Assembly (NCBI GenBank): GCA_031272885.1
Contig: JAISSX010000062.1
Span: forward strand, 1 to 63,355
Source of the DNA: Bifidobacteriaceae bacterium
GTDB lineage: Bacteria > Actinomycetota > Actinomycetes > Actinomycetales > WQXJ01
Reading direction: 5' to 3'
DNA length: 63,355 nucleotides
Below, in pieces: positions 1 to 63,355 of this stretch. Within the stretch, counting starts at the first letter, position 1; each line of letters starts with the position of its first letter. Position numbers and translations under genes: made by a program. The notes below the pieces were generated by a model. The model did no database searches. It saw nothing but the letters and a program-made list of their open reading frames with translations, and was not told the origin of the DNA.

Positions 1-542
1 GCCAGTTCCGCCCGCCGCTTCTTCGGGAGCAGGCTGGTTTGCCCGGCCCGTTCCAGGGCCTGCTTGATCAGGTAGGTCGGCACGCCGTAGTCGATGCACT
101 GGGCGATGGTCGTAGGCACGGTCGTGATCGGGATCTGCTGCCACCACGTGACCTGGTCGGGAGCGAGGTCGTGGTGGTGGAGGACGTAGCCCTCGCCGCC
201 CCGGCGGGCGATCCGGCGCGTCTTGGCCACGGTGACGTGGATGCGGTCGGGGTTGATGTCGCTGATCTCCCACGCCTGGAGGGCCGTGTCGTGGCTCAAG
301 CAGGCCTCCGGGGCGCCGGTCCACAGGACCGCCAGCATGTACGGGTCGTACTGGCTGGCCGCCACCTGCGGCACCTGGTAGACACCGTGCGCCACGCGGT
401 CGAGGCGCCCTCGCCGGACCATTTTCGACAGTTCGGTCTGGGGTACGCCCAGGTCCAGGGCTTGGGCCGTCGTGACGTAGCCGTGCTGGTCGAGTGCGGC
501 TTCCCGGAGTTGCTCCAGATGCGTCACGACTTCCACCGCCAT
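1..542 (-). CDS. AbiEi-like antitoxin/transcriptional regulator, partial (3' end beyond the window)
   Basis: The minus frame starting at ATG 542-540 reads into the left edge (180 codons seen). It opens with a winged-helix segment typical of the AbiEi_4 antitoxin domain, with the stretch YVTTAQALDLGV followed by VRRGRLDRVAHGVYQVP. Next comes the C-terminal part of these proteins, with LSHDTALQAWEISDI and PITTVPTTIAQCIDYGV. In type IV toxin-antitoxin systems the AbiEi protein represses its own promoter and counteracts the AbiEii nucleotidyltransferase. A toxin gene would lie further along the same strand, outside the window, so the pairing is unproven. Orphan regulators of this family are also common. 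Two palindromes just upstream (552-566 and 617-633) fit autoregulation. Confidence 0.75.
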   Translation of the reverse strand, partial: MAVEVVTHLEQLREAALDQHGYVTTAQALDLGVPQTELSKMVRRGRLDRVAHGVYQVPQVAASQYDPYMLAVLWTGAPEACLSHDTALQAWEISDINPDRIHVTVAKTRRIARRGGEGYVLHHHDLAPDQVTWWQQIPITTVPTTIAQCIDYGVPTYLIKQALERAGQTSLLPKKRRAEL

Positions 543-551
543 GCGAAAACC

Positions 552-566
552 TTACCACCAAGGTAA
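552..566. promoter_or_regulatory. Palindromic operator-like site 1 upstream of the AbiEi-like gene
   Basis: TTACC-N5-GGTAA lies 10 bases upstream of the start codon. It has the same arms and the same 5-base spacer as the site at 617-633. It is probably bound by the AbiEi-like protein, by inference from family autoregulation. Confidence 0.6.
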
Positions 567-616
567 TGTTTCTGCGCGGACGGCGGACGGAGTGGCGGCG
601 TTGCCTCTGCGAAATA

Positions 617-633
617 GTTACCACGAAGGTAAC
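617..633. promoter_or_regulatory. Palindromic operator-like site 2 upstream of the AbiEi-like gene
   Basis: GTTACC-ACGAA-GGTAAC is a perfect 6-base inverted repeat whose central 15 bases match the site at 552-566 except for one base. The two sites are 66 bases apart, about six helical turns, which would suit cooperative binding across the promoter. Confidence 0.6.
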
Positions 634-703
634 CTTTTCGGCTGGCGCTGGAGCACCACGACTGCGTCATCACCGCCTACCAACCCGCCTGACCGCACGA
701 CAA

Positions 704-717
704 GGTAAGCGCTTGCA
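704..717. promoter_or_regulatory. LacI-type operator before the regulator gene
   Basis: GGTAAGCGCTTGCA carries the same AAGCGCTT core as the two sites in front of the binding-protein gene (8229-8265). It lies about 30 bases before the regulator start, which suggests autoregulation. Confidence 0.65.
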
Positions 718-747
718 TTGAGGCCCAGCAACCTCCACAATTGACTG

Positions 748-1800
748 GTGAGCACAGGAAACACAGGCGAGAGCGGCACCTCGGCCCACCCCGGCAACGT
801 CAGCATCGACGAAGTGGCCAAGGCCGCCGGCGTCTCCACCGCCACCGTCTCGCGCGCCCTGCGCGGCTTGCCCAGCGTCAAGCCGGCCACCACCGCCGCC
901 GTGCTCGCCGCCGCCGCCCAACTGGGCTACGTCCCCTCCCCCAGCGCCTCGGCCCTGGCCAGCGGGCGCACCCGCACGGTTGGCCTGGTTGCCCCCGCCA
1001 TCTCCAGATGGTTCTTCGCCACCACCCTTGAGGGCGCCGAGCATGCTCTGCGGGCCGCCAACTATGACGCCCTGCTCTACTCCCTGCCGGACACCCAACT
1101 GCCCCGCAAGACCTTCGAGGCCGAAGTTCTGGCCCGGCGCGTCGACGCCGTCGTCGTGGCCTCGATGTTCTTCTCCCAGGACGAGGTGGCCCAACTGCGC
1201 CAATTGAACGTGCCGGCCATCTTCATCTCGGTGCGCCAGCCGGACTTCCCGCACGTGGGCATCGATGACGAGGCCGCCGCCACCACCGCCGTCCAACACC
1301 TCTTTGACCTGGGCCACCGGGTGATCGGCCACGTTTCTGGTTCGGCCGAGGACCGCAACCCGGCCGCCCCCACCATGCGCCGCCGCAACGGTTGGCGGGC
1401 CGCCCTGCGCACCCACGGCCTCAGCGCCGCCCAAGACCTCGATGCACCTGCGGACATGACCGCCGAGGGCGGCTACCAGGCCACCAATGCCCTACTGGAC
1501 CGCCGCCCGGACGTGACCGCCGTCTTCGCCGCCTCGGATGAGACCGCCATGGGCGCGATCCACGCCCTGCGCCGGCGCGGCCTGGAACCCGGCCGCGACA
1601 TCTCCGTGATCGGCCTGGACGGCCACAACCTGGGCCAGGTGCTGGGCCTGACCACCGTGTCCCAGCCCGCCTACCAGCAGGGTTTCGAGGCCGCCCGGTT
1701 GCTCTTGGCAGCGGCCGATGGCGCCCCCCTACCGGAGCAGACCGTCTTCCCCACCGAACTGGTGGCGCGCACCTCGACCGGCCCGGCGCCTACCGCCTAA
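748..1800 (+). CDS. LacI-family transcriptional regulator of the alpha-glucoside locus
   Basis: This 350-residue protein has the LacI layout. The N-terminal helix-turn-helix is at residues ~18-45 (SIDEVAKAAGVSTATVSRAL), followed by the hinge and a periplasmic-binding-protein-like sugar-sensing core (TRTVGLVAP, VIGHVSGSAEDRN, DVTAVFAASDETAMG, DISVIGLDGH). Length is normal for the family. The start is GTG 748. It converges on the phosphorylase operon, and the shared AAGCGCTT operators at 704-717, 8229-8242 and 8252-8265 indicate that it controls that operon and itself. The inducer is not visible in the sequence; a disaccharide such as maltose, trehalose, nigerose or kojibiose is inferred from the neighbours. 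Confidence 0.9.
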   Translation: MSTGNTGESGTSAHPGNVSIDEVAKAAGVSTATVSRALRGLPSVKPATTAAVLAAAAQLGYVPSPSASALASGRTRTVGLVAPAISRWFFATTLEGAEHALRAANYDALLYSLPDTQLPRKTFEAEVLARRVDAVVVASMFFSQDEVAQLRQLNVPAIFISVRQPDFPHVGIDDEAAATTAVQHLFDLGHRVIGHVSGSAEDRNPAAPTMRRRNGWRAALRTHGLSAAQDLDAPADMTAEGGYQATNALLDRRPDVTAVFAASDETAMGAIHALRRRGLEPGRDISVIGLDGHNLGQVLGLTTVSQPAYQQGFEAARLLLAAADGAPLPEQTVFPTELVARTSTGPAPTA

Positions 1801-1915
1801 AACCAGCCGTCCGGCACCCCACGACAGCTTCCGCCCGGCTGGGCTTGGCAGCGGCCGATGGCGCATCGGCACGTCGGCCAACCCACGGCCCTTGGGTCGC
1901 CTGCCGACCAGGCAC

Positions 1916-4027
1916 TTAGCGCCCGGCCGCCTCGGCCTTGAAGCAGTACCGCCGCAGTTCGCCGCCCACCTGCAGAGAGAACTCCAATGCAGCCCAGCCC
2001 GGCGGCAGATGCGGCTCCAGCACAACCTCTCCCCCGCCATCGCGCAGGCCGCCGAAACCGGCCACCAACGCCAGCCAAACCCCACCGGCGGAAGCCAGGT
2101 GGACGCCATCGGCGGTATTGCCGTGCCGGTCAGCCAGGTCCACGAACAGGGCCTCGGCGAAATGCTCCAAGGCTGACTGAGACCGGCCCACCTCGGCCGC
2201 CACGATCGCCTGGGTGGCGGCCGACAGGGTCGAATCACCCGTGGTCAGCGGGTCGTAGTAGTCGAAGTCGGCCCGCTTGTCCGCCAACGAGAACTCATGC
2301 CCTAACAGGTGCAGCGCCAGCACCACATCGGCCTGCTTGACCACCTGGTGCCGGTAGATCACCAGGGGGTGGTGGTGCAACAGCAGGGGCCGCCTGGTGT
2401 CCGCCGCCGGCCAGGGTTCGCGCCGCAGGAACTGGCTGTCTTGGGCGTGTACGCCCACCACGGCGTCGTACCCCAGGTACATCCCGGCGGCCATCGAGCG
2501 CCACTCGGCCACCTCCGCCTCAGTCCCCCAAGGGGCCGCCGCCAACAGGTTGTGGCGGGCCATGGCGTTGGTGTAGAAGTTGTCATCCACAATGGCCGAA
2601 TACTCATCCGGGCCGGTCACCGTGTGGATGTGGAACAAGCCGTCGTCACCCCAAAAGCCCAGGTCAGCCCACATGCGCGCGGTCTCCACCAGGATTTCCC
2701 CGCCGGCCTGGGCCATGAACTCGGCATCACCGGTAACGGTGTAGTACTGCTGCACGGCATAGGCCACCCCGGCGTCGATGTGGTATTGCGCCGTGCCGGC
2801 CGGGAAGTAGGCCGAGGCCTCCTCCCCGTTGATGGTCCGCCACGGATACAGCGCCCCCCGCAGTTCCAGTTCGGCGGCGCGAGCCCGGGCGGCCGGCAGC
2901 ATCCGGTGGCGGAACTCCAACACCTGGCGGGCCCGGGCCGGGTCGGTGTAGATCAGGAACGGCAGGATGTACAGTTCCTGGTCCCAGAAGCAATGGCCGG
3001 AATAGCCCCAGCCGCTCAGGCCCTTGGCCGGGATGCCGCCAAAGCCGCCCAACTGGGCGCCGGCCTGGGCCAGTTGGAACAACTCCCAGCGGATGGCCTG
3101 CTGCAAGCCCACCTGGGCCTGGCCGCCTGCCTCGAGTTGCACCCGCACGTCCGCCCGGTCCCAGAAGCCCACCAACCAGGCGGCCTGTTCGTCTCGTAGC
3201 TCGGCCGCCGATGGCGCCCCCGCCAGTTCAGCGCGGCAGGCCGCCAACAGCGGGGCCGGGTGTTGGTCCGTGACGACGTCCAAGCCGCCGCCAGGCAGGC
3301 CGACCGGCTCGAAGGGCGTGGTGGCGTAGGCGATGACGCGCTCCAGGGCGCCCTCGGACACGCGGTCCAGGTAGCCGGCGGCCACGGTCAGCCGCGAGTT
3401 GCGGCAGCGGTAGGCCCCCATTGTGATACCCCCGGTCCCGGCCTCGCCCGGCCGGTCCAGGCGGTCCAGGCGGTCCAACCCGCCGCCCAGCGGCAGGTCG
3501 GCCCGGCGCGGGTCATCCGCCGCCCCTTCCGCCGGTTGGTAGGGCCGCAGTTCGCCCTCAATCGCCACCGCCGCCCCAGCCGGAACCCCAGTGACCGCCA
3601 CCGTGGTCAGGGCCATCCCTGGCCGGGCCAGCGACACCAGCCAGGTCTGCACCACGGTGACGTGGGCGCCATCGGGCAACTGGCGTACGTCGGTCTGGAC
3701 GGTCTCACCCAGCCGGAAATCCAGCCGCCGCACCCGGCTGACCAACGGACATTCCCCCAGGTCAAGCCCGCCGCAGCGGACTTGGAAAACGGTCGCGTCC
3801 GGCACCGGCCAGATCACCTGACCCACCCGGGCCAAGCCGTAGGCGGTCTCGGCGTGGTGAATGCGGAAGGTCTCATGGAAGCCGTTGACGAAGGCCTGGC
3901 CGGAACCCGGCCGCAGTCCCACCGTGCCGTTGGCCACCGCGAACAGGGTTTGCGACAACTCATCGCCGGCACCGTGCTCGATCAGCGCCCATTCGTCCGC
4001 CGGGAAACGGCTCCGGTCCACGCTCAC
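1916..4027 (-). CDS. GH65 disaccharide phosphorylase (maltose/trehalose/kojibiose phosphorylase type)
   Basis: This 703-residue cytoplasmic enzyme has the GH65 order: a beta-sandwich N-terminal domain, then an (alpha/alpha)6 barrel. Visible barrel motifs are GYSGHCFWDQELYILPF and VTGPDEYSAIVDDNFYTNAM, in which Glu475 is the expected general acid. The family splits an alpha-glucoside with phosphate into beta-glucose-1-phosphate plus glucose. It is slightly shorter than the usual 750-790 residues. The GTG start overlaps the stop of the beta-phosphoglucomutase gene (GTGA, 4024-4027), showing tight translational coupling. Which disaccharide is used cannot be read from the sequence. Last gene of the five-gene operon. 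Confidence 0.9.
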   Translation of the reverse strand: MSVDRSRFPADEWALIEHGAGDELSQTLFAVANGTVGLRPGSGQAFVNGFHETFRIHHAETAYGLARVGQVIWPVPDATVFQVRCGGLDLGECPLVSRVRRLDFRLGETVQTDVRQLPDGAHVTVVQTWLVSLARPGMALTTVAVTGVPAGAAVAIEGELRPYQPAEGAADDPRRADLPLGGGLDRLDRLDRPGEAGTGGITMGAYRCRNSRLTVAAGYLDRVSEGALERVIAYATTPFEPVGLPGGGLDVVTDQHPAPLLAACRAELAGAPSAAELRDEQAAWLVGFWDRADVRVQLEAGGQAQVGLQQAIRWELFQLAQAGAQLGGFGGIPAKGLSGWGYSGHCFWDQELYILPFLIYTDPARARQVLEFRHRMLPAARARAAELELRGALYPWRTINGEEASAYFPAGTAQYHIDAGVAYAVQQYYTVTGDAEFMAQAGGEILVETARMWADLGFWGDDGLFHIHTVTGPDEYSAIVDDNFYTNAMARHNLLAAAPWGTEAEVAEWRSMAAGMYLGYDAVVGVHAQDSQFLRREPWPAADTRRPLLLHHHPLVIYRHQVVKQADVVLALHLLGHEFSLADKRADFDYYDPLTTGDSTLSAATQAIVAAEVGRSQSALEHFAEALFVDLADRHGNTADGVHLASAGGVWLALVAGFGGLRDGGGEVVLEPHLPPGWAALEFSLQVGGELRRYCFKAEAAGR

Positions 4028-4722
4028 AGCAGGCCCTCCAGCGAGGTCATGACGGCGTCCGCCCCGGCCGCGGCAAGGGCTGGCGCCCCCGCGCCCCGGT
4101 CCACCCCGGCCACCAGGCCGAAACCGCCCGCCCGGCCGGCCGCCACGCCCGCGACCGCGTCTTCCACCACGGCGCAGCGCGCCGGGGACAGGCCCAACAG
4201 CCCGGCCGCAGCCGTGAACGTGTCCGGCGCCGGCTTGCCTGCCAGGCCGTGCAGGCGCCGGTGGCGCCCATCCACCACCACCGGGAACCAGTCCGTCAGT
4301 CCCGCCCGGGCCAGCACCTGGGTGGCGTTTTCCGATGACGTCACCACCGCCAGGCCCGCACCGCGCCCGCCAAGGGCCTGCAGAACCGGGACAGTTTCGG
4401 GATAGGGCGCAAAGTCCGCCGCCGCGGCCAGGGCGGCGTTAAAGTACTGGTCCTTGCGGTTGCCCAGGCCGCAGACGGTCGGCGCGGTGGGCGGGTCGAA
4501 CGGGTCGCCCCACGGCAGGGTCAACCCGCGTGAGGCCAACACCGCCGCCACGCCGTCGCAGCGCGGCCGGCCGTCAACGTACTTGTAGTAGTCATCCGCG
4601 CCGTAGGGCGGCCGGACGCCATCGGCGGCAAAGAACTCACCGAACAGGGCCGCCCAGGCCTGCTGGTGCAGCGCGGCGGTGGGCACCAGCACGCCGTCCA
4701 GATCGAACAGGTATCCGTCCAT
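4024..4722 (-). CDS. pgmB: HAD-family beta-phosphoglucomutase
   Basis: This 232-residue HAD hydrolase opens with DLDGVLVPT. Asp7 is the expected nucleophile and Asp9 the acid/base, as in beta-phosphoglucomutases, followed by a helical cap. Later HAD motifs are visible as VVTSSENA (motif II) and KPAPDTF...VVEDAVAGV (motifs III/IV). It would convert beta-glucose-1-phosphate from the adjacent GH65 phosphorylase to glucose-6-phosphate, and it overlaps that gene by four bases. It sits three bases after the permease stop. Generic HAD phosphatases share the motifs; the operon partner makes the mutase assignment strong. Confidence 0.88.
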   Translation of the reverse strand: MDGYLFDLDGVLVPTAALHQQAWAALFGEFFAADGVRPPYGADDYYKYVDGRPRCDGVAAVLASRGLTLPWGDPFDPPTAPTVCGLGNRKDQYFNAALAAAADFAPYPETVPVLQALGGRGAGLAVVTSSENATQVLARAGLTDWFPVVVDGRHRRLHGLAGKPAPDTFTAAAGLLGLSPARCAVVEDAVAGVAAGRAGGFGLVAGVDRGAGAPALAAAGADAVMTSLEGLL

Positions 4723-4725
4723 GGC

Positions 4726-5676
4726 TCAGCCCTTGACCGATCCGGCCAGCAGGCCGCGCACAAAGAACCGCTGTAGCGCCAGGAAGACCGCCAGCGGCAC
4801 CACCATCGAGATGAAGGCACCGGCGGACAGCAGGTGCCAGGCCGAGCCGCGCGAACCGACCATGTCGGACAGGCGGGCCGTCAACGGGGCCACCTCGGGC
4901 GTATTGCCGGCGAAGGCCAACGCCACCAGCAGGTCGTTCCACACCCACAAGAACTGGAAGATGGCGAACGAGGCGATGGCCGGCGTCATCAGCGGCAGGA
5001 TCACCCGCAGGAACACCTGCACGTGCCCGGCGCCATCGACCCGGGCAGCCTCAACCAGTTCACGCGGGATCTCGCGCATGAAGTTGTGCAGCAGGAAGAT
5101 GGCCAGCGGCAGGCCGAACATGGCGTGGGACAGCCACAACACCCAGTACGTGCCGTTCAAGCCCCAGTTCACGTACTGGGTCAGCAGCGGAATCATGGTC
5201 ACCTGGATGGGCACCACCTGCAGCGAAAAGACCGCGATGAACAGGATGTTCCTGCCCCGGAAGTCGATCCAGGCGAAGGCGTAGGCGGCCAGCAGGGCCA
5301 GGGTAATGGGGATCAGCACCGACGGTAGGGTGACCACAAACGAGTTGACAAAGTAGGTGCCCAGCTTGTTCTGGGAGCCCAAGGCCGTCTGGTAGTTGGT
5401 CAGCGAGAAATCGCCCCAATTGGAGGGCCACAGGGCCTTCCACCAGCCGGTGGTGGTGATCTGGCGTCGGCTGCCGCGGAAGCTGGTCACCGCCAGGCCG
5501 AAGGTGGGCACGGTCCACAGCAGGGCAATCACCAAGGCCAGGCCCGATGCCGTCCGGGAGGTCAGCCGGTTCTTGGCCGTCACCGCCCGGCGTTCGGCGC
5601 GGGTCAGGCGGGTGGGTTTGGGTGCCTTGGCGGGGGCTGCGGAGGTAGGCCGGGCCGCCGTGGTGGGGGACGTCAT
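4726..5676 (-). CDS. Carbohydrate ABC transporter permease (MalG type)
   Basis: This 316-residue inner-membrane protein begins with a long Ala/Pro/Lys-rich cytoplasmic tail and has about six membrane segments. The permease EAA loop reads EAARVDGAGHVQVFLRVILP (residues ~219-238). It forms the importer with the upstream MalF-type permease and the binding lipoprotein. The start overlaps the previous stop by four bases. No ABC ATPase is encoded in the operon, so it probably shares an MsiK/MalK-type ATPase encoded elsewhere, which is usual in actinobacteria. Confidence 0.92.
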   Translation of the reverse strand: MTSPTTAARPTSAAPAKAPKPTRLTRAERRAVTAKNRLTSRTASGLALVIALLWTVPTFGLAVTSFRGSRRQITTTGWWKALWPSNWGDFSLTNYQTALGSQNKLGTYFVNSFVVTLPSVLIPITLALLAAYAFAWIDFRGRNILFIAVFSLQVVPIQVTMIPLLTQYVNWGLNGTYWVLWLSHAMFGLPLAIFLLHNFMREIPRELVEAARVDGAGHVQVFLRVILPLMTPAIASFAIFQFLWVWNDLLVALAFAGNTPEVAPLTARLSDMVGSRGSAWHLLSAGAFISMVVPLAVFLALQRFFVRGLLAGSVKG

Positions 5677-6656
5677 CGGACATCCTCCGATCGCTTCAGT
5701 TGCCGCACGTTGTAGGCAATGACGGGTATCACGATGACGAACAGCAGCACGGCCAGCGCCGCCCCCATGCCCTTGTTCTGGTTGGTGAAGGACTGGGTGT
5801 AGAACTCGTTCGCTATCACCGACGTGTCGTAGTTGCCGCCCGTCATGGTGCGGACCACGTCGAACGCCTTGAGGGAGGTCATGGCCACCGTGGTCAGCAC
5901 CACCACAATGGACGGCCGGATCATGGGCACCGTGATGGTGCGGAACAACTGCCAGGCGGTCAGCCCGTCCAGCATGGCGGCCTCCGTGATGTCATCCGGG
6001 ATGGCCTTGATGGCGGCGGACAGCACCGTCATCGCAAAGCCGGCCTGGATCCACACCATCACCACGATCAGGAACAGGGTGTTGGCGGGGGCATTCATCA
6101 GCCACTGCGGCGCGGTCACCTCCTGGCCAAACAGCTTGGCCACGCCCACGTAGGCCTGGGACAGCAGGCCCACCTTGTTGTCGTAGACAAACTTCCAGAT
6201 GATCGAGGCCCCCACCATGGAGATGGCCATCGGCAGGAACATCAGGGTCTTGGCCAGCTTTTCGTATCGGGTCCGGTCCACCAGGGCCGCGTACAGCAGC
6301 CCGAGGGCGGTGGCCGCCACCGGCACCAACACCACCCACAGCACCGAGTTGCGCAGCACCACCAGAAACTGCCCCTCGGTGAAGGCCTGGACGTAGTTGC
6401 CCAAGCCGATGTAGCGGCTGCCGGACCGGTCCTTGAGCGAGTTGTTGATGGTCACCAGGGCCGGGTAGACCAGCCCGAAACAGACCGCCAGCACCGCCGG
6501 GCCCAGGAAGCCCAGCGCCGCCAGCCAGCGCGGCAGCCGCCGCGGCAGGCTAAGTAGGGCCAGGATCGCCCCGGTGACAACGACAAACAGGGCGATGGCG
6601 ATCACCATCAGTAAGAGCTTGTCACCGGGGCTTTCCGGGTGGAGGAGCAGGTCCAT
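5673..6656 (-). CDS. Carbohydrate ABC transporter permease (MalF type)
   Basis: This 327-residue membrane protein has predicted segments near residues 14-35, 46-68 and then a block of five or six. It carries the EAA-loop sequence EAAMLDGLTAWQLFRTITVP in its C-terminal third. It follows the binding-protein gene by about 50 bases and overlaps the MalG-type permease gene. Its role is sugar translocation for the phosphorylase pathway. Confidence 0.92.
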   Translation of the reverse strand: MDLLLHPESPGDKLLLMVIAIALFVVVTGAILALLSLPRRLPRWLAALGFLGPAVLAVCFGLVYPALVTINNSLKDRSGSRYIGLGNYVQAFTEGQFLVVLRNSVLWVVLVPVAATALGLLYAALVDRTRYEKLAKTLMFLPMAISMVGASIIWKFVYDNKVGLLSQAYVGVAKLFGQEVTAPQWLMNAPANTLFLIVVMVWIQAGFAMTVLSAAIKAIPDDITEAAMLDGLTAWQLFRTITVPMIRPSIVVVLTTVAMTSLKAFDVVRTMTGGNYDTSVIANEFYTQSFTNQNKGMGAALAVLLFVIVIPVIAYNVRQLKRSEDVR

Positions 6657-6708
6657 CTGGGCTTCCTGGGTTCCTAGGGTTGGAGGGTTGACTGGTCTTA
6701 CAGGGGGC

Positions 6709-8175
6709 CTACTTGGGCCAGGAGGCCTCGATCGCGTCCAGCACCTCTTGGGGGGACTTGTCCTGGGCGAAGTAGTTGGTCATCTCCGTCCAGAAGCTGC
6801 CCGCGCCCACCTCGGACGGCATCAGGTCAGAACCGTCGAAGCGGAACTCCACGCCCGGATCGGCCAGCACCGAGAAGGCCAGTTGGTCCATCGGGGACTG
6901 CAGCAGGGAGGCGTCCAGGCCGCTGTTGGCCGTAACCCAGCCCTGGGGCGTGGCGGTGGCCTTGGCGTTGGCCCATTCGGGGCTGGCCAGGAAGGCCTGG
7001 AAGGCTTGGACCTCGGGCCGGTCGGAGAAGGCGGCCACAAAGTCGCCGCCGCCGATGGTTGGCTTCGAATCGGCCGTCAGGCCGGGCAACGGGAAGGCCC
7101 AGACGTCGCCGTCTTCGCCCACGGTCAGCTCAGGGTCAAGCGTGGTCCAGTTGGTCTGGTAGAACGAGGCCGCCCGGTGCAGGTAGCAGGTGCCATCCAC
7201 AATCGGGTAGCCGGCGTCGGTCCACGGCTCGGCTGCGATCGACTGGACGTTGCCGATGCCGGCGTTGACATAGTCCTCGTTGTGGATCAGGGCGCCCATC
7301 TCTTCCAGGGACGTCACGATCGAGGGGTCGTTGAACGGGATCTCGTGGGCTACCCACTTGTCGTAGTTGGCGCCGCCGGCAAACCGCAGCACCATGTCTT
7401 CCACCCAGTCGGTGGCGGGCCAACCGGTGGCCGTGCCGGACTCGATGCCAACGCACCAAGGCTTGGCAACGCCATCGGCGGCAATCTGTTCCGTCAAGGC
7501 AACCAGTTCATCCCAGGTGGTGGGGATGGAGTAGCCGGCGTCGGCAAACATGGCCGGGCTGTACCAGACGAACGACTTGGCGGAGGCGCCCAGCGGGGCG
7601 GCATAGAAGGTGCCGTCAACGGTGCCGTAGTCCTTCCAAGAGGCAGACCAATACTGGTCCACGTTGGCCTCGACCGCCGCCGGGGCGGGCTTGACCTGGC
7701 CGGTAGCCACCATGGTGCGCAGCAGGCCGGGCTGCGGCAGGATGGCGATGTCCGGAGCGGCGCCGGCCTCGACGCGAACGGGCAGTTGGGCCTCGAACTC
7801 GCGCGAGCCTTCATAGGCGATTTCCGCGCCGGTGCAGTTGGCGAACTGGGCCCAAGAAGCCTCGTATTCGCTGCCCTCTTGGTCGATGAAGGTGGCGTAG
7901 ACGGTCACCTTGGTGCCGCTCAGGTCGCCGTATTGGGCGTAGGCGGCGCAAGCGTCGTCACCGGTGGCCGCTTGCGTGTCGGTGTCGGTGTTGTCAGTGC
8001 CGGTGTCTGTGTCGGTGTCCGTGTCGGTGTCACCGGCGGCGGCCGTGTCGGTCGCCGCACCGGTGGCGCTCTTGCTGCTGGTGTTGTCGGTGCCAGAGTC
8101 GCCGCAGGCGCTCAGACCAGTGATCAGGAGGGCCACCGCCAGTAGAGGCAGGGCCTTGCGGGTCGTCGGAAGCAT
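6709..8175 (-). CDS. Sugar ABC transporter substrate-binding lipoprotein
   Basis: This is a 488-residue extracellular solute-binding protein (family 1 type). The start is ATG 8175, chosen because AGGAG lies seven bases upstream and a lipoprotein signal follows (lipobox LSAC, about residues 22-25); an in-frame extension to 8367 would cross the operators. After the lipidated Cys comes a Thr/Asp linker (TDTDTDTDTGTDNTDTDT) encoded by GTGTCG-like microsatellite repeats, then the binding core with VYATFIDQEGSEYEASWAQF and a Trp-rich C-terminal half. It heads the five-gene import/phosphorolysis operon and sits directly downstream of two LacI-type operators. Confidence 0.92.
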   Translation of the reverse strand: MLPTTRKALPLLAVALLITGLSACGDSGTDNTSSKSATGAATDTAAAGDTDTDTDTDTGTDNTDTDTQAATGDDACAAYAQYGDLSGTKVTVYATFIDQEGSEYEASWAQFANCTGAEIAYEGSREFEAQLPVRVEAGAAPDIAILPQPGLLRTMVATGQVKPAPAAVEANVDQYWSASWKDYGTVDGTFYAAPLGASAKSFVWYSPAMFADAGYSIPTTWDELVALTEQIAADGVAKPWCVGIESGTATGWPATDWVEDMVLRFAGGANYDKWVAHEIPFNDPSIVTSLEEMGALIHNEDYVNAGIGNVQSIAAEPWTDAGYPIVDGTCYLHRAASFYQTNWTTLDPELTVGEDGDVWAFPLPGLTADSKPTIGGGDFVAAFSDRPEVQAFQAFLASPEWANAKATATPQGWVTANSGLDASLLQSPMDQLAFSVLADPGVEFRFDGSDLMPSEVGAGSFWTEMTNYFAQDKSPQEVLDAIEASWPK

Positions 8176-8228
8176 CTCACTCCTTTGTGGGTCAGGCATT
8201 GTGTCACGAGGTGTCTCGCTGTCTGTAG

Positions 8229-8242
8229 TGTAAGCGCTTACA
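8229..8242. promoter_or_regulatory. LacI-type operator 1 of the sugar operon
   Basis: TGTAAGCGCTTACA is a perfect 14-base palindrome 54 bases upstream of the binding-protein start. It shares its core with 704-717 and 8252-8265. Confidence 0.75.
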
Positions 8243-8251
8243 TTGGGAAAA

Positions 8252-8265
8252 TGCAAGCGCTTACA
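8252..8265. promoter_or_regulatory. LacI-type operator 2 of the sugar operon
   Basis: TGCAAGCGCTTACA is centred 23 bases from operator 1, about two helical turns, so two repressor dimers could bind side by side. Confidence 0.75.
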
Positions 8266-8294
8266 TACTTCGCTTTTCGGTTGTGCCTCTCTTG

Positions 8295-8522
8295 TCTGTT
8301 GGCCGCCGGGAGAAGGCCGCCCTGACCTGCCGTCCTGCGCCGCCCGCGGCCCCGCCACCTGCCGCACAACTCATCTGCCACACGCCTATCCGGCAGGCTT
8401 GCCCTTCTTCTGTTGGCCGCCAGGAGAAGGCCGCCCTGACCTGCCGTCCCGCGCCGCCCGCAACCCCGCCACCTGCCGCACAACTCACCTGACACACGCC
8501 TATCCGGCAGGCTTGTCCTTCT
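8295..8522. repeat. Two tandem 114-bp units copying the 3' end of ppk2
   Basis: Units 8295-8408 and 8409-8522 differ at seven positions by eye. Each contains the last codons and stop of ppk2 (KKDKPAG-stop read on the minus strand, at 8387-8410 and 8501-8524). The unit nearer the gene holds the functional stop; the other is a downstream copy. Together with the operators this fills the 8176-8499 spacer. No separate gene was seen here, although the 114-bp length keeps minus frames open as a 38-residue repeat. Confidence 0.8.
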
Positions 8523-9399
8523 TCTTGCCGCCGCGGGCAGCCTCAAGGGCGGCCGCGACATCGGGCACATAGTGGTTCTCCACCTCCCGCGGCGGGCGGT
8601 AGACCCCCTGCGACGGCGGGCGGGGCGGGATGCGCAGCGGCTCCGGTTCAAGATGCTCGTACGGCACCGTGGACAACAGGTGGGCAATCATGTTGATACG
8701 GGACCGCTTCTTGTCCTCCGATTCCACCGTGAACCAGGGCGAGGTGGGCGTGTCGGTGGCCCAAAACATGTCATCCTTGGCCCGCGAGTACTCCTCCCAC
8801 CGGGTGATCGCCTCCATGTCCATGTCGCTCAGCTTCCAGCGCCGCAGCGGGTCCGACAGACGGTCGTGGAAACGCCGCTCCTGCTCCACGTCGCTGACCG
8901 AGAACCAGTACTTGCGCAGCATGATGCCGTCCTGGATCAGCAGGTCCTCGAAGACGGGCACCTGCTTCAAGAACAGCTTGTACTGCTCTTGGGTGGCGAA
9001 CCCCATCACCCGCTCTACGCCGGCGCGGTTGTACCAGGAGCGGTCGAACAGCGTGATCTCCCCGGCCGAGGGCAGGTGCTGCACGTAACGCTGGAAGTAC
9101 CACTGGCCCTGCTCGCGCGGAGTCGGCTTGGGCAGCGCCGCCACCTGGCAGTAGCGCGGGTTGAGGTACTGCGTGACGCGGGCAATGGCACTGCCCTTGC
9201 CCGCCGCGTCGCGGCCCTCGAAGATCACCACCAGGCGCTGGCCTTCCCGGCGGATCCACTCCTGCATGGTGACCAGTTCGGCCTGCAGGCGGCGCAATTC
9301 CTTCTCGTAGGCCTTCTTGGACAACTTGGGCGGGGAGGTGTAGTCGGGTGGCGCTCCGGTTTGGGGTCCGGGGGCTTCAGGGGGCAGCTTTGCATCCAT
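8500..9399 (-). CDS. ppk2: Polyphosphate kinase 2 (PPK2 family)
   Basis: This 299-residue cytoplasmic enzyme has the PPK2 signatures: Walker A GRDAAGKGS (about residues 62-70), the FDRSWYNRAGVERVMGF block with Walker B, then RRFHDRLSDPLRRWKLS and ITRWEEYSRAKDDM. Members transfer phosphate between polyphosphate and nucleotides, usually making ATP or GTP from the diphosphate. One domain and ~300 residues fit the class I type. The C-terminal KKKDKPAG tail is the sequence tandemly copied in the spacer at 8295-8522. Divergence from family-1 repeat A leaves about 90 bases for its promoter. Confidence 0.93.
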   Translation of the reverse strand: MDAKLPPEAPGPQTGAPPDYTSPPKLSKKAYEKELRRLQAELVTMQEWIRREGQRLVVIFEGRDAAGKGSAIARVTQYLNPRYCQVAALPKPTPREQGQWYFQRYVQHLPSAGEITLFDRSWYNRAGVERVMGFATQEQYKLFLKQVPVFEDLLIQDGIMLRKYWFSVSDVEQERRFHDRLSDPLRRWKLSDMDMEAITRWEEYSRAKDDMFWATDTPTSPWFTVESEDKKRSRINMIAHLLSTVPYEHLEPEPLRIPPRPPSQGVYRPPREVENHYVPDVAAALEAARGGKKKDKPAG

Positions 9400-9490
9400 G
9401 CGGCAAGCCTACCTACCGGCCCCCGCCCCCGCCTCACGTCCCCGCCTCACGTCCCCTCCCCCCCGTCCTCTCCCCCCGTCCTCTCCCCCC

Positions 9491-9628
9491 TCCCGAAAGG
9501 TCACTTTTCCGGCGCGAAAGGTCAATTCCGTCACTTCCTCACCGCAACCCCAACGCTCTGACCTGCGGTTATGCCGCGATCTCGGATCAGGTCCCGGGAT
9601 GACAGGCAACGGAATTGACCTTTCGCGC
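9491..9628 (+). repeat. Family-1 inverted-repeat element, copy A
   Basis: A perfect 20-base terminal inverted repeat is formed by GCGCGAAAGGTCAATTCCGT (9512-9531) and its complement at 9609-9628. An outer half-site, CCGAAAGGTCACTTTTCC (9493-9510), lies on the left. The interior includes CTGACCTGCGGTTATGCCG, shared with copies B, C and D, and a GATCAGGTCCCGGGATGAC module. Confidence 0.85.
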
Positions 9629-9930
9629 AGGAACCCGGGGTCGACCTGGTCGCTCCCGTCAACCGCGTGGGGCTCGTTTCCCGATGGCGGAACCTGCGGG
9701 CTTCGTGCACTTTTTGGACACGGCGGGCCGGTTGAGGCCGGTGGCCGAGTTGGTGGCGAAGCATCAACTGTGGCGTTTGTGCGGGTCAGAGCTGTTGTGT
9801 GGGGTGCTGATGCTAGCCGACAGCGGTGCTTGAGGCAGTTCGCAGCCGAAATGGTGACCAAAAAGCGCGCGAAGGTCGCAGAGACGTCCCATGGGGCCTG
9901 TCGGGTGGGTGGGTGAAGTGTCCACAGTTG

Positions 9931-9977
9931 TGTCCACGAAGATGTGAGACATAAATGTCCACGAAGAGGTGAGACAT
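9931..9977 (+). repeat. Direct repeat pair of 22 bases
   Basis: TGTCCACGAAGATGTGAGAC-AT (9931-9952) and the same with A to G at one position (9956-9977) are spaced by 25 bases. The motif resembles the ends of IS481-like elements, but no transposase is adjacent, so it may be a relic. Confidence 0.5.
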
Positions 9978-9995
9978 GGCCTGGTGCCGGGCGTG

Positions 9996-10015
9996 ACGGA
10001 ATTGACCTTTCGCGC
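9996..10015 (+). repeat. Solo family-1 terminal repeat
   Basis: ACGGAATTGACCTTTCGCGC is identical to the right end of copy A, but no left partner is found within several hundred bases that could pair with it as a separate element. It lies 26 bases before the start of the next gene and could overlap its promoter. Confidence 0.7.
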
Positions 10016-10041
10016 AGGGGGCGGGCGGATAGGATCGGCGT

Positions 10042-10758
10042 ATGGCCCCCCGTCCCCGTCGTAAACGCCCAACGTGGGGGGACTTCTTGGCTGGTCTGTT
10101 TGTCACAGCCTCGCTGGCGGTGACCGCCGTGATGACGGATGCGGTAGCACCGAGTTGGTTGGGCCGGCTGTTCGGACGCAAAGCGGTCTTCTTGGCGACA
10201 TCGAATCCGGTCCACAATGCGGGTCGGATCCGCCGTCGCGGCAGTAGACCGAGCTACTGGAGCACCTCGGGCCTCTACTGGCCGGCCGATGATGAAGAAG
10301 CCTGGAACTTCGGCGACATCGACCGGAAGATCCCCAAGGGAGACAAGATCGAGTTCAGGTTGCCACTGTGGCGCTCATTCCTGTCACGAGTCACTGACAA
10401 CGACCTGTTCGTCAAGTTGGACGTAGGAAGCCGCCTGTACTGGTACACCTGGGGGGCCCTCATCTGTTGGGTCATCGTCGGCCTGGGGTGTTGGCTGGCG
10501 ATTGGAAATTGGCTGGCGCGGCGCCGGGAACGCCGACTGGTCGAATCCTACGGTTCACCGGAGGCCCTCGACCTGGCCCGGGTGATGGGCAAGAAGCACC
10601 GGGACTTGAGCCCCAAGGAAGTCTGGGCCATCTATGGCGATGAACTGCGCGATACCGGCGACGGCCCCGGCCCACCGCTGCCCATGAAGAAGGGCAAGAA
10701 AAAGCCCAAGAAGAAGCCCAAGAAGAAGGGCAAGAAGAAGCCCAAACCGGCCGAGTAG
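10042..10758 (+). CDS. Membrane protein of unknown function with a Lys/Pro-rich C-terminal tail
   Basis: This 238-residue protein is not recognised as any named family. It has two membrane segments (about residues 14-32 and 133-155). The region between them contains SYWSTSGLYWPADDEEAWNF and would lie outside the cell if the N terminus is inside. A second soluble part follows (ERRLVESYGSPEALDLARVMGKKHRD), and the protein ends in a basic KKGKKKPKKKPKKKGKKK tail that could bind nucleic acid or acidic phospholipid. The start is ATG 10042; no strong ribosome binding site is seen. It stands alone between two repeat-bearing spacers. Confidence 0.6.
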   Translation: MAPRPRRKRPTWGDFLAGLFVTASLAVTAVMTDAVAPSWLGRLFGRKAVFLATSNPVHNAGRIRRRGSRPSYWSTSGLYWPADDEEAWNFGDIDRKIPKGDKIEFRLPLWRSFLSRVTDNDLFVKLDVGSRLYWYTWGALICWVIVGLGCWLAIGNWLARRRERRLVESYGSPEALDLARVMGKKHRDLSPKEVWAIYGDELRDTGDGPGPPLPMKKGKKKPKKKPKKKGKKKPKPAE

Positions 10759-10805
10759 GCACCAACGTCCTCGACCGTCGCCAATGGCGGGTCCCTGAAG
10801 TGGGT

Positions 10806-11078
10806 TTACTCGGCCCGCACGGCCAGGAGGATCGGCTGGTCGGGTGGTAGCTCCGGCGTCTGAAAGCCGTGCTGCATCAGGGCCCGGCCGCTTCCACTCA
10901 GACCGCCTTCCACCCAGGCTGGCGGGAACCACACCAGTTCGGTTACCAGTTCGCGCGACAGTTCCAGCAGTTCGACTTGGTCGACCACGTCAGGGTCCAG
11001 GCCGGCTAGCCGAACCAGGCAGAAGACCGTCAAGGCGGGGTTGTCAGCGGTTGCCGATGGCGTGGGGCTTGGTTAGCC
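10806..11078 (-). pseudogene. Possible gene remnant or small unrecognised CDS
   Basis: The minus frame between stop codons 10806 and about 11078 is open and protein-like. It reads LTVFCLVRLAGLDPDVVDQV and ELVTELVWFPPAWVEGGLSG and ends AVRAE. The only start is TTG 11033, with no ribosome binding site. It looks like the C-terminal end of a lost gene. The family is not recognised, and it could also be chance. Confidence 0.3.
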
Positions 11079-11085
11079 TGGGGCA

Positions 11086-11766
11086 ATGACCAGGCCCCGT
11101 GGTTTCATTCCCCTTGTTACCCTCGCCCTAGCTGCCATGACGCTGGCCAGCTGCACCGATTCGCCTTCCGAGCCCGATACCGCAACCGCATCGTCCAACC
11201 GAACCCCGGGTTCGGACCCCTCCGACGATGCCCCAGACACGGACACAGCAACAGACACAGAAGAAGAGGCCCAGGCAGCCTTCAACGACGAACTGATCGA
11301 ACAAGGCCGCGCCGTCATGGACGCCCTGGCCAGTGATGACGCTGCCGCTCTGGCCGAACTGACCGATCCAAACCGGGGCGTCACCTTCTCGCCGTACGCC
11401 TATGTCGGGGACAGGGCGCTGACCTTCATGCCGGATGAACTGGCGGACATGATGACGTCGACCGAACCGTTGGTGTGGGGCATCCAGGACGGGAAGGGCT
11501 CGCCCATCGAGCTGACCTGGCCCGAATACAAAGACAGCTTCGTGCTCGACCGCGACTACAGTGACGCCGACAATGCCACGGTCGACGATCCGCAGGTTGG
11601 CGGCAACGCCCCCAACAACATCCCCCAGTACTTCGGCGCCGAGGCCAAGACGGTCGAGTTTTCCTTCGGCACGTATTTCAGCAGCAGCCTCGACTGGGCT
11701 GCCCTTCGCCTAGTTTTCAGCGAGGACGGCCTGGTGGGCGTGGTCCGCGACGTCTGGACCATCTAG
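11086..11766 (+). CDS. Lipoprotein of unknown function
   Basis: This 226-residue protein has a lipoprotein signal peptide (lipobox LASC, Cys at about residue 23) and an acidic Thr/Asp linker (DTDTATDTEEE). A compact C-terminal domain of about 140 residues follows, containing VTFSPYAYVGDRALTFM, PIELTWPEYKDSFVLDRDYS and a conserved-looking IPQYFGAEAKTVEFSFGTYF. It would be anchored on the outer face of the membrane. I do not recognise the domain. It is a single gene; the start is ATG 11086. Confidence 0.7.
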   Translation: MTRPRGFIPLVTLALAAMTLASCTDSPSEPDTATASSNRTPGSDPSDDAPDTDTATDTEEEAQAAFNDELIEQGRAVMDALASDDAAALAELTDPNRGVTFSPYAYVGDRALTFMPDELADMMTSTEPLVWGIQDGKGSPIELTWPEYKDSFVLDRDYSDADNATVDDPQVGGNAPNNIPQYFGAEAKTVEFSFGTYFSSSLDWAALRLVFSEDGLVGVVRDVWTI

Positions 11767-11804
11767 ACCACCGCCCGCGGGGGCCGGCGGGCGATGTCGG
11801 TGTG

Positions 11805-11850
11805 GTCATCCCGGACTGGATCGGGGATCCCGGGTTAAGCCCTGGATGAC
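11805..11850. repeat. GATCCCGGG/CCCGGGATGAC-type module, degenerate copy
   Basis: GTCATCCCGG (11805-11814) is followed by GATCCCGGGTTAAGCCCTGG-ATGAC (11826-11850). This is a short inverted-repeat module also seen at 27685-27710, at 35924-35949, and inside family-1 copies A and D. It lies between the lipoprotein stop and the convergent MFS gene and might act as a bidirectional terminator. Confidence 0.5.
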
Positions 11851-13277
11851 GGGCTTGGCCGGCGGCGTTGCAGCGAGGTGACAACGCCAGCTAGGCAGAT
11901 GCCCGCGAAGACCCAGAACGCTATCCGCATCGTCCCCAACACCAGACCAGAAGGCGCTTCGGCGATGGCGGCCCCACCGAACCGCTGCGACACGATTATC
12001 GTGATGATCGCCATCGACACCACCATGCCAAGATTCCGCATCGTGGCGACGAAGGCGACCACCACCCCGAAGTCACGCGGCTGGGCTAAGGACATGATGG
12101 CGTTCGTGTTGGGCGTTGAGAACAAACCGAAGCCGCACCCCGTCACCACGAGGCAGGCCAGCACCCAGGCCAGCGGTGTCTCCTTGCCAATCAGCGCTAG
12201 CGCCACCAGTCCAACCGTGCACAGGCACATCCCAAGGGAGGCCAACGCGAACGGCGAGCGCCGGTCAGACCACCGCCCCGCCAGAGGCGCCACCACCGCC
12301 TGACAAGCCGGCGCCACCACCAATACCAGCCCAGACACGTCCGCGCCGAGGCCCTTGACCTGCTGCAGGTAGATGGACAACAGGTAGCTGACCGCGAACG
12401 TGGCTGCGTAGCTGAGCAGGGCAGACAGGTTCGACAAGGCAAAGTTCGGCCCCGCCCGGAACAGCGACAGGGCCATCAGCGGCGAGACCGCCCGGTGCTC
12501 CCACCATACGAACACCCCCAGCAGCGCCAACCCAGCCGCCAATGCCACGTAGCCCAGCACCCTACCCGGCACCGTCATCATGCCGTAGCACAGGCCAAAG
12601 CCCGCGGCCGCATAGATGGCCGCTCCCGCCACGTCCAATCGCCCCCACAGCCCGGCAGCTTCAGTATCACCTGCCCGATGGCGTCCCTCCCGAGGCAGCC
12701 GCACCACGGCTACCGTAAGGGCCACCAGGCCCAGCACTGCAATGAACCAGAAAATTGACCGCCAGCCCCAGTGATGGGTCAGAAGACCGCCCACCACCGG
12801 CCCCAGCGACAACCCGCAGTAGACCGCCCCCACGGACAGCCCCAAGGCCCAACCGCGCCGGAAGGGCGGCACGGCCTGGGCCAAGATGGCCTGTTGTGTG
12901 GCAAAGACGCAGGACGCCCCAACCCCTTGCGCTACGCGCAATGCAATCAACTGGGGCAGGTTAACGGCAAAGGCCGTCGCCACAGCCACGGCCGCCAGAG
13001 TGGCCAAACCGGCAATCAACACACTTCGGCGGCTGGTCAGATCGGCCAGTCGCCCCAGGGGGGCCAACAAGACCACCGTGCAAATGGTGTAGGCCGACAC
13101 CACCCAGCCCAGGGACGCCGCCGGTGAACCGAAGTCGGCCCCAATCGATGGGATCGACACGTTCAGCGAAGAACCCGTAAAGGCGGTCAAGAACGAACAC
13201 AGGACACAGGCGAAGATGACCGGCCGTGCCCCAGGCGCCAGGGCCTCGCGCCCGCCGCGCCCACCGGTCCGCGCCAT
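11835..13277 (-). CDS. MFS transporter, DHA2 (drug:H+ antiporter) type
   Basis: This 480-residue membrane protein has 12-14 hydrophobic segments. The MFS loop motif after segment 2 is visible as LGRLADLTSRRSVLIAGL. Motif C-like features and LGLVALTVAVVRLPREGRH at the central loop also fit the DHA2 subfamily. It probably exports a small toxic or signalling compound by proton antiport. No linked TetR or MarR regulator is present, and the substrate is unknown. It converges with the lipoprotein gene; its upstream region contains family-1 copy B. Confidence 0.88.
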   Translation of the reverse strand: MARTGGRGGREALAPGARPVIFACVLCSFLTAFTGSSLNVSIPSIGADFGSPAASLGWVVSAYTICTVVLLAPLGRLADLTSRRSVLIAGLATLAAVAVATAFAVNLPQLIALRVAQGVGASCVFATQQAILAQAVPPFRRGWALGLSVGAVYCGLSLGPVVGGLLTHHWGWRSIFWFIAVLGLVALTVAVVRLPREGRHRAGDTEAAGLWGRLDVAGAAIYAAAGFGLCYGMMTVPGRVLGYVALAAGLALLGVFVWWEHRAVSPLMALSLFRAGPNFALSNLSALLSYAATFAVSYLLSIYLQQVKGLGADVSGLVLVVAPACQAVVAPLAGRWSDRRSPFALASLGMCLCTVGLVALALIGKETPLAWVLACLVVTGCGFGLFSTPNTNAIMSLAQPRDFGVVVAFVATMRNLGMVVSMAIITIIVSQRFGGAAIAEAPSGLVLGTMRIAFWVFAGICLAGVVTSLQRRRPSPSSRA

Positions 13278-13591
13278 CGTCTCTACTCCCCCTCACCGGC
13301 CCTACCGGCCGCAGCCACCATACCCCGGGCCATTGCCGGGCCCTTCTGCGCGAAAGGTCAATTCTGTCAAACTAAGCCGTTTCGCTCACGGTATAACCGC
13401 AGGTCACAACCTTGACCCAAGATGGTTGAGGCGACGGAATTGACCTTTCGTGACGGGAAAGTGACCTTTCGGAAGGAGGGGGCCCTGCAACCCCAGCGCC
13501 CAGGCCACAATCTCCACCTGGCCCGGCCACTGTCCTAGGCCAGCAGCCAGTCGAGGTACTGAGTCCGTATTGCCCTGTCGCCAAGCCGGGG
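13278..13591. other. 314-bp spacer containing family-1 copy B
   Basis: Between the MFS start and the end of the SipW-type operon the only structure seen is family-1 element B with its outer half-site. The rest, about 13475-13591, shows no gene or clear terminator. Confidence 0.5.
13348..13475 (-). repeat. Family-1 inverted-repeat element, copy B
   Basis: The left end GCGCGAAAGGTCAATTCTGT (13348-13367) pairs with ACGGAATTGACCTTTCG (13434-13450). The outer half-site GGGAAAGTGACCTTTCGG lies on the right (13455-13472), opposite to copy A. Read on the minus strand, the interior gives GACCTGCGGTTATACCGTGA, matching A and C, so this copy is inverted relative to them. Confidence 0.85.
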
Positions 13592-14395
13592 TCATTCCTT
13601 GTATTGGAAGACGTTGACCGTGAAGTCGAACGTGACCACAGGCTCCGCCGAAGGGTCCGTCAGCACTGCTGCCCACCATGTCGACTGCTGGGTGTAGTCG
13701 TTGGCACCTGTATCACCCGCCGAGGTGGGCGCCGGCGCCCCGGAGCACAGGGCCGCGATGGCGCAGGACGGGTCCGCCGTCGTATTGGTCATGCCGTCGA
13801 AGACCTCAACCGTGCCCACACCGGTGTTGGTGTAGCGCTCGGGCACAAAGTGCATGGCCATGCAGTAGTCCTGCTGGTAGGTCTTGCTGGCGGCGTAGGT
13901 GCCGCGCAGGGCCGGGTCAACCGTCAGGTCTGCCGCCAGCGGCCGTTCAATCACATCCAGGTCCGGTGGGTTGGCGGGATCGCACTCCACGGCGGCGTCC
14001 TCCACCGGAAAGATGAACACGTCACGGCCGTAGTGGCTGGCACTCAGGTCAGGGAAAGACACGGTGTAACTGAACCCGAACGTGCCGGTGGCGTTGGCTG
14101 CAATGGTAAACGGCTTGACCCACATCACGTCACCCCCGGTGGCGCCGGCGGCTTCGCTGTAGATCGCCTGGGCATCGGCCACGGTGAACGGCACCGAGAT
14201 GACGCTGTCCGTCGCCGTCACCAGGTCGTCATCGCCGCCCAGGCCTTTGGAACCGACAAAGATGGGCGATGTCGTCACACTGGCCGGCGCCACCGTCACC
14301 GTCTTGCCCCACAGGGCCTGGGCAATGCCGGCCCCGAAGCAAATGCCCAGGGCCGCCGCCACAACCACCACAATCGCAATGGTCCGCCTCATCAC
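13592..14395 (-). CDS. Secreted protein with SipW-type signal peptide (1)
   Basis: This 267-residue protein is annotated from GTG 14395; ATG 14392 is equally possible. Its N terminus (MRRTIAIVVVVAAALGICFG...AQALWGKTVTV) is the alternate signal-peptide type cleaved by SipW-like peptidases, with the hallmark ALW just after the hydrophobic core. The mature part is beta-rich and Thr-rich, with FTIAANATGTFGFSYTVSFP and VTFDFTVNVFQYKE at the very end. It resembles TasA/CalY-like surface or fibre subunits in general form only. Its start overlaps the stop of the preceding gene, making it the third gene of a coupled operon. Confidence 0.75.
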   Translation of the reverse strand: MMRRTIAIVVVVAAALGICFGAGIAQALWGKTVTVAPASVTTSPIFVGSKGLGGDDDLVTATDSVISVPFTVADAQAIYSEAAGATGGDVMWVKPFTIAANATGTFGFSYTVSFPDLSASHYGRDVFIFPVEDAAVECDPANPPDLDVIERPLAADLTVDPALRGTYAASKTYQQDYCMAMHFVPERYTNTGVGTVEVFDGMTNTTADPSCAIAALCSGAPAPTSAGDTGANDYTQQSTWWAAVLTDPSAEPVVTFDFTVNVFQYKE

Positions 14396-14952
14396 GCCTC
14401 CCTGGCCTGTTGCAGGGACAGTTGCAGGCCGCCGTATTTGGCAGACGCCGCGGTCGCAAACGCGTCACACACTCCCAGCGGGTAGACAACGATCACCCGG
14501 TAGGTGTCGCTGCCGGCCGGCAGGGTGATGGTGTAGGGCGCTGCGGTGGAACGCTGACTCACCACGACGCCGTTCCCGGAGTCGAGCATGCTGTAGCTGC
14601 CGGTGGGCTGCCCGGCCGTCCAGGTCAGGGTCAGGTAACCCGCCAGGTTGTCGCCGGTCAGCACCACATCAACGGTGTGCGTCACCTCCAACCTCAGGCC
14701 CGTCCCGCAGGGCGAGCGTAGCCCGCTCAGGCTGGCCATCGAGTTGCCTTGGGTGACCACCGCGCCCGCGCCATCGACCACCCGCCAACTGGCACCGGTG
14801 ACCGTGAAATCCAGGTCACCCTGCCCGGCGTTGGCCAGCGATTCGATGGTGACTTCGTCCCACAAGGCCAGGGTGCTGCCGGTACCCGCCACCACCACCG
14901 TGGCCAGGAACAGCGCCACCAGCCCGATGGCGTGGCGTAGCTTTCGGATCAC
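14392..14952 (-). CDS. Secreted protein with SipW-type signal peptide (2)
   Basis: This 186-residue protein starts at GTG 14952, two bases after the TGA of the beta-helix gene and behind GGGAG. The longer frame to 15030 would lie inside that gene. The signal region IGLVALFLATVVVAGTGSTL-ALWDE has the ALW motif of SipW-dependent substrates. The mature part has Greek-key-like beta strands (GDLDFTVTGASWRVVDGAGA, NLAGYLTLTWT) and two Cys residues (SPCGTG near the middle; LGVCDAF near the C terminus). It is similar in plan to the next gene, so both may be subunits of one surface structure. No SipW peptidase is encoded in the window. Confidence 0.78.
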   Translation of the reverse strand: MIRKLRHAIGLVALFLATVVVAGTGSTLALWDEVTIESLANAGQGDLDFTVTGASWRVVDGAGAVVTQGNSMASLSGLRSPCGTGLRLEVTHTVDVVLTGDNLAGYLTLTWTAGQPTGSYSMLDSGNGVVVSQRSTAAPYTITLPAGSDTYRVIVVYPLGVCDAFATAASAKYGGLQLSLQQAREA

Positions 14953-14954
14953 GG

Positions 14955-17648
14955 TCAACTCCCGTCCGGGTAGACGGGCTGGTGCCAGGTGCAGCTTTCG
15001 GTTGCTCCCGGCGCCACGTTCAGTTGGCACACCTGGTTGCCGTGCGAGTCGTCCAGTTTGGCGTCGGTTACCACCACCACCAGGTTTTCGGCCAGGTCGG
15101 TGCGGTGGTTAGTGACCGAATAGACCCAGTAGACGTCAGTGCCTTCGTTGACGGTTGAGCCGGCGGGGATCTGATGACCCAACTTGCTGTCGGTGTAGGC
15201 CTGTTTGGTGATGGAGTAGTTGGGCACCTCACAGGTGGTAATCGGGATCAGCGCGGCGGTGCCGAACTGGGACGACTGGTACACGCCATCGACCAGGCTG
15301 GTCACCTGGGTGCGCAGGTACTTGCCGGCCACCTGCCCTAGGGGGAAGGTGAAGGCAATCCCGCCAATCGAACTGTCGGTGATGGTGCGCGAATAGATCG
15401 GCGTGCCGGCCACGGACTCATCGGCCGAGGCGTAGACGTCCACCACGTACGGCACGGGCGGCGTAGTGCCGTTGACCTTGAACGAGACTTGGGCCGAGCA
15501 GCCGTACTGCGACACCTTGACGGTGGATGCGTTAGTGTCGACGTTCCACGCCTTGACGTCCTTATTGGCGTAGCCGGCGTTCAGGATGTAGCGGGGCGCG
15601 CCGTGGGCCGGGCTGAGACCCGGGTTGGTGTCCTCGCCCACGAAGTAGGGATAGGTGCTGCCGGCCGCAACGTGGGCGTTCGAAGCCAGGAAGGTGTTGT
15701 ACTGCACCCGCACCCCGCCCACGTCACGCAGATAGATGGACGTGCCGCTGTAACCCTTGAACGTGTTAGACAGGATCTGCAGGTTGGACTGGCGCACGGT
15801 GTTCCACTTGGTGGAGTCCAGGTCGCCCTTCCAGAAGATGGCGGCCTGCTTATAGGTGGTGGTTTCGGAGGTGTTGATAAAGGTGTTGCCCTTGACCAGC
15901 GAGCCATGCGCCGGGTTGGTGTCGTAGTAATAGCCGGACCGGCCCAACACCAGGTGGCCGCCGTAGACCGGGTCCGCCCCGCCGTCCTGCAAGGTGGTGT
16001 AGTTGGAGTCGAATGTGTTGTTCTGGAAGTCCAGCCAGAAGCCGGTCTGGCGGTACAACGTGACAATGCCCTTACCGCCGGCGTTGCCATAGAACGTGTT
16101 GCCGCTGAACTTGACCGCCGCGGTGGCGTTACTGGCCTGCGTGGTGTTGTGGAACGACACGATGCCGTAGCTGGTGGTGGTCAACGACTCGAAGCGGTTG
16201 CCGCTGAAGGTCACCCCGCTGACGGTGGCACCCTCGAAACGCAGGCACGGCTCGGACGTCTTAAGGGATTTCATCAGGGTGTTGGAGATGGTCAACGAGG
16301 TCAGCTTGGCGCTGGTGAAGTCCATGATGGAGTAGTTGGTGGTGCTGGCATCGCCTGTTATCTGAGACTGGTAGGTGCCCCCCTTCCCCGGCTCGTCCCC
16401 AATAATCTGCAGGCCGGTCACGGTGGCCTGGTTGAAATCCAGTGACGTGCCACGCTGGTCTGTGAAGACCGAGTTCTTGATCACCATGCCATTGATGGTC
16501 ATGTTGCTGCCGTGGATGTCGATGGGCAGGCGGGTGGAGCGGCCGCCGGTTTGCACCAGGCCGTCGATGGTGGTCTTCGTCAGGGTGGTTTCGCCATCGG
16601 CCCAGACGGCCGAGGTGGCGCAACCCGACTGGTCGGCCTCGGTGCAACCACCGGACAGGCCGGCGTAGACCCGGAAGTTCTTGATCGTCATGCCTTCCAC
16701 GGTCGCCTTCTGGAGCAACACCGAGTAGCCGCTATATGCGCCGTCATACAGGTGCCCGGAAGCCCAGTCATGCAGGTTGATGCCGGTCTGACCCAAGGCG
16801 TGGGTACCGGGGATGACCAGGAAGCGTTCGGTGCCCCAGAAGCCCAGTTTCCAGCCCCAGCCGGCGGCCGACCACGGAAAGGTGTCGGTCATCAGGTAGT
16901 TCTCGGTGGAGCCGTAGCCGATCTCTATGTTGGTCACCCCGTCCGCCAGCATGATGGCGGTTTCGTTGGAGTGCACGCCGTTGATGTGCAGCAGCTTCAC
17001 GTTGTTGCTGGAGATGTAGATGGTGGTGTAGTAGGGCGCGCCGTCCTCCCAGGTGGCGATGCCCAACAGGTCTTGGAAATCGACCGTGATGGAGCCGGAG
17101 GTGTAGACCTCGTAGGCGGCCCGGCCGTCCTCGGCGTCGTAGTCGCCGCACACCCGGTTGGAGGCGTCACACATCAGGTTGCTGGAAGTGATCTTGGTCA
17201 GGTTGATGACGGGGGCGTTGGTCTTGGTGACGTAGGCGCCGCCGCAGGCGGTGCTCTTGGCCTGGAAACAGCCGTTGGTCTTGTAGTCAAGGGTCAGTTG
17301 TCGCACATCGATGGTGATCAGGACGTTGTCCAGGCCGCCATTGGCCAGCCGCAACGCCTCCTTGAAGGTGCATTGGTTGTCGCCCACCGTGTTGCTGCCC
17401 AGCGGGTGAGCCACCATATCAACACAGTTCAGGGTGGTGGAGTTGGGGTAGCCGGCCGTGGTGTTGCCGTTGAAACTGAAGTCGTTGACCTCGTAGACGC
17501 GGTTGTACGCCTTGTAGTCCAGCGCCGCCTGGGCTTCCAGGGCGCCGAAAGACAACGGCAGCACCGCCCCCATCAGGCCGATCATCAGGGCCAACAGGGC
17601 GCGGGTGCCGCGGCGCTTGGGTCCGGATCCTGGTTTCACGCCTGGCAT
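14955..17648 (-). CDS. Large secreted right-handed beta-helix protein with a DUF11-like C-terminal domain
   Basis: This 897-residue protein has a signal peptide with basic residues at ~7-13 and hydrophobic 16-40, ending near LEAQAA. Residues ~200-690 show short repeating turns typical of parallel beta-helices. Examples are SNNVKLLHINGVHSNETAIM, VSGVTFSGNRFESLTT and LQILSNTFKGYSGTSIYLRD, the last like NosD/pectate-lyase repeats. The last ~80 residues (ENLVVVVTDAKLDDSHGNQV) look like a DUF11/DUF7507 domain. No LPXTG or membrane anchor is seen, so it may stay attached through the two co-transcribed SipW-type proteins. A polysaccharide-binding or lyase role is possible; no catalytic site can be named. 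Confidence 0.8.
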   Translation of the reverse strand: MPGVKPGSGPKRRGTRALLALMIGLMGAVLPLSFGALEAQAALDYKAYNRVYEVNDFSFNGNTTAGYPNSTTLNCVDMVAHPLGSNTVGDNQCTFKEALRLANGGLDNVLITIDVRQLTLDYKTNGCFQAKSTACGGAYVTKTNAPVINLTKITSSNLMCDASNRVCGDYDAEDGRAAYEVYTSGSITVDFQDLLGIATWEDGAPYYTTIYISSNNVKLLHINGVHSNETAIMLADGVTNIEIGYGSTENYLMTDTFPWSAAGWGWKLGFWGTERFLVIPGTHALGQTGINLHDWASGHLYDGAYSGYSVLLQKATVEGMTIKNFRVYAGLSGGCTEADQSGCATSAVWADGETTLTKTTIDGLVQTGGRSTRLPIDIHGSNMTINGMVIKNSVFTDQRGTSLDFNQATVTGLQIIGDEPGKGGTYQSQITGDASTTNYSIMDFTSAKLTSLTISNTLMKSLKTSEPCLRFEGATVSGVTFSGNRFESLTTTSYGIVSFHNTTQASNATAAVKFSGNTFYGNAGGKGIVTLYRQTGFWLDFQNNTFDSNYTTLQDGGADPVYGGHLVLGRSGYYYDTNPAHGSLVKGNTFINTSETTTYKQAAIFWKGDLDSTKWNTVRQSNLQILSNTFKGYSGTSIYLRDVGGVRVQYNTFLASNAHVAAGSTYPYFVGEDTNPGLSPAHGAPRYILNAGYANKDVKAWNVDTNASTVKVSQYGCSAQVSFKVNGTTPPVPYVVDVYASADESVAGTPIYSRTITDSSIGGIAFTFPLGQVAGKYLRTQVTSLVDGVYQSSQFGTAALIPITTCEVPNYSITKQAYTDSKLGHQIPAGSTVNEGTDVYWVYSVTNHRTDLAENLVVVVTDAKLDDSHGNQVCQLNVAPGATESCTWHQPVYPDGS

Positions 17649-17747
17649 AACGCCTTGACCGCCCGGTTTATTCCCGGTCTTTCGCCCACGCCGCCCCGCC
17701 CCCTAGGCTGGGACCAGGCCAAACGTCGCCACTACCGGGAGGTTCCA

Positions 17748-18518
17748 GTGATCATCGATCTGCACATGCACGTGGAAAACGTGGCCGCCTTGGGCTGGAC
17801 CATGTCTGCGGCCGATTGCATTGTGGCGATGGATGAGGCCGGCGTGGACCTGGCCGCCATCATGACCCTGACGGACTATCCCGGCCTGAACGAGAACGGC
17901 ATGGGCCTGATTGAGCGCGGCTGCGCCGAGTTCCCCGGCCGCCTGACCGGCTTTGTCCGCCTGAACCCGGTCCAACTCGAGTCCGCACTGTTGGCCCTTG
18001 AGATTGCCGTGCGCGGCCACGGCTTCACCGGCGTGAAACTGCACCCGGTCACCACGCTGGCCCACCCGGGCGGCCCGGCCACGGTGGCCCTGATCCGCCG
18101 CGCCGGCGAATTGGGCGTGCCCACCTTGTTCCACTGCGGCGACGAGTCCTACACCACCCCCCTGGCGGTGGCGGAGGCGGCTAGGCAGTGCCCGGCATCG
18201 ACCGTCATCCTTGGCCACATGGGCGGCTACTTCCACGTCGATGAGGCCCTCGAAGTGGCCGAGGCCCTGCCCAACGTGCTGCTGGAGACCTCCGGCATGC
18301 CGTACCCCGCCCGCATCGCCGAGGCCGTCCAGCGTCTTGGCCCCGAACGGGTCCTGTTCGGCTCCGACGGCCCTATCGCCTCCCCTGCGGTGGAGCGGCG
18401 CAAGGTCGAACTGGCCGGGCTTGACGCGACATCGTTGGCCCTGGTGCTGGGCGGCAACGCCGAACGGCTGCTGAAGCTGGACGGCAGTACCGGCCCCGGC
18501 GGAAAGGCGGTGGCGTGA
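17748..18518 (+). CDS. Amidohydrolase-family metal-dependent hydrolase (amidohydrolase_2 type)
   Basis: This 256-residue TIM-barrel protein starts at GTG 17748 behind GGGAGG; the much longer upstream frame lies antisense to the beta-helix gene. Metal-site motifs are visible in order: DLHMH at residues 4-8, a GVKLHPV strand near 104, LFHCGDES near 130, GHMGGY near 160 and GSDGP near 206. These fit an amidohydrolase_2/ACMSD-like enzyme acting on a C-N, C-C or lactone bond of a small organic acid. It overlaps the next, related gene and is followed by a nucleobase-type permease. The substrate is unknown. Confidence 0.82.
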   Translation: MIIDLHMHVENVAALGWTMSAADCIVAMDEAGVDLAAIMTLTDYPGLNENGMGLIERGCAEFPGRLTGFVRLNPVQLESALLALEIAVRGHGFTGVKLHPVTTLAHPGGPATVALIRRAGELGVPTLFHCGDESYTTPLAVAEAARQCPASTVILGHMGGYFHVDEALEVAEALPNVLLETSGMPYPARIAEAVQRLGPERVLFGSDGPIASPAVERRKVELAGLDATSLALVLGGNAERLLKLDGSTGPGGKAVA

Positions 18519-19255
18519 TGTTGGTGGACGGTTTGGTCTTTGTGGGCACCTGCCGTTTCGGCTACGAGTTGTTGCCCGATGCCGCCCTCGCCGCCTTGGA
18601 TGCGGTGGGCATGGAGAAGGCCATCGCCTCACCCGTGCACCCGGTGGAGGGCCCGATGTCGTCCGCTAACGACCGCTTGTTGGCGGCGGCTCAGGCGGCC
18701 GGCGGCCGGCTGGTGCCGCTGTGCCGCATCGACCCGTGGGACCGGGACGCGCCCGGCGAGGTGGCGCGCTGCCAGGCGCTGGGCGCCAAGGGCGTGCTGC
18801 TGCACCCGTCCGAGGAGCATTTCCGGGTGGCGGACCGCCGGGTCAAGCCGATCATGCAGGCGGCGGCCGCGCTGCGCCTGCCGGTCACCATCGTGGCCGG
18901 GTTCCACCTGGTGGCCGAGCCTTTGCAGTTGGGCCAGGCGGCCAGTTGGGCCGAGGCGGTACCGGTGTTGCTCACCACCGGCGGCCAGCTCAACATCTCG
19001 GGCCTGTCGCTGATTGACGCCAAGTACGCCATGGCGGCCAATCCCAATCTGCACCTGCATTCGACCGGCCAATACCGTCAGGACTTCTTGGAGGAAGTGG
19101 TGGGGGAGTACGGCGCCAACCGGCTGCTCTACGCCTCGGCCGCGCCGGTGTTCGAGATGGCGATGGAACGGGCGCGGGTGGGCCTGACCCACCTGACGCA
19201 GGACGAACTGGCCCAGGTGCTAGGCGGCAACGCCGCCAGGCTGTACGGACTGTAG
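18518..19255 (+). CDS. Amidohydrolase-like protein lacking the N-terminal metal ligands
   Basis: This 245-residue protein starts at ATG 18518, overlapping the stop of the previous gene (TGATG); GTG 18515 is an alternative. It shares the fold and length of its neighbour, ending in the same LxxVLGGNAARLYGL helix (compare LALVLGGNAERLLKL). Where the partner has DLHMH it reads VFVGTCRFGYE, and the partner's GSDGP is ASAAP. GVLLHPSEEHF and IVAGFH remain. It is probably a catalytically altered or non-catalytic partner subunit, made one-to-one with the first by translational coupling. Confidence 0.72.
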   Translation: MLVDGLVFVGTCRFGYELLPDAALAALDAVGMEKAIASPVHPVEGPMSSANDRLLAAAQAAGGRLVPLCRIDPWDRDAPGEVARCQALGAKGVLLHPSEEHFRVADRRVKPIMQAAAALRLPVTIVAGFHLVAEPLQLGQAASWAEAVPVLLTTGGQLNISGLSLIDAKYAMAANPNLHLHSTGQYRQDFLEEVVGEYGANRLLYASAAPVFEMAMERARVGLTHLTQDELAQVLGGNAARLYGL

Positions 19256-19280
19256 TTGAGCCTGGTCCGGTTTTTGCAGA

Positions 19281-19288
19281 ATGTATAC
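19281..19288. promoter_or_regulatory. Possible GntR/FCD operator half (distal)
   Basis: ATGTATAC in the spacer after the amidohydrolase pair matches TGTATACA before the permease. GTATAC-centred palindromes are typical of FCD-type GntR regulators. Confidence 0.4.
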
Positions 19289-19484
19289 GCTCTGCGACAG
19301 CGCCCAGCCGGCGCCGCAAAACCGGGTACGGCACCCCTGAGACGGGCCCCATCTGGGCCATGACGGGCCCAGGACCAGCCCAAACGCCCGGGGCCGGCCG
19401 CCCGGCCCCGGGCGCGCAGCACCGGAATTTACCCACTTGTCACGCCCCTGAAACGTTTGGCTATTCCAAATCCGGCTGAAACCG

Positions 19485-19492
19485 TGTATACA
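19485..19492. promoter_or_regulatory. Possible GntR/FCD operator before the NCS1 permease
   Basis: TGTATACA is a perfect 8-base palindrome 50 bases before the permease start. The GntR gene lies directly after the permease, so control by it is likely but inferred. Confidence 0.5.
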
Positions 19493-19542
19493 TGGGGACT
19501 GTCAGTGCCTCCAAACTGTCCACAATTCCAGGGAGCATCCCC

Positions 19543-21078
19543 ATGTCCTACACCCAACCCCCGGCCGGTGGGTTTGATCCGGCGCCCACCGAATCCGATG
19601 CCGTGATGATCGAATACAGCGCCGGCGCTGCCCCCGATCCATCGCTCTACAACGAGGACCTCGCCCCGCTGAAGCTGAGCCAGCGCCGCTGGGGCCCGTT
19701 CGCCATCTTCAACGTCTGGACCAATGACGTCCAGTCGATCGGCGGTTACACCCTGGCCGCCGGCCTGTTCATCGGCGCCGGCATCAACGGCTGGTGGGTC
19801 TTTGCTGCCATCGTGGCCGCCGGCGTCTTCATCAACTGGCTAGTCAACCTATCCGGCCGCCCCTCGGTCAAGTACGGCGTGCCCTACGCCGTGGTAGCCC
19901 GCAGTTCCATGGGCGTGCGCGGCGCCATTTTCCCCGCCACCATCCGAGGCATCGTGGCCATCTTCTGGTACGGCTGCCAGACCTATTTCGCCTCCACGGC
20001 CGTGGCCCTAGCCATCAACGCCTTAGCCGACAACCCGCAATCGGGCACCTTCCTGCACATGAACGCGGTCGACTGGATCTCGTTCATCATCGTGGCCGTG
20101 CTGCAGACTCTGCTGTTCTGGAAGGGCCTGGGCTGGATTGAGAAGTTCCTCAACTTTGCCGGCCCGGCCGTCTACGTGGTCATGGTGGCACTGTTGATCG
20201 TCATTTGGGTCAAGGCCGGCGACAAGATGCTGGACGGCGTAGCCAACATCTTCAACCAGAACGACAAGCACGGCGCCGACTACTTCACCGCCATCATGAT
20301 CGTGTTCGGCACCATGGTGTCCTACTTCGCTGCCGTGGTAATCAACTTCGGCGACTTCGCCCGCTTCACCCGTTCCACCAAGGCCATGAAGCGCGGCAAT
20401 TTCCTGGGCCTGCCCGTGTCGCTGACCTTCTTCACCTTCCTGGCCTTGTTCACCACCGCCGGCGCCTATGTGTTGGGCTACGCAACTGATACGGGTGACC
20501 CAATCGAGAACCCCACCCAACTGATCAACGCGGTCGACAACACGGCCCTGTCCGTGATCGCGGCTTTCGCCTTCCTGTTCGCCACCGTAGGCATCAACCT
20601 GGTGGCCAACTTCATCCCGCCGGCCTATGACCTGGCCAACCTGTGGCCGTCCAAGATCAACTTCAAGATCGGCGGCATGATTACGGCCGTCATCGGCTTC
20701 GTCATCGGCGGCCTGTGGATCGGCGTGATCGACACCATCGGCGGCTTCGCCAAGTTTGTCAACACCCTTGGTGCCATCCTGTCGCCCCTGTACGGCATCC
20801 TGATTGCGGACTACTACGTGGTCAAGAAGCGCAGCCTGGTGGTGGAAGACCTGTTCAGCATGGAACGCAGCCGGCAGTACTACTTCACCGGTGGCTGGAA
20901 CCTGAACGGCGTCGTCGCCGTCGCCATCGCCGGCGTCTTCTCGGTCTGCACCGTCTGGGTGCCTGCCCTGGGTAACCTGCACGGCTACGAGTGGTTCATC
21001 GGCGCGGCCGGCGGCGCCCTGCTCTACATCGTCCTGTCGATCATCAACCCCAAGAAGAACGCCCCAATCGGCGCCTGA
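19543..21078 (+). CDS. NCS1-family nucleobase/hydantoin/allantoin-type permease
   Basis: This 511-residue protein starts at ATG 19543, eight bases after GGGAG; an upstream ATG at 19492 would fall in the putative operator. It has about 12 membrane segments. The NCS1 signature is seen as FAIFNVWTNDVQSIGGYTLA in segment 1, then SVKYGVPYAVVARSSMGVRG and the segment reading IFWYGCQTYFAS. The C-terminal part has GILIADYYVVKKR, usual for the family. Members carry cytosine, purines, allantoin, hydantoins or thiamine by cation symport. With the upstream amidohydrolases it suggests uptake and ring opening of an N-heterocycle. Confidence 0.9.
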   Translation: MSYTQPPAGGFDPAPTESDAVMIEYSAGAAPDPSLYNEDLAPLKLSQRRWGPFAIFNVWTNDVQSIGGYTLAAGLFIGAGINGWWVFAAIVAAGVFINWLVNLSGRPSVKYGVPYAVVARSSMGVRGAIFPATIRGIVAIFWYGCQTYFASTAVALAINALADNPQSGTFLHMNAVDWISFIIVAVLQTLLFWKGLGWIEKFLNFAGPAVYVVMVALLIVIWVKAGDKMLDGVANIFNQNDKHGADYFTAIMIVFGTMVSYFAAVVINFGDFARFTRSTKAMKRGNFLGLPVSLTFFTFLALFTTAGAYVLGYATDTGDPIENPTQLINAVDNTALSVIAAFAFLFATVGINLVANFIPPAYDLANLWPSKINFKIGGMITAVIGFVIGGLWIGVIDTIGGFAKFVNTLGAILSPLYGILIADYYVVKKRSLVVEDLFSMERSRQYYFTGGWNLNGVVAVAIAGVFSVCTVWVPALGNLHGYEWFIGAAGGALLYIVLSIINPKKNAPIGA

Positions 21079-21107
21079 ATCACTTCAACGGGTAGTAGGC
21101 TCGCCGC

Positions 21108-21776
21108 GTGGCCGCTCAGACCAGACCCCGTGACCCCGCCGCCAAGGCCAAGGGCTCCATTTCCGATGGCGTCTACCGGCAGTTGCGTGGCGAGCTGCTG
21201 ACCTCGGCCATTCCGCCGGGCTCGCGCCTGATGGAAGTGCCCATAGCAGAACGCCTCGGCGTCTCACGCACCCCGGTGCGTGAGGCGCTGAGGCGTCTTG
21301 AATCGGACGGTTTTGTCCAAAGGATCGGCCAGACCAAGCTGGTGGCCACCGCGGTGGGACCGGACGACATCGGCGACATTGGCCTGCTGCGGGTGGAACT
21401 GGAGGGCCTGGCGGCCCGCCTGGCCGTGGCCCGCGGCACGCCCGAACGCTGGGAGCAGTTGGCAGCGCTGGCCCGGGCGCTGGCCACGGCGACCTCGGAC
21501 GAGGACCTGAGCGCTCGGCACCTGGCCTTCCACCGCGCCGTCTACGCCACCGGCTTCGGCCCACGCATGCTGCGCTTCGTCGAAAACCACGTGCTGCCCT
21601 ACCTGGAGCTGACCGTCAACGCCGGGCCGGGCAAGTCGCCCGATCCGGTGGCGGCCAGCCGGGCCCACCTGCGCTACCTGGCCTCGCTCTCCAGCGGCGA
21701 CGTGGAGCGGGCGGTCAAGGCCGCCCGTGAGCACGCCGCCTCGGGCCTGAAGGCGGCCCGGCTCAGCCCGGCCTGA
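21108..21776 (+). CDS. GntR-family transcriptional regulator, FCD subfamily
   Basis: This 222-residue protein starts at GTG 21108. The winged helix-turn-helix is at ~17-75 (SRLMEVPIAERLGVSRTPVR-EALRRLE). The FCD ligand domain that follows keeps metal-binding residues in RHLAFHRAVY, ASRAHLRYL and AAREHAAS. It is separated from the permease gene by 29 bases and is probably co-transcribed with it. Its likely sites are the GTATAC palindromes at 19281 and 19485. The effector is unknown; a substrate or product of the amidohydrolases is a reasonable guess. Confidence 0.9.
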   Translation: MAAQTRPRDPAAKAKGSISDGVYRQLRGELLTSAIPPGSRLMEVPIAERLGVSRTPVREALRRLESDGFVQRIGQTKLVATAVGPDDIGDIGLLRVELEGLAARLAVARGTPERWEQLAALARALATATSDEDLSARHLAFHRAVYATGFGPRMLRFVENHVLPYLELTVNAGPGKSPDPVAASRAHLRYLASLSSGDVERAVKAAREHAASGLKAARLSPA

Positions 21777-22003
21777 ACCCGCCACACCGATACGAAACTA
21801 TTTCTGGGACGAAATACCTATGCCGAAGCTGCATTGAACCCAACCGATGCACTATTTTGGCTTCGGCGGTGATCCCCAAACACTTCCTACGGACCCCAGG
21901 CCCGCAGTTTGCCCAAGCCCGTCCCTCTGATTCATCGGGCGTCGCTTTGGCTTAGACGGCCGGCCGGTGGCGCCCGGGCTGGCCACTTCGCCGTCCACCC
22001 GGA

Positions 22004-23068
22004 CTAACGCCGCCGGCCGGCCTTTTCGCCTGTCTGGCCCCCTTGAGTCACCGGCGCGTATTCGGCCAGCGAGAACACCATCACACCGACCGTGAACAGG
22101 CCCGCCGCCGGGCCCAACAGCCCGGTGGCGCCCAGGCCCAAGGCCAACACCGCGATCATGCCGGCGGCCAGCACCGTCACCGCCCCGAAGCCGCGCCAGG
22201 CCACCCGGGCCGCCGCCACGGCCGCGGCATCGGGTTCGACCGGCGCCGCCGCCGCTCCGGCCGCCGCTTCCCCCCGCCGCACCCGCGCCACCGCCACGGC
22301 GCAGCCGGCCAGGGCCAGGCCGATCCCGCCCAATACCCAGGCCCACGGCGCGTAGTGGAAGCGCAGGAACCACAGTGGCCCACCGGCCCGCACCAACGGC
22401 GCCGGCACATAGTCGAAAGTACCGTTGGCGAACCCGGCCGTGACGGTGAGCGACCCGTCCTGAGCCACCGCCTCCGCCCGGAAAACGGCGTCGCCCAGTT
22501 CCGTGCCAGCGTAAGGGCATGGTTCCTGGTCCCCGGCCGGGCCCGTCCAGCAGCGCACCAACGTGGCGCCCACCGGTCCGTCCAGTTGCAGGTTGACTAG
22601 GTCGATCACCTCGACCGGCCCGCCCGGCACTAAGGCTTCCCATTCGACCAGGTCGGGCCCGGCCCCCGGCTCGGCCGGCTGCACCAGGCCGGTGACCGTG
22701 AAAGTGGCCTTGAACTGCGGCCCCGTCTCCGCCGGCCACGTCAAGGTGACCGTGTTCGCCCTGGTCTTGACCGCGTCATCGGCCGCCACCGCGCCACCCT
22801 GCAACTCGAAGCCGCTGAACTCATACAGGCGGTCCCAGTCCCGGTTAACCGGCACCCGGCGGCGGAAAACCAGTTGGGGGTCCTCGCCCTCCGGCCCGGT
22901 CCAGTCGAACAGCACCAACACCTGGGCCGTACCGTCCTGGCTGACCTTCGCTCGGATTTCCACCTGCCCGATGGCGCCCACCGCGTCAGCTGTCGCCATG
23001 GCCTGGGTACCACCCGCCAAGGCCACTGCCGCCGCCACCAGGGCCGCGGCCACCCAACGCCGTACCAT
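22004..23068 (-). CDS. DUF2207-like membrane protein, short form
   Basis: This 354-residue protein has a signal peptide (residues 1-26, ending AMA). An extracellular beta domain of ~200 residues follows (VEIRAKVSQDGTAQVLVLFD, YEFSGFELQGGAVAADDAVK) with a Cys pair (RCWTG...EPCPY). Then come a membrane segment at ~242-262 (WAWVLGGIGLALAGCAVAVA), an Ala-rich linker, two more segments and a basic tail. This plan resembles DUF2207 proteins without their long cytoplasmic part. It follows smpB by seven bases, so it belongs to the cell-division/translation operon. Function unknown. Confidence 0.65.
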   Translation of the reverse strand: MVRRWVAAALVAAAVALAGGTQAMATADAVGAIGQVEIRAKVSQDGTAQVLVLFDWTGPEGEDPQLVFRRRVPVNRDWDRLYEFSGFELQGGAVAADDAVKTRANTVTLTWPAETGPQFKATFTVTGLVQPAEPGAGPDLVEWEALVPGGPVEVIDLVNLQLDGPVGATLVRCWTGPAGDQEPCPYAGTELGDAVFRAEAVAQDGSLTVTAGFANGTFDYVPAPLVRAGGPLWFLRFHYAPWAWVLGGIGLALAGCAVAVARVRRGEAAAGAAAAPVEPDAAAVAAARVAWRGFGAVTVLAAGMIAVLALGLGATGLLGPAAGLFTVGVMVFSLAEYAPVTQGGQTGEKAGRRR

Positions 23069-23075
23069 CCGCGCC

Positions 23076-23546
23076 CTACCGGTAGTTCCTTGAACGCATG
23101 GCCCGCTGGGCCTCTAGGGCGTCTTGGCGTTCACGCAGGGCTTGGCGCTTGTCCCATTCGCGCTTGCCCCGGGCCAGGGCGATCTCCACCTTGGCCCGGC
23201 CGGCCACGAAGTACAGCCGCAGCGGCACCACCGTGATGCCCGCCTCGCGCGTCTTGGCCTCCCATTTGCGGATCTGGTCGCGGTGCAACAGCAGCTTGCG
23301 CTTGCGCCGCGGGGCGTGGTTGGTCCACGTGCCCTGCGAGTATTCGGGGATGTGGACGCCCTCCAGGTAGGCCTCGCCGCCATCAAACGACACCCAGCCG
23401 TCCACCAGCGAGGCCCGGCCCAAGCGCAGCGCCTTGACCTCGGTGCCGCGCAACACCAAGCCGGCCTCCAAGGTGTCATCGATGTAGTACTCGTGGCGGG
23501 CCTTCCGGTTGGTGGCCACCACCTGCCGCTCGTCCGTGTGCGCCAT
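23076..23546 (-). CDS. smpB: SsrA-binding protein SmpB
   Basis: This 156-residue protein covers the whole SmpB family. The OB-fold begins [20 protein letters not shown] and includes [19 protein letters not shown] and the loop [24 protein letters not shown]. The basic tail reads [18 protein letters not shown]. It binds tmRNA and brings it to stalled ribosomes. The gene lies in the conserved actinobacterial order ftsE-ftsX-M23-smpB. No tmRNA (ssrA) gene was recognised nearby. Confidence 0.97.
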
Positions 23547-23619
23547 CGGGCCACCTCCCTTCTGCTTCGCCGTGGGCTCCAGGTTGCCGCCGCGCGGCCG
23601 TCCGGCTGTGGCGCCCGCC

Positions 23620-24966
23620 CTACTGCAGGTAGGGGGCCGGGTCGGTCACGGCGCCGTTCACCATGATCTCAAAGTGAAGGTGGCAACCGGTCGAGGCACC
23701 CGTGGTGCCCACAACGCCGATCTGTTCGCCTTTGGTCACGCTTTGGCCGACAGAGACTATCAGTTGTGACTGGTGGTTGTAGGTGGTCATCATCACCGCC
23801 CCGTCAACCATGCCATGGTTCACCACCACCCGGTTGCCGTAGCCGCCGCTCCAACCGGACTGCACCACGGTGCCGCTGGCCGAGGCGTAGATCGGGGTGC
23901 CGCAGGCGGCCCCATAGTCGATGCCGGCGTGCAGACGGCTGGTGCCGTAGATCGGGTGGATGCGGTAGCCGAACGGCGAAGTCATGCGCAGCACCGACAG
24001 CGGTGCGCCGAAGAAGCCCGAAGTGGGGGCTGGCCCGCTGCCCTGCCCCACCGGCTGCGCCTGGGTGTTGTTGGCCTCCGCTTGGCGCCGGGCCTCCTCC
24101 TCCGCCTTGCGGCGCTCCTCTTCGACGATGGCGTCGATCTGAGCCTGCAGTTCGGCGTTCTCCGCCTCCAGTTCGGCCTGGCGGGCCTCGTCCGCCGCCT
24201 TCTGCGCCTCTAGATCGGCCGAGAGTGTCTCCAGCGAGGCCACCAGGGCGTCCAGTTCGGCCTTCTTGGCTTCCGCCTCTTCCCGGGCCGCCTCGGCCTT
24301 GGCCAGGGCGTCCGCCGCCTGCACCTTGAGGTCTTCGATCTGGACCGTGACCTCATCCAGGCGGGCCTTGCGGTTACCCAGTTCGCCGGCCGCCTGCTGA
24401 GCCTTGGTGATGGTGGACCGCTGCGTGCGGGTGGCGGCCCGCGCCAGCATGTAGTCATCCGCGATCTGGTCCAGGTCGGTGGCACCCAGCAACACCATCA
24501 GGTCGGTGTTCTGCGCCGTCTGCTGGGCCATCGCCTCCCGGGCCAGCCGGCCCAATGTCAGCTTCGAGGTTTCCAGCGTGGCCTCGTCATCGGCCAACTG
24601 CTGGCTGACCGAGTCGTACTGATTGTTGGCCGCCGTCAACGAGGCCGAGATCTGCTGATACTCCTGGTTGGCAATGACGTAGGCCTCTTGGGCGTCGGCG
24701 TATTCCTGCTCCACCAACGGCACTTCCATGCGGGCGGCCTCAAGCTGCAGGTAGGTGTCCACCAGTTCCTGCGAAGTGCCCTCCAGGTCCTCCGCCAGCC
24801 GGTCGATTTCGGCCTGGTTGGCCTCGCGCTGGGCCGCCAGGTCGTCCTTGTCATCCGCCGCCTGGGCGGTGGCGCCGGTCAGGCCGGCCGCGGCGGCAAA
24901 GGCCAGACATATCAGCCCGGTTAGCGCCCGATGGCGCCCGGTCGGCTGGGAGGTATGACGCGACAT
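23620..24966 (-). CDS. M23-family peptidoglycan hydrolase with N-terminal coiled coil (FtsEX-linked)
   Basis: This 448-residue protein has a signal peptide (ends ATAQAA, ~36) and a long charged coiled coil (about residues 40-290, rich in [12 protein letters not shown] and [20 protein letters not shown]). The C-terminal LytM domain has the zinc motifs HAGID (in [18 protein letters not shown]) and HLHFE near the end, so it should be an active endopeptidase. The EnvC/PcsB-like plan and position directly after ftsX mean FtsEX probably activates it at the septum. It begins only six bases past the ftsX stop. Confidence 0.92.
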
Positions 24967-24972
24967 CGGGCA

Positions 24973-25893
24973 TCACACCTTGGTAAAACGCCTGAGCGTG
25001 AGGGCGGAGCTGAAGCCGGCTAGCACCACGGCCGCCAACACCAGCCACGGTGCCACCTTGAACACGTCCATCGGGTTGATCTGGCCCATCAACAGGTCGA
25101 AGTTGGCCTGCACCCAATCCGCCAGCCAGAACCTAGTCACGCCCCACAAGGCCCCCACCGCGAGGGCCGAACCGAGCAGCGCCGCGACGGCACCCTCCAG
25201 CATGAACGGCAACTGGATGAAGATATTGGAGGCGCCCACCAGTTTCATGATCGATGTCTCGCGCTGGCGGCTCAAGGCGGACAGGCGAATTGTGGTGGTG
25301 ATCAGCAGGATCGCCGCCAGGGCCAAGACCAGGGCAATAGCCAGCGCGGCCAGGCGGACCTTGGCCAGAACGTCAAAAAGGGGTTCGAACAGGTCGGATT
25401 GGTCGTAGGTTTCCAGCACACCCGGCATGGTGCCAACGGCGTCCGTGACAACCTCGAAGTTGGTTGGGTCGCTCATCTTGACGTGCAGCACCGGGCCGAG
25501 GGAGTCTTGCGTGACCTCCTCGGCCAGGTAGCTGCCGCTGAAACGATCCTGGAAGGACTGATAGACCTCTTCCTTGGTCTCAACCGTGACCTCGTCCACG
25601 TAGGGGGCCAGCTCAGAGGAGTTCAGCCGGTCCTCCACAGCCTGTTGCTGATCGGCCGTGACCGCGCCGGCGGCACAGTTGCCCTCGTCTTGGACCTCGG
25701 CCGGGCACAGCCACACCTGCACCTCGACCTTGTCGTACCAGGCGCCCTTCAGGCGGTCCACCTGGAGCTGCAGCATCAAGGCCGCGCCCACGGCGCTCAG
25801 CGAAACGAAGGTGACCAGGATGACGGCGCTGATCATGGTCAGATTGCGGCGAAAACCGTGGAAAATCTCGGCCAAGACGAAGCGGATGCGCAT
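24973..25893 (-). CDS. ftsX: Cell division protein FtsX
   Basis: This 306-residue protein has a short cytoplasmic N terminus (MRIRFVLAEIFHGFRRNLTM) and a first membrane segment at ~20-42. The extracellular loop has two Cys residues (WLCPAEVQDEGNCAAGA), and three C-terminal segments follow, with LSALSRQRETSIMKLVGASN between segments 2 and 3, as in the FtsX family. With FtsE it passes ATP-driven conformational change to a cell-wall hydrolase, here the M23 protein. Its ATG overlaps the ftsE stop (TGATG). Confidence 0.95.
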   Translation of the reverse strand: MRIRFVLAEIFHGFRRNLTMISAVILVTFVSLSAVGAALMLQLQVDRLKGAWYDKVEVQVWLCPAEVQDEGNCAAGAVTADQQQAVEDRLNSSELAPYVDEVTVETKEEVYQSFQDRFSGSYLAEEVTQDSLGPVLHVKMSDPTNFEVVTDAVGTMPGVLETYDQSDLFEPLFDVLAKVRLAALAIALVLALAAILLITTTIRLSALSRQRETSIMKLVGASNIFIQLPFMLEGAVAALLGSALAVGALWGVTRFWLADWVQANFDLLMGQINPMDVFKVAPWLVLAAVVLAGFSSALTLRRFTKV

Positions 25894-26582
25894 CAGGCGT
25901 CACCCCCGTAGTAGCCGGAGGATTCGTCCCGCACTATCCGCCCCTCAACCAGTTCCACCACCCGGTGGCCACCCCGGTCCACCAACCCGACATCGTGCGT
26001 CGCCATCACCACGGTGGTACCCGTTTGGTTGACCCGTTCCAGCACCGTCATGATGCCCTCGGAGGTGCGCGGGTCCAGGTTGCCGGTCGGCTCGTCCGCC
26101 AACAGGATGCGCGGCCGGTTGACGGCCGCCCGGGCAATCGCCACCCGCTGCTGTTCGCCACCGGACAGCTCATGCGGCATGCGCTTCTCCTTGCCGCCCA
26201 AGCCCACCAGTTTCAACACGTCTGGTACCGACCGCATGATGGCGTGCCGCGGCCGGCCGATCACCTGCATGGCGAAGGCCACATTGTCGAACACGTTCTT
26301 GCCTTCCAGCAGGCGGAAGTCCTGGAAGACGGCGCCAATCTGCCTTCTGAAACGCGGTATGCGGCGGGACGGCATGCGCGTGATGTCTTGGCCCAGCACG
26401 TAGACCTTGCCGCTGGTGGCCCGTTCTTCGCGCAACACCACGGACAGCAGCGTCGACTTACCCGAGCCGGAAGCGCCCACCAGGAAGCAGAACTGCCCGC
26501 GCGGAATCTCCAGGCTGAGGCCGTCCAAGGCCGGCCGCGCCCCGCGGGCGTAGATCTTGGTGACGTTCTCGAAGGTAATCAC
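25893..26582 (-). CDS. ftsE: Cell division ATP-binding protein FtsE
   Basis: This 229-residue ABC ATPase starts at GTG 26582 (VITFENVTKIYARG), which gives the normal family length. A TTG at 26648 would add 22 unmatched residues. Walker A is GASGSGKSTLL, the signature is LSGGEQQRVAIARA and Walker B is ILLADEPTGNLD. The FtsE-type Q-loop reads VFQDFRLLEGKNVFDNVAF. It partners FtsX. Unusually, two unrelated genes separate it from prfB. Confidence 0.95.
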   Translation of the reverse strand: MITFENVTKIYARGARPALDGLSLEIPRGQFCFLVGASGSGKSTLLSVVLREERATSGKVYVLGQDITRMPSRRIPRFRRQIGAVFQDFRLLEGKNVFDNVAFAMQVIGRPRHAIMRSVPDVLKLVGLGGKEKRMPHELSGGEQQRVAIARAAVNRPRILLADEPTGNLDPRTSEGIMTVLERVNQTGTTVVMATHDVGLVDRGGHRVVELVEGRIVRDESSGYYGGDA

Positions 26583-26736
26583 GGCGCTGCGCTGTTGGCC
26601 TTTCTGGGCGGTTGGGGAAGTGACCAGGGCGTCCCCCGGCCAGGTCAATCCAGCCTATGCACGCCCCCCGCCCCAGCCTGGGACAACACGCCGCACCCGG
26701 TCTACCTGTGAGCCGCCTGCACGCGCCGGTTGGGAG

Positions 26737-27327
26737 TCAGGCGGTCTCCCAGATGAACAAGAAGCCAAGCAGCGCCAGCGTCAGCAATATCCCCAGCCAA
26801 CCCAGCACCGAACCCGCTGTCGCCATACCATAGCCGCCGCCGCCGTGCTTGTTGATTTGGGAGCGGGCCACATGCGCGAAAATGATCGCCAGCGCAGAAA
26901 GGCCACACAAGCCAAGCACCAGCGAGGCGATGGCGAAGCCGTTGGTGCCCGCGTCTCGGACCCACACCACCTGGAGAGGCCTGGCCGCTCCAGGCGGTTG
27001 GGGAGTCAGCATGTGGGCCAGGCGTTCGTTCGGCTCTCCCTTCACCTTTCTGTTCCCGGTGCCACAAGTTGGGCAGATCGGCTGGCCCCGCAGCAAGCTC
27101 TCACATTCGCCGCAGCGGGTGCCATTGACCGAGTCGACCCACACCCGTGGCGCTTCCGGCGGTTGGACGGCAGTCGAGGGGGCTGGTGTCGCACCCGGGG
27201 CGGCTGACACCGATGCCGCCACAAGGGCCTCGGCATTGGGCACCTTGGCGCCGCAAGCGGCACAGAACTTGGCGCCGTCGGGCAGCCTGGCTCCGCACTC
27301 ATGGCAGAACAACGAACTATCAGTCAT
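26737..27327 (-). CDS. Zinc-ribbon membrane protein, DUF4190-like
   Basis: This 196-residue protein starts at ATG 27327 with AAGG nine bases upstream. Its N terminus has a double zinc ribbon (CHECGARLPDGAKFCAACGA), and a second pair of Cys motifs at ~70-90 reads CGECESLLRGQPICPTCGTG. Two C-terminal membrane segments follow, with the DUF4190 look: NGFAIASLVLGLCGLSALAI, then a Gly-rich turn and LGWLGILLTLALLGFLF. The role is unknown; proteins of this type may be membrane-bound sensors. It lies between prfB and ftsE, where no gene is usual. Confidence 0.75.
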   Translation of the reverse strand: MTDSSLFCHECGARLPDGAKFCAACGAKVPNAEALVAASVSAAPGATPAPSTAVQPPEAPRVWVDSVNGTRCGECESLLRGQPICPTCGTGNRKVKGEPNERLAHMLTPQPPGAARPLQVVWVRDAGTNGFAIASLVLGLCGLSALAIIFAHVARSQINKHGGGGYGMATAGSVLGWLGILLTLALLGFLFIWETA

Positions 27328-27737
27328 GGCGCACACCTTGGGGACTTGGTGGAGCTAGCCTTTCCCCGAGATCGTATCGCCCAACCAACCCCCAACGCTC
27401 GATCCGCATCCCGATCCGACCCGACCGCTGTCTGGCGCAGCCCCGATCCGGAGAGCGTTCCGGTAGCCCAAGAGCCGCTCAGGGCCGATCCGGAGAGAGT
27501 TCCAGCAGTTCTGGGCACTGTTCAAGCCAAGCGGAGAGACTTACTGCAGTCTCAGCGCACGAAAACTGCAGCAACTCTCTCCGGACCGCTCAAACGGGCC
27601 TGAAAACTACCGGAAGTCTCTCCGCATGGGTTGTCCGGGGCGTTTGGCCTACCGGAAGTCTCTCCGCATGGGCCGTGGCAGCGAGATCCCGGGTCAAGCC
27701 CGGGATGACCAGATGCTCCCGGGATTACTCTTCTGTT
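27328..27737. other. 410-bp spacer occupied by a family-2 element
   Basis: After about 100 unremarkable bases, the spacer is family-2 copy A (27447-27668) followed by a GATCCCGGGTCAAGCCCGGG-ATGACC module (27685-27710). No gene is called in it. Confidence 0.6.
27447..27668 (+). repeat. Family-2 inverted-repeat element, copy A (with duplicated right end)
   Basis: The left end TCCGGAGAGCGTTCCGGTAG (27447-27466) pairs with CTACCGGAAGTCTCTCCGCA, present twice on the right (27607-27626 and 27649-27668). The interior contains a hairpin (27532-27583) with arms reading GGAGAGASTTRCTGCAGT around a 14-base loop, plus two further GGAGAGA/TCTCTCC half-sites. A shorter relative in reverse orientation lies at 50150-50229. 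Confidence 0.8.
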
Positions 27738-28634
27738 CTACTCGGCGAACTGAGCGTAGAACTGGTTCAACTCCTCGTAGAGCGTATTGTGCAGATCAAC
27801 GGCGCGATCCAGGTCAGACTCGGGCGCGGAATCCCGTAGCTGCTGGTCTCTAGGCGTGTCACCAAGTGAGTCAACTACCAGGTTGGGTAACAGCGCCCAT
27901 TCGACCAACTCCCCTCGCTGCTCAGCCTCCCATTCCGCTTTGGCCTGTTCGGCGTCGAAGAACTTGCACACCTTCAACAGTTCTCTCAATTGCTCCACGG
28001 TCATGCTTAAGGGAATCCTGACTTCAGGCTCAGTGGCGCCGTTGTCTATCTTAGGCGCCGCCGCGTCTGCAATCTGGGGGAAGCCATTCTCGCGAGCGCA
28101 TCTGGCCCACTCGTTGGAGACTTCGGCCAGCTTGGTCTCGTGCTCGAGTTCCCAGTCAGGGTCGACCTGCAAGGTGGGCCGTTCGTACGCCGAGTCCACT
28201 ACACACGTGGCAAAGCCCTTCGAATAGTCGATGCCGTCAATCTCCAGGTGCGGCTCGAAGCCAATCGGTGGATCCTGTCCTTCAATCAACGGGGTTGCCC
28301 ACTCAGGCGGGGTCACGAGGTCGCCCATGACATCCAGCGAGTACTGGGGACTCCAACCCACCCAAGTCTCACCATCCCAGACCACTTCGGCCTGTCCACC
28401 ATACCAATCCACGAGGCGCACCGGGACGCCCTGGCCGACCAGACAGCTGTAGTACGCCTCCGCCGCCTGCAGTTGGCTCGACGGCGGAACGCTCCTGATA
28501 CTCACGGTCTGGAGGCTAGCCACGTCTGCAGTGCCGGATTCATCAGCGCTGCAGCCGCTCATCAGGCCCCCCACAACTAGGGCCGGGCAGACAAGACCTC
28601 CGCGGCGGATGGCGTCCAACAAGGGGGCTCTCAT
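27738..28634 (-). CDS. Lipoprotein of unknown function inserted between prfB and ftsE
   Basis: This 298-residue protein starts at ATG 28634 and has a lipoprotein signal (lipobox MSGC, Cys ~28). The mature part is acidic, with spaced Cys residues (AEAYYSCLVGQGVPVRLVDW, ATCVVDSAYERP, WARCARENGFP, LLKVCKFFDAEQ) that could form two disulfides. Repeating the AxxxxSCL/WxRCxREN pattern, it resembles surface lipoproteins with two paired Cys motifs common in actinobacteria, but I know no function. It is flanked by repeat-bearing DNA on its 3' side. Confidence 0.7.
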   Translation of the reverse strand: MRAPLLDAIRRGGLVCPALVVGGLMSGCSADESGTADVASLQTVSIRSVPPSSQLQAAEAYYSCLVGQGVPVRLVDWYGGQAEVVWDGETWVGWSPQYSLDVMGDLVTPPEWATPLIEGQDPPIGFEPHLEIDGIDYSKGFATCVVDSAYERPTLQVDPDWELEHETKLAEVSNEWARCARENGFPQIADAAAPKIDNGATEPEVRIPLSMTVEQLRELLKVCKFFDAEQAKAEWEAEQRGELVEWALLPNLVVDSLGDTPRDQQLRDSAPESDLDRAVDLHNTLYEELNQFYAQFAE

Positions 28635-28737
28635 GAGGTCTCTCCGATCGTGATGCAGGGGCCAAGACCATCACCTGGAGCCCAGACTAGCGCCCCACAG
28701 CACTGCCGTCAGGAATGACCGCGGACGCGAAGGCAAA

Positions 28738-28789
28738 GGTGCTGCGGGGAGTTCAAACCGCCCGGGCGCCATCGGGCACCGGCAGCACC
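28738..28789 (-). terminator. Possible terminator after prfB
   Basis: Inverted repeat GGTGCTGC (28738-28745) and GCAGCACC (28782-28789) starts at the prfB stop codon. Reading on the minus strand it is followed by only three T, so it is a weak intrinsic terminator candidate. It would partly separate prfB from the downstream genes. Confidence 0.4.
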
Positions 28790-29904
28790 TAAGCAGTGGC
28801 TTGTTCTTGTTGGCGGCGCCAGCGGATGCCGGCGGCGATGAAGTCGTCGATAGCGCCATCGAACACCGCGGCGGTGTTGCCCACCTCGTGTTCGGTGCGC
28901 AGGTCTTTGACCATTTGGTACGGGTGCAGCACGTAGGACCGCATCTGGTCACCCCATGAAGCCTTGATGTCCCCGGCCAGTTCTTTCTTCTTGGCTGCCT
29001 CTTCGGCGCGGCGCAGCACCAACAAGCGGGACTGCAGCACGCGCAGGGCGGCGGCCCGGTTCTGGATCTGTGACTTCTCGTCCTGCATCGACACCACGAT
29101 GCCGGTGGGCAGGTGGGTCATGCGGACGGCTGAATCGGTCGTGTTGACCGACTGCCCACCGGGGCCGGAGGAACGGAACACGTCCACCTTGATCTCGGAT
29201 TCGGGGATCTCTATATGGTCGGTGTCCTCGATCAACGGGATCACCTCGACGGCCGCGAACGAGGTTTGGCGCCGGCCTTGGTTGTCGAACGGGCTGATGC
29301 GCACCAGGCGGTGCGTGCCGCCCTCCACCGACAGGTTGCCGTAGGCGTAGGGCGCGTTGACCTCGAAGGTGACGGACTTGAGGCCGGCCTCTTCGGCATA
29401 GGACGTGTCCAGCACCTTGACGGGATAACCATGCCGCTCCGCCCAGCGCAGGTACATCCGCAGCAGCATGTCCGCAAAGTCGGCCGCATCGACGCCGCCG
29501 GCACCGGACCGGATTGTCACCACGGCGTCGCGTTCGTCGTATTCGCCGTTCAGGAGGGTGCGGATCTCCATGTCTGCCAGGGACTCCTGCACGGCGGCCA
29601 GTTCCTGCAGGGCCTCTTGCCGGGTGTCCTCATCCTGGGCCTCTTCGGCCATCTCCATCAGCACTTCCAGGTCATCAATGCGCCGGCCCATGGCCTGAAC
29701 CTTCTCTAGTTCGCCCTGGGCGTGGCTGAGGCGCGAGGTCACCTGCTGCGCCTTCTCGGGATCGTCCCACAGGCCCGGCGCAGCCGCCTCGGTGGACAGC
29801 CGCTCGATCCGCGCGGTCAGCCTCGGCAGGTCTGTGACCTGCACAATTGAGTCATACGTCGCCCGCAGGGCGCGCAGTTCCGCCGGGAAGTCGAGGGTGG
29901 CCAC
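28789..29904 (-). CDS. prfB: Peptide chain release factor 2
   Basis: This 371-residue protein has the complete RF2 layout: an N-terminal helical domain, then [20 protein letters not shown] and [16 protein letters not shown] with the SPF codon-reading tripeptide specific for RF2. [20 protein letters not shown] follows, with the GGQ peptidyl-hydrolysis motif. It reads without the UGA frameshift found in many bacteria. It terminates at UGA and UAA codons. It heads the minus-strand cell-division cluster, as in other actinobacteria. Confidence 0.97.
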
Positions 29905-30042
29905 GTCTTACATAGTAAGCCGTACCCTGCGTCCCTGCCCGATGGCGCCCGGTCCGGTTTGGTTGGAGCAGCCACCAGGATGAGACCATCATCATCCGCC
30001 AGGCTGACACCGGCCGCGCCGGCCTAGACCTAATCTGAACAG

Positions 30043-31284
30043 GTGAGCCAGTTCGCCGCCATCAGCCGCCCGCGGTACCCGCCGTGGTGGGTGGTGGTCG
30101 TGGCGGCGGCCACTTTCGCGCCGGGAGCCTCGGCCAGGCAGTACATCGCCGTGACCTTGTTGGCCGCCGTGGCCTTGGCCGCCAGGGCTTTCCCGGTCCC
30201 GGCCTGCGCCGCCGTCTTGGCCCTGACTGTGGCCCAGATAGCGGACGTGTTCGGCCCCGGCGCCAACCCACCCATCGCCGCCCTGATCCCGCCCGCCATG
30301 GCCATGCGCTACTGTTCGCGCCAGGGCGTCATGGCCGCCGGAGCCTTAACGTTGGCCAACTGCTGCCTGGGCACCTGGGCGGTCCTCGCCGACCGCTTGC
30401 AGGGCACCATCTTCAACGGCTGGTGGATACGCTTCGGTGTCTACCTGCTGGAGCTGTCCCCGGCCAGCGGCGCCACCGGCGCAGCCTCCAAGCTCGTCCT
30501 GCTGGGCCTGTTCTGGCTGCCCAGCCTGGCCGTCATGGCGCTGGCCTTGGCCTGGCGTTGGCGGGCCAGCCTCACCGCCAAGAACGCCGCCGCCGGCCAG
30601 GCCTTCGCCCAGCGCGAGCGCCAACTGATCGCCGCCGCGGCCGAAGAGGCCGAACGCGGCCGCATCAGCCGTGAGATGCATGACATCGTGGCCCACTCGC
30701 TCTCGGTCATCATCGCCCAGGCCGATGGCGGCCGCTACGCCGCGGCCAACAACCCGGAGGCGGCTGTCACGGCCTTGGCCGCCATCTCGGAAACCGGCCG
30801 GGCAGCGCTGGCCGATATGCGCGGCATCGTGCGCGGGCTACGCGAAGGCCCGCCGGAAGCGGACCCGGCCCGGTTGGAACCGGTCCCCCACGCCCGCGAC
30901 ATCGACGAGCTGATCGAAACGGTGCGGGCGGCCGGCCTGGACGCCTCGATGGTGCGCATGGGCACGCCGCGCGACCTGCCGCCCGGCATGGGCCTGACCA
31001 TCCACCGGATTGTCCAAGAAGCCCTGACCAACGCCATGAAACACGCCGGCCCTGGTGCCCGCGTGACCGTGCTGGAACGCTGGGACCCGACCGCCATCAC
31101 CCTCACGGTGACCGATGACGGCCGCGGCGCCGCCGCCTCCGGTGACGGCCAGGGCCACGGCGTGCTGGGCATGCGGGAACGCACCGAGATGCTGGGCGGC
31201 GTCTTCATGGCCGGCCCCAGCCCCACCGGCGGTTTCCAGGTGCGGGCCACCATCCCGCTGCCTTCGGCCCCGGTGACGCAATGA
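30043..31284 (+). CDS. Sensor histidine kinase, NarL/HisKA_3 type
   Basis: This 413-residue protein has an N-terminal region with about five hydrophobic segments and little extracellular loop, so it senses within or at the membrane. A coiled stretch precedes the HisKA_3 box EAERGRISREMHDIVAHSLS with His213. The HATPase_c domain shows the N-box QEALTNAMKHAG and G-boxes DDGRGAAASG and GHGVLGMRERTEMLGG. The start is GTG 30043. It is 15 bases from its response regulator and upstream of an ABC exporter, the usual arrangement for LiaRS/DesKR-like envelope-stress or antibiotic-resistance modules. Confidence 0.93.
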   Translation: MSQFAAISRPRYPPWWVVVVAAATFAPGASARQYIAVTLLAAVALAARAFPVPACAAVLALTVAQIADVFGPGANPPIAALIPPAMAMRYCSRQGVMAAGALTLANCCLGTWAVLADRLQGTIFNGWWIRFGVYLLELSPASGATGAASKLVLLGLFWLPSLAVMALALAWRWRASLTAKNAAAGQAFAQRERQLIAAAAEEAERGRISREMHDIVAHSLSVIIAQADGGRYAAANNPEAAVTALAAISETGRAALADMRGIVRGLREGPPEADPARLEPVPHARDIDELIETVRAAGLDASMVRMGTPRDLPPGMGLTIHRIVQEALTNAMKHAGPGARVTVLERWDPTAITLTVTDDGRGAAASGDGQGHGVLGMRERTEMLGGVFMAGPSPTGGFQVRATIPLPSAPVTQ

Positions 31285-31299
31285 TGGAAGGATGACCCT

Positions 31300-31968
31300 G
31301 TGAGCCAAATCAAAGTCATGGTGGTGGATGACCAGCAGTTGGTCCGTGGCGGTTTCGCCATGGTGATCGACTCCCAACCGGACATGCAGGTGGTGGCCCA
31401 GGCCGGCAACGGCCACGAGGCCATCCGCCTGGCCAAGACCACCCCGATCGACATCGTGCTGATGGACGTGCGCATGCCCGGCATGGACGGCATCAGCGCC
31501 ACCGAGCAGCTCTTGGCGGCGGCGGTTGAACCGGCCCTCAAGGTGATCATTCTGACCACCTTTGACCTGGATGAATACCTGATGGCGGCGATCAAGGCGG
31601 GCGCCAGCGGCTTCCTGTTGAAGGACGCCCCGCCGGAAGACATGTTGAACGCCATCCGCACTGTTTACTCGGGTGACGCCGTGATCGCGCCCGGACCGAC
31701 CAAGCGCCTGCTGGCCAAGGTGGCCGTGGCCATGCCGCCGGACCCGGGTGACACGGTCATCTTCGACGACCTGACGGAACGCGAGCTTGAGGTGCTGGTG
31801 GCGATGGCGGATGGCCTGACCAACCAAGAGATTGCCGCCAAGCTGTTCGTGGCCGAAACCACCGTCAAGACGCACGTGGGCCGCATCCTGGCCAAACTGG
31901 AGGCGCGGGACCGCGTCCAGGCGGTGGTGGCGGCCTACCGCCACGGGCTGGTCACGCCTGGCCGCTAG
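31300..31968 (+). CDS. LuxR/NarL-family response regulator
   Basis: This 222-residue protein starts at GTG 31300. The receiver domain has VVDDQ, phosphoacceptor Asp56 in IVLMDVRMPG, and Lys in FLLKDAPPEDML. The C-terminal LuxR-type helix-turn-helix reads LTERELEVLVAMADGLTNQE and VAETTVKTHVGRILAKLEAR. It is partnered by the adjacent kinase and probably activates the downstream ABC genes. Confidence 0.95.
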   Translation: MSQIKVMVVDDQQLVRGGFAMVIDSQPDMQVVAQAGNGHEAIRLAKTTPIDIVLMDVRMPGMDGISATEQLLAAAVEPALKVIILTTFDLDEYLMAAIKAGASGFLLKDAPPEDMLNAIRTVYSGDAVIAPGPTKRLLAKVAVAMPPDPGDTVIFDDLTERELEVLVAMADGLTNQEIAAKLFVAETTVKTHVGRILAKLEARDRVQAVVAAYRHGLVTPGR

Positions 31969-32041
31969 TCGTACTACAGGACAGGCCAGAATCGTCCTCA
32001 GGTGCCAGGGCGGCCCGCAGCCCACGGCTTAGCGTTGGGCT

Positions 32042-32908
32042 ATGACCGATGCTCCTGCACCCAAGACCCCCGCCTCCGCCGCACCCTCGGCAGCGTTGCC
32101 CGATGCCGCGCCCGCACCCAGCGCCGTCACCCCCGCCCCCGCACCCAGCGCCGTCACCCTCGCCCCAGCGCCCGATGCCGCCCCGGCTGTGGTGGCACGC
32201 GGCCTGACCAAGGTGTACGGCAGTGGCGAGGCAGCAGTCCACGCCCTGCGCGGGGTTGATGTGGCCTTCGCGCAGGCGCATTTCACCGCCATCATGGGGC
32301 CGTCCGGCTCGGGCAAGTCGACCCTGCTGAACCTGCTGGCCGGACTGGACACCGCGACATCGGGCACCATCGTGTTGGGCGGCCACGAGATCACCCGCAT
32401 GGACGACAGGGACCTGACCATTCTGCGCCGCACCCACGTGGGCTTTGTCTTCCAGGCCTTCAACCTGCTGCCCATGTTCACCGCGGAACAGAACATCCGC
32501 CTGCCGCTGGATCTGGCCGGCCAGGCGGTGGACCAAGACTGGTGGGATTCGGTCATCACCACCCTCGCCATCGGCGACCGGCTGAGTCACCGGCCGGCCG
32601 AAATGTCCGGCGGCCAGCAGCAACGGGTCGCCATCGCCCGGGCCGTCATCACCAAACCGGACGTCATCTTCGCGGATGAACCGACCGGCAACCTTGACAC
32701 CCGCACCGGCGTGGAGGTGCTCAGCTTCCTGCGCCGCTGCGTACGCGAACTGAACCAGACGGTTGTCATGGTGACGCATGACCCGGCGGCCGCCGCCCAC
32801 GCCGAACGGGTGGTGCTGCTGGCGGACGGCCGCGTCGCCGGCGAGATTCTGCACCCCACCTCTGATTCCGTCTTGGCCGGTCTGGACGCCCTGCGCGCGG
32901 TCGCCTGA
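32042..32908 (+). CDS. ABC transporter ATPase, MacB/LolD type
   Basis: This 288-residue ATPase has an extra Ala/Pro-rich N-terminal tail of ~50 residues containing a duplicated APAPSAVT unit. Walker A is MGPSGSGKSTLL, the Q-loop HVGFVFQAFNLLPMFTAEQN, the signature MSGGQQQRVAIARA and Walker B VIFADEPTGNLD. The MacB-type loop and the FtsX-like permease that follows by 15 bases indicate a mechanotransmission-type exporter for peptides, antibiotics or lipoproteins. A Met further in may be the true start if the tail is not translated. Confidence 0.92.
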   Translation: MTDAPAPKTPASAAPSAALPDAAPAPSAVTPAPAPSAVTLAPAPDAAPAVVARGLTKVYGSGEAAVHALRGVDVAFAQAHFTAIMGPSGSGKSTLLNLLAGLDTATSGTIVLGGHEITRMDDRDLTILRRTHVGFVFQAFNLLPMFTAEQNIRLPLDLAGQAVDQDWWDSVITTLAIGDRLSHRPAEMSGGQQQRVAIARAVITKPDVIFADEPTGNLDTRTGVEVLSFLRRCVRELNQTVVMVTHDPAAAAHAERVVLLADGRVAGEILHPTSDSVLAGLDALRAVA

Positions 32909-32923
32909 GCGGAAAGGTCCCCC

Positions 32924-35764
32924 ATGTTCCGCTACACCCTGATGCAACTGCGCAGTTCGCTGCGCCACCTGGTGGCGGCCGGCCTGGCCATCATGATCGC
33001 CACCGCCTTCTTGACCGCCGGCCTGTCGGCTTCCGGCGTGGTCAAGAAAACCACCATCCAGATGGTTTCGGCCGATTTTGCCCAGGCGGACCTGGTGGTG
33101 CCTTCCATGTGGTGGTACGGCGGCATCGATGTGGCCGATGTCGTCCGCGACCTGCCCGGGGTCGAGGCCGCCTTCGCGCCGGCTTCCACCACGGCCGTGG
33201 TCTCGAACGGTGACACGTCGCAGTATGTCACCTTGGGCCAGTCCGCCCCGGTGGCCAGCCTGGAAGCCTGGCCGGTGGACCAGGGCCGTGAGGCCGAACA
33301 GACCGGCGAGGCGGTGTTGGGTACTTCGGTGGCCGATCGCCTGGGGATCGGTTTGGGCGACACCTTCACCATGACGTTCGAACGTTGGCAGACTACCGAC
33401 GGCCAAGAGCACCCGGCCACCGTCACCCTGGTGGGCCTGTTTGACGACAGCCAGCCTTTCATCTGGTCGGTCACCCAGGCTCGCGCCACCTTGCCAACCA
33501 TGGTCGAGGCCGGCGTCTCGACCGACCCGACCAGTTCCAACGGCTCCGCCCTGTGGGCCGAGAATCTGCTGGTCAAGGCCCAACCGGGGGTTGATACCGG
33601 TGTCGATTCCGAGTTGCGGCGGGAGTTGGCCGCGGTCCTGGGCCAGTACCTGGCGGACCAGGAAGCGGCCGATCGCCTGGCCCATCCCGACTGGTATGAC
33701 GGCCAGGACACCTTCGACTACGACGAGTCCGTGGCGTACTACCAGGCCGACCTCTCGTCCTTCATCCAAACCCGCGACCAGGCGGCCGAAGAACGGGCCG
33801 CCAGCTACTTGGGCTCAGAGGTGGTGCTGACCCTGATCGGACTCGTTTTCGCCGGCCTGTCGCTGCTGGTGGCGTCCCTGGTGATCGCCAACACCTTCCA
33901 GGTTCTGATTGCCAGCCGCACCCGCACCCTGGCCCTGCTGCGCTGCGTTGGCGCCACCAAAGACCAGGTGCGCCAGTCGGTGCTGATGGAGTCGCTGCTG
34001 GTGGGCTTGGGCGCCTCGGTGCTGGGCCTGCTCTTGGGGATCGGCCTGGTGCAGGCCGGCCTGGCGGCGGCCGGCCACCGCTTCCCGGCGGTCCCGGTGC
34101 CGCACTTCGTTGGCCTACCGGTTTGGTTGATGTTCCTGGCCGTGGCGGCCGGCACCGGCACCACGCTGCTGGCCGCCCTGGCGCCGGCCCGCCTGGCCAC
34201 CCGGGTGGCTCCTGTGGAGGCCCTACGCCCCCAGGGCGCGCCGGTGGTGCGGGCCGGGGCCGGCCGGGGCCGCTGGCTGGCCTCGATCATCCTGACGCTG
34301 GCCGGTGTGGCCCTGCTGGCGGGCGCGGTCTGGTACCAGATGAACCACCCGGATCCGGATTACAGCGCCTCTATCAACGCCACCGTGGCCGGTTTGACTG
34401 GCAGCGCCATCGCCGCCATCGGCATCCTGATCGGGGCCGTCTTCTGGCTGCCCAGGGTGGTGGGCTGGCTGACCCGGCCGCTGCGGCGGTTCGGCGCCGG
34501 CGCCCGCCTGGCCGCAGTCAACTCGGTGCGCCACCCGCGGCGCACCGCCGCCACTGCCACCGCCCTGCTGATCGGCGTGACGCTGGTCAGCGCCATGACG
34601 GTGGCGGCGGCCTCGGTGGCTAAGACGTTGGAACGCGAGACCTATACCTACTGGCCGATCGACCTTCAGGTGGGGTCAATTGATCTCAACCTGTGGCTGG
34701 ATGACGACGCCTACACCCAGGCCTGCGGCCCAGACGCCGAGGTCTGGGGTGGGGCCAGCTATCCCATGTGGCCGGCCTTGACCGACAACGAGATCACGGC
34801 CGTACGGAACATCGACGGCCTGACCGCCACCGCCGTGGCCTACAGCGCCACGGTGACGGTGCCCGACGCCGCCGGCATCCCGGTCTCGGTGACCGCCGCC
34901 GCAGTCGACCCTGAAGCCCTGCGCGGGGTGCTAGCCGAACCGGAGGTGGCCGATCTGCTGGCGGACGGCATAGTGCTGATGGACGGCAACCTCGCCGCCG
35001 CCCTGGACAACGCCGAGTGGTTCTGCCCTTACGCCGTCTACGAACAGCCCAGTTTGGATCGAAACAGCCAGATCCAGCGCACCGTGACCGGCGATGCGGG
35101 CCAAATCGAGGCGACCTTGAAGTATCTGCCGGTGATGGACCAGATCGGTGCCTACCTTCTGATGAGCCAAGAGACGCTGCAGACCTTGGCGGCTGAGGCC
35201 CAACCGGAGGCCGTGTGGGCCGCCTTGGCCCAGGGCGCCAACCCGGTCGACGTAGCGGACGAGGCCCAAGACACCGTGACCGAACTGGCCCGGTCTGACA
35301 GTGACATCCGGCCGGTCTACGGCGCCGCCATTTCGCGGGCCGACACCCTGCGCGCCATCGACGCCATGCTGCTGATTGGCTTGGCCCTGCTGGCCGTGTC
35401 GGTGTTGGTGGCCCTGATCGGCGTGGCCAACACGTTGTCGCTCAGCGTCATCGAGCGCCGTAAGGAGACGGCCGTGCTGCGGGCCCTTGGCCTGACCAGG
35501 GGCCAGACCCGCTGGATGATGGCGGTGGAAGGCATGGTGATTGCCGGCGTGGCTGGCCTCAGCGGCCTGGTGGTGGGCACGGTCTACGGCTGGGGCGGCG
35601 TGGGCCTGGTGATCGGTTATTCGGACGCCTTCACCCTTGCCCTGCCGGTGGACCGTCTGCTGCTGATCCTGGCGCTGGCCGTGGCGGCCGGCCTGGTGGC
35701 CTCGGTGCTGCCCGGCCGCCGCGCCGCCAAGACCCCGCCGGCCGCCGCCCTCGCCACCGAATAA
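32924..35764 (+). CDS. FtsX-like ABC transporter permease (two FtsX domains)
   Basis: This 946-residue protein begins with a membrane segment at ~15-38, then an extracellular MacB-PCD-like domain (~45-290) and three segments (~300-430) containing the coupling sequence SRTRTLALLRCVGATKDQVR. A middle pair is at ~445-510, followed by a second extracellular domain (~560-800) and a last FtsX domain with VIERRKETAVLRALGLTRGQ. The two regulatory loops (CVGATKDQ and ALGLTRGQ) confirm tandem FtsX domains. It works with the preceding ATPase and the two-component system in envelope defence or export. Family-1 copy C lies immediately downstream. Confidence 0.93.
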   Translation: MFRYTLMQLRSSLRHLVAAGLAIMIATAFLTAGLSASGVVKKTTIQMVSADFAQADLVVPSMWWYGGIDVADVVRDLPGVEAAFAPASTTAVVSNGDTSQYVTLGQSAPVASLEAWPVDQGREAEQTGEAVLGTSVADRLGIGLGDTFTMTFERWQTTDGQEHPATVTLVGLFDDSQPFIWSVTQARATLPTMVEAGVSTDPTSSNGSALWAENLLVKAQPGVDTGVDSELRRELAAVLGQYLADQEAADRLAHPDWYDGQDTFDYDESVAYYQADLSSFIQTRDQAAEERAASYLGSEVVLTLIGLVFAGLSLLVASLVIANTFQVLIASRTRTLALLRCVGATKDQVRQSVLMESLLVGLGASVLGLLLGIGLVQAGLAAAGHRFPAVPVPHFVGLPVWLMFLAVAAGTGTTLLAALAPARLATRVAPVEALRPQGAPVVRAGAGRGRWLASIILTLAGVALLAGAVWYQMNHPDPDYSASINATVAGLTGSAIAAIGILIGAVFWLPRVVGWLTRPLRRFGAGARLAAVNSVRHPRRTAATATALLIGVTLVSAMTVAAASVAKTLERETYTYWPIDLQVGSIDLNLWLDDDAYTQACGPDAEVWGGASYPMWPALTDNEITAVRNIDGLTATAVAYSATVTVPDAAGIPVSVTAAAVDPEALRGVLAEPEVADLLADGIVLMDGNLAAALDNAEWFCPYAVYEQPSLDRNSQIQRTVTGDAGQIEATLKYLPVMDQIGAYLLMSQETLQTLAAEAQPEAVWAALAQGANPVDVADEAQDTVTELARSDSDIRPVYGAAISRADTLRAIDAMLLIGLALLAVSVLVALIGVANTLSLSVIERRKETAVLRALGLTRGQTRWMMAVEGMVIAGVAGLSGLVVGTVYGWGGVGLVIGYSDAFTLALPVDRLLLILALAVAAGLVASVLPGRRAAKTPPAAALATE

Positions 35765-35791
35765 CCCCTGGCCACCCCGGGCCATCTTCCT

Positions 35792-35917
35792 CCCGAAAGG
35801 TCCCTTTTCCGGCACGAAAGGTCAATTCCGTTCCCGACGACGCCTACAGCTAAGGCTCTGACCTGGGGTTATACCGTGAGCGAAACCCCCGGCAGTAACA
35901 GAATTGACCTTTCGTGC
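35792..35917 (+). repeat. Family-1 inverted-repeat element, copy C
   Basis: The outer half-site CCCGAAAGGTCCCTTTTCC is at 35792-35810. The ends GCACGAAAGGTCAATTCCGT (35812-35831) and ACAGAATTGACCTTTCGTGC (35898-35917) pair with one mismatch. The interior reads CTGACCTGGGGTTATACCGT followed by GAGCGAAAC, in the same orientation as copy A. The same base change in the fourth position of both ends (A for G) suggests the ends evolve together. Confidence 0.85.
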
Positions 35918-35923
35918 AGGGAG

Positions 35924-35949
35924 GTCATCCCGGCCGAAGAGCCGGGATC
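35924..35949. repeat. GTCATCCCGG...CCGGGATC module
   Basis: This short inverted repeat lies directly beside family-1 copy C. Similar modules occur at 11805-11850 and 27685-27710 and inside family-1 copies A and D. Confidence 0.55.
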
Positions 35950-36038
35950 TACCCTCTGGCCAATTGAGTAATTTCAATGATCCACAGGACACGCCGGGGT
36001 TGGTCAGGGAGCCCCCGGCCGGCCGCCATACTGCCGCC

Positions 36039-39000
36039 ATGCACTTCACGCTCGCCTGCCGGCGCCACCCCGCCGGCCACGACGCCTGGGCCGAGGATGG
36101 CACGCCGTGGCACCAGGTCTTGGCCGACCTATCCACTACGCCCGCCGCCTGCGCCCTCTCCCCCGCCACTGGCGCCGCCACCTGGTACGCCGGTGACCAC
36201 CTGTTGGCGCCCGATGACGCGGCCGGCACCGGCCATCTACCGCACGGCTGCCTGGTCTCACCAGAGCCCCGGCCGGAACCGCGCTTCGAGGTGGGAGCCT
36301 GGCGCCTGGTCCGGTTGGGCTCGCCCCAGGCCGGGGCCGAACTGCCGCTGCGCGGCGCCGGCCTGCCGAATCTCACAGCCGGGCGCACCGCCCGCGGCCG
36401 GGTCCGCCTGCGCGCCACCGCCAAGCGCCGCGACAGCCAGGTGATTTGGCTGGGCCGGATCCGCTGGCGGGGCCTGGCCAAGACCCCCAAGGTGCGTTGG
36501 CGCCGGCTGGGCCGCCGCCCACGCTGGGGCGGGCGCGGCTCCCTGATTCGCCGCGGCGGCGCCACCTATGTACTGACCAAGACCCTGCCTGAAGCCAAGA
36601 CCAAGGCGGCCAAGACGGCCCGCCTGGCCAAGGCCGGCGGCTTGGGGGCCGGCGCCGTCACCTCGGTGGTGGCCGGGGTGGTGATGGTCACCATGACCCG
36701 CAACCCGATGTGGGCGGCCATGCCGGCCGCGGCCCTGGCGGCCATGGCCCTGCCGCTGCTGCGCCGCGGCCAGCGCCACCCGTGGTGCGAGGACGTCATC
36801 GGGCTGGGTGACGTGGCCACGACGCCACCGAAGCCGGGCACCCTGCCTGGTGACCCGCCGCCCGGCCTGACGTTGGCCGCGCTACTGGAAGCCAGGCAGG
36901 TGACCGGCACCGGACCGGCCTCGGCCGTCCACGCCGTGCTGCGCAGCCTGGCCCTGGCCCACCTGGCCAAGGTTGAAGCCGGCCCCCGCACCGTCACGGC
37001 GCCCAAGGAACCGGATTGGGCCTGGACCCGCTTCCTGGCCGGCCAAGACGGTCTTGAACTGACCTGCGGCTGCCCCCGAGACGAGCCCTGCGGCCTGGCC
37101 GTACCGGCCCCCGAAGACGGCCGGGAAACCACCCTTGACCTGGCGGTTCGCCCGGCCGGCCTGGGCCTGGTGGTGGTGCGCCACGCCCACCTGGGGGCCG
37201 CCCTGATGGCACCCTTAGGCAGCCAGGAGGCCGAACGCCGGGCCCGGTTGGCGGCCGCCGGCGGCCAGGCCCAAACCCCGGTCCGCCTGCCGGTGGAGGC
37301 CACCCCCAACCAGATCGAGGCGACCTGGCGCCAAGACTGCGCCAAGGTCTTGGTGGGGACGGCCGAGGCCGGCCGGCCGGTAACGCTTGACCTACCCAAA
37401 CAGGGCCCCCACCTGCTGGTGGCCGGCGCTACCGGCAGCGGCAAGTCAGAGTTCCTGCGCACCTTGATGCTGAGCGCCGCCCTGTCGATGGGCCCCGACC
37501 GGCTGGCCATTGTCGGCATCGACCACAAGGGTGGCGCCACCTTCCACGACCTGGCCGCCCTGCCGCACGTGGCCGGGGTGGTGACGGACCTGGACACTGC
37601 CGCCTCGGCCCGGGCCCTGACCTCCCTGGCGGCGGAACTGACGGCCCGCGAACGCCTGCTTGAGGCCCACGGTGTGGCCAAGCTGGCGGAACTGCCGCCG
37701 GCGGTGCGTCCACCACGCCTGATGGTGGTGGTGGATGAGTTCCGCACGCTGTTGGACACAGTGCCCGATGCCGCCCCTGCCCTTGAGCGCCTGGCCGCCC
37801 AGGGCCGTTCACTGGACATGTTTCTGGTCCTGGCCACCCAGCGCCCGTCCGGTGCGGTGAGCGCCCAGTTGCGCGCCAATCTGCCGCTGCGGATCTGTTT
37901 CCGGGTGGCCACCGAGACCGACTCCTTGGATGTGATCGGCTCCACCGCCGCCGCTGCCATCAGCCCGGAGGCGCCCGGCACCGGCCTGGTGGCCACCTCC
38001 GGCCGGCCAACCTTCCAGATGCGGGCCCTGTTGGCCACCACCGCGCCCCGCCGGCCGGCCGGGGCCATGGCCTGGCCGCAAGCCTGGGCCGCCCCGGAGG
38101 CGGCCCCACCCTCGGGTGTCGAAGCCACGGTGGAGCGCCTGGCGGCCACGGCGGCCCACCTGGGTTTGGGCAGGCCGGCCGCCCCCTGGGCGCCCGCCCT
38201 GCCGGATCGCCTCGACCTGGCGGACCTGGCCGGCCAACCGGCCGCCATCGGCCCCCAAGACCCGGCCGTGCCCAGCCTGCCGGTGGCCCTGGCCGACCTG
38301 CCGGAAACGCAACACCAGGGCGTCTTGAACGTGGCGCCGGCCGATGGCCACCTGGTGGTGGCCGGCCCACCCCGCCTGGGCCGCACCACGGCAGCCGTGA
38401 CGGTGGCCGCGGCCGCCCTAGCCCGTGGCTGGGAGGTTCACGTGTTGACCGCCAGCCCGGGCGCCTTCGAGCCGCTGCGGGCCGCACCCACGCTGGGCTC
38501 GGTGGTGCCGGTGGCGGACCTGGACCTGGTGGCGGCGGCCCTGGCCGGGCTGGCCCAAGAACCACCCCTTGGCGCCCCGCCGCGGGTATTGGTGATCGAC
38601 GGGGCCGACGCCCTAGCCGAGGTACCGCTGGACCGGTCCGGGGGCATGGCGATGGACGCCCTGGCGGGCGGCCATCTGACGCCCGGCACCTGGCTGGTAG
38701 CCACCGCTGGGCAACGCCTGGGCCGCTGGGCGGCCCAGTTTCCGCAGCGGCTGATCTTGCCCATGTCGGACCAGGGCGCGGACCTGATGTTGGGCGTGCC
38801 GAAGCATCTGGCGGGCCTGCGCCAAGGGCCGGGGCGCTGCTGTTACCAGCGTCCCGGCCTGGCCGTCCTGGCCCAGTTGGCCATGGCGGGCAACGGCCTA
38901 ACCTTCGGCCCCGTGGCCGCCACCCTGTCCGCCGTGCCGCCGCCGCGAGTGCTGCCGCTACCGAAGTCGGTGCATCAGGCCGATCTGCCGCCCGCCACCA

Positions 39001-39533
39001 AGGACATGCTGTGGTGGGGCCTGGGCGGACCGCTGGGCACGCCGGTGGGCCTGCCGCTGCAACCGGGCGTGCCCGTGGCCATCGTGGGCCCGCCCGGGTC
39101 CGGGCGCACCGCCGCCCTGACGGGTCTGGCTGGGCAGGCCGGCCGGGCCGGCCTGCCCACGGCGAACATTTCGCCAACGGGCTCAAACGCTTGGGAGGCC
39201 ATTGTCAGCGCCTTGGACAAGGGCGCCATCGTCCTAGCCGACAATCTGGACCAACTGCCCGGCCCGGTGCCGCCGGCCCTGCCCGCCACCGGCACCCTGA
39301 TCGGCGCCCTCACCACGGCCGCCGCCGGCAGTTTCCGGGCGCCGGCCACCCTGTTTCACCAGCGGCCCAACGGCCTGGTCTTGTGGCCGGCCACGCCCGG
39401 TTCGAACACTGTTTTCGGGTCTCCCATCAACCTGCCCGGGGCGGGGGCCGGCCGGGCCGCCACCCCACCACCGGGGCGCGGCGTGGCCGTAGCCGGCGCC
39501 TCCCTGGTGCCGGTCCAGTGTGCCCGCGGCTGA
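36039..39533 (+). CDS. FtsK/SpoIIIE-domain protein with three P-loop regions (EssC/EccC-like), orphan
   Basis: This 1164-residue protein starts at ATG 36039. A basic N-terminal third precedes two membrane segments (~200-240). ATPase domain 1 has Walker A GATGSGKSE at 463-470 and Walker B LMVVVDEFRTLL, followed by ATQRPSGAVSAQLRANLPLR, the FtsK/EssC sensor region. Domain 2 has a modified loop GPPRLGRTT at 776 and LVIDGADALAE. Domain 3 has GPPGSGRT at 1017. Three tandem domains, the last two without the canonical Lys, match the plan of type VII secretion ATPases. No WXG100, EccB/D/E or mycosin gene is in the window, so its partners are unknown. A divergent DNA pump is the alternative. Confidence 0.8.
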   Translation: MHFTLACRRHPAGHDAWAEDGTPWHQVLADLSTTPAACALSPATGAATWYAGDHLLAPDDAAGTGHLPHGCLVSPEPRPEPRFEVGAWRLVRLGSPQAGAELPLRGAGLPNLTAGRTARGRVRLRATAKRRDSQVIWLGRIRWRGLAKTPKVRWRRLGRRPRWGGRGSLIRRGGATYVLTKTLPEAKTKAAKTARLAKAGGLGAGAVTSVVAGVVMVTMTRNPMWAAMPAAALAAMALPLLRRGQRHPWCEDVIGLGDVATTPPKPGTLPGDPPPGLTLAALLEARQVTGTGPASAVHAVLRSLALAHLAKVEAGPRTVTAPKEPDWAWTRFLAGQDGLELTCGCPRDEPCGLAVPAPEDGRETTLDLAVRPAGLGLVVVRHAHLGAALMAPLGSQEAERRARLAAAGGQAQTPVRLPVEATPNQIEATWRQDCAKVLVGTAEAGRPVTLDLPKQGPHLLVAGATGSGKSEFLRTLMLSAALSMGPDRLAIVGIDHKGGATFHDLAALPHVAGVVTDLDTAASARALTSLAAELTARERLLEAHGVAKLAELPPAVRPPRLMVVVDEFRTLLDTVPDAAPALERLAAQGRSLDMFLVLATQRPSGAVSAQLRANLPLRICFRVATETDSLDVIGSTAAAAISPEAPGTGLVATSGRPTFQMRALLATTAPRRPAGAMAWPQAWAAPEAAPPSGVEATVERLAATAAHLGLGRPAAPWAPALPDRLDLADLAGQPAAIGPQDPAVPSLPVALADLPETQHQGVLNVAPADGHLVVAGPPRLGRTTAAVTVAAAALARGWEVHVLTASPGAFEPLRAAPTLGSVVPVADLDLVAAALAGLAQEPPLGAPPRVLVIDGADALAEVPLDRSGGMAMDALAGGHLTPGTWLVATAGQRLGRWAAQFPQRLILPMSDQGADLMLGVPKHLAGLRQGPGRCCYQRPGLAVLAQLAMAGNGLTFGPVAATLSAVPPPRVLPLPKSVHQADLPPATKDMLWWGLGGPLGTPVGLPLQPGVPVAIVGPPGSGRTAALTGLAGQAGRAGLPTANISPTGSNAWEAIVSALDKGAIVLADNLDQLPGPVPPALPATGTLIGALTTAAAGSFRAPATLFHQRPNGLVLWPATPGSNTVFGSPINLPGAGAGRAATPPPGRGVAVAGASLVPVQCARG

Positions 39534-39592
39534 CCCCAGCCCAAAGTCCCTTTCGCACCCCGCGACGGACCTGCCTTCGCCCTCCACCGATG

Positions 39593-39602
39593 TAAACGTT
39601 TA
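39593..39602. promoter_or_regulatory. Palindrome upstream of whiB
   Basis: TAAACGTTTA is a perfect 10-base palindrome about 90 bases before the whiB start, in an AT-rich patch that stands out from the GC-rich surroundings. It may be a regulator site; the binding protein is unknown. Confidence 0.35.
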
Positions 39603-39691
39603 GAAAAAAGACCGGGTCAAACCCTTGTCAAAGGCAAACAAATGTGTGAACCTGTTCCGTGCAACATTCGGATTATCCCAGAGGAGTCACC

Positions 39692-39940
39692 ATGGATTGG
39701 CGCCACGCCGCCGCCTGTCTGGATGAGGATCCGGAGCTGTTCTTCCCCATCGGGAATTCCGGCCCCGCCCTGCTCCAGATCGAGGAAGCGAAGGCCGTGT
39801 GCCTGCGCTGCGACGTCGCCCCAGCCTGCCTACAGTGGGCATTGGACAACAATCAAGATTCGGGCGTGTGGGGAGGCTTGTCGGAAGACGAGCGCCGCTC
39901 GCTGAAGCGCCGCACCGCCCGCGCCCGCCGCGCCGCCTAG
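39692..39940 (+). CDS. whiB: WhiB-family iron-sulfur transcriptional regulator
   Basis: This 82-residue protein starts at ATG 39692 behind GAGGAG. It holds the [4Fe-4S]-binding cysteines Cys9, Cys37, Cys40 and Cys46 (C-x27-C-x2-C-x5-C), the GVWGGLSEDER turn that contacts the main sigma factor, and a basic C-terminal tail (RRTARARRAA) that contacts DNA. Size and pattern are closest to the WhiB1/WblE group. It is preceded by an AT-rich region and followed, convergently, by pdtaS, a common actinobacterial neighbour. Confidence 0.96.
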   Translation: MDWRHAAACLDEDPELFFPIGNSGPALLQIEEAKAVCLRCDVAPACLQWALDNNQDSGVWGGLSEDERRSLKRRTARARRAA

Positions 39941-39977
39941 GCGGCCGGCCACCGGCCGGTTTACTCGGCCGGCCAGG

Positions 39978-41438
39978 CTATTCGCGTAGTTTCGCTTCCA
40001 CAATCGCCCTGGTGCCGCCGCCTGGCCGCGGCTGCCATTGGATCGAACCCCGCAATTCGCCGGTAGCAAACGTGCGCACTATTTGGGTGCCCAAACCACC
40101 CTGGTCGGCACTGGGCTCGTCCGGCATGCCAATGCCGTTATCGGCGATAGTGACGGTGAGGGCCTGCCCGTCCCGGGCAGCGGTGATCCAAACGGTGCCG
40201 CCGCCGGCCGGCGCCAGGCCGTGTTCCACCGCGTTGGTCACCAACTCGGTCAAGACGATGGCCAAGACGGTGGCGTCATCGCCGGACACCTCGCCAAACG
40301 ACCCTTCTTGGACGGTGTGCACCGAAATCCCGGCCGACGCGGCATCGGCCGCCAGCCGCAACGACCGCCCAAACACCGAGTCAAAATCGACCGTCTCGGC
40401 CAGCGTCTGCGACAAGGTGTCATGTACCGTGGCGATGGTCGAAACCCGCCGCACGGCCTCATCCAAGGCGCTCTTGACCTCAGGGTTCGTGGACCGGCGC
40501 GATTGCAGCCGGAGCAGCGCGGAAACGGTCTGCAGGTTGTTCTTGACCCGGTGGTGGATCTCGCGGATGGTGGCGTCCTTGGTCATCAACTCCATCTCGC
40601 TGCGGCGCAGCTCGGTGACGTCGCGGCACAAGACCAACGCGCCGGTGCGCTGGCCCCGGTTGGTCAGCGGCACCGAGCGCAGGGCAATACTGACCCCGCC
40701 GGTGACGATCTCCGTCAGCCAGGGCGCCCGGCCCATCGCCACCACCGGCAGGGCCTCATCGACGTGCCCCTCGTCGCGCAGCCGTTCGGCCAACACCTCG
40801 ACCAGCAGCGTGCCGGTCAGATCGGCCAAGACGCCGGCGTGGTGGAACACGGAAATGGCGTTCGGCGAGGCGAACAAGACCTGACCCTGCTGGTTCAGCC
40901 GCACCACGCCATCGACCACCCGCGGCGAATGCCGGACCGAACCGGACGGCGCGGCCGAAGGCGGGAACTCCCCCCGCGACATCATGGCGATCAGTTCGTC
41001 CGCCAGTTCCAGGTAGTTGGTTTCGAGGCGGGACGGGTTGCGCACCGCGCCGATGTTGCCGTGCCGGGTCATCACGGCGATGGTTTGGCCGCGGTAGGAG
41101 ATGGGCACCACCTCTTCGCGTACGCCGTAGGTGCCGTACCAGCGCGGCTCGTGCTGGCGGTGGATGACGCCGGTTTCCAGCACCTCATTGAAATCGGCCG
41201 CCTGCGCCGGGCTGACCTGGTTGCCCACCACATCCTCGTAGTAGATGGTGGAACCGGTGCCGGGCCGGCTGAGGGCCCCGGCTACGAAACCGCCTTCGCG
41301 GGTAGGCAGCCACAACACCAGGTCGGCGAAGGCCAGATCGGCCACGATCTGCCATTCGTGGGTCAGGCGGCGCAGCCAATCCTTGTCGGCATCTTCCAGC
41401 CCGGTATCGCGCTCGATGATGTTGCTCAGTGTGGGCAC
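39978..41438 (-). CDS. pdtaS: PdtaS-type cytoplasmic sensor histidine kinase
   Basis: This 486-residue protein starts at GTG 41438 (VPTLSNIIERDTGLEDADKD), which matches the family N terminus; a longer frame to 41657 is unsupported. It has no membrane segment. A GAF-like domain (~1-150) comes first, then a PAS domain (~190-280) and the HisKA_2 box REIHHRVKNNLQTVSALLRL with His295. The HATPase domain shows TELVTNAVEHG and DNGIGMPD. PdtaS signals to the ANTAR-domain response regulator PdtaR, which acts on RNA; pdtaR is not in the window. Confidence 0.93.
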   Translation of the reverse strand: MPTLSNIIERDTGLEDADKDWLRRLTHEWQIVADLAFADLVLWLPTREGGFVAGALSRPGTGSTIYYEDVVGNQVSPAQAADFNEVLETGVIHRQHEPRWYGTYGVREEVVPISYRGQTIAVMTRHGNIGAVRNPSRLETNYLELADELIAMMSRGEFPPSAAPSGSVRHSPRVVDGVVRLNQQGQVLFASPNAISVFHHAGVLADLTGTLLVEVLAERLRDEGHVDEALPVVAMGRAPWLTEIVTGGVSIALRSVPLTNRGQRTGALVLCRDVTELRRSEMELMTKDATIREIHHRVKNNLQTVSALLRLQSRRSTNPEVKSALDEAVRRVSTIATVHDTLSQTLAETVDFDSVFGRSLRLAADAASAGISVHTVQEGSFGEVSGDDATVLAIVLTELVTNAVEHGLAPAGGGTVWITAARDGQALTVTIADNGIGMPDEPSADQGGLGTQIVRTFATGELRGSIQWQPRPGGGTRAIVEAKLRE

Positions 41439-41487
41439 CCCACCAGGGTACGAGACTCTGGCGCCAATGGCCGCGTAATCTTGGCTT

Positions 41488-41982
41488 ATGCGCCTGTCTG
41501 CCCAGTATGACTTCCCGGCCGGCGCCGAACGGGTGGCCGGCTTGCTCGCTTCGAAAGATTTTGTCTTGGCCGCCGCCAAGCGCACCCACGCCCTGTCGTC
41601 CGAGGCCGCGGTTTCGACTACGCCCGATGGCGCCTTCACCGTCACACTGCGCCGCACCCTGCCGGTTGACGGCCTGCCGGCGGCCGCCCGCCAGTTCCTG
41701 CCCGGCGGGTTGGAGATCCGTCAGGCGGTGGCCTGGGAACCGCCCGGGCCCGATGGCGCCCGCGAGGCTTCTGTGGCCGGCGACATCGCCGGCGCGCCGG
41801 TTCACCTGATCGGCACGGCCAGGCTGGCCCCTACCAAGGCGGGCTGCCGGCTGGATTTCGACGGCGAGGTCAAGGCGGCGGTGCCGCTACTGGGCCGTTC
41901 GATCGAAGAGGCGGCCGTGCCCGCCATCGTCAAGGTGCTGGACGCCGAACACGCCGAAGCCCTGGACCAACTCTCCGCCTAA
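41488..41982 (+). CDS. DUF2505-family protein
   Basis: This 164-residue protein has the START/SRPBCC-like DUF2505 pattern. It begins MRLSAQYDFPAGAERVAGLL, has a beta-rich middle (GAFTVTLRRTLPVDGLPAAA) and ends with a helix carrying GRSIEEAAVPAIVKVLDAEH. The fold usually holds a small hydrophobic ligand; no function is known for the family. It is divergent from pdtaS with about 50 bases between the starts, so the two may share a promoter region. Confidence 0.8.
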   Translation: MRLSAQYDFPAGAERVAGLLASKDFVLAAAKRTHALSSEAAVSTTPDGAFTVTLRRTLPVDGLPAAARQFLPGGLEIRQAVAWEPPGPDGAREASVAGDIAGAPVHLIGTARLAPTKAGCRLDFDGEVKAAVPLLGRSIEEAAVPAIVKVLDAEHAEALDQLSA

Positions 41983-42076
41983 ACCCAGAGTCTTGGCCTA
42001 CGCCTGTCGACGAGCGCAGCGTAGGAGACGGGCAAATCAAACACTGCCGCTCGGCGTCACCGCCGCTTGCCGGCGG

Positions 42077-43084
42077 TTACGCCAACTCGAGCAGGTCAAC
42101 CACGAAGATCAGGGTCGAACCAGGCGGGATGGCCTCGTTGCTTTCGGAGTCGCCGTAGCCAAGGTCGGGCGGGATGACCAGCAGCACCTGGCTGCCCAGC
42201 TTCTGGCCGATCAGCCCGTCCAGGAAGCCCTGGATCAGGTAGCCGGTGGTCAAGGTGAACGTGACCGGTTCGCCCGTGGTCCAGGATGAATCGAACTGGG
42301 TGCCGTCCCACAGCCAGCCGGTGTACTGCAGCACCACGCTCTGGTCTGCCACCACTTCGGCGCCGTCGCCCTGGATCAGCACCTCGGTCACCAGTTCGGT
42401 GGGCGGATCGGTCGCAACCGTCGTGATGGACGGCTGGCCCGTGGTCTCATCCAATGTCACCGTGGGCAGGCTGGCGTCATCTTGCGGCATGGTGGTACCG
42501 CTGGCCCGCGTGGGCGGCACGACGGCGTCCGTCACGGTCAGGGCAATCACCTCGGACTCCGCCTCGCTGCCCTCTTCCGCCACGCCGTAGCCGATCAGCA
42601 TTTCGACACCCACCTGCTGGCCCACCAGGAAGGCGGACAAGGCATCGGTGGTGCTGGTGCCCTCCGCCGTCGGGTCGGCAATCACCGCCACGTTGGGACT
42701 TTGACCCTCGTCATAGGTTGAGAACGTGACTTCACCGGTGATGGTGTCGTAACCAGCCCACTGCACGGTGACGCGGTGGCCAGCGATGATGGTGGTGCCG
42801 TCGCCGGCCTTGACCACACGGTCAACCGTCACGCCATCGGGAAACTGGTAACCGGCTTCGAACTGCAGCGTGGGGGCGGTGGCGGCATCGGCCCCGGCCT
42901 GCCACTTGACACCATCAAGCCAGGTTTGGGCCTCGGCGATCGCCAGGTCCTCGGCCGAGACGGACGCACTGGCGGAGGCGCCGTCATCGACGGTCTTGCC
43001 GCCGGAGCAACCGGCCACCAGCAGGATGGCGAGGGCACCGCCGGTGGCGGCACGCAGCATCTTCTTCACAACTTCAGCTTTCAT
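42077..43084 (-). CDS. FKBP-type peptidyl-prolyl isomerase lipoprotein, two FKBP-like domains
   Basis: This 335-residue lipoprotein starts at ATG 43084; the lipobox VAGC has its Cys near residue 26. Domain 1 (~60-175) is FKBP-like but lacks the usual active-site aromatics (HRVTVQWAGYDTITGEV). Domain 2 (~225-335) is canonical, with VVLQYTGWLWDGTQFDSSW, GYLIQGFLDGLIGQKLGSQV and VIPPDLGYGD. It should fold proteins on the outer face of the membrane. A second, more divergent relative lies at 46929. Only C-terminal domain 2 is likely to be catalytic. Confidence 0.88.
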   Translation of the reverse strand: MKAEVVKKMLRAATGGALAILLVAGCSGGKTVDDGASASASVSAEDLAIAEAQTWLDGVKWQAGADAATAPTLQFEAGYQFPDGVTVDRVVKAGDGTTIIAGHRVTVQWAGYDTITGEVTFSTYDEGQSPNVAVIADPTAEGTSTTDALSAFLVGQQVGVEMLIGYGVAEEGSEAESEVIALTVTDAVVPPTRASGTTMPQDDASLPTVTLDETTGQPSITTVATDPPTELVTEVLIQGDGAEVVADQSVVLQYTGWLWDGTQFDSSWTTGEPVTFTLTTGYLIQGFLDGLIGQKLGSQVLLVIPPDLGYGDSESNEAIPPGSTLIFVVDLLELA

Positions 43085-43133
43085 TCTCGGGGCCCTACGC
43101 AACACGAACGTCAACCCAGCAACCTTACCGAAA

Positions 43134-43637
43134 TTACTGGGGCTCGGTTTCCAGCAGCCGTTCAGCCACACCGTCCGCCCATTCCTCAATGCTGGTGAAG
43201 TCGCGGTAGTCCCCCGCCTTGGCGCCGATCATCCGCATGACGGCCCGTTCCGTCGGCTTAAGGGTTTCCGGGTTCATGCGGCCGGGAAACAGCTTGGGGG
43301 CCGGCGCCGAGATGCGGAAGGCCAGGTCACGCACATCCTTCGGCACCGGGATCGAGTCGACTTCGCCGCTGTCCAGCGGCCCCGAGACGAACACCCAGGT
43401 GGCCAGGCCGGGCAGCAGGGCGTCCCAGCGGCCGGCAAAGGCGCCGATGGCGGGCAGCATGCGGTTGGCGTACAGGGCCGAACCGATCAAGACGGCGTCC
43501 ACCCCGTCCAGCGTGGTAACTGAGGCCGGTGACACCATCTCGGTGGCGATGCCGTGGGCGCGCAGCCGGCCGGCGATGGTCTCGGCAATCCCTAAAGTGG
43601 CACCATGCTTCGAGGCGACAGTGATGAGTGCCTTCAT
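43134..43637 (-). CDS. Flavodoxin-like protein (HemG/protoporphyrinogen oxidase type)
   Basis: This 167-residue protein starts at ATG 43637 (MKALITVASKHGATLGIAET). The P-loop for FMN phosphate reads SKHGATLGIAE, and later strands include DGVDAVLIGSALYANRML and LATWVFVSGPLDSGEV. Size and order match the flavodoxin_5 group that includes HemG and related oxidoreductases. Haem genes are not nearby, so a general flavoprotein role is all that can be stated. Confidence 0.82.
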   Translation of the reverse strand: MKALITVASKHGATLGIAETIAGRLRAHGIATEMVSPASVTTLDGVDAVLIGSALYANRMLPAIGAFAGRWDALLPGLATWVFVSGPLDSGEVDSIPVPKDVRDLAFRISAPAPKLFPGRMNPETLKPTERAVMRMIGAKAGDYRDFTSIEEWADGVAERLLETEPQ

Positions 43638-43894
43638 CGTGCCCCTTGCAGTGACCGAACGGGATGGGATTCTTGGTTGAGGGGCTGGGCGTTGCCCTGC
43701 TGGCACACTAACGCCGGGCTCATGGGACTCTCAATGTGACACGTCCCAGAATCACGCTGGAGGCCAAGGAAACTACTGGCCTTGTGACGCACCTAACACT
43801 TCCACCACGGCGGCCGGGCCCGCCGGGGCGGGCACCGGGGCCGCTGTAGCCGGTACCGGGGCCACCACTTCGCCAATCAGGGCCTGGTTGTGGT

Positions 43895-43900
43895 TAGATT
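43895..43900 (+). promoter_or_regulatory. Possible -10 element for a leaderless met leader transcript
   Basis: TAGATT fits the actinobacterial TANNNT -10 pattern and lies seven bases before GTG 43907. Transcription would therefore begin at or next to that start codon. No clear -35 is seen. Confidence 0.45.
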
Positions 43901-43906
43901 GCCCTC

Positions 43907-43984
43907 GTGACTTCAGCCGCCAACTCGCCGCGCGCCCTTCAGCGCGCCATGCGAATGTGCCGGCGAATGCCCCGCCGCGGCTGA
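43907..43984 (+). CDS. Possible Met/Cys leader peptide upstream of metNIQ
   Basis: A 25-codon frame starts at GTG 43907 and ends with TGA 43982-43984. It contains the cluster AMRMCRRM, with three internal Met and one Cys within eight codons. It lies about 100 bases before metN and directly after a -10-like TAGATT, so translation may be leaderless. Overlapping hairpins (43930-43947 and 44003-44016) share the sequence GCGCCCTT, so alternative pairings are possible. Leader peptides of this kind control sulfur amino-acid genes in other actinobacteria. Not shown experimentally. Confidence 0.45.
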   Translation: MTSAANSPRALQRAMRMCRRMPRRG

Positions 43985-44016
43985 GGCCTCATCCCTGACC
44001 GTGCGCCCTTGCGGCG
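43930..44016 (+). promoter_or_regulatory. Possible attenuator stem-loops before metN
   Basis: Hairpin 1 pairs GCGCGC (43930-43935) with GCGCGC (43942-43947). Hairpin 2 pairs GCGCC (44003-44007) with GGCGC (44012-44016). The left arm of one can also pair with the right arm of the other. This would suit switching by ribosome position on the leader frame. No T-run is present, so it may act on translation instead. Confidence 0.35.
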
Positions 44017-44082
44017 CGCCTCGCCCAGCCGCTGCCTGCCCAGACCTAACCCTTCTATTCGGCTGCCCGCGAGGAGAAACCA

Positions 44083-45105
44083 GTGATCGAGCTAATCGAC
44101 CTGCGCAAGGTCTTCCGCACGCCCACCGGCACCATCGCCGCCCTGGACGGCATCTCCCTGACGGTGCCCGATGGCGAGATCCACGGCATCGTCGGCCCGT
44201 CCGGAGCCGGCAAGTCGACCCTGATCCGGTGCCTCACGCTGCTGGAACGGCCCACCTCGGGCTCGGTGCTGATTGACGGCACGGACATGGCGGCGCTGCC
44301 GGCCCGGCAACTGCGCCAGGGCCGCCAGCGCATCGGCATGGTGTTCCAGGCCGGCAACCTGTTCGATTCCCGTAACGCCCTCAACAACGTGGCCTATCCC
44401 CTAGTGGTGACCGGCACCAAGAAGTCGGCCGCCAGGGCCCGGGCCCAAGAGCTGCTGGACCTGGTGGGCTTGGGCGACCGGGCCGATTCTTACCCGGCGC
44501 AACTGTCCGGCGGCCAGCGCCAGCGGGTCGGCATCGCCCGGGCCCTAGCCGGCAACCCGTCGGTGCTGCTGTGCGACGAACCCAGTTCGGCCCTGGACTG
44601 GGCCACCACCCGCCAGGTGCTGGAAGTCATCAAGCGCGTCAACCAGGCCATTGGCATCACCGTGCTGATCATCACCCACGAGATGGCCGTGGTACGCCAG
44701 GTCTGCGACTCGGTATCACTGCTGGCCAAAGGCAAGATTGAGCAGCGCGGCCCGCTGGGTGAAGTGGTGACGGACTACGGCTCGCAGTTGGCTCGGGATC
44801 TGATTCCGCTGGCCACCGCGCCCGTCGGCGCCGCCCGGGCGCAGTTGGAGGTTTCGTTCAGTTCGGCCGATTTCTCGATCCGCGAGGTGCTGCGCCTGTT
44901 GGCGGATCTCGGTTCCGATACCGCCATCGAGACCGGCACCATCGAAACCCTGGCCGGCCAGCGGGTGGGGCGCTTCCAGATCGACGTGGACCAAGACTCC
45001 CGCGAACGGGTGGTGGCTCAACTGCAGGCAGCCGGCCTGCACGTGGCCACCCCCGAAGCGCCGCCTGACCTACTGGCGGACCAGGGAGAGGAGGCCCAGC
45101 CGTGA
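44083..45105 (+). CDS. metN: Methionine ABC transporter ATPase MetN
   Basis: This 340-residue protein starts at GTG 44083 behind GAGGAG. The ATPase domain has Walker A GPSGAGKSTLI, signature LSGGQRQRVGIARA and Walker B VLLCDEPSSALD. The C-terminal NIL (ACT-like) domain (~265-335), with SSADFSIREVLRLLADLGSD, binds methionine for feedback inhibition and marks it as MetN and not a general amino-acid ATPase. First gene of the metNIQ operon. Confidence 0.95.
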   Translation: MIELIDLRKVFRTPTGTIAALDGISLTVPDGEIHGIVGPSGAGKSTLIRCLTLLERPTSGSVLIDGTDMAALPARQLRQGRQRIGMVFQAGNLFDSRNALNNVAYPLVVTGTKKSAARARAQELLDLVGLGDRADSYPAQLSGGQRQRVGIARALAGNPSVLLCDEPSSALDWATTRQVLEVIKRVNQAIGITVLIITHEMAVVRQVCDSVSLLAKGKIEQRGPLGEVVTDYGSQLARDLIPLATAPVGAARAQLEVSFSSADFSIREVLRLLADLGSDTAIETGTIETLAGQRVGRFQIDVDQDSRERVVAQLQAAGLHVATPEAPPDLLADQGEEAQP

Positions 45106-45836
45106 GCCTCGCCAGCCTCACCTCTGTCACCACCGTCGCCGCCGGCTGGGTGGCCGCCCGCGGCGACGGCACCTACTTCAACAACACCGCCTTCACCAGC
45201 CGCATCTGGGGCGCCATCGGCGGCACCCTGGGCCAAGTGGCCATCTCCACCCTGGTGGGCGTGCTGGTGGGCCTACCCATCGGCCTGGCCGTCTGGTACT
45301 GCGCCCCGGAGGGCCTGCACCCGGTGCGCTGGCTGCACCAGGTGCTCAACTTCGTCGTCGACTTGGGGCGGGCCATACCCTTCCTGATCCTGATGCTGCT
45401 GCTGCTGGGCTTTACCCGCTTCCTGCTCGGTTCGGCGCTGGGCTGGCAGGCCGGCGTGCCGCCGCTGGCCGTGGGCTGTATCCCGTTCTTTGCCCGGCTG
45501 GCTGAAAACGCCGTCCGGGGCGTGGCGGTAGGCAAGATCGAGGCCGCCCAGATGGCGGGGGCTTCCCGCTGGCAGATCGTCTGGGGCGTGGTGGTGCGCG
45601 AGGCCCTGCCGGGCCTGGTCGCCGCCGCCACCGTCACCTTCATCACCCTGATCGGCTACTCGATGATCACCGGCACCATCGGCGCCGGCGGCCTGGGTGA
45701 CCTGGTTTACAACTGGGGCTATACACGGAATCAACCGGACATTTTCGTCATGGTTGTGGTACTTGTTCTGATCCTGGTTGAAGTTGTCCAACTGATCGGC
45801 GATTTCCTCGTCCGGAAGCTGGATCACACCCGTTGA
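45102..45836 (+). CDS. metI: Methionine ABC transporter permease MetI
   Basis: This 244-residue permease begins at GTG 45102, overlapping the metN stop by four bases. It has five membrane segments, and the EAA loop reads IEAAQMAGASRWQIVWGVVV. The GYSMITGTIGAGGLGDLVYN stretch after it is diagnostic for MetI. It forms the methionine importer with MetN and MetQ. Confidence 0.95.
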   Translation: MSLASLTSVTTVAAGWVAARGDGTYFNNTAFTSRIWGAIGGTLGQVAISTLVGVLVGLPIGLAVWYCAPEGLHPVRWLHQVLNFVVDLGRAIPFLILMLLLLGFTRFLLGSALGWQAGVPPLAVGCIPFFARLAENAVRGVAVGKIEAAQMAGASRWQIVWGVVVREALPGLVAAATVTFITLIGYSMITGTIGAGGLGDLVYNWGYTRNQPDIFVMVVVLVLILVEVVQLIGDFLVRKLDHTR

Positions 45837-45893
45837 CGCCGCCCGGCGCTCAGCGACCAACTACACAACACAACACATCAAGACAAGAAAGAG

Positions 45894-46820
45894 ATGATCA
45901 TGCGTAAGACACTCAGCGTGGTCGCCCTTGCCGCGGCCACTGCACTAGCCATGGCCGGTTGCGGCGGAGGCGACAACACCACTGAGGAGACGGGCGGCGG
46001 CGCGTCAACCACAGGCGCCCAAACCACCGACACGGCCACCACCGAGGCGCCGGAAGAAACCACCGAAGCGCCGGAGGAAACCACCCCGGCAGCCGAAGTG
46101 GTCACCCTCAAGGTGGGCGTGTCCCCAGTACCGCAGGGCGACATCCTGCAGTTCATCCAGGACAACCTGGCGGCCGAGGCCGGCCTGAACCTCGACATCA
46201 TCGAGTTCCAGGATTACATCCTGCCCAACACGGCCCTGAATGATGGCGACCTGGACGGCAACTACTTCCAGCACCAGCCCTACCTGGATTCCCAAGTGGA
46301 AGAGTACGGCTACGACTTCTACGCCTTCCCGGGCGTGCACATCGAGCCGTTGGGTCTCTACGCCGGCAAGTCCGCCTCCCTGGATGACATTCCCGATGGC
46401 GCCGTCATCGGCGTGTCGAACGACCCCGCCAACCAGGCTCGCGGCCTGAAGCTGCTGGAATCGGCCGGCCTGTTCACGCTGTCCACCCAGGACAACCCCA
46501 CCATCGACGATCTGGCGGACAACCCGCACAACATCCAACTGATCCAGGTGGAGCCGAAGCTGCTGGCCACCAACCTGCAGGACTTCGACTATGCGGTCAT
46601 CAACGGCAACTACGCCATCGACGCCGGCCTCAGCCCGGCCAACGACGCCTTGGTGCTGGAGTCCGGTGAAAACAACCCGTACGCCAACTTCCTGGTGGTA
46701 CGCAGCGCCGACAAGGACAATCCGGCCCTGGTCAAGCTGAACGAACTGCTGCACAGCCCTGAGGTGAAGCAGTTCATCACTGAATCCTGGTCCGACGGCT
46801 CGGTGATCGCGGCCTTCTAG
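45894..46820 (+). CDS. metQ: Methionine-binding lipoprotein MetQ
   Basis: This 308-residue lipoprotein (ATG 45894; ATG 45900 also possible) has the lipobox AMAGC and a Thr/Glu-rich linker containing TTEAPEETTEAPEETT, a direct repeat. The NlpA/MetQ core includes VTLKVGVSPVPQGDILQFIQ, GNYFQHQPYLDSQVEEYGYD and YAVINGNYAIDAGLSPANDA. It captures methionine outside the cell for MetNI. The operon ends at a strong intrinsic terminator (46845-46894). Confidence 0.96.
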   Translation: MIMRKTLSVVALAAATALAMAGCGGGDNTTEETGGGASTTGAQTTDTATTEAPEETTEAPEETTPAAEVVTLKVGVSPVPQGDILQFIQDNLAAEAGLNLDIIEFQDYILPNTALNDGDLDGNYFQHQPYLDSQVEEYGYDFYAFPGVHIEPLGLYAGKSASLDDIPDGAVIGVSNDPANQARGLKLLESAGLFTLSTQDNPTIDDLADNPHNIQLIQVEPKLLATNLQDFDYAVINGNYAIDAGLSPANDALVLESGENNPYANFLVVRSADKDNPALVKLNELLHSPEVKQFITESWSDGSVIAAF

Positions 46821-46844
46821 GCCACCGTTTCACCCCCCGCGCAC

Positions 46845-46894
46845 ACGCCGGGCCCCCCGATGCCAGTAGAATCACGGGGGCCCGGCGTTTTTTT
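46845..46894 (+). terminator. Intrinsic terminator of metNIQ
   Basis: The stem arms ACGCCGGGCCCCCCG (46845-46859) and CGGGGGCCCGGCGT (46875-46888) form a GC-rich hairpin with a 15-base loop, followed by seven T. This is the clearest terminator in the window. Confidence 0.92.
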
Positions 46895-46928
46895 GCTGGG
46901 CGGATGACCTTACTTGTATGGAGTTGAC

Positions 46929-48287
46929 GTGCGTTCACCTAAAGCCTTCTTGAAGACGGCAGCCTGGGCGCTGGGCGCCTGCCTGGCCCTGACCATGGCC
47001 GGTTGCTCCGGCGGCGATGACACAGCCACCGCCTCGGCCAGCCCGTTGCCGTCCGAAGCCATCGGCCTCACTGTCGATGCCGCCAGCCTGCCCACCGTGA
47101 CGGGTGAGATGGGCTTCGCGCCCACCATCACCTACCCGCTGAAGCCGGGCGAGTCCTCACCTACCCCCACGCCAACTCCCACCGAAACCACCGAGGCCAC
47201 CGACGGAGCTGAGGAATCCGAGGCGCCATCGCCCTACGTTGACCCGCCCTCCACCCTGCAGATTGAAGTGCTGCAGGCCGGCGGTGACGAGAAGGTCCAA
47301 GCCGATTCGGTGGTGGTGGTCGACTATGTGGCCTACAAGTGGGGCGTCCTGGAACCGATCGCCGCTGGCTCTTTCGGCACCGCCAACCCCAGCGTCATGC
47401 TGGTGCAGGCTGATGTCACCTACCCGGCGTTGGCCCGCTCCCTGGTGGGCCAGGCCATCGGTTCGCGCATTATGTCGGTTGTCCCTCCGGCCGAGGGCGC
47501 CCTCAACACGGCCCTCGGGGCCGAGGCCGGCGACACCGTGGTGCTGGTGTTCGACATCTATAAGCAGTATCCGATCGACATCCAGGCCCAGGCCGATGCC
47601 ACTCCCACCGGCAACAAGGTTTCGGTCACCGTTGAAGGCGACCTGGGCGGCCCGGCCACCATCACGGTGCCCGGCGGCCTGGCTGCCCCCGAGAAGGTCA
47701 CCACCACCGTCATCGCCGAAGGCACCGGCCCGGTGGTCGAAGACGGCAACCTGATTCTGTATCACTACGCCGCGGTGGACTGGAGCAACGGCGACGGCGG
47801 CTCGTCTTGGGTGGACGGCTTCGGGCCCTCCAGCGCCACCATCTCGGCCGGCTATTCCGACACCGTCTACGCCCTCAGCGGCCTGGTGGGCATCAAGGCC
47901 GGCTCCCGCGTGGTGATCGAACTGCCCGGCCAGACGGACTCCTATCTGGCCGAAGCCGTGGTGGTGGACATCATCGCCATCGTCACCCGGTCCGATGACG
48001 TCCAAGCAGCCATCGACGCCAAGGCCGAGGCCGATGCCGCGGCGGCGGAAGAGGCGGCCGCGGCGGAAGAGGCGGCGGCCGCCGAAGAAGAGGCCGCCAC
48101 CGACGCCGAGGACGCCTCGACCGAGGAAGAGACTGCCTCGACGGAGGCTGACGAAGAGGCCACCGAAACACCCACCGACGAGGCGACCGGTGACCAGGAA
48201 GAGCCGGCCACCGAAACCGAAGACACGACATCGGGCAGCGACGAAGAGACCCCAGAAGCCGACACCGAGCAAACCACTGACCAATAG
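46929..48287 (+). CDS. Divergent FKBP-like lipoprotein with a long acidic tail
   Basis: This 452-residue protein starts at GTG 46929 with GGAG six bases upstream; TTG 46914 is less likely. The lipobox is MAGC. A Pro/Thr linker (SPTPTPTPTETTEAT) leads to two FKBP-like domains: ~105-205 with VVVVDYVAYKWGVLEPIAAG, and ~235-345 with LILYHYAAVDWSNGDGGSSW and GLVGIKAGSRVVIELPGQTD. Both lack several isomerase residues. The last ~105 residues are Ala/Glu/Thr-rich (AAAEEAAAAEEAAAAEEE), strongly acidic and probably disordered. Possibly a binding or chaperone protein and not an active isomerase. Confidence 0.75.
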   Translation: MRSPKAFLKTAAWALGACLALTMAGCSGGDDTATASASPLPSEAIGLTVDAASLPTVTGEMGFAPTITYPLKPGESSPTPTPTPTETTEATDGAEESEAPSPYVDPPSTLQIEVLQAGGDEKVQADSVVVVDYVAYKWGVLEPIAAGSFGTANPSVMLVQADVTYPALARSLVGQAIGSRIMSVVPPAEGALNTALGAEAGDTVVLVFDIYKQYPIDIQAQADATPTGNKVSVTVEGDLGGPATITVPGGLAAPEKVTTTVIAEGTGPVVEDGNLILYHYAAVDWSNGDGGSSWVDGFGPSSATISAGYSDTVYALSGLVGIKAGSRVVIELPGQTDSYLAEAVVVDIIAIVTRSDDVQAAIDAKAEADAAAAEEAAAAEEAAAAEEEAATDAEDASTEEETASTEADEEATETPTDEATGDQEEPATETEDTTSGSDEETPEADTEQTTDQ

Positions 48288-48314
48288 GCCGCACGGGAGG
48301 AGGCCACCGGCAAT

Positions 48315-50126
48315 ATGAACGAGTTCACCGTTGTCGTGGTGCTGCTCGCCGCCGTGCTGGTGGCCGCCTTCGCCCGTAAAGCCCACTTGAACCCACCGTT
48401 GGTGGTGCTGGCCTTCGCCCTGGGCGCCTCGTTCATGCCCGGCCTAGTGCGGGTCGAGGTGCCGCCCGAACTGATCTTGGGCATCATCCTGCCGCCGCTG
48501 CTCTATTCGGCGGCGCTGACCAGTTCGTACCAAGACTTCCGGGCCGCCCTTCAGCCGATCGTCCGGCTGGGCGTGGGCCTGGTTGTGGTCACCGCGTTGG
48601 TGGTCGGCTTCGCCGCCTGGTACCTGGACCCGCTCCTGTCCGCCCCCGCCGCCATTCTGCTTGGCGCCGTGGTAGCCCCGCCCGATGCCGTGGCCGCCGC
48701 CGCCGTCGGCCGGCGCCTTGGGCTGCCACGCCGGGTGATGACGCTACTGGGCGGCGAATCGCTGATCAACGACGCCACCTCGCTGACCCTTTACCGGTTG
48801 GCGCTGGCGGCCATCTACGCCTCCGGCGCCTCGATCGGCCAAGGGGCGGTGGTGTTCGCCCTGGCCGTGTTGGTGGGCGTGTCCGTGGGCCTGGCCCTGG
48901 CCTACGTGGCCCAGATAGCCCGAGCTGGGCTGCGCGACCCGGCCGTGGACACCGTCATCGGCCTGATGCTGCCGTTCGTGTCCTACTGGATTGCTGAGGA
49001 ATACCACGGCTCCGGCGTGCTGGCCGTGGTCACCGCCGGTTTCTTCATCGGCCAGTCGTCACCGCGCACCACGGTGGCCACGCGACTACACGAAGAGCCG
49101 ATCTGGGCCTCGGTTGACCTGATGCTCGAATCGTTCACGTTTGCGTTTATCGGCCTGCAGCTCCGCTGGGTCATTGCCGACGTCGACGCCTCGGACCAAG
49201 ACCTGGGGGACGCCATCCTGCTGACCGTGGTGGTGCTGGCCGTCACCCTGGCGGTGCGGCCCGTCTACATCTACAGCACCGAGTTGCTGGTCCGCTCCCG
49301 CTGGCTGCAACGCTGGCGCGACCGGCGGGGCGGGCCCGGCCGGACGGGTGGGCTGGGCCAACCCAGTTCCAACCTGTCTGCCCGCGAACTGCTGGTGACA
49401 TCTTGGGCCGGGATGCGCGGCGTGGTCACCCTGGCCGCCGCCGCCGGCATTCCCGCCGCCGTGGACGGCCGCCCCTTCGCCGAACGCGCTACGGTGCAGA
49501 TGGCGGCCTACTTTGTGGCCATTGGAACGCTGCTCATTCAGGGCTTGACGTTGCCGTCCCTGATCCGGGCGCTCAAGATCAGTTCCGAGGACGAAAAAGA
49601 AGAGGACGACGCTTCGGAAGCGCGGGTGCGCTTGTTGGCCACACGAGCCGCCTCGCAAGTGGTGCGCGGGCAGGTCGAAGCCTGGACGCCGATCATGGGC
49701 AAGACCGAGGCCGAACGAATCGCCGAATGGGCCACCCAGGGCCTGCTGGCCCGCGAAACGGCCGCCGCCACGCTGATGCACCCGGAGGCGGACCTGTCCG
49801 ATGGCGAACTGCTTGAACTGACCCGCACCACTGCGCCGGCCGTCATCGCCGAGGCCCGGCAGGTGCTGCGGTCTGCCGGCGCCGGGCTGCCCGAAGAACC
49901 CGAAAGCGACCTGCCGCCGCCCGACCCAGAAGAGATGCGGGCCGCCGCCGCGCGCCTCACCAACCACATCACCGAACTGCGCACCCAAATGGTGCGGGCC
50001 CAACGCGAAGTGGTGGTGGCGGAACGCAACGCCGGGCGCCTGGGCGAATCGGTCATGCGCCGCATCATGAGGGAATTCGACCTCGAGGAAGAAGCCATGG
50101 AGGCGTCCTGGGCGCACCGCCTCTAG
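48315..50126 (+). CDS. Na+/H+ antiporter, CPA1 (NhaP) family
   Basis: This 603-residue protein has about 12 membrane segments in residues 1-400. The CPA1 ion-binding motif is visible as PPDAVAAAAVGRRLGLPRRV, then GGESLINDATSLTLYRLA with the Asn-Asp pair. SWAGMRGVVTLAAAAGIP is the later conserved Arg segment. A cytoplasmic C-terminal part of ~190 residues is rich in charged helices (LTNHITELRTQMVRAQREVV). It exchanges Na+ or K+ for protons to control pH and salt. It begins 27 bases after the preceding gene, so it may be co-transcribed with it. Confidence 0.92.
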   Translation: MNEFTVVVVLLAAVLVAAFARKAHLNPPLVVLAFALGASFMPGLVRVEVPPELILGIILPPLLYSAALTSSYQDFRAALQPIVRLGVGLVVVTALVVGFAAWYLDPLLSAPAAILLGAVVAPPDAVAAAAVGRRLGLPRRVMTLLGGESLINDATSLTLYRLALAAIYASGASIGQGAVVFALAVLVGVSVGLALAYVAQIARAGLRDPAVDTVIGLMLPFVSYWIAEEYHGSGVLAVVTAGFFIGQSSPRTTVATRLHEEPIWASVDLMLESFTFAFIGLQLRWVIADVDASDQDLGDAILLTVVVLAVTLAVRPVYIYSTELLVRSRWLQRWRDRRGGPGRTGGLGQPSSNLSARELLVTSWAGMRGVVTLAAAAGIPAAVDGRPFAERATVQMAAYFVAIGTLLIQGLTLPSLIRALKISSEDEKEEDDASEARVRLLATRAASQVVRGQVEAWTPIMGKTEAERIAEWATQGLLARETAAATLMHPEADLSDGELLELTRTTAPAVIAEARQVLRSAGAGLPEEPESDLPPPDPEEMRAAAARLTNHITELRTQMVRAQREVVVAERNAGRLGESVMRRIMREFDLEEEAMEASWAHRL

Positions 50127-50149
50127 GCCACGCCCCCAGCCCCGGGCCT

Positions 50150-50229
50150 CCCATGCGGAGAGACTTCCGGTTGTCCAAACGCCCGGATCGGCCTTGGCCG
50201 GCTCTTGGGCTAGCGGAACTCGCTCCGCT
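50150..50229 (-). repeat. Family-2 inverted-repeat element, copy B (short form)
   Basis: CCCATGCGGAGAGACTTCCG (50150-50169) and CTAGCGGAACTCGCTCCGCT (50210-50229) form the ends. Read on the minus strand, it matches family-2 copy A at its left part (TAGCCCAAGAGCCG with GGCCGATC) and at its right part (GCGTTTGG, then ACCGGAAGTCTCTCCGCATG). About 140 bases of the middle of copy A are absent. Confidence 0.75.
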
Positions 50230-50336
50230 TCGTTGACGCTCCCGGCCGGTCCCTGCCCGATGGCGTCCGGCCGGTCCGGGTTGGTCCAGCCGCCTGGGTG
50301 GCAGCCACCAACCGGCAGGCCCTGGAGCTACAACGG

Positions 50337-50420
50337 AACTTTGGTCAATCCCGCGCGGGAAACTGACCACAGTTCGCCTGGGGCTCGGTCCCGGCGAGCC
50401 ACAACGCAATTGTGGTCAAG
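50337..50420. repeat. TGGTCA inverted/direct repeat patch
   Basis: AACTTTGGTCA (50337-50347) and TGACCACAGTT (50363-50373) form an inverted repeat with one mismatch, around a GC-rich palindrome (CCCGCGCGGG). A third copy, AATTGTGGTCA, lies near 50406-50416. It may be an operator cluster or a decayed element. Confidence 0.5.
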
Positions 50421-50598
50421 ATCTGCGACCGGAATGGGCAAGAATCCGTTTCGGCTCGGCGGTCCGGCCGTCCGGTGGGCCGGGGTGGCGCCCAAAAAGT
50501 GTGCGAAGGTCGCAACGGCGGCCTGCACGGCAGTGACTTGGTCCGCGGCGACAACCCGGCGCGCCCAAACGGGACCGGACGCCATCGGGCACGTCTTT

Positions 50599-50748
50599 GC
50601 GCGAAAGGTCAATTCTGCAGACTTCAGCGGTTGCAAGTCGTTTCACTCTGAGCATAACCCCAGGTCAGGGCGTTGGAATCTCGGATCGGGTCCGGGATGA
50701 CTAGAACGGAATTGACCTTTCGCGCAGGGAAAGTGACCTCTCGCGAGG
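50599..50748 (-). repeat. Family-1 inverted-repeat element, copy D
   Basis: The left end GCGCGAAAGGTCAATTCTG (50599-50617) and right end ACGGAATTGACCTTTCGCGC (50706-50725) pair with one mismatch. The outer half-site GGGAAAGTGACCTCTCG lies on the right, so orientation matches copy B. The interior, read on the minus strand, gives CTGACCTGGGGTTATGCTCA. It carries a GATCGGGTCCGGGATGAC module (50684-50701). Confidence 0.85.
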
Positions 50749-50907
50749 AAGAGGGGCGCGGGGCGGAGCCGGACCGGAGCCGGGACCGGAGCCGGACCGG
50801 GGCTGGACAGGGACAGGACCGGAACCAGGGCAGGATTGGATGGTCGAGGCTGGATGGTCGGGCCTGGTCGGGCAGGAGTCAAGGCGGCGAAAAGGAGGGA
50901 GGGCGGG

Positions 50908-51654
50908 GTGGCGAAGCAGTCGGGAGCCAAGAAGGTGGTGCCGGCGTTGATTGGTCTAATCCTGGCCATTGGCGCAGCCGCGGTAGTACAGCACCTGCGG
51001 GTCGGCAGTGATCCTGACGACGTGTCTTTGGGTGCCACCACGCTTGGCCGCGCCCTGAGCGAAGACCAGACCGCCGCTTGGGCTGCCACCACCCTGGCGA
51101 ACCTGCCGGTGATCAGCCGCGCCGACCTGGCCGAGGCCAAGAACCACCCTTATGATCGCGCCGCCTTCCCACATTGGGAGGAAGCCACCGTTGGCGGCTG
51201 GGGTGCCCAATACACCGGCTGCACCGCCCGCCAGGCCACCATGATTCGGGACGGTCAAGGCGTGGTGGTGGAACCAGAAGACTGCTGGGTGGCCAAAGGC
51301 GCCTGGACCGACCCGTACACCGGTGACGTTTCAACCCAGTACGGTGCCGTGTCGGTTGACCACGTGGTGCCACTGGCGGCGGCGTGGAAGGCCGGCGCCT
51401 GGCAATGGAGTGAGGCACAGCGCACAAAGTTCGCCAACGACCCTGATGAACTGGCCGCGGTGGGCTACGACGTCAACCAAGACAAGGGCGCCAAGGGGCC
51501 GGATGAGTGGCTGCCGGACAACCCAGATGCCTGGTGCGCCTACGCCGTCCGGTGGATCGCCGTCAAGGACGAGTACGCCCTACCGCTGCTGAACGAGGAC
51601 GAACGCACCGCCCTGGAGCGCGCCTTGGATACTTGCGCAGCCGATGGCGCGTGA
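50908..51654 (+). CDS. Secreted or membrane-anchored HNH (DUF1524/GmrSD-C-like) nuclease
   Basis: This 248-residue protein starts at GTG 50908 behind AAGGAGGGA. An N-terminal basic stretch and one membrane segment (~11-28, VVPALIGLILAIGAAAVV) act as signal or anchor. The C-terminal domain has the pattern of actinobacterial extracellular HNH proteins: Cys pair (YTGCTARQ...PEDCWV), catalytic VDHVVPLAAAWKAGAW, VNQDKGAKGPDEWLPD and CAYAVRWIAVK. It would cut DNA outside the cell for nutrition or competition. Its last codons and stop are copied twice downstream (51731-51836). Confidence 0.88.
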   Translation: MAKQSGAKKVVPALIGLILAIGAAAVVQHLRVGSDPDDVSLGATTLGRALSEDQTAAWAATTLANLPVISRADLAEAKNHPYDRAAFPHWEEATVGGWGAQYTGCTARQATMIRDGQGVVVEPEDCWVAKGAWTDPYTGDVSTQYGAVSVDHVVPLAAAWKAGAWQWSEAQRTKFANDPDELAAVGYDVNQDKGAKGPDEWLPDNPDAWCAYAVRWIAVKDEYALPLLNEDERTALERALDTCAADGA

Positions 51655-51836
51655 CACGCCGAGCGGGTCCGGTCCGGCTGCGGCGATGACCGCTGGTGTT
51701 GGAACGGCCCCCGTGGCGCGGATGGACCAGCCGATGGCGCGTGACACGCCGAGCGGGTCCGGTCCGGCTGCGGCGATGACCCGCTGGTGTTGGAACGGCC
51801 CCTGTGGCGCGGATGGACCGGCCGATGGCGCGTGAC
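51641..51836 (+). repeat. Tandem 90/91-bp repeat starting in the nuclease 3' end
   Basis: Units begin at 51641 (90 bp) and 51731 (91 bp, one extra C), with a partial third at 51822. Each begins CCGATGGCGCGTGAC, the last codons plus stop of the nuclease. The units are otherwise almost identical, so the duplication is recent. It ends about 30 bases before the rplU promoter and fills most of the 51655-52011 spacer. Confidence 0.85.
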
Positions 51837-51863
51837 CTGGCTGGCGGACCAGGCGGGTTGCGT

Positions 51864-51893
51864 TTGACCCCGCGCCGCTCGCCAACGTAATCT
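51864..51893 (+). promoter_or_regulatory. Promoter of the rplU operon
   Basis: TTGACC (51864-51869) and TAATCT (51888-51893) are separated by 18 bases, a good match to the main sigma-factor consensus. It lies about 120 bases before rplU, leaving an untranslated leader with no known regulatory fold recognised. Confidence 0.65.
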
Positions 51894-52011
51894 ATTGCGT
51901 TGGTGTGTGCCCGTTTCCGGCATCATGGCTGTGGAGCCCGCGGCGCACAAAATCCTGCAGAACCGGATGCGGTGCCACGCGCGCCGCGGAACGATAGAGA
52001 AGAGCACGGGC

Positions 52012-52320
52012 GTGGTGTACGCGATTGTCAGGGCCTCAGGCCGTCAAGAGAAGGTCTCCGTTGGCGACCAGTTGGTGTTGGACCGTCTGAAGGGCGCGCC
52101 TGGCGAGACTATTGAGTTGCCGGCTCTGCTGTTGGTGGATGGCGACAAGGTGACCAGCTCACCCAAGGAGCTGGCCAAGGTCAAGGTGACGGCCGAGATT
52201 CTGGGCAACGAACGCGGCCCCAAGATTGCCATCCTGACCTACAAGAACAAGACCGGGCAGCGCCATCACCAGGGCCACCGGGCGGATCTGACCCGCGTCA
52301 AGGTCACCGGGATCAAGTAA
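52012..52320 (+). CDS. rplU: 50S ribosomal protein L21
   Basis: This 102-residue protein starts at GTG 52012 (GTG 52015 also fits). It has the whole L21 family sequence: VYAIVRASGRQEKVSVGDQL, LLLVDGDKVTSSPKELAKVK and the C-terminal KNKTGQRHHQGHRADLTRVK that contacts 23S rRNA. First gene of rplU-rpmA-obg-proB. Confidence 0.96.
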   Translation: MVYAIVRASGRQEKVSVGDQLVLDRLKGAPGETIELPALLLVDGDKVTSSPKELAKVKVTAEILGNERGPKIAILTYKNKTGQRHHQGHRADLTRVKVTGIK

Positions 52321-52338
52321 GGGAAGGGACCTAGAGCA

Positions 52339-52584
52339 ATGGCACACAAGAAGGGCGCCAGTTCTTCCAGGAACGGCCGCGATTCCAACGCCCAGCGTTT
52401 GGGCGTCAAGCTGTTCGGCGGCCAGGCGGTGCGCACCGGCCAGATCATCGTGCGGCAGCACGGCACCCACTTCCACCCGGGCACCGGTGTAGGCCGTGGT
52501 GGCGACGACACGCTGTTCGCGTTGGCGGACGGCCACGTTCAGTTTGGCCAGCGTGGCGGGCGCCGCGTGGTGGATGTGGTCTGA
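52339..52584 (+). CDS. rpmA: 50S ribosomal protein L27
   Basis: This 81-residue protein reads [20 protein letters not shown] and [20 protein letters not shown]. It starts directly with the A-K-K form, without the cleavable N-terminal extension known in Firmicutes. Its N terminus reaches the peptidyl-transferase centre. ATG 52339 follows GGAAGGGACC. Confidence 0.97.
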
Positions 52585-52602
52585 GCTATTCGATTCGGCT
52601 TG

Positions 52603-52637
52603 AGGGGCGCGGCGGGTTAGGCCCGGCCGGCGCCCCT
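52603..52637 (+). terminator. Weak hairpin between rpmA and obg
   Basis: AGGGGCGC (52603-52610) and GCGCCCCT (52630-52637) can form an 8-base stem. There is no T-run, so it may only reduce read-through into obg or shape the mRNA end. Confidence 0.3.
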
Positions 52638-52682
52638 TCGCCATTCTTGGACACTGTTAAGCAGCACAAGGGGAGGTGACTG

Positions 52683-54221
52683 GTGGCCGCGTTCGTTGAC
52701 CGGGTGAAGTTGACGCTGACCGCCGGCAAGGGCGGCAACGGCTGCACCTCCATACGGCGGGAGAAGTTCAAGCCGTTGGCGGGGCCCGATGGCGGCAACG
52801 GCGGCCACGGCGGTTCGGTCATCTTCGAGGTTGATCCCCAGGTCACCACCCTGTTGGGCTACCATCACGCGCCCCACCAGCGGGCGGGCAACGGCGCCCC
52901 GGGTGAGGGTTCGATGCGCGGCGGCGCCAGGGGCGAGGACAAGGTCCTGAAGGTGCCGGACGGCACGGTCATCAAGACACCCGAAGGTGAGGTCTTGGCC
53001 GACCTGGTGGGCCCGGGCGCCCGCTACGTGGCAGCCCAGGGCGGCCAGGGCGGTTTGGGCAACGCGGCCCTGGCTTCCACCAAGCGCAAGGCGCCTGGGT
53101 TCGCCCTGTTGGGTGAGCCGGGCGAGGAACGCGAAGTGGTCTTGGAGTTGAAGACCATCGCCGATGTCGCCCTGGTGGGTTTTCCTTCGGCCGGCAAGAG
53201 TTCGCTGATCGCCGCCATGTCTGCCGCCCGGCCCAAGATTGCGGACTATCCGTTCACCACCTTGGTGCCGAACCTGGGCGTGGTGCAGGCGGGCGAGAGC
53301 CGGTTCACCATGGCGGACGTACCCGGCCTGATTCCGGGGGCCAGCGAGGGCAGGGGCTTGGGATTGGAGTTCCTGCGGCACATCGAACGCACAGCGGTGA
53401 TCTGCCATGTGTTGGACTGCGCCACGCTGGAGCCGGGCCGCGACCCGGTGAGCGACTATGAGGCCCTGGAACAGGAGCTGGCCGCCTACGCCGAGGACCT
53501 CGGCATCGAGGGCGCCAACCAGCCGCTGATGGAACGCCCGCGGGTGATTGTCCTCAACAAGGTGGATGTGCCAGAGGCCCTGGAACTGGCGGAACTGGTC
53601 CGCCCCGATCTAGAAGCGAAAGGCTGGCCCGTTGTGGTGGCCAGCGCCGTGTCCCACAAGGGTCTACGCGAACTGGGCTACACCTTGGCGGCCCAGGTGG
53701 CGGAAGGCCGCTCACGGGTGGCGCCGGCCGAGGAACAGGGCCGTCGGCGCATTGTGTTGCGCCCGGCGCCGGTGGACCAGCCGGCCTTCGAAGTCACTCT
53801 CCAACAGGCCTCTGGCCATACGTTTTACCAGGTCAGGGGCGTTAAGGTGGAGCGCTGGGTGGCCCAGACCGACTTCGCCAATGATGAGGCCGTGGGCTAC
53901 CTGGCGGACCGGCTGGCCAAGGCCGGCGTGGAGGAGGCCTTGGCCAAGGCGGGGGCCGTGGCGGGGGACGAGGTCGTCATCGGGCCCAGAGAAGGCGGCG
54001 TGGTGTTCGACTTTGAACCGATGCTGACCACGGGCGCCGAACTGCTGGGCGGCCCGCGCGGCTCGGACCCGCGCATCAGCCAACCGACCCGCCGCTCCAA
54101 CGCGCAGCGCCGCCGCGACTATCACGAGATGATGGACGCCAAGGCCGAGGCCCGTGAAGAGCTTTGGATGGAACGCGAGGCGGGCCACTGGGTGGACCCG
54201 GGGGAGGATCAGCCGGCATGA
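52683..54221 (+). CDS. obg: GTPase Obg/CgtA
   Basis: This 512-residue protein starts at GTG 52683 behind GGGGAGG. The glycine-rich Obg fold (1-158) reads [20 protein letters not shown]. The G domain (~159-335) has [10 protein letters not shown] (G1), TTLVPN (G2), [14 protein letters not shown] (G3) and NKVD (G4). An OCT domain (~355-435) follows, and then an actinobacterial C-terminal tail. It links ribosome assembly and the stringent response. The stop overlaps the proB start (ATGA). Confidence 0.97.
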
Positions 54222-55372
54222 GCCCCATAGTGCCTTCGACCCGCGCCGAACTGGCCGCCGCCCACCGCCTGGTGGTGAAGGTGGGTTCCAGCTCGTTGAC
54301 CGATGACGCCGGCCACCTGGACCCGGACAAGCTGACCGCGCTGGTGGACCAGTTGGCGGCCCACCGGGCGCGCGGCCACGAGGTGGTGTTGGTGTCATCC
54401 GGCGCCCAGGCCGCCGGGATGGGGCCACTGGGCCTGACCCGCAAGCCGAAAGACCTGGCCCAGGCGCAGGCGGCCGCCTCGGTGGGGCAGGGCCTGCTGA
54501 TGGCCCACTACACGCGGGCCTTCGCCGCCCACGGCCTGCAGGTGGGCCAGGTGCTGTTGACGGCGGAGGACGTGGTGCGGCGCAGCCACTACCGCAACGC
54601 GCTGCGGGTGTTGGGCGAACTGCTGCACAGCGGCATCGTGCCGGTGGTGAACGAAAACGACGCCGTGGCGACGGACGAGATCCGCTTCGGTGACAACGAC
54701 CGCCTTGCCGCCCTGGTGGCCCACCTGGTGCGGGCAGACGGCCTGGTGCTGCTGACCGACGTGGACGGGCTCTACACGGCCCCGCCCTCGCGGCCGGGCG
54801 CGCGGCGCATCGAGGAGGTCACCAGTTTCGACGACCTGGCGCCGGTGGAGGTGACCGGCCGTGGTTCGGCCGTGGGCACCGGCGGCATGGTGACGAAGGT
54901 GCAGGCCGCCGCCATGGCCTCGACCAGCGGCATCCCGGTGTTGCTGACCGATGCCGCCACCGTGGGCCAGGCCTTGACAGGTGCACCGGTGGGTACGTTC
55001 TTCCATGTCACCGGCCGGCGGGTGCCGGCCCGGCGGATGTGGTTGGGTTACGCCGCCCAGATGAAGGGTCACCTGGTGGTGGACGATGGCGCGGTGCGGG
55101 CCATCACGTCCGGCAAGAAGTCGTTGCTGGCCGTGGGGGTGGTTGGTTTCGCGGGTGAGTTCGGTGTGGGCGAACCGGTCGAAATCCGGTCCCTGGCCGG
55201 CCGGGTGGTGGCGCGGGGGTTGTCTGGCTTTACCTCGGCCGAACTGGCCCAGGTGAAGGGTCTTAGCGAAGACCAGATCGCGGCCGTGTTGGGGGCGGAC
55301 CGGGCGGTGCCGGCCGTCCACCGGGACGAGTTGGTGACCCAGGCCGGTTCACGCCGCCCCGAGGCGGCTTGA
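54218..55372 (+). CDS. proB: Glutamate 5-kinase with PUA domain
   Basis: This 384-residue protein starts at ATG 54218. The amino-acid-kinase domain has [54 protein letters not shown] and the ATP-site [12 protein letters not shown]. The PUA domain (~280-370) includes [20 protein letters not shown]. It makes glutamyl-5-phosphate, the first step to proline. Its partner proA is 3.2 kb downstream, after an insertion of four cell-surface genes. Confidence 0.97.
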
Positions 55373-55454
55373 TATCAAGATGAGCAAGGTAGGCTGACCT
55401 GGCAGTGATCGGCCGAATAGGGGCGGTGCCGCCGCCCACTGAAGGAGCAGTTCC

Positions 55455-56669
55455 GTGACATCAACCCACGCCCTGAAGCCTGTTAGGGCCCGGCTGGCCG
55501 CCGTGGCCGGCGTCATCGCCGTTGGAATGCTGGCCGCCGTGGGGGCCGGCCCCGCCTGGGCGGAGGGTGAAACCCCTGCTGAGGGCTCTATCACGGCCAC
55601 ACCCAACACCAACCTGGCGGCCGGCAGCCAGGTGACGGTGACCGGGTCGGTGGCCACCTGCCGCGGGACGCAGGTGGACGACATGCTGCTGCTGGCGGTT
55701 GAGGGCCAGCCCGGCGAGGCCTATCCCGAGGACGGTATGAGCCTGGCGGGGACGTTCGCTGAACTGCCCACCGGCACCGATGACTTCACCTTGACTGTGA
55801 CGTTGAGCCCATTGATCGACCTGTTTGAGACCGTCGACATCCAGGTGGTGTGCAGCTATGACGACCCCGAACTTGGCGCCATCTTCATTCCCGTAGGCCG
55901 GGCCGCGGTCACGTCTCTGGCCGAAGTGCCGCCGCTGGTGGACCAGCCCACGCCCACCCTGCCGGCCGGCTTCGAGGGCATCCAGGTGAGCCAGACCGCG
56001 GGCCTCAAGAACGGCGACGTGGTGACGGTGACCGGGCCGACGGCACCCTGTGCCGGCCTGGAGCAGGCTTCCGTCTACGTGCTGGCGGTGGCGACGGAGG
56101 AACCGTATCCCACCGAGCTTGGGGCCGATGCCGCGGGCACCACCGAGTTGCCCGAGGGCGACGTTTGGACCGTGACCTACCTGTTGGGCGAGAACCCGGC
56201 CCGTTTCGCCGAGTTCGACCTGATTGCCCTGTGCCAGGGTTCCAGCGGCGAGGCCGTGCCGATTGGCCGGGTGACGGTCACCTCTGGCGAGGCCATCATC
56301 GAAGAGGCCGTGCCGGTAACGGAGGAGCCGACCCTGTTCGCCCCCACCGAGCCGGCTTCCGGCAATGCGGCCGATCCGGTGGATGATGGCGCGGCGGCCG
56401 GCGACGCCGGGGATGGTGGCACCGGCGAGGCGACCACCAACAGCGGGGCGATCCCGGGGGCCGTGTGGCCGCTGGCCGCCATCGGCGCCCTGGTGCTTGG
56501 CCTGATCGGTGCCTTCCTGGTGCGCCGGTCCCGTACCCGCGGCGACGACGACGAATCGGCAGCGCCGGCGGCGGCAGGGGCCACGGCCAAGGCGGACGAG
56601 GCAGACGGGCCAGGCGAAGCCTCAACCGAGCCCAGCGAGCCCGAGGACCCGGCCAAACCGGCCGCATAG
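55455..56669 (+). CDS. Membrane-anchored surface protein with two related beta domains
   Basis: This 404-residue protein starts at GTG 55455, with a signal peptide ending near GPAWA (~36). Two similar ~115-residue domains follow. Domain 1 reads AAGSQVTVTGSVATCRGTQV...VVCSYDDPELGAIFIPVGRA; domain 2 reads KNGDVVTVTGPTAPCAGLEQ...IALCQGSSGEAVPIGRVTVT. Each has one Cys pair. An acidic linker, one membrane segment (~338-357, WPLAAIGALVLGLIGAFLVR) and a long acidic cytoplasmic tail complete it. It has no LPXTG. It is placed with an LCP protein and a sortase, so it probably takes part in wall assembly or display. Function unknown. Confidence 0.7.
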   Translation: MTSTHALKPVRARLAAVAGVIAVGMLAAVGAGPAWAEGETPAEGSITATPNTNLAAGSQVTVTGSVATCRGTQVDDMLLLAVEGQPGEAYPEDGMSLAGTFAELPTGTDDFTLTVTLSPLIDLFETVDIQVVCSYDDPELGAIFIPVGRAAVTSLAEVPPLVDQPTPTLPAGFEGIQVSQTAGLKNGDVVTVTGPTAPCAGLEQASVYVLAVATEEPYPTELGADAAGTTELPEGDVWTVTYLLGENPARFAEFDLIALCQGSSGEAVPIGRVTVTSGEAIIEEAVPVTEEPTLFAPTEPASGNAADPVDDGAAAGDAGDGGTGEATTNSGAIPGAVWPLAAIGALVLGLIGAFLVRRSRTRGDDDESAAPAAAGATAKADEADGPGEASTEPSEPEDPAKPAA

Positions 56670-56771
56670 CCGTAGGTCAGCGCCGGCGCCGTGGCGCGAT
56701 GGCGCTGCGGCGCTCGCGCCGCCCGGCCAGCACGCGGTAACGGCCGCACGGGCAGGTACTAGTCTCAAGCT

Positions 56772-56924
56772 GTGACCTTTCCCCTGCGCTGGGTGCTGGG
56801 CGCCATCGGCGGCGCCTTGGCGGTGTTGACGCTGCTGTGTGTCACCATCGCCCTGAGCGGGGCCCAGGCCCGGCCCAACCCGGCCCCAACCGAGGTGGTG
56901 ACCACCATTGGGGCTGCACGCTAG
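56772..56924 (+). CDS. Small single-pass membrane protein (50 residues)
   Basis: GTG 56772 opens a 50-codon frame, too short for most gene finders. It has one clear membrane segment (LGAIGGALAVLTLLCVTIAL) and a short Pro-rich outer part. It ends 17 bases inside the start of the LCP gene, indicating coupled translation. It may be an accessory subunit of the LCP/sortase cluster; unrecognised. Confidence 0.5.
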   Translation: MTFPLRWVLGAIGGALAVLTLLCVTIALSGAQARPNPAPTEVVTTIGAAR

Positions 56925-57807
56925 GGTCCCGGGCCGGGACCGGGCCGGGCTGGCTTTGGCCGTGGCCGGCCTGTTGGTGCTGGTACTGGCTTTGGCGGGA
57001 GCGGCCGATGCCGCCCGGCTGGTGGGCCAGGTAAAGCGGGTGGCGCTGCCGCAGGCCCAGGCGCCGGCCGCCTCCGGTGAAACCTGGCTGTTGGTGGCGG
57101 CCGACGACACGGCCACCCTGGCGGACCTGATCGTGTTGGCGCAGGTGCCGGCCGGCCAGGACAGGCCAAGCGCCCTGCTGGCCGTGCCACGCGACCTGCT
57201 GGTGCAGACCGGCGAAGGGTCGCGTCGCCTGGGACTGACCTTGGGCCAAAGCCCGGCGGAACTGGCCGGCGCCCTGTGCACCGGTCTGGGCGTGCCGGTT
57301 GACCATCTGGTGATGGTGGAGGCCCGCGGCCTGGCGGCGGCGATCGACGCCGCCGGCGGTCTGACGATTGACCTGGGCGAACCGATGGCCGATGCTTCGG
57401 CCGGTTTCGACCTGGCTGGCGGGCCGCAGCGGGTCAGCGGTGCCGTGGCCACCGCCATCCTGGCCTACCGCGGCCTGGACGGCCGCGAAGCCGAGACGGG
57501 CGACGCCGTCAAGACCGAACACTCGGCCGCCGTGGGCGGGGCCGTGTTGGCCAAGTTGGGAGAGGCCATTGGCGGCTGGCGCGGCCTGCGCCGCATGGCC
57601 GCTGCCACCGGCGGCACGCTGACGGTGGACTACGGCACCAACTTGTTCCAGGCCGCCCGGGTGATCGGGGCCATCGACGGCCCGCTGCAGGCGCTGACCG
57701 TGGAGGCCACCGCCACCCAGGCCCAGTTGTTGGCCAGCCCGCAAACGATGGCGGACCTGGCGGCCCTGGGCTACCAGGCCGGTGGCTGCACGGTGGAGGG
57801 CCTGTGA
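56908..57807 (+). CDS. Divergent LytR-CpsA-Psr (LCP) family protein
   Basis: This 299-residue protein starts at TTG 56908. A membrane segment at ~12-34 precedes an LCP-like domain showing LLVAADDTATLADLIVLAQV, a weaker form of the usual GxDxxxxRxDTI; PSALLAVPRDLLVQTGEGSR, the expected SIPRD region; and VDHLVMVEARGLAAAIDAAG-GLTIDL. Active LCP enzymes attach glycopolymers to peptidoglycan. The key Arg-x-Asp is altered to LAD here, so activity is doubtful. It overlaps the sortase gene by four bases. Confidence 0.75.
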   Translation: MGLHARVPGRDRAGLALAVAGLLVLVLALAGAADAARLVGQVKRVALPQAQAPAASGETWLLVAADDTATLADLIVLAQVPAGQDRPSALLAVPRDLLVQTGEGSRRLGLTLGQSPAELAGALCTGLGVPVDHLVMVEARGLAAAIDAAGGLTIDLGEPMADASAGFDLAGGPQRVSGAVATAILAYRGLDGREAETGDAVKTEHSAAVGGAVLAKLGEAIGGWRGLRRMAAATGGTLTVDYGTNLFQAARVIGAIDGPLQALTVEATATQAQLLASPQTMADLAALGYQAGGCTVEGL

Positions 57808-58598
57808 GCCGCCGGGCGGCCTGGCTGACGGCCGGCGTGTTGGCCGGCGTGGCCTGCGCCCTGATCGTGTTTGTGCTGTTCAAGGCGGGTGGGCGGGAGG
57901 TTGCCCCGGTGACGCCGGCGCCATCGGGCAGCTATGCCATGGTGACCGCAACCGGCAGCCGGGCAGGCACCCCGGAACCCGACCCCACGACATCAGCCCC
58001 CGCGACGTCCAGCCCCACCCAGGCGCCGCCCTACAGCCAGGCCGGCCTGCCGGTGCACATCTACCTGCCCACCATCGGCGTCGACGCCGCCGTTGCCACC
58101 TATACGGCCGATGACGCGGCCGCCGGGGTGGACGGCACCACCGGCCAGCCCTGCCTAGTGGACGGCGTCATCACCTGCGTGGACCCGCCGCTGAACGACA
58201 CGGTCTACTGGCAGCAGGGTGGCGCCAACGGCGTTGGGTACGGCGACCAACCGGGGGAGGACTCCCAGGGCAATGTCTATCTGTACGGGCATGCGGGGGT
58301 GCGGGGCACAGGGGCGGTGTTCGACAACCTGGGCCAGTTGCAGCCCGGCGACACCTTCGAGGTCACCACCACCCTCGGCATCTTGACCTACCAGGTGGAT
58401 GAGGTGTGGAACGTGGACAAGAACGACTACACCTCGGACCCGCGGATCATCGACCAGGTGCCGGGCCGGCTACTGCTGGTGACCTGCGACCACCGGGCCG
58501 GGGCGGAACTGGTTAACGGGGGCTACGCCGCCAACAACCTGGTGGCCTCCACGCACGTGGTGGTGGGGGCGGCCAAACCCCTGCCCGATGACGGTTGA
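57804..58598 (+). CDS. Sortase, class E/F type
   Basis: This 264-residue protein starts at GTG 57804, overlapping the LCP gene. A membrane segment at ~8-28, a Pro/Thr linker and a beta-barrel domain follow. The catalytic pair is His163 in [12 protein letters not shown] and Cys228 in [13 protein letters not shown] nearby Arg231 follows the Cys more closely than the usual later Arg, so the active-site Arg is uncertain. Class E/F sortases join surface proteins to the wall or act as housekeeping enzymes. No LPXTG-type substrate was seen in the window. Confidence 0.88.
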
Positions 58599-58617
58599 TT
58601 GGTTACGCTTGGATGCC

Positions 58618-59898
58618 ATGACCGAGGTTGACGCCCACATCACCGAACAAGTCCACGCCATCGCCCTCAAGTCCCGCGCCGCCGCCCGCGAACTGGCCCT
58701 GGCCAGCCGTGCCACCAAGGACGCCGCCCTAGTGGCGATGGGCGACGCGCTGCTGGCAGCGGTGGACGGGATCGTGGCCGAAAACGAGGTGGATCTGGCC
58801 GCTGGGGCGGAAAACGGCCTGACCAAGGGCCTGTTGGACCGCCTGACGCTGACCCCGGAACGGATTCGCGGCATCGTCGAAGCGCTGCGCGAGGTGGCCG
58901 GCCTGCCTGATCCAGTGGGTGAGGTGGTGCGCGGCTCGACACTGCCCAACGGGCTCAAGCTGCGGCAGGTGCGGGTTCCGATGGGTGTGGTCGGCATGAT
59001 CTACGAGGCCCGGCCCAACGTCACGGTCGATGCCGCCGGGTTGGCTTTGAAGAGCGGCAACGCGGTGATTCTGCGGGGTGGCAGCGCGGCCGAGCGGACC
59101 AACCGGGCCATCATCGCGGCCCTGCGCGCCGGGGTTGAGAAGGTGGGCCTGCCGGGTGATTCGATCCAGACCATCGACCCGTTTGGCCGCGAGGGGGTGC
59201 GGGCCCTGATGCGGGCACGCGGCCTGGTCGATCTGCTGGTGCCGCGCGGCGGTGCCGGGCTAATCCAGACCGTGGTGCGCGAATCGGTGGTGCCGGTGAT
59301 CGAAACCGGCGTGGGCAACTGCCACGTCTACGTGGACGCGGCGGCGGACCTGGCGAAGGCGCTGCCCATCGTGATCAACTCGAAGACGCACCGGCCATCG
59401 GTCTGCAACGCGGCCGAGACCCTGCTGGTGGACCGGGCGGTGGCGGCCGAATTCGTGCCGCTGGCGCTGGCGGCGCTGGCTGAACGTGGCGTGGTGTTGC
59501 ACGGCGACCCTTCTGTGATTGAGCTGGCTCCCGCCGGCGTCGAGGTGGTGCAGGCCACGGAGGCGGACTGGGGCACCGAATACCTGGACCTTGAGATGGC
59601 GGTGGGGGTGGTCGATGGCGTGGAGGGCGCCATCGGGCACATTCAACGGTGGAGTTCCGGCCACACAGAGGCGATTGTGACCGAAGACCTGCGGGCGGCC
59701 GACCAGTTCGCGGCCCGGCTCGATTCGGCCGCCATCATGATCAACGCCTCGACCCGTTTCACGGACGGCGGGCAGTTCGGCTTGGGGGCGGAGATCGGTA
59801 TCTCGACGCAGAAGCTGCACGCTCGCGGGCCCATGGGCCTGGCCGAACTGACCTCGACCAAGTGGATCGCCGTGGGGGACGGGCAGGTGCGGGTCTGA
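58618..59898 (+). CDS. proA: Gamma-glutamyl phosphate reductase
   Basis: This 426-residue protein starts at ATG 58618; an upstream ATG at 58588 lies within the sortase gene. It is the complete Pro[41 protein letters not shown], and the catalytic Cys in [36 protein letters not shown] near the C terminus is conserved. It reduces glutamyl-5-phosphate for proline synthesis. Confidence 0.97.
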
Positions 59899-60015
59899 CG
59901 TGGATAAATCTGGCCGTGCCGCCGTGCCTAGCCCCCTCGGACGGGTTGGGGATGGGACACTGGCGGGTGACAGCGCCGGTTCCCCAGCAAGTGCGTCACC
60001 CCGGAAGGAGGCCGC

Positions 60016-60624
60016 GTGCCCGGTCAGCAGGGCCCTAAACGCGTGGGCGTGATGGGCGGCACCTTCGATCCGGTGCACCACGGCCACTTGGTGGCCGCCT
60101 CGGAGGCGGCCCATGTGTTTGCGCTGGATGAGGTCGTTTTCGTGCCCACCGGCCGGCCCGCCTTCAAGAAGGACCAGGCTGTCACCGAACCGGAACACCG
60201 CTATCTGATGACCGTCATCGCGACCGCCGCCAACCCGGATTTCACGGTCAGCCGGGTCGACATCGAGCGGGACGGGATGACATACACTATCGACACGTTG
60301 CGGGACCTGCACGCGGCCCGGCCCCAGGACGAGTTCTTCTTCATTACCGGCGCGGACGCTCTTGGTTCGATTCTGAAATGGAAAGATGCGGCCGATCTTT
60401 TCCGGTTGGCCCACTTTGTCGGGGTGACCCGGCCCGGCCACACGTTGAACGCCCACGGTCTGCCGGCCGAGGGTGTGTCGCTGCTGGAGGTGCCGGCGTT
60501 GGCGATCTCGTCAACCGATGTGCGGCGGCGGGCGGCCGCAGGGGCGCCAATCTGGTACCTGGTGCCCGATGGCGTGGTGCAGTACATAGGCAAACACGGC
60601 CTGTACAGGGGAGAGGTGACATGA
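60016..60624 (+). CDS. nadD: Nicotinate-nucleotide adenylyltransferase
   Basis: This 202-residue protein starts at GTG 60016 with AAGGAGG nine bases before. The nucleotidyltransferase signature [20 protein letters not shown] includes the HxGH motif, and the C-terminal [20 protein letters not shown] is the second signature. It adenylates nicotinate mononucleotide in NAD synthesis. The ATG of the next gene overlaps its stop by four bases. Confidence 0.96.
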
Positions 60625-63056
60625 GCGAGAGTCCCGAACTGAGGGGTGTACCTTTGGGCGGCGCGGCGCCGGCCGCGGTGGGCGATGCCGCGGTGGCGGC
60701 CGGCGTCGGTGCCGGCACCGGCGGCCCTGCTGCTGGGGGCGTTGGGGCCGAGGCCGGGGCGGCCAGCGCGGCGGCGGCTTGGCGCCAGGAACTGGCGGCG
60801 CTCGAGTCATCCGATTGGTTCTCCCGGATTCACCAGGACCGGCTGCCCGAACTGCCTGACCCGGTGGGAGTTGAGCCCCGGCCGTTCCTGCCGCCGGCCG
60901 CGCCGGCCCGGCCGTCGCGGCCCGGCCTCGGGGTGGCGGCGCAGCCGTCCCTGTTCGATGACCTGAGTAGTTTCGGCCCCGGTGGCGCGGCCGGTGCGGC
61001 CGGTGTGGCCGGGGATGAGGCGGCGGTGGGCGGTGCCGGCGCCGGCGCCGGGTTGGCGCCTAGTCCGTTGGCACCCAGTCCATTGGCACCCAGTCCATTG
61101 GCGCCCAGCCGGCCCACCTTCAGAACCTCGGCGCCACAACCCAGTTCCAGCCGGGCCTCCGTCAGTGAAACCAGTGTCAGGGCGGCCGCGGCGGGCCAGG
61201 CGGGTGCCGGGCTGGCAGGGGTTGGCCAGGCGAGCCGGCGTGTGGCCGGTCCCAGCCCGGTAGGCGTGGCGGCTGCGCCGCCACCACCACGTGAGCCCGA
61301 AGGTGGCGCCGGAGCCGAAGACGGCGGTGGTGCTGGGGTGCCGGCGGGCGAAGCGGTTGCAGCCATACCGCCTTCGCGCCGGGCGGCCGCGCCGCCCGCG
61401 ACGGGTGCCGGGCCTTTGCTGCGGCGCCGCGACCTGTACCCGGCCTCGCGCACCCACGCCACAGTGGCGGCATCGGGCACCGGAGAGGCCGAAGCCGAGC
61501 CGTTGGGCCTGGCACCGGTCCAATCACTCCGGCCCGTGTCGCGGGCCGTGCCGCAGGTTGGCCTGCCCGTGGCGGGCCAGGTGCCGTTGGTGGACCGGCC
61601 GCCGTCGCGGTCGGTGGCGGTGCCCGCCTCTCAACCGTCCGTGTTGCCGTCCGTGCCCGGGGTGCGGCCCTACCTGGACCCGGCTAGGGCCAGGGCCGCG
61701 CGCACCGGCGAGGCTTCGGTGCAACCGCCGTCGCTGCCCGTAGTGCCCATGACCAGCCCGGCCGGCCAGTGGGGCGAGGCGCCCGTGCCGGCGCGCCCGG
61801 CCACCGGGGCCGGCCCGATTGTGCCGTCCCAGAGTGGTGCCACCGGGGTGCCCCGTTTGGCTGCCCGGATGGAAGGCGACCCGGCCACGCTGGGGCGCGG
61901 CGCGCCGCGACCGGTGCTGGGCCAACCGCTGGCACCGCTGCCCGGGGCCCAGCGCCCCGTGAGCTATCCGCCTGGCGGGGCGACCGATTCGTCCGGCCGG
62001 GTGCTGCCGGCCCCACGGGCCGTCACGGTGCGGCCGCCGGCCCAGGCCAGGGCCCAATTGGATGTGACCGGCACCCTGGGCGGCATCGCGCCGGTGCGAG
62101 TGCCGATTGCCGGGGCCGCGCCCGCCCACCCGCTGGCGGCGGCTGCGGCCGAGGCCGATGAATCGGCCGGCGGCCCGGTGCGCCGGTCCGCCTTCGACCC
62201 AGCCTCGACCGGTGTGGGCGGTGTGTCGATGTGGGGAGCCGAGGCCGGGGCCCCGTTTATCCCCGAACCGGCCCAGGCGGCATCGGCCGGGGTGGCCGAG
62301 CCCGAGTGGGACGAGCTGGAACTGCCCCAACTGGACGTGCCGGCACAGTTCGGCGAGACACAGTTCGGCGAGGCACAGACGGCGCTGCCGGAAGGGCCCG
62401 TGTTCGCGGCCGCTACCCCCGTACCCTCCCGTCCCGGGGCGGGTTTCGAGTCCTATCCCGATTCGGCGGCGGAAGACTACGTTGGCCCGTCCTTCGAACC
62501 GGCGGTGGCGCCGCCCAGTGTGGGCGAGGCTGTGGCCGCCGGAGCTGGGGCCGGCGTTGGCTTGGCGGCCGCGGCGGCGGCAGGTGCCGCCGGCGTGCCC
62601 GAGCTGGCCGTGCCCAGTTTCGAGGCACCCGAACTGGAGATGCCCGCTCTGGTGGCGCCGGACGAGGCCGGGTTCGACCTGCCGGCCTTCGACGAGGTGG
62701 CCTATCAGGACCAGCCCGCCGCTGGTTTCGACTACCCACCGGAATACCCGCCCAGCTTTGCGCCGGCCGATGGCGCCCAGGTGGCTGAACCGGCGGAACT
62801 GGAGACGCCACTGCAGCCAACCCTGCTGGCCCAACCGGCCGAAGGGACGACATCGGCGGCAGACGAGGGCGATTACGAAGACCTCGGCTGGGAAGGCCCA
62901 CCACCCATGCTGCCGGACGGCCGCGGGCCGTGGATGGAAGGGCCACCCGCGCCGTGGGGCAACGCCCCCGGCCGGGCCTGGCAGCGGGCCGGTGTGGCCG
63001 TGAGTATCAGCGTGTTGTTGGGTGTGGGCGCCGCCGTGGCGTACCACTTCCTGTGA
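60621..63056 (+). CDS. Large Ala/Pro/Gly-rich protein with one C-terminal membrane segment
   Basis: This 811-residue protein starts at ATG 60621 behind GGAGAGGTGAC. It is almost entirely low-complexity (Ala, Pro, Gly, Val). It has an N-terminal conserved-looking patch, [20 protein letters not shown], a four-fold PLAPS repeat (about residues 148-166), acidic stretches ([20 protein letters not shown]) and a C-terminal membrane helix ([20 protein letters not shown]) with only two outside residues. It would be a tail-anchored cytoplasmic scaffold. It lies between nadD and rsfS. The long open frame of biased composition may have grown by repeat expansion. Confidence 0.65.
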
Positions 63057-63080
63057 GGTTCGACCAAGTGAGGAGGGCTT

Positions 63081-63355
63081 GTGGCTGCTGACGCCCGGGC
63101 ACTGGTATTGGCTGAGGCTGCGGCATTGGCCGCCGATTCGGTGAAGGGAGGCAGCATCCTGGCCCTGGACGTATCCGGGCGGCTGCCCCTGACCGATGTG
63201 TTTGTGCTGGCCACAGGCAATTCCGAGAGGCAAGTGGACGCCATCGTCGATGCGGTGGAGGAACGGCTGCTGCAACTGGGGGCCAAGCCCAAGCGGCGCG
63301 AGGGTCGCAACGGCGCCCGCTGGGTGCTGCTGGACTACGAGGACATTGTGGTGCA
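63081..63355 (+). CDS. rsfS: Ribosomal silencing factor RsfS, partial (3' end beyond the window)
   Basis: GTG 63081 follows AGGAGGG. The 91 codons seen match RsfS: a first helix of Ala-rich ARALVLAEAAALAADSVKGG, then LALDVSGRLPLTDVFVLATG, and EGRNGARWVLLDYEDIVV before the edge. It binds L14 and blocks subunit joining during starvation. The order nadD-x-rsfS is conserved in actinobacteria. Confidence 0.94.
   Translation, partial: MAADARALVLAEAAALAADSVKGGSILALDVSGRLPLTDVFVLATGNSERQVDAIVDAVEERLLQLGAKPKRREGRNGARWVLLDYEDIVV

Follow-up and report, generated by a model that had tools for sequence, protein, structure and literature searches.

A probable leaderless, methionine-responsive leader peptide of the Streptomyces lividans metL type upstream of metNIQ in a Bifidobacteriaceae bacterium

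Here, we report a short open reading frame (uORF) upstream of the methionine transport operon metN-metI-metQ of a Bifidobacteriaceae bacterium, which is probably a leaderless, methionine-responsive ribosome-stalling attenuator of the S. lividans metL type. The window, i.e., the whole stretch of DNA that we analysed, is 63,355 nucleotides long. Transcription would start at or next to GTG 43907, and the ribosome would begin the peptide at the 5' end of the message without a Shine-Dalgarno sequence. We infer that when charged Met-tRNA, and perhaps Cys-tRNA too, is short, the ribosome would stall shortly before the end of the frame, at CGA-AUG, and alter the behaviour of the downstream leader RNA, and metNIQ would be expressed; when methionine is plentiful, the ribosome would reach the stop codon and metNIQ would be turned down. 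The elements of the promoter, the ORF and the operon are as follows.

43894 to 43899, forward strand: TTAGAT, a -10-like hexamer 7 nt ahead of the GTG (TAGATT if shifted by one base), aligning with relatives
43907 to 43984, forward strand: metL-like leader peptide ORF of the leaderless type, VTSAANSPRALQRAMRMCRRMPRRG plus TGA, with a homologous end in relatives
43952 to 43969, forward strand: putative sensor core CGA-ATG-TGC-CGG-CGA-ATG (Arg-Met-Cys-Arg-Arg-Met), with CGA before Met in relatives too
44083 to 45105, forward strand: metN, methionine ABC transporter ATPase (best NCBIfam match TIGR02314, 294.9 bits, below the curated cut-off of 499.7)
45102 to 45836, forward strand: metI, permease (best match NF008049 MetI, 172 bits, below the cut-off of 212)
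45894 to 46820, forward strand: metQ, substrate-binding lipoprotein (best matches NF008285 and TIGR00363, both below their cut-offs)

A second look at the sequence placed the 25-codon frame with its Met/Cys cluster, the -10 element and metN all where the sequence-only reading had put them. The frame runs from GTG 43907 through the last sense codon (43979–43981) to TGA 43982–43984 and lies 98 nt ahead of metN, which starts with GTG 44083. Two -10 registers are available, TTAGAT and TAGATT (43895–43900), 6–7 nt before the GTG, of which TTAGAT is the one that aligns with the hexamers of the relatives. The peptide has one Cys and no run of consecutive Cys codons, and NCBIfam peptide models gave no match to it. 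When both strands of the 63-kb window were scanned for ORFs of 8–45 codons starting with ATG or GTG 6–7 nt after T[AT]NNNT, 22 ORF instances were obtained, among which the metN uORF enters twice (one entry per -10 register), and it is the only one with at least three Met/Cys in the last 12 codons. There are two copies of the string CGAATG-N0-12-CGAATG in the 2.95-Mb genome, of which only the one at the metN uORF reads in frame as Arg-Met; in-frame CGA-ATG pairs 12 nt apart are unique to this uORF, and further copies of the leader element were not found in the genome.

Please note that the names metN, metI and metQ rest on the best NCBIfam match and gene order, all three scores being below the curated cut-offs. 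Two lipoprotein-like genes, FKBP-like by eye, flank the region (42077–43189 on the reverse strand and 46914–48287 on the forward strand). MetH is encoded in the same genome (G000:C70:21170-24517) above its curated cut-off, so that of methionine synthesis at least the final, B12-dependent step is present; MetE was not detectable in this genome. In termite-gut Bifidobacteriaceae, MetQ is encoded in most genera (PMC11707648), and the organism of the window may come from a termite gut.

The end of the peptide, rather than its beginning, is what the relatives share. Our family set comprises 12 genomes with a metN ortholog, that of the window included, and a leaderless-type ORF stands at the same place before metN in nine of them. 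The peptides are MYSHATASSRLTAAQRMCRRMPQRG, VRLTTDSARPQGARRMCARMPRRG, VHQRSRVSMSIPQAVMPARMPRRG, VSFTQRSGLTPVTGACRMCWRRMCPRG, VSSALHPWCASTVEAHRMCVCRMCLRG, VSICARMCSRG, VSLRAHCLTPAWPAGPDGARMSARML, the degenerate VFLGVIPFERLAPTPRMSRRD and VTSAANSPRALQRAMRMCRRMPRRG of the window; they have a conserved end, R-M-C-x-R-M-[P/C]-x-R-G-stop, and unrelated N-termini. The hexamer GGCTGA at the end of the uORF is conserved in 7/9, and all nine have a -10 hexamer (TTAGAT, TTTACT, TAATCT, TAGCCT, TAACCT, TTCAAT or TAGGGT) 6–7 nt ahead of the start codon. Whether close relatives keep the Met/Cys cluster had been set beforehand as a test of the sequence-only reading; the cluster, the -10 spacing and the position are kept in nine of the 12 family members and in Streptomyces, and the interpretation thus survives. 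The other three loci (L009, L010, L015) have no such leader ORF before metN, indicating that the leader ORF is dispensable. These three keep a -10-like site near metN with the ORF missing, i.e., they look like natural deletions of the attenuator.

Outside the family, a homologous leader ORF precedes metN in all 21 Streptomyces examined, where "Streptomyces" is the reading that we gave to genus g82 from the near-identity of its peptide to S. lividans metL. The typical pattern is TTTACT-N6/7-ATG...GARCMCRMCAF-stop. This promoter-plus-ORF signature was found once per genome, only upstream of metN, in seven of the eight Streptomyces genomes scanned, with no control match; the eighth (G241) carries a variant ORF which the scan pattern misses. 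Directly after the uORF stop, the Streptomyces loci L050–L095 have a conserved hairpin, CUCGC-GCCCCGAA-GCGAG, plus GGGCCCC, with one apparent compensatory change (CCCGC/GCGGG in L057). Variants of the metN uORF also occur in family f35 and as single cases elsewhere. Leaderless-type ORFs before metN at four loci (L150, L151, L154, L155) have kept Cys codons (GGCCRGAS, RCRGCCCRTSA, GGRCRAHF) and lost the Met codon, possibly a switch of the sensed amino acid.

What stays most strikingly constant is the codon before Met, not the number of Met codons. Arg directly before Met is encoded by CGA in 15/15 cases in the family and 16/16 in Streptomyces (16 loci counted), whereas none of the remaining Arg codons of the leader ORFs is CGA (0/26 and 0/45, 0/71 together); the background share of CGA among Arg codons of the metN genes is 6.8% in the family and 1.8% in Streptomyces, and for all these codon and composition statistics the sequences are related, not independent. 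Around the window uORF, CGA accounts for 0/119 Arg codons in seven genes. If any CGN is allowed before ATG near the ORF end, the sense strand gives 34 CGA and no other codon, and the antisense control gives one match. Two CGT exceptions appeared in a later set from f35. The window uORF also has CGA-ATG within a few codons of its stop, the feature taken from the 21 Streptomyces loci, and its two CGAATG copies, like those of its relatives, are spaced by 12 or 15 nt, i.e., multiples of three. The Arg-Met codon rule, CGA before the sensing ATG, is new here and, in the sequences compared, almost always holds; it is a sharp and testable rule at the codon level which a plain count of sensor codons would not predict.

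What this codon does may lie in its decoding. CGA is read slowly or poorly in a Salmonella his leader assay (PMC4046918), and since CGA is invariant in the family where pairing is not above shuffles, a decoding role is favoured over RNA pairing. It is conceivable, and we put it forward tentatively, that CGA is a working part of the sensor, i.e., tRNA-Arg(ICG), bound through a weak I-A pair while in the P site, would make the ribosome unusually sensitive to a shortage of Met-tRNA at the next codon. If this is true, CGA-AUG would be a codon-pair starvation sensor common to distant actinobacteria, beyond a cluster of sensing codons. In Streptomyces, RNA pairing could be part of the constraint on CGA; there the sensor-codon segment UGUCGA-AU-GUGCGC complements GCGCAC-UCGACA, about 17–30 nt before metN and just ahead of the ribosome-binding site (RBS), with an alifold z of -3.3 and per-sequence p mostly 0.02–0.09.

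The RNA downstream of the sensor and a site upstream of the promoter contain the following further elements.

43783 to 43798, forward strand: CRP/GlxR-like palindrome TGTGACGCACCTAACA, a degenerate copy with 9 of 10 matches, whose centre lies some 116 nt ahead of the putative start site
43930 to 43947, forward strand: first GCGCCCTT hairpin in the minimum-energy fold
43973 to 43986, forward strand: uORF end and stop, CGCCGCGGCTGAGG, predicted to pair either with the ORF start (43907–43920) or with 44023–44036
43985 to 44082, forward strand: C-rich, G-poor spacer from the uORF stop to metN (43 C and 25 G in 98 nt), a candidate Rho-loading region
44001 to 44020 (about), forward strand: second, local GCGCCCTT hairpin, helix 44001–44007 with 44013–44019
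44020 to 44073, forward strand: long hairpin in the minimum-energy fold (44020–44031 with 44060–44073), reaching the GAGGAG Shine-Dalgarno (44071–44076)

The window leader folds better than its shuffles (z -2.6). Alternative GCGCCCTT hairpins before metN had been proposed: both hairpins are real, but since they co-form in one minimum-energy fold they are not alternatives to each other, and the pair is not the conserved part of the leader. RNAalifold found no conserved fold among the family leaders, nor is the hairpin 44020–44073 conserved as a switch in the relatives. Over the set, the uORF end pairs better with the spacer than shuffled sequences do (combined p about 1e-4 by Fisher's method), which is only suggestive because the segment was picked after inspection and the sequences are related. 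In the window, the alternative pairings of the uORF end and the hairpin 44020–44073 make up a four-segment arrangement that looks like a classical attenuator, with weak support in the relatives. No intrinsic terminator (hairpin plus U-tract) was found on the metN strand, the sole site detected being on the opposite strand. As to the composition of the spacer, a skew as strong is seen in about 3% of the stretches of the same length in the window when both strands are counted, and the C-over-G excess of the 150 nt preceding metN is 0.147 in loci with the uORF vs 0.032 in those without (the loci being related).

Given the lack of an intrinsic terminator, the lack of consistent unmasking of the Shine-Dalgarno, the C-rich and G-poor spacer and the stronger skew in loci with the uORF, we favour Rho-dependent termination in the spacer, set by the position of the ribosome, as the output. 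Its main rival is a translational output, in which the metN RBS is masked by the sensor region or leader until a ribosome stalls and exposes it, a mechanism that has been put forward for the poly-cysteine leaders of mycobacteria; a translation-attenuation model is summarised and cited for mycobacterial cysteine genes (PMC13236596). The Streptomyces pairing just before the RBS and the reach of the predicted window hairpin into the Shine-Dalgarno speak for it, and yet pairing of sensor to RBS in the window's own family is no better than chance (not above shuffles, Fisher p 0.41), and footprint-constrained folding of 30 leaders gave no consistent change in accessibility between the stall and stop states, and we hold a translational output to be the less likely of the two.

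The amino acid that is sensed is a separate matter. Cys often stands beside Met, and some f35 uORFs keep Cys without Met (e.g., GGCCRGAS and GGRCRAHF), from which it follows that the sensed amino acid may vary; however, Met is present in 9/9 family peptide ends, two of which (L017 and L011) lack Cys altogether, and the last Met is kept in 21/21 Streptomyces peptides with a variable adjacent Cys, so that an ORF sensing cysteine, or sulfur amino acids generally, rather than methionine seems rather improbable to us. That the ORF arose by chance and metNIQ answers only to a DNA-binding regulator, e.g., a CRP-like protein at the upstream palindrome, is very unlikely, even though a TGTGA-N6-TCACA-like site lies upstream of the metN promoter in 10/12 family loci at 9–10 of 10 matches, those without the leader ORF included, because the ORF end is conserved in its coding register, the constraint is specific to the CGA codon, the CGAATG spacing is a multiple of three and a Streptomyces homologue exists. 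Riboswitches commonly control methionine genes, and we searched for a SAM or other known riboswitch in the leader; with Rfam covariance models, neither the window nor any of 14 metN loci had a family that reached the gathering score, and such a riboswitch is hardly to be expected here.

Compared with the classical trp and his attenuators, the leader reported here likewise has a short ORF that carries the sensor codons, with competing pairings after it, and differs in lacking a U-tract terminator and in its leaderless-type start. Mycobacteria have leaderless short ORFs with poly-cysteine runs ahead of sulfur amino-acid genes, reportedly described by Canestrari et al. in 2020; these, too, are reported to have sulfur amino-acid codons close to the stop and no obvious terminator, whereas the conserved residue here is Met and there is no Cys run. 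As to a structure that masks the RBS, the predicted hairpin of the window reaches the Shine-Dalgarno, and our folding showed no consistent switch there. Cys leader peptides have been predicted in Mycobacterium, Propionibacterium acnes and Bifidobacterium longum before cys/cbs genes, and the same survey of Actinobacteria found methionine operons to have no conserved RNA regulatory structure ahead of them (PMC1262725); those leaders are also short ORFs whose sulfur amino-acid codons lie close to the stop, a conserved terminator is absent and a role of Rho is suspected, in contrast to which ours precedes metN.

The closest system is metL of S. lividans TK24 (SLIV_29928, peptide MSTTSDRTPATEATTTPGARCMCRRMCAF), which is leaderless by RNA-seq, lies upstream of metNIQ and has no typical terminator (PMC8079986). 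With this mapped leaderless homologue, together with the conservation described above, the proposal of a Met/Cys leader peptide for metNIQ is supported, while the idea that a methionine-transport case would be unprecedented falls to the same published precedent; the metN leader thus belongs to the already known metL kind. Both leader peptides sit directly upstream of metNIQ with a C-terminal Met/Cys cluster having MCRRM in common, and both are followed by hairpins without a typical intrinsic terminator; a leaderless start is mapped there, and here a -10 element 6–7 nt before the start codon would fit one. They differ in the N-terminus and in leader RNA structures, which are unrelated, and the 98-nt spacer of the window compares with about 160–245 nt in most Streptomyces examined, whose GCCCCGAA-loop hairpin is absent from the window leader. 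What was a single-species annotation in S. lividans thereby becomes, as these comparisons suggest, a leader for sulfur amino acids that is conserved in several families of actinobacteria, uncultured bacteria of the Bifidobacteriaceae type among them.
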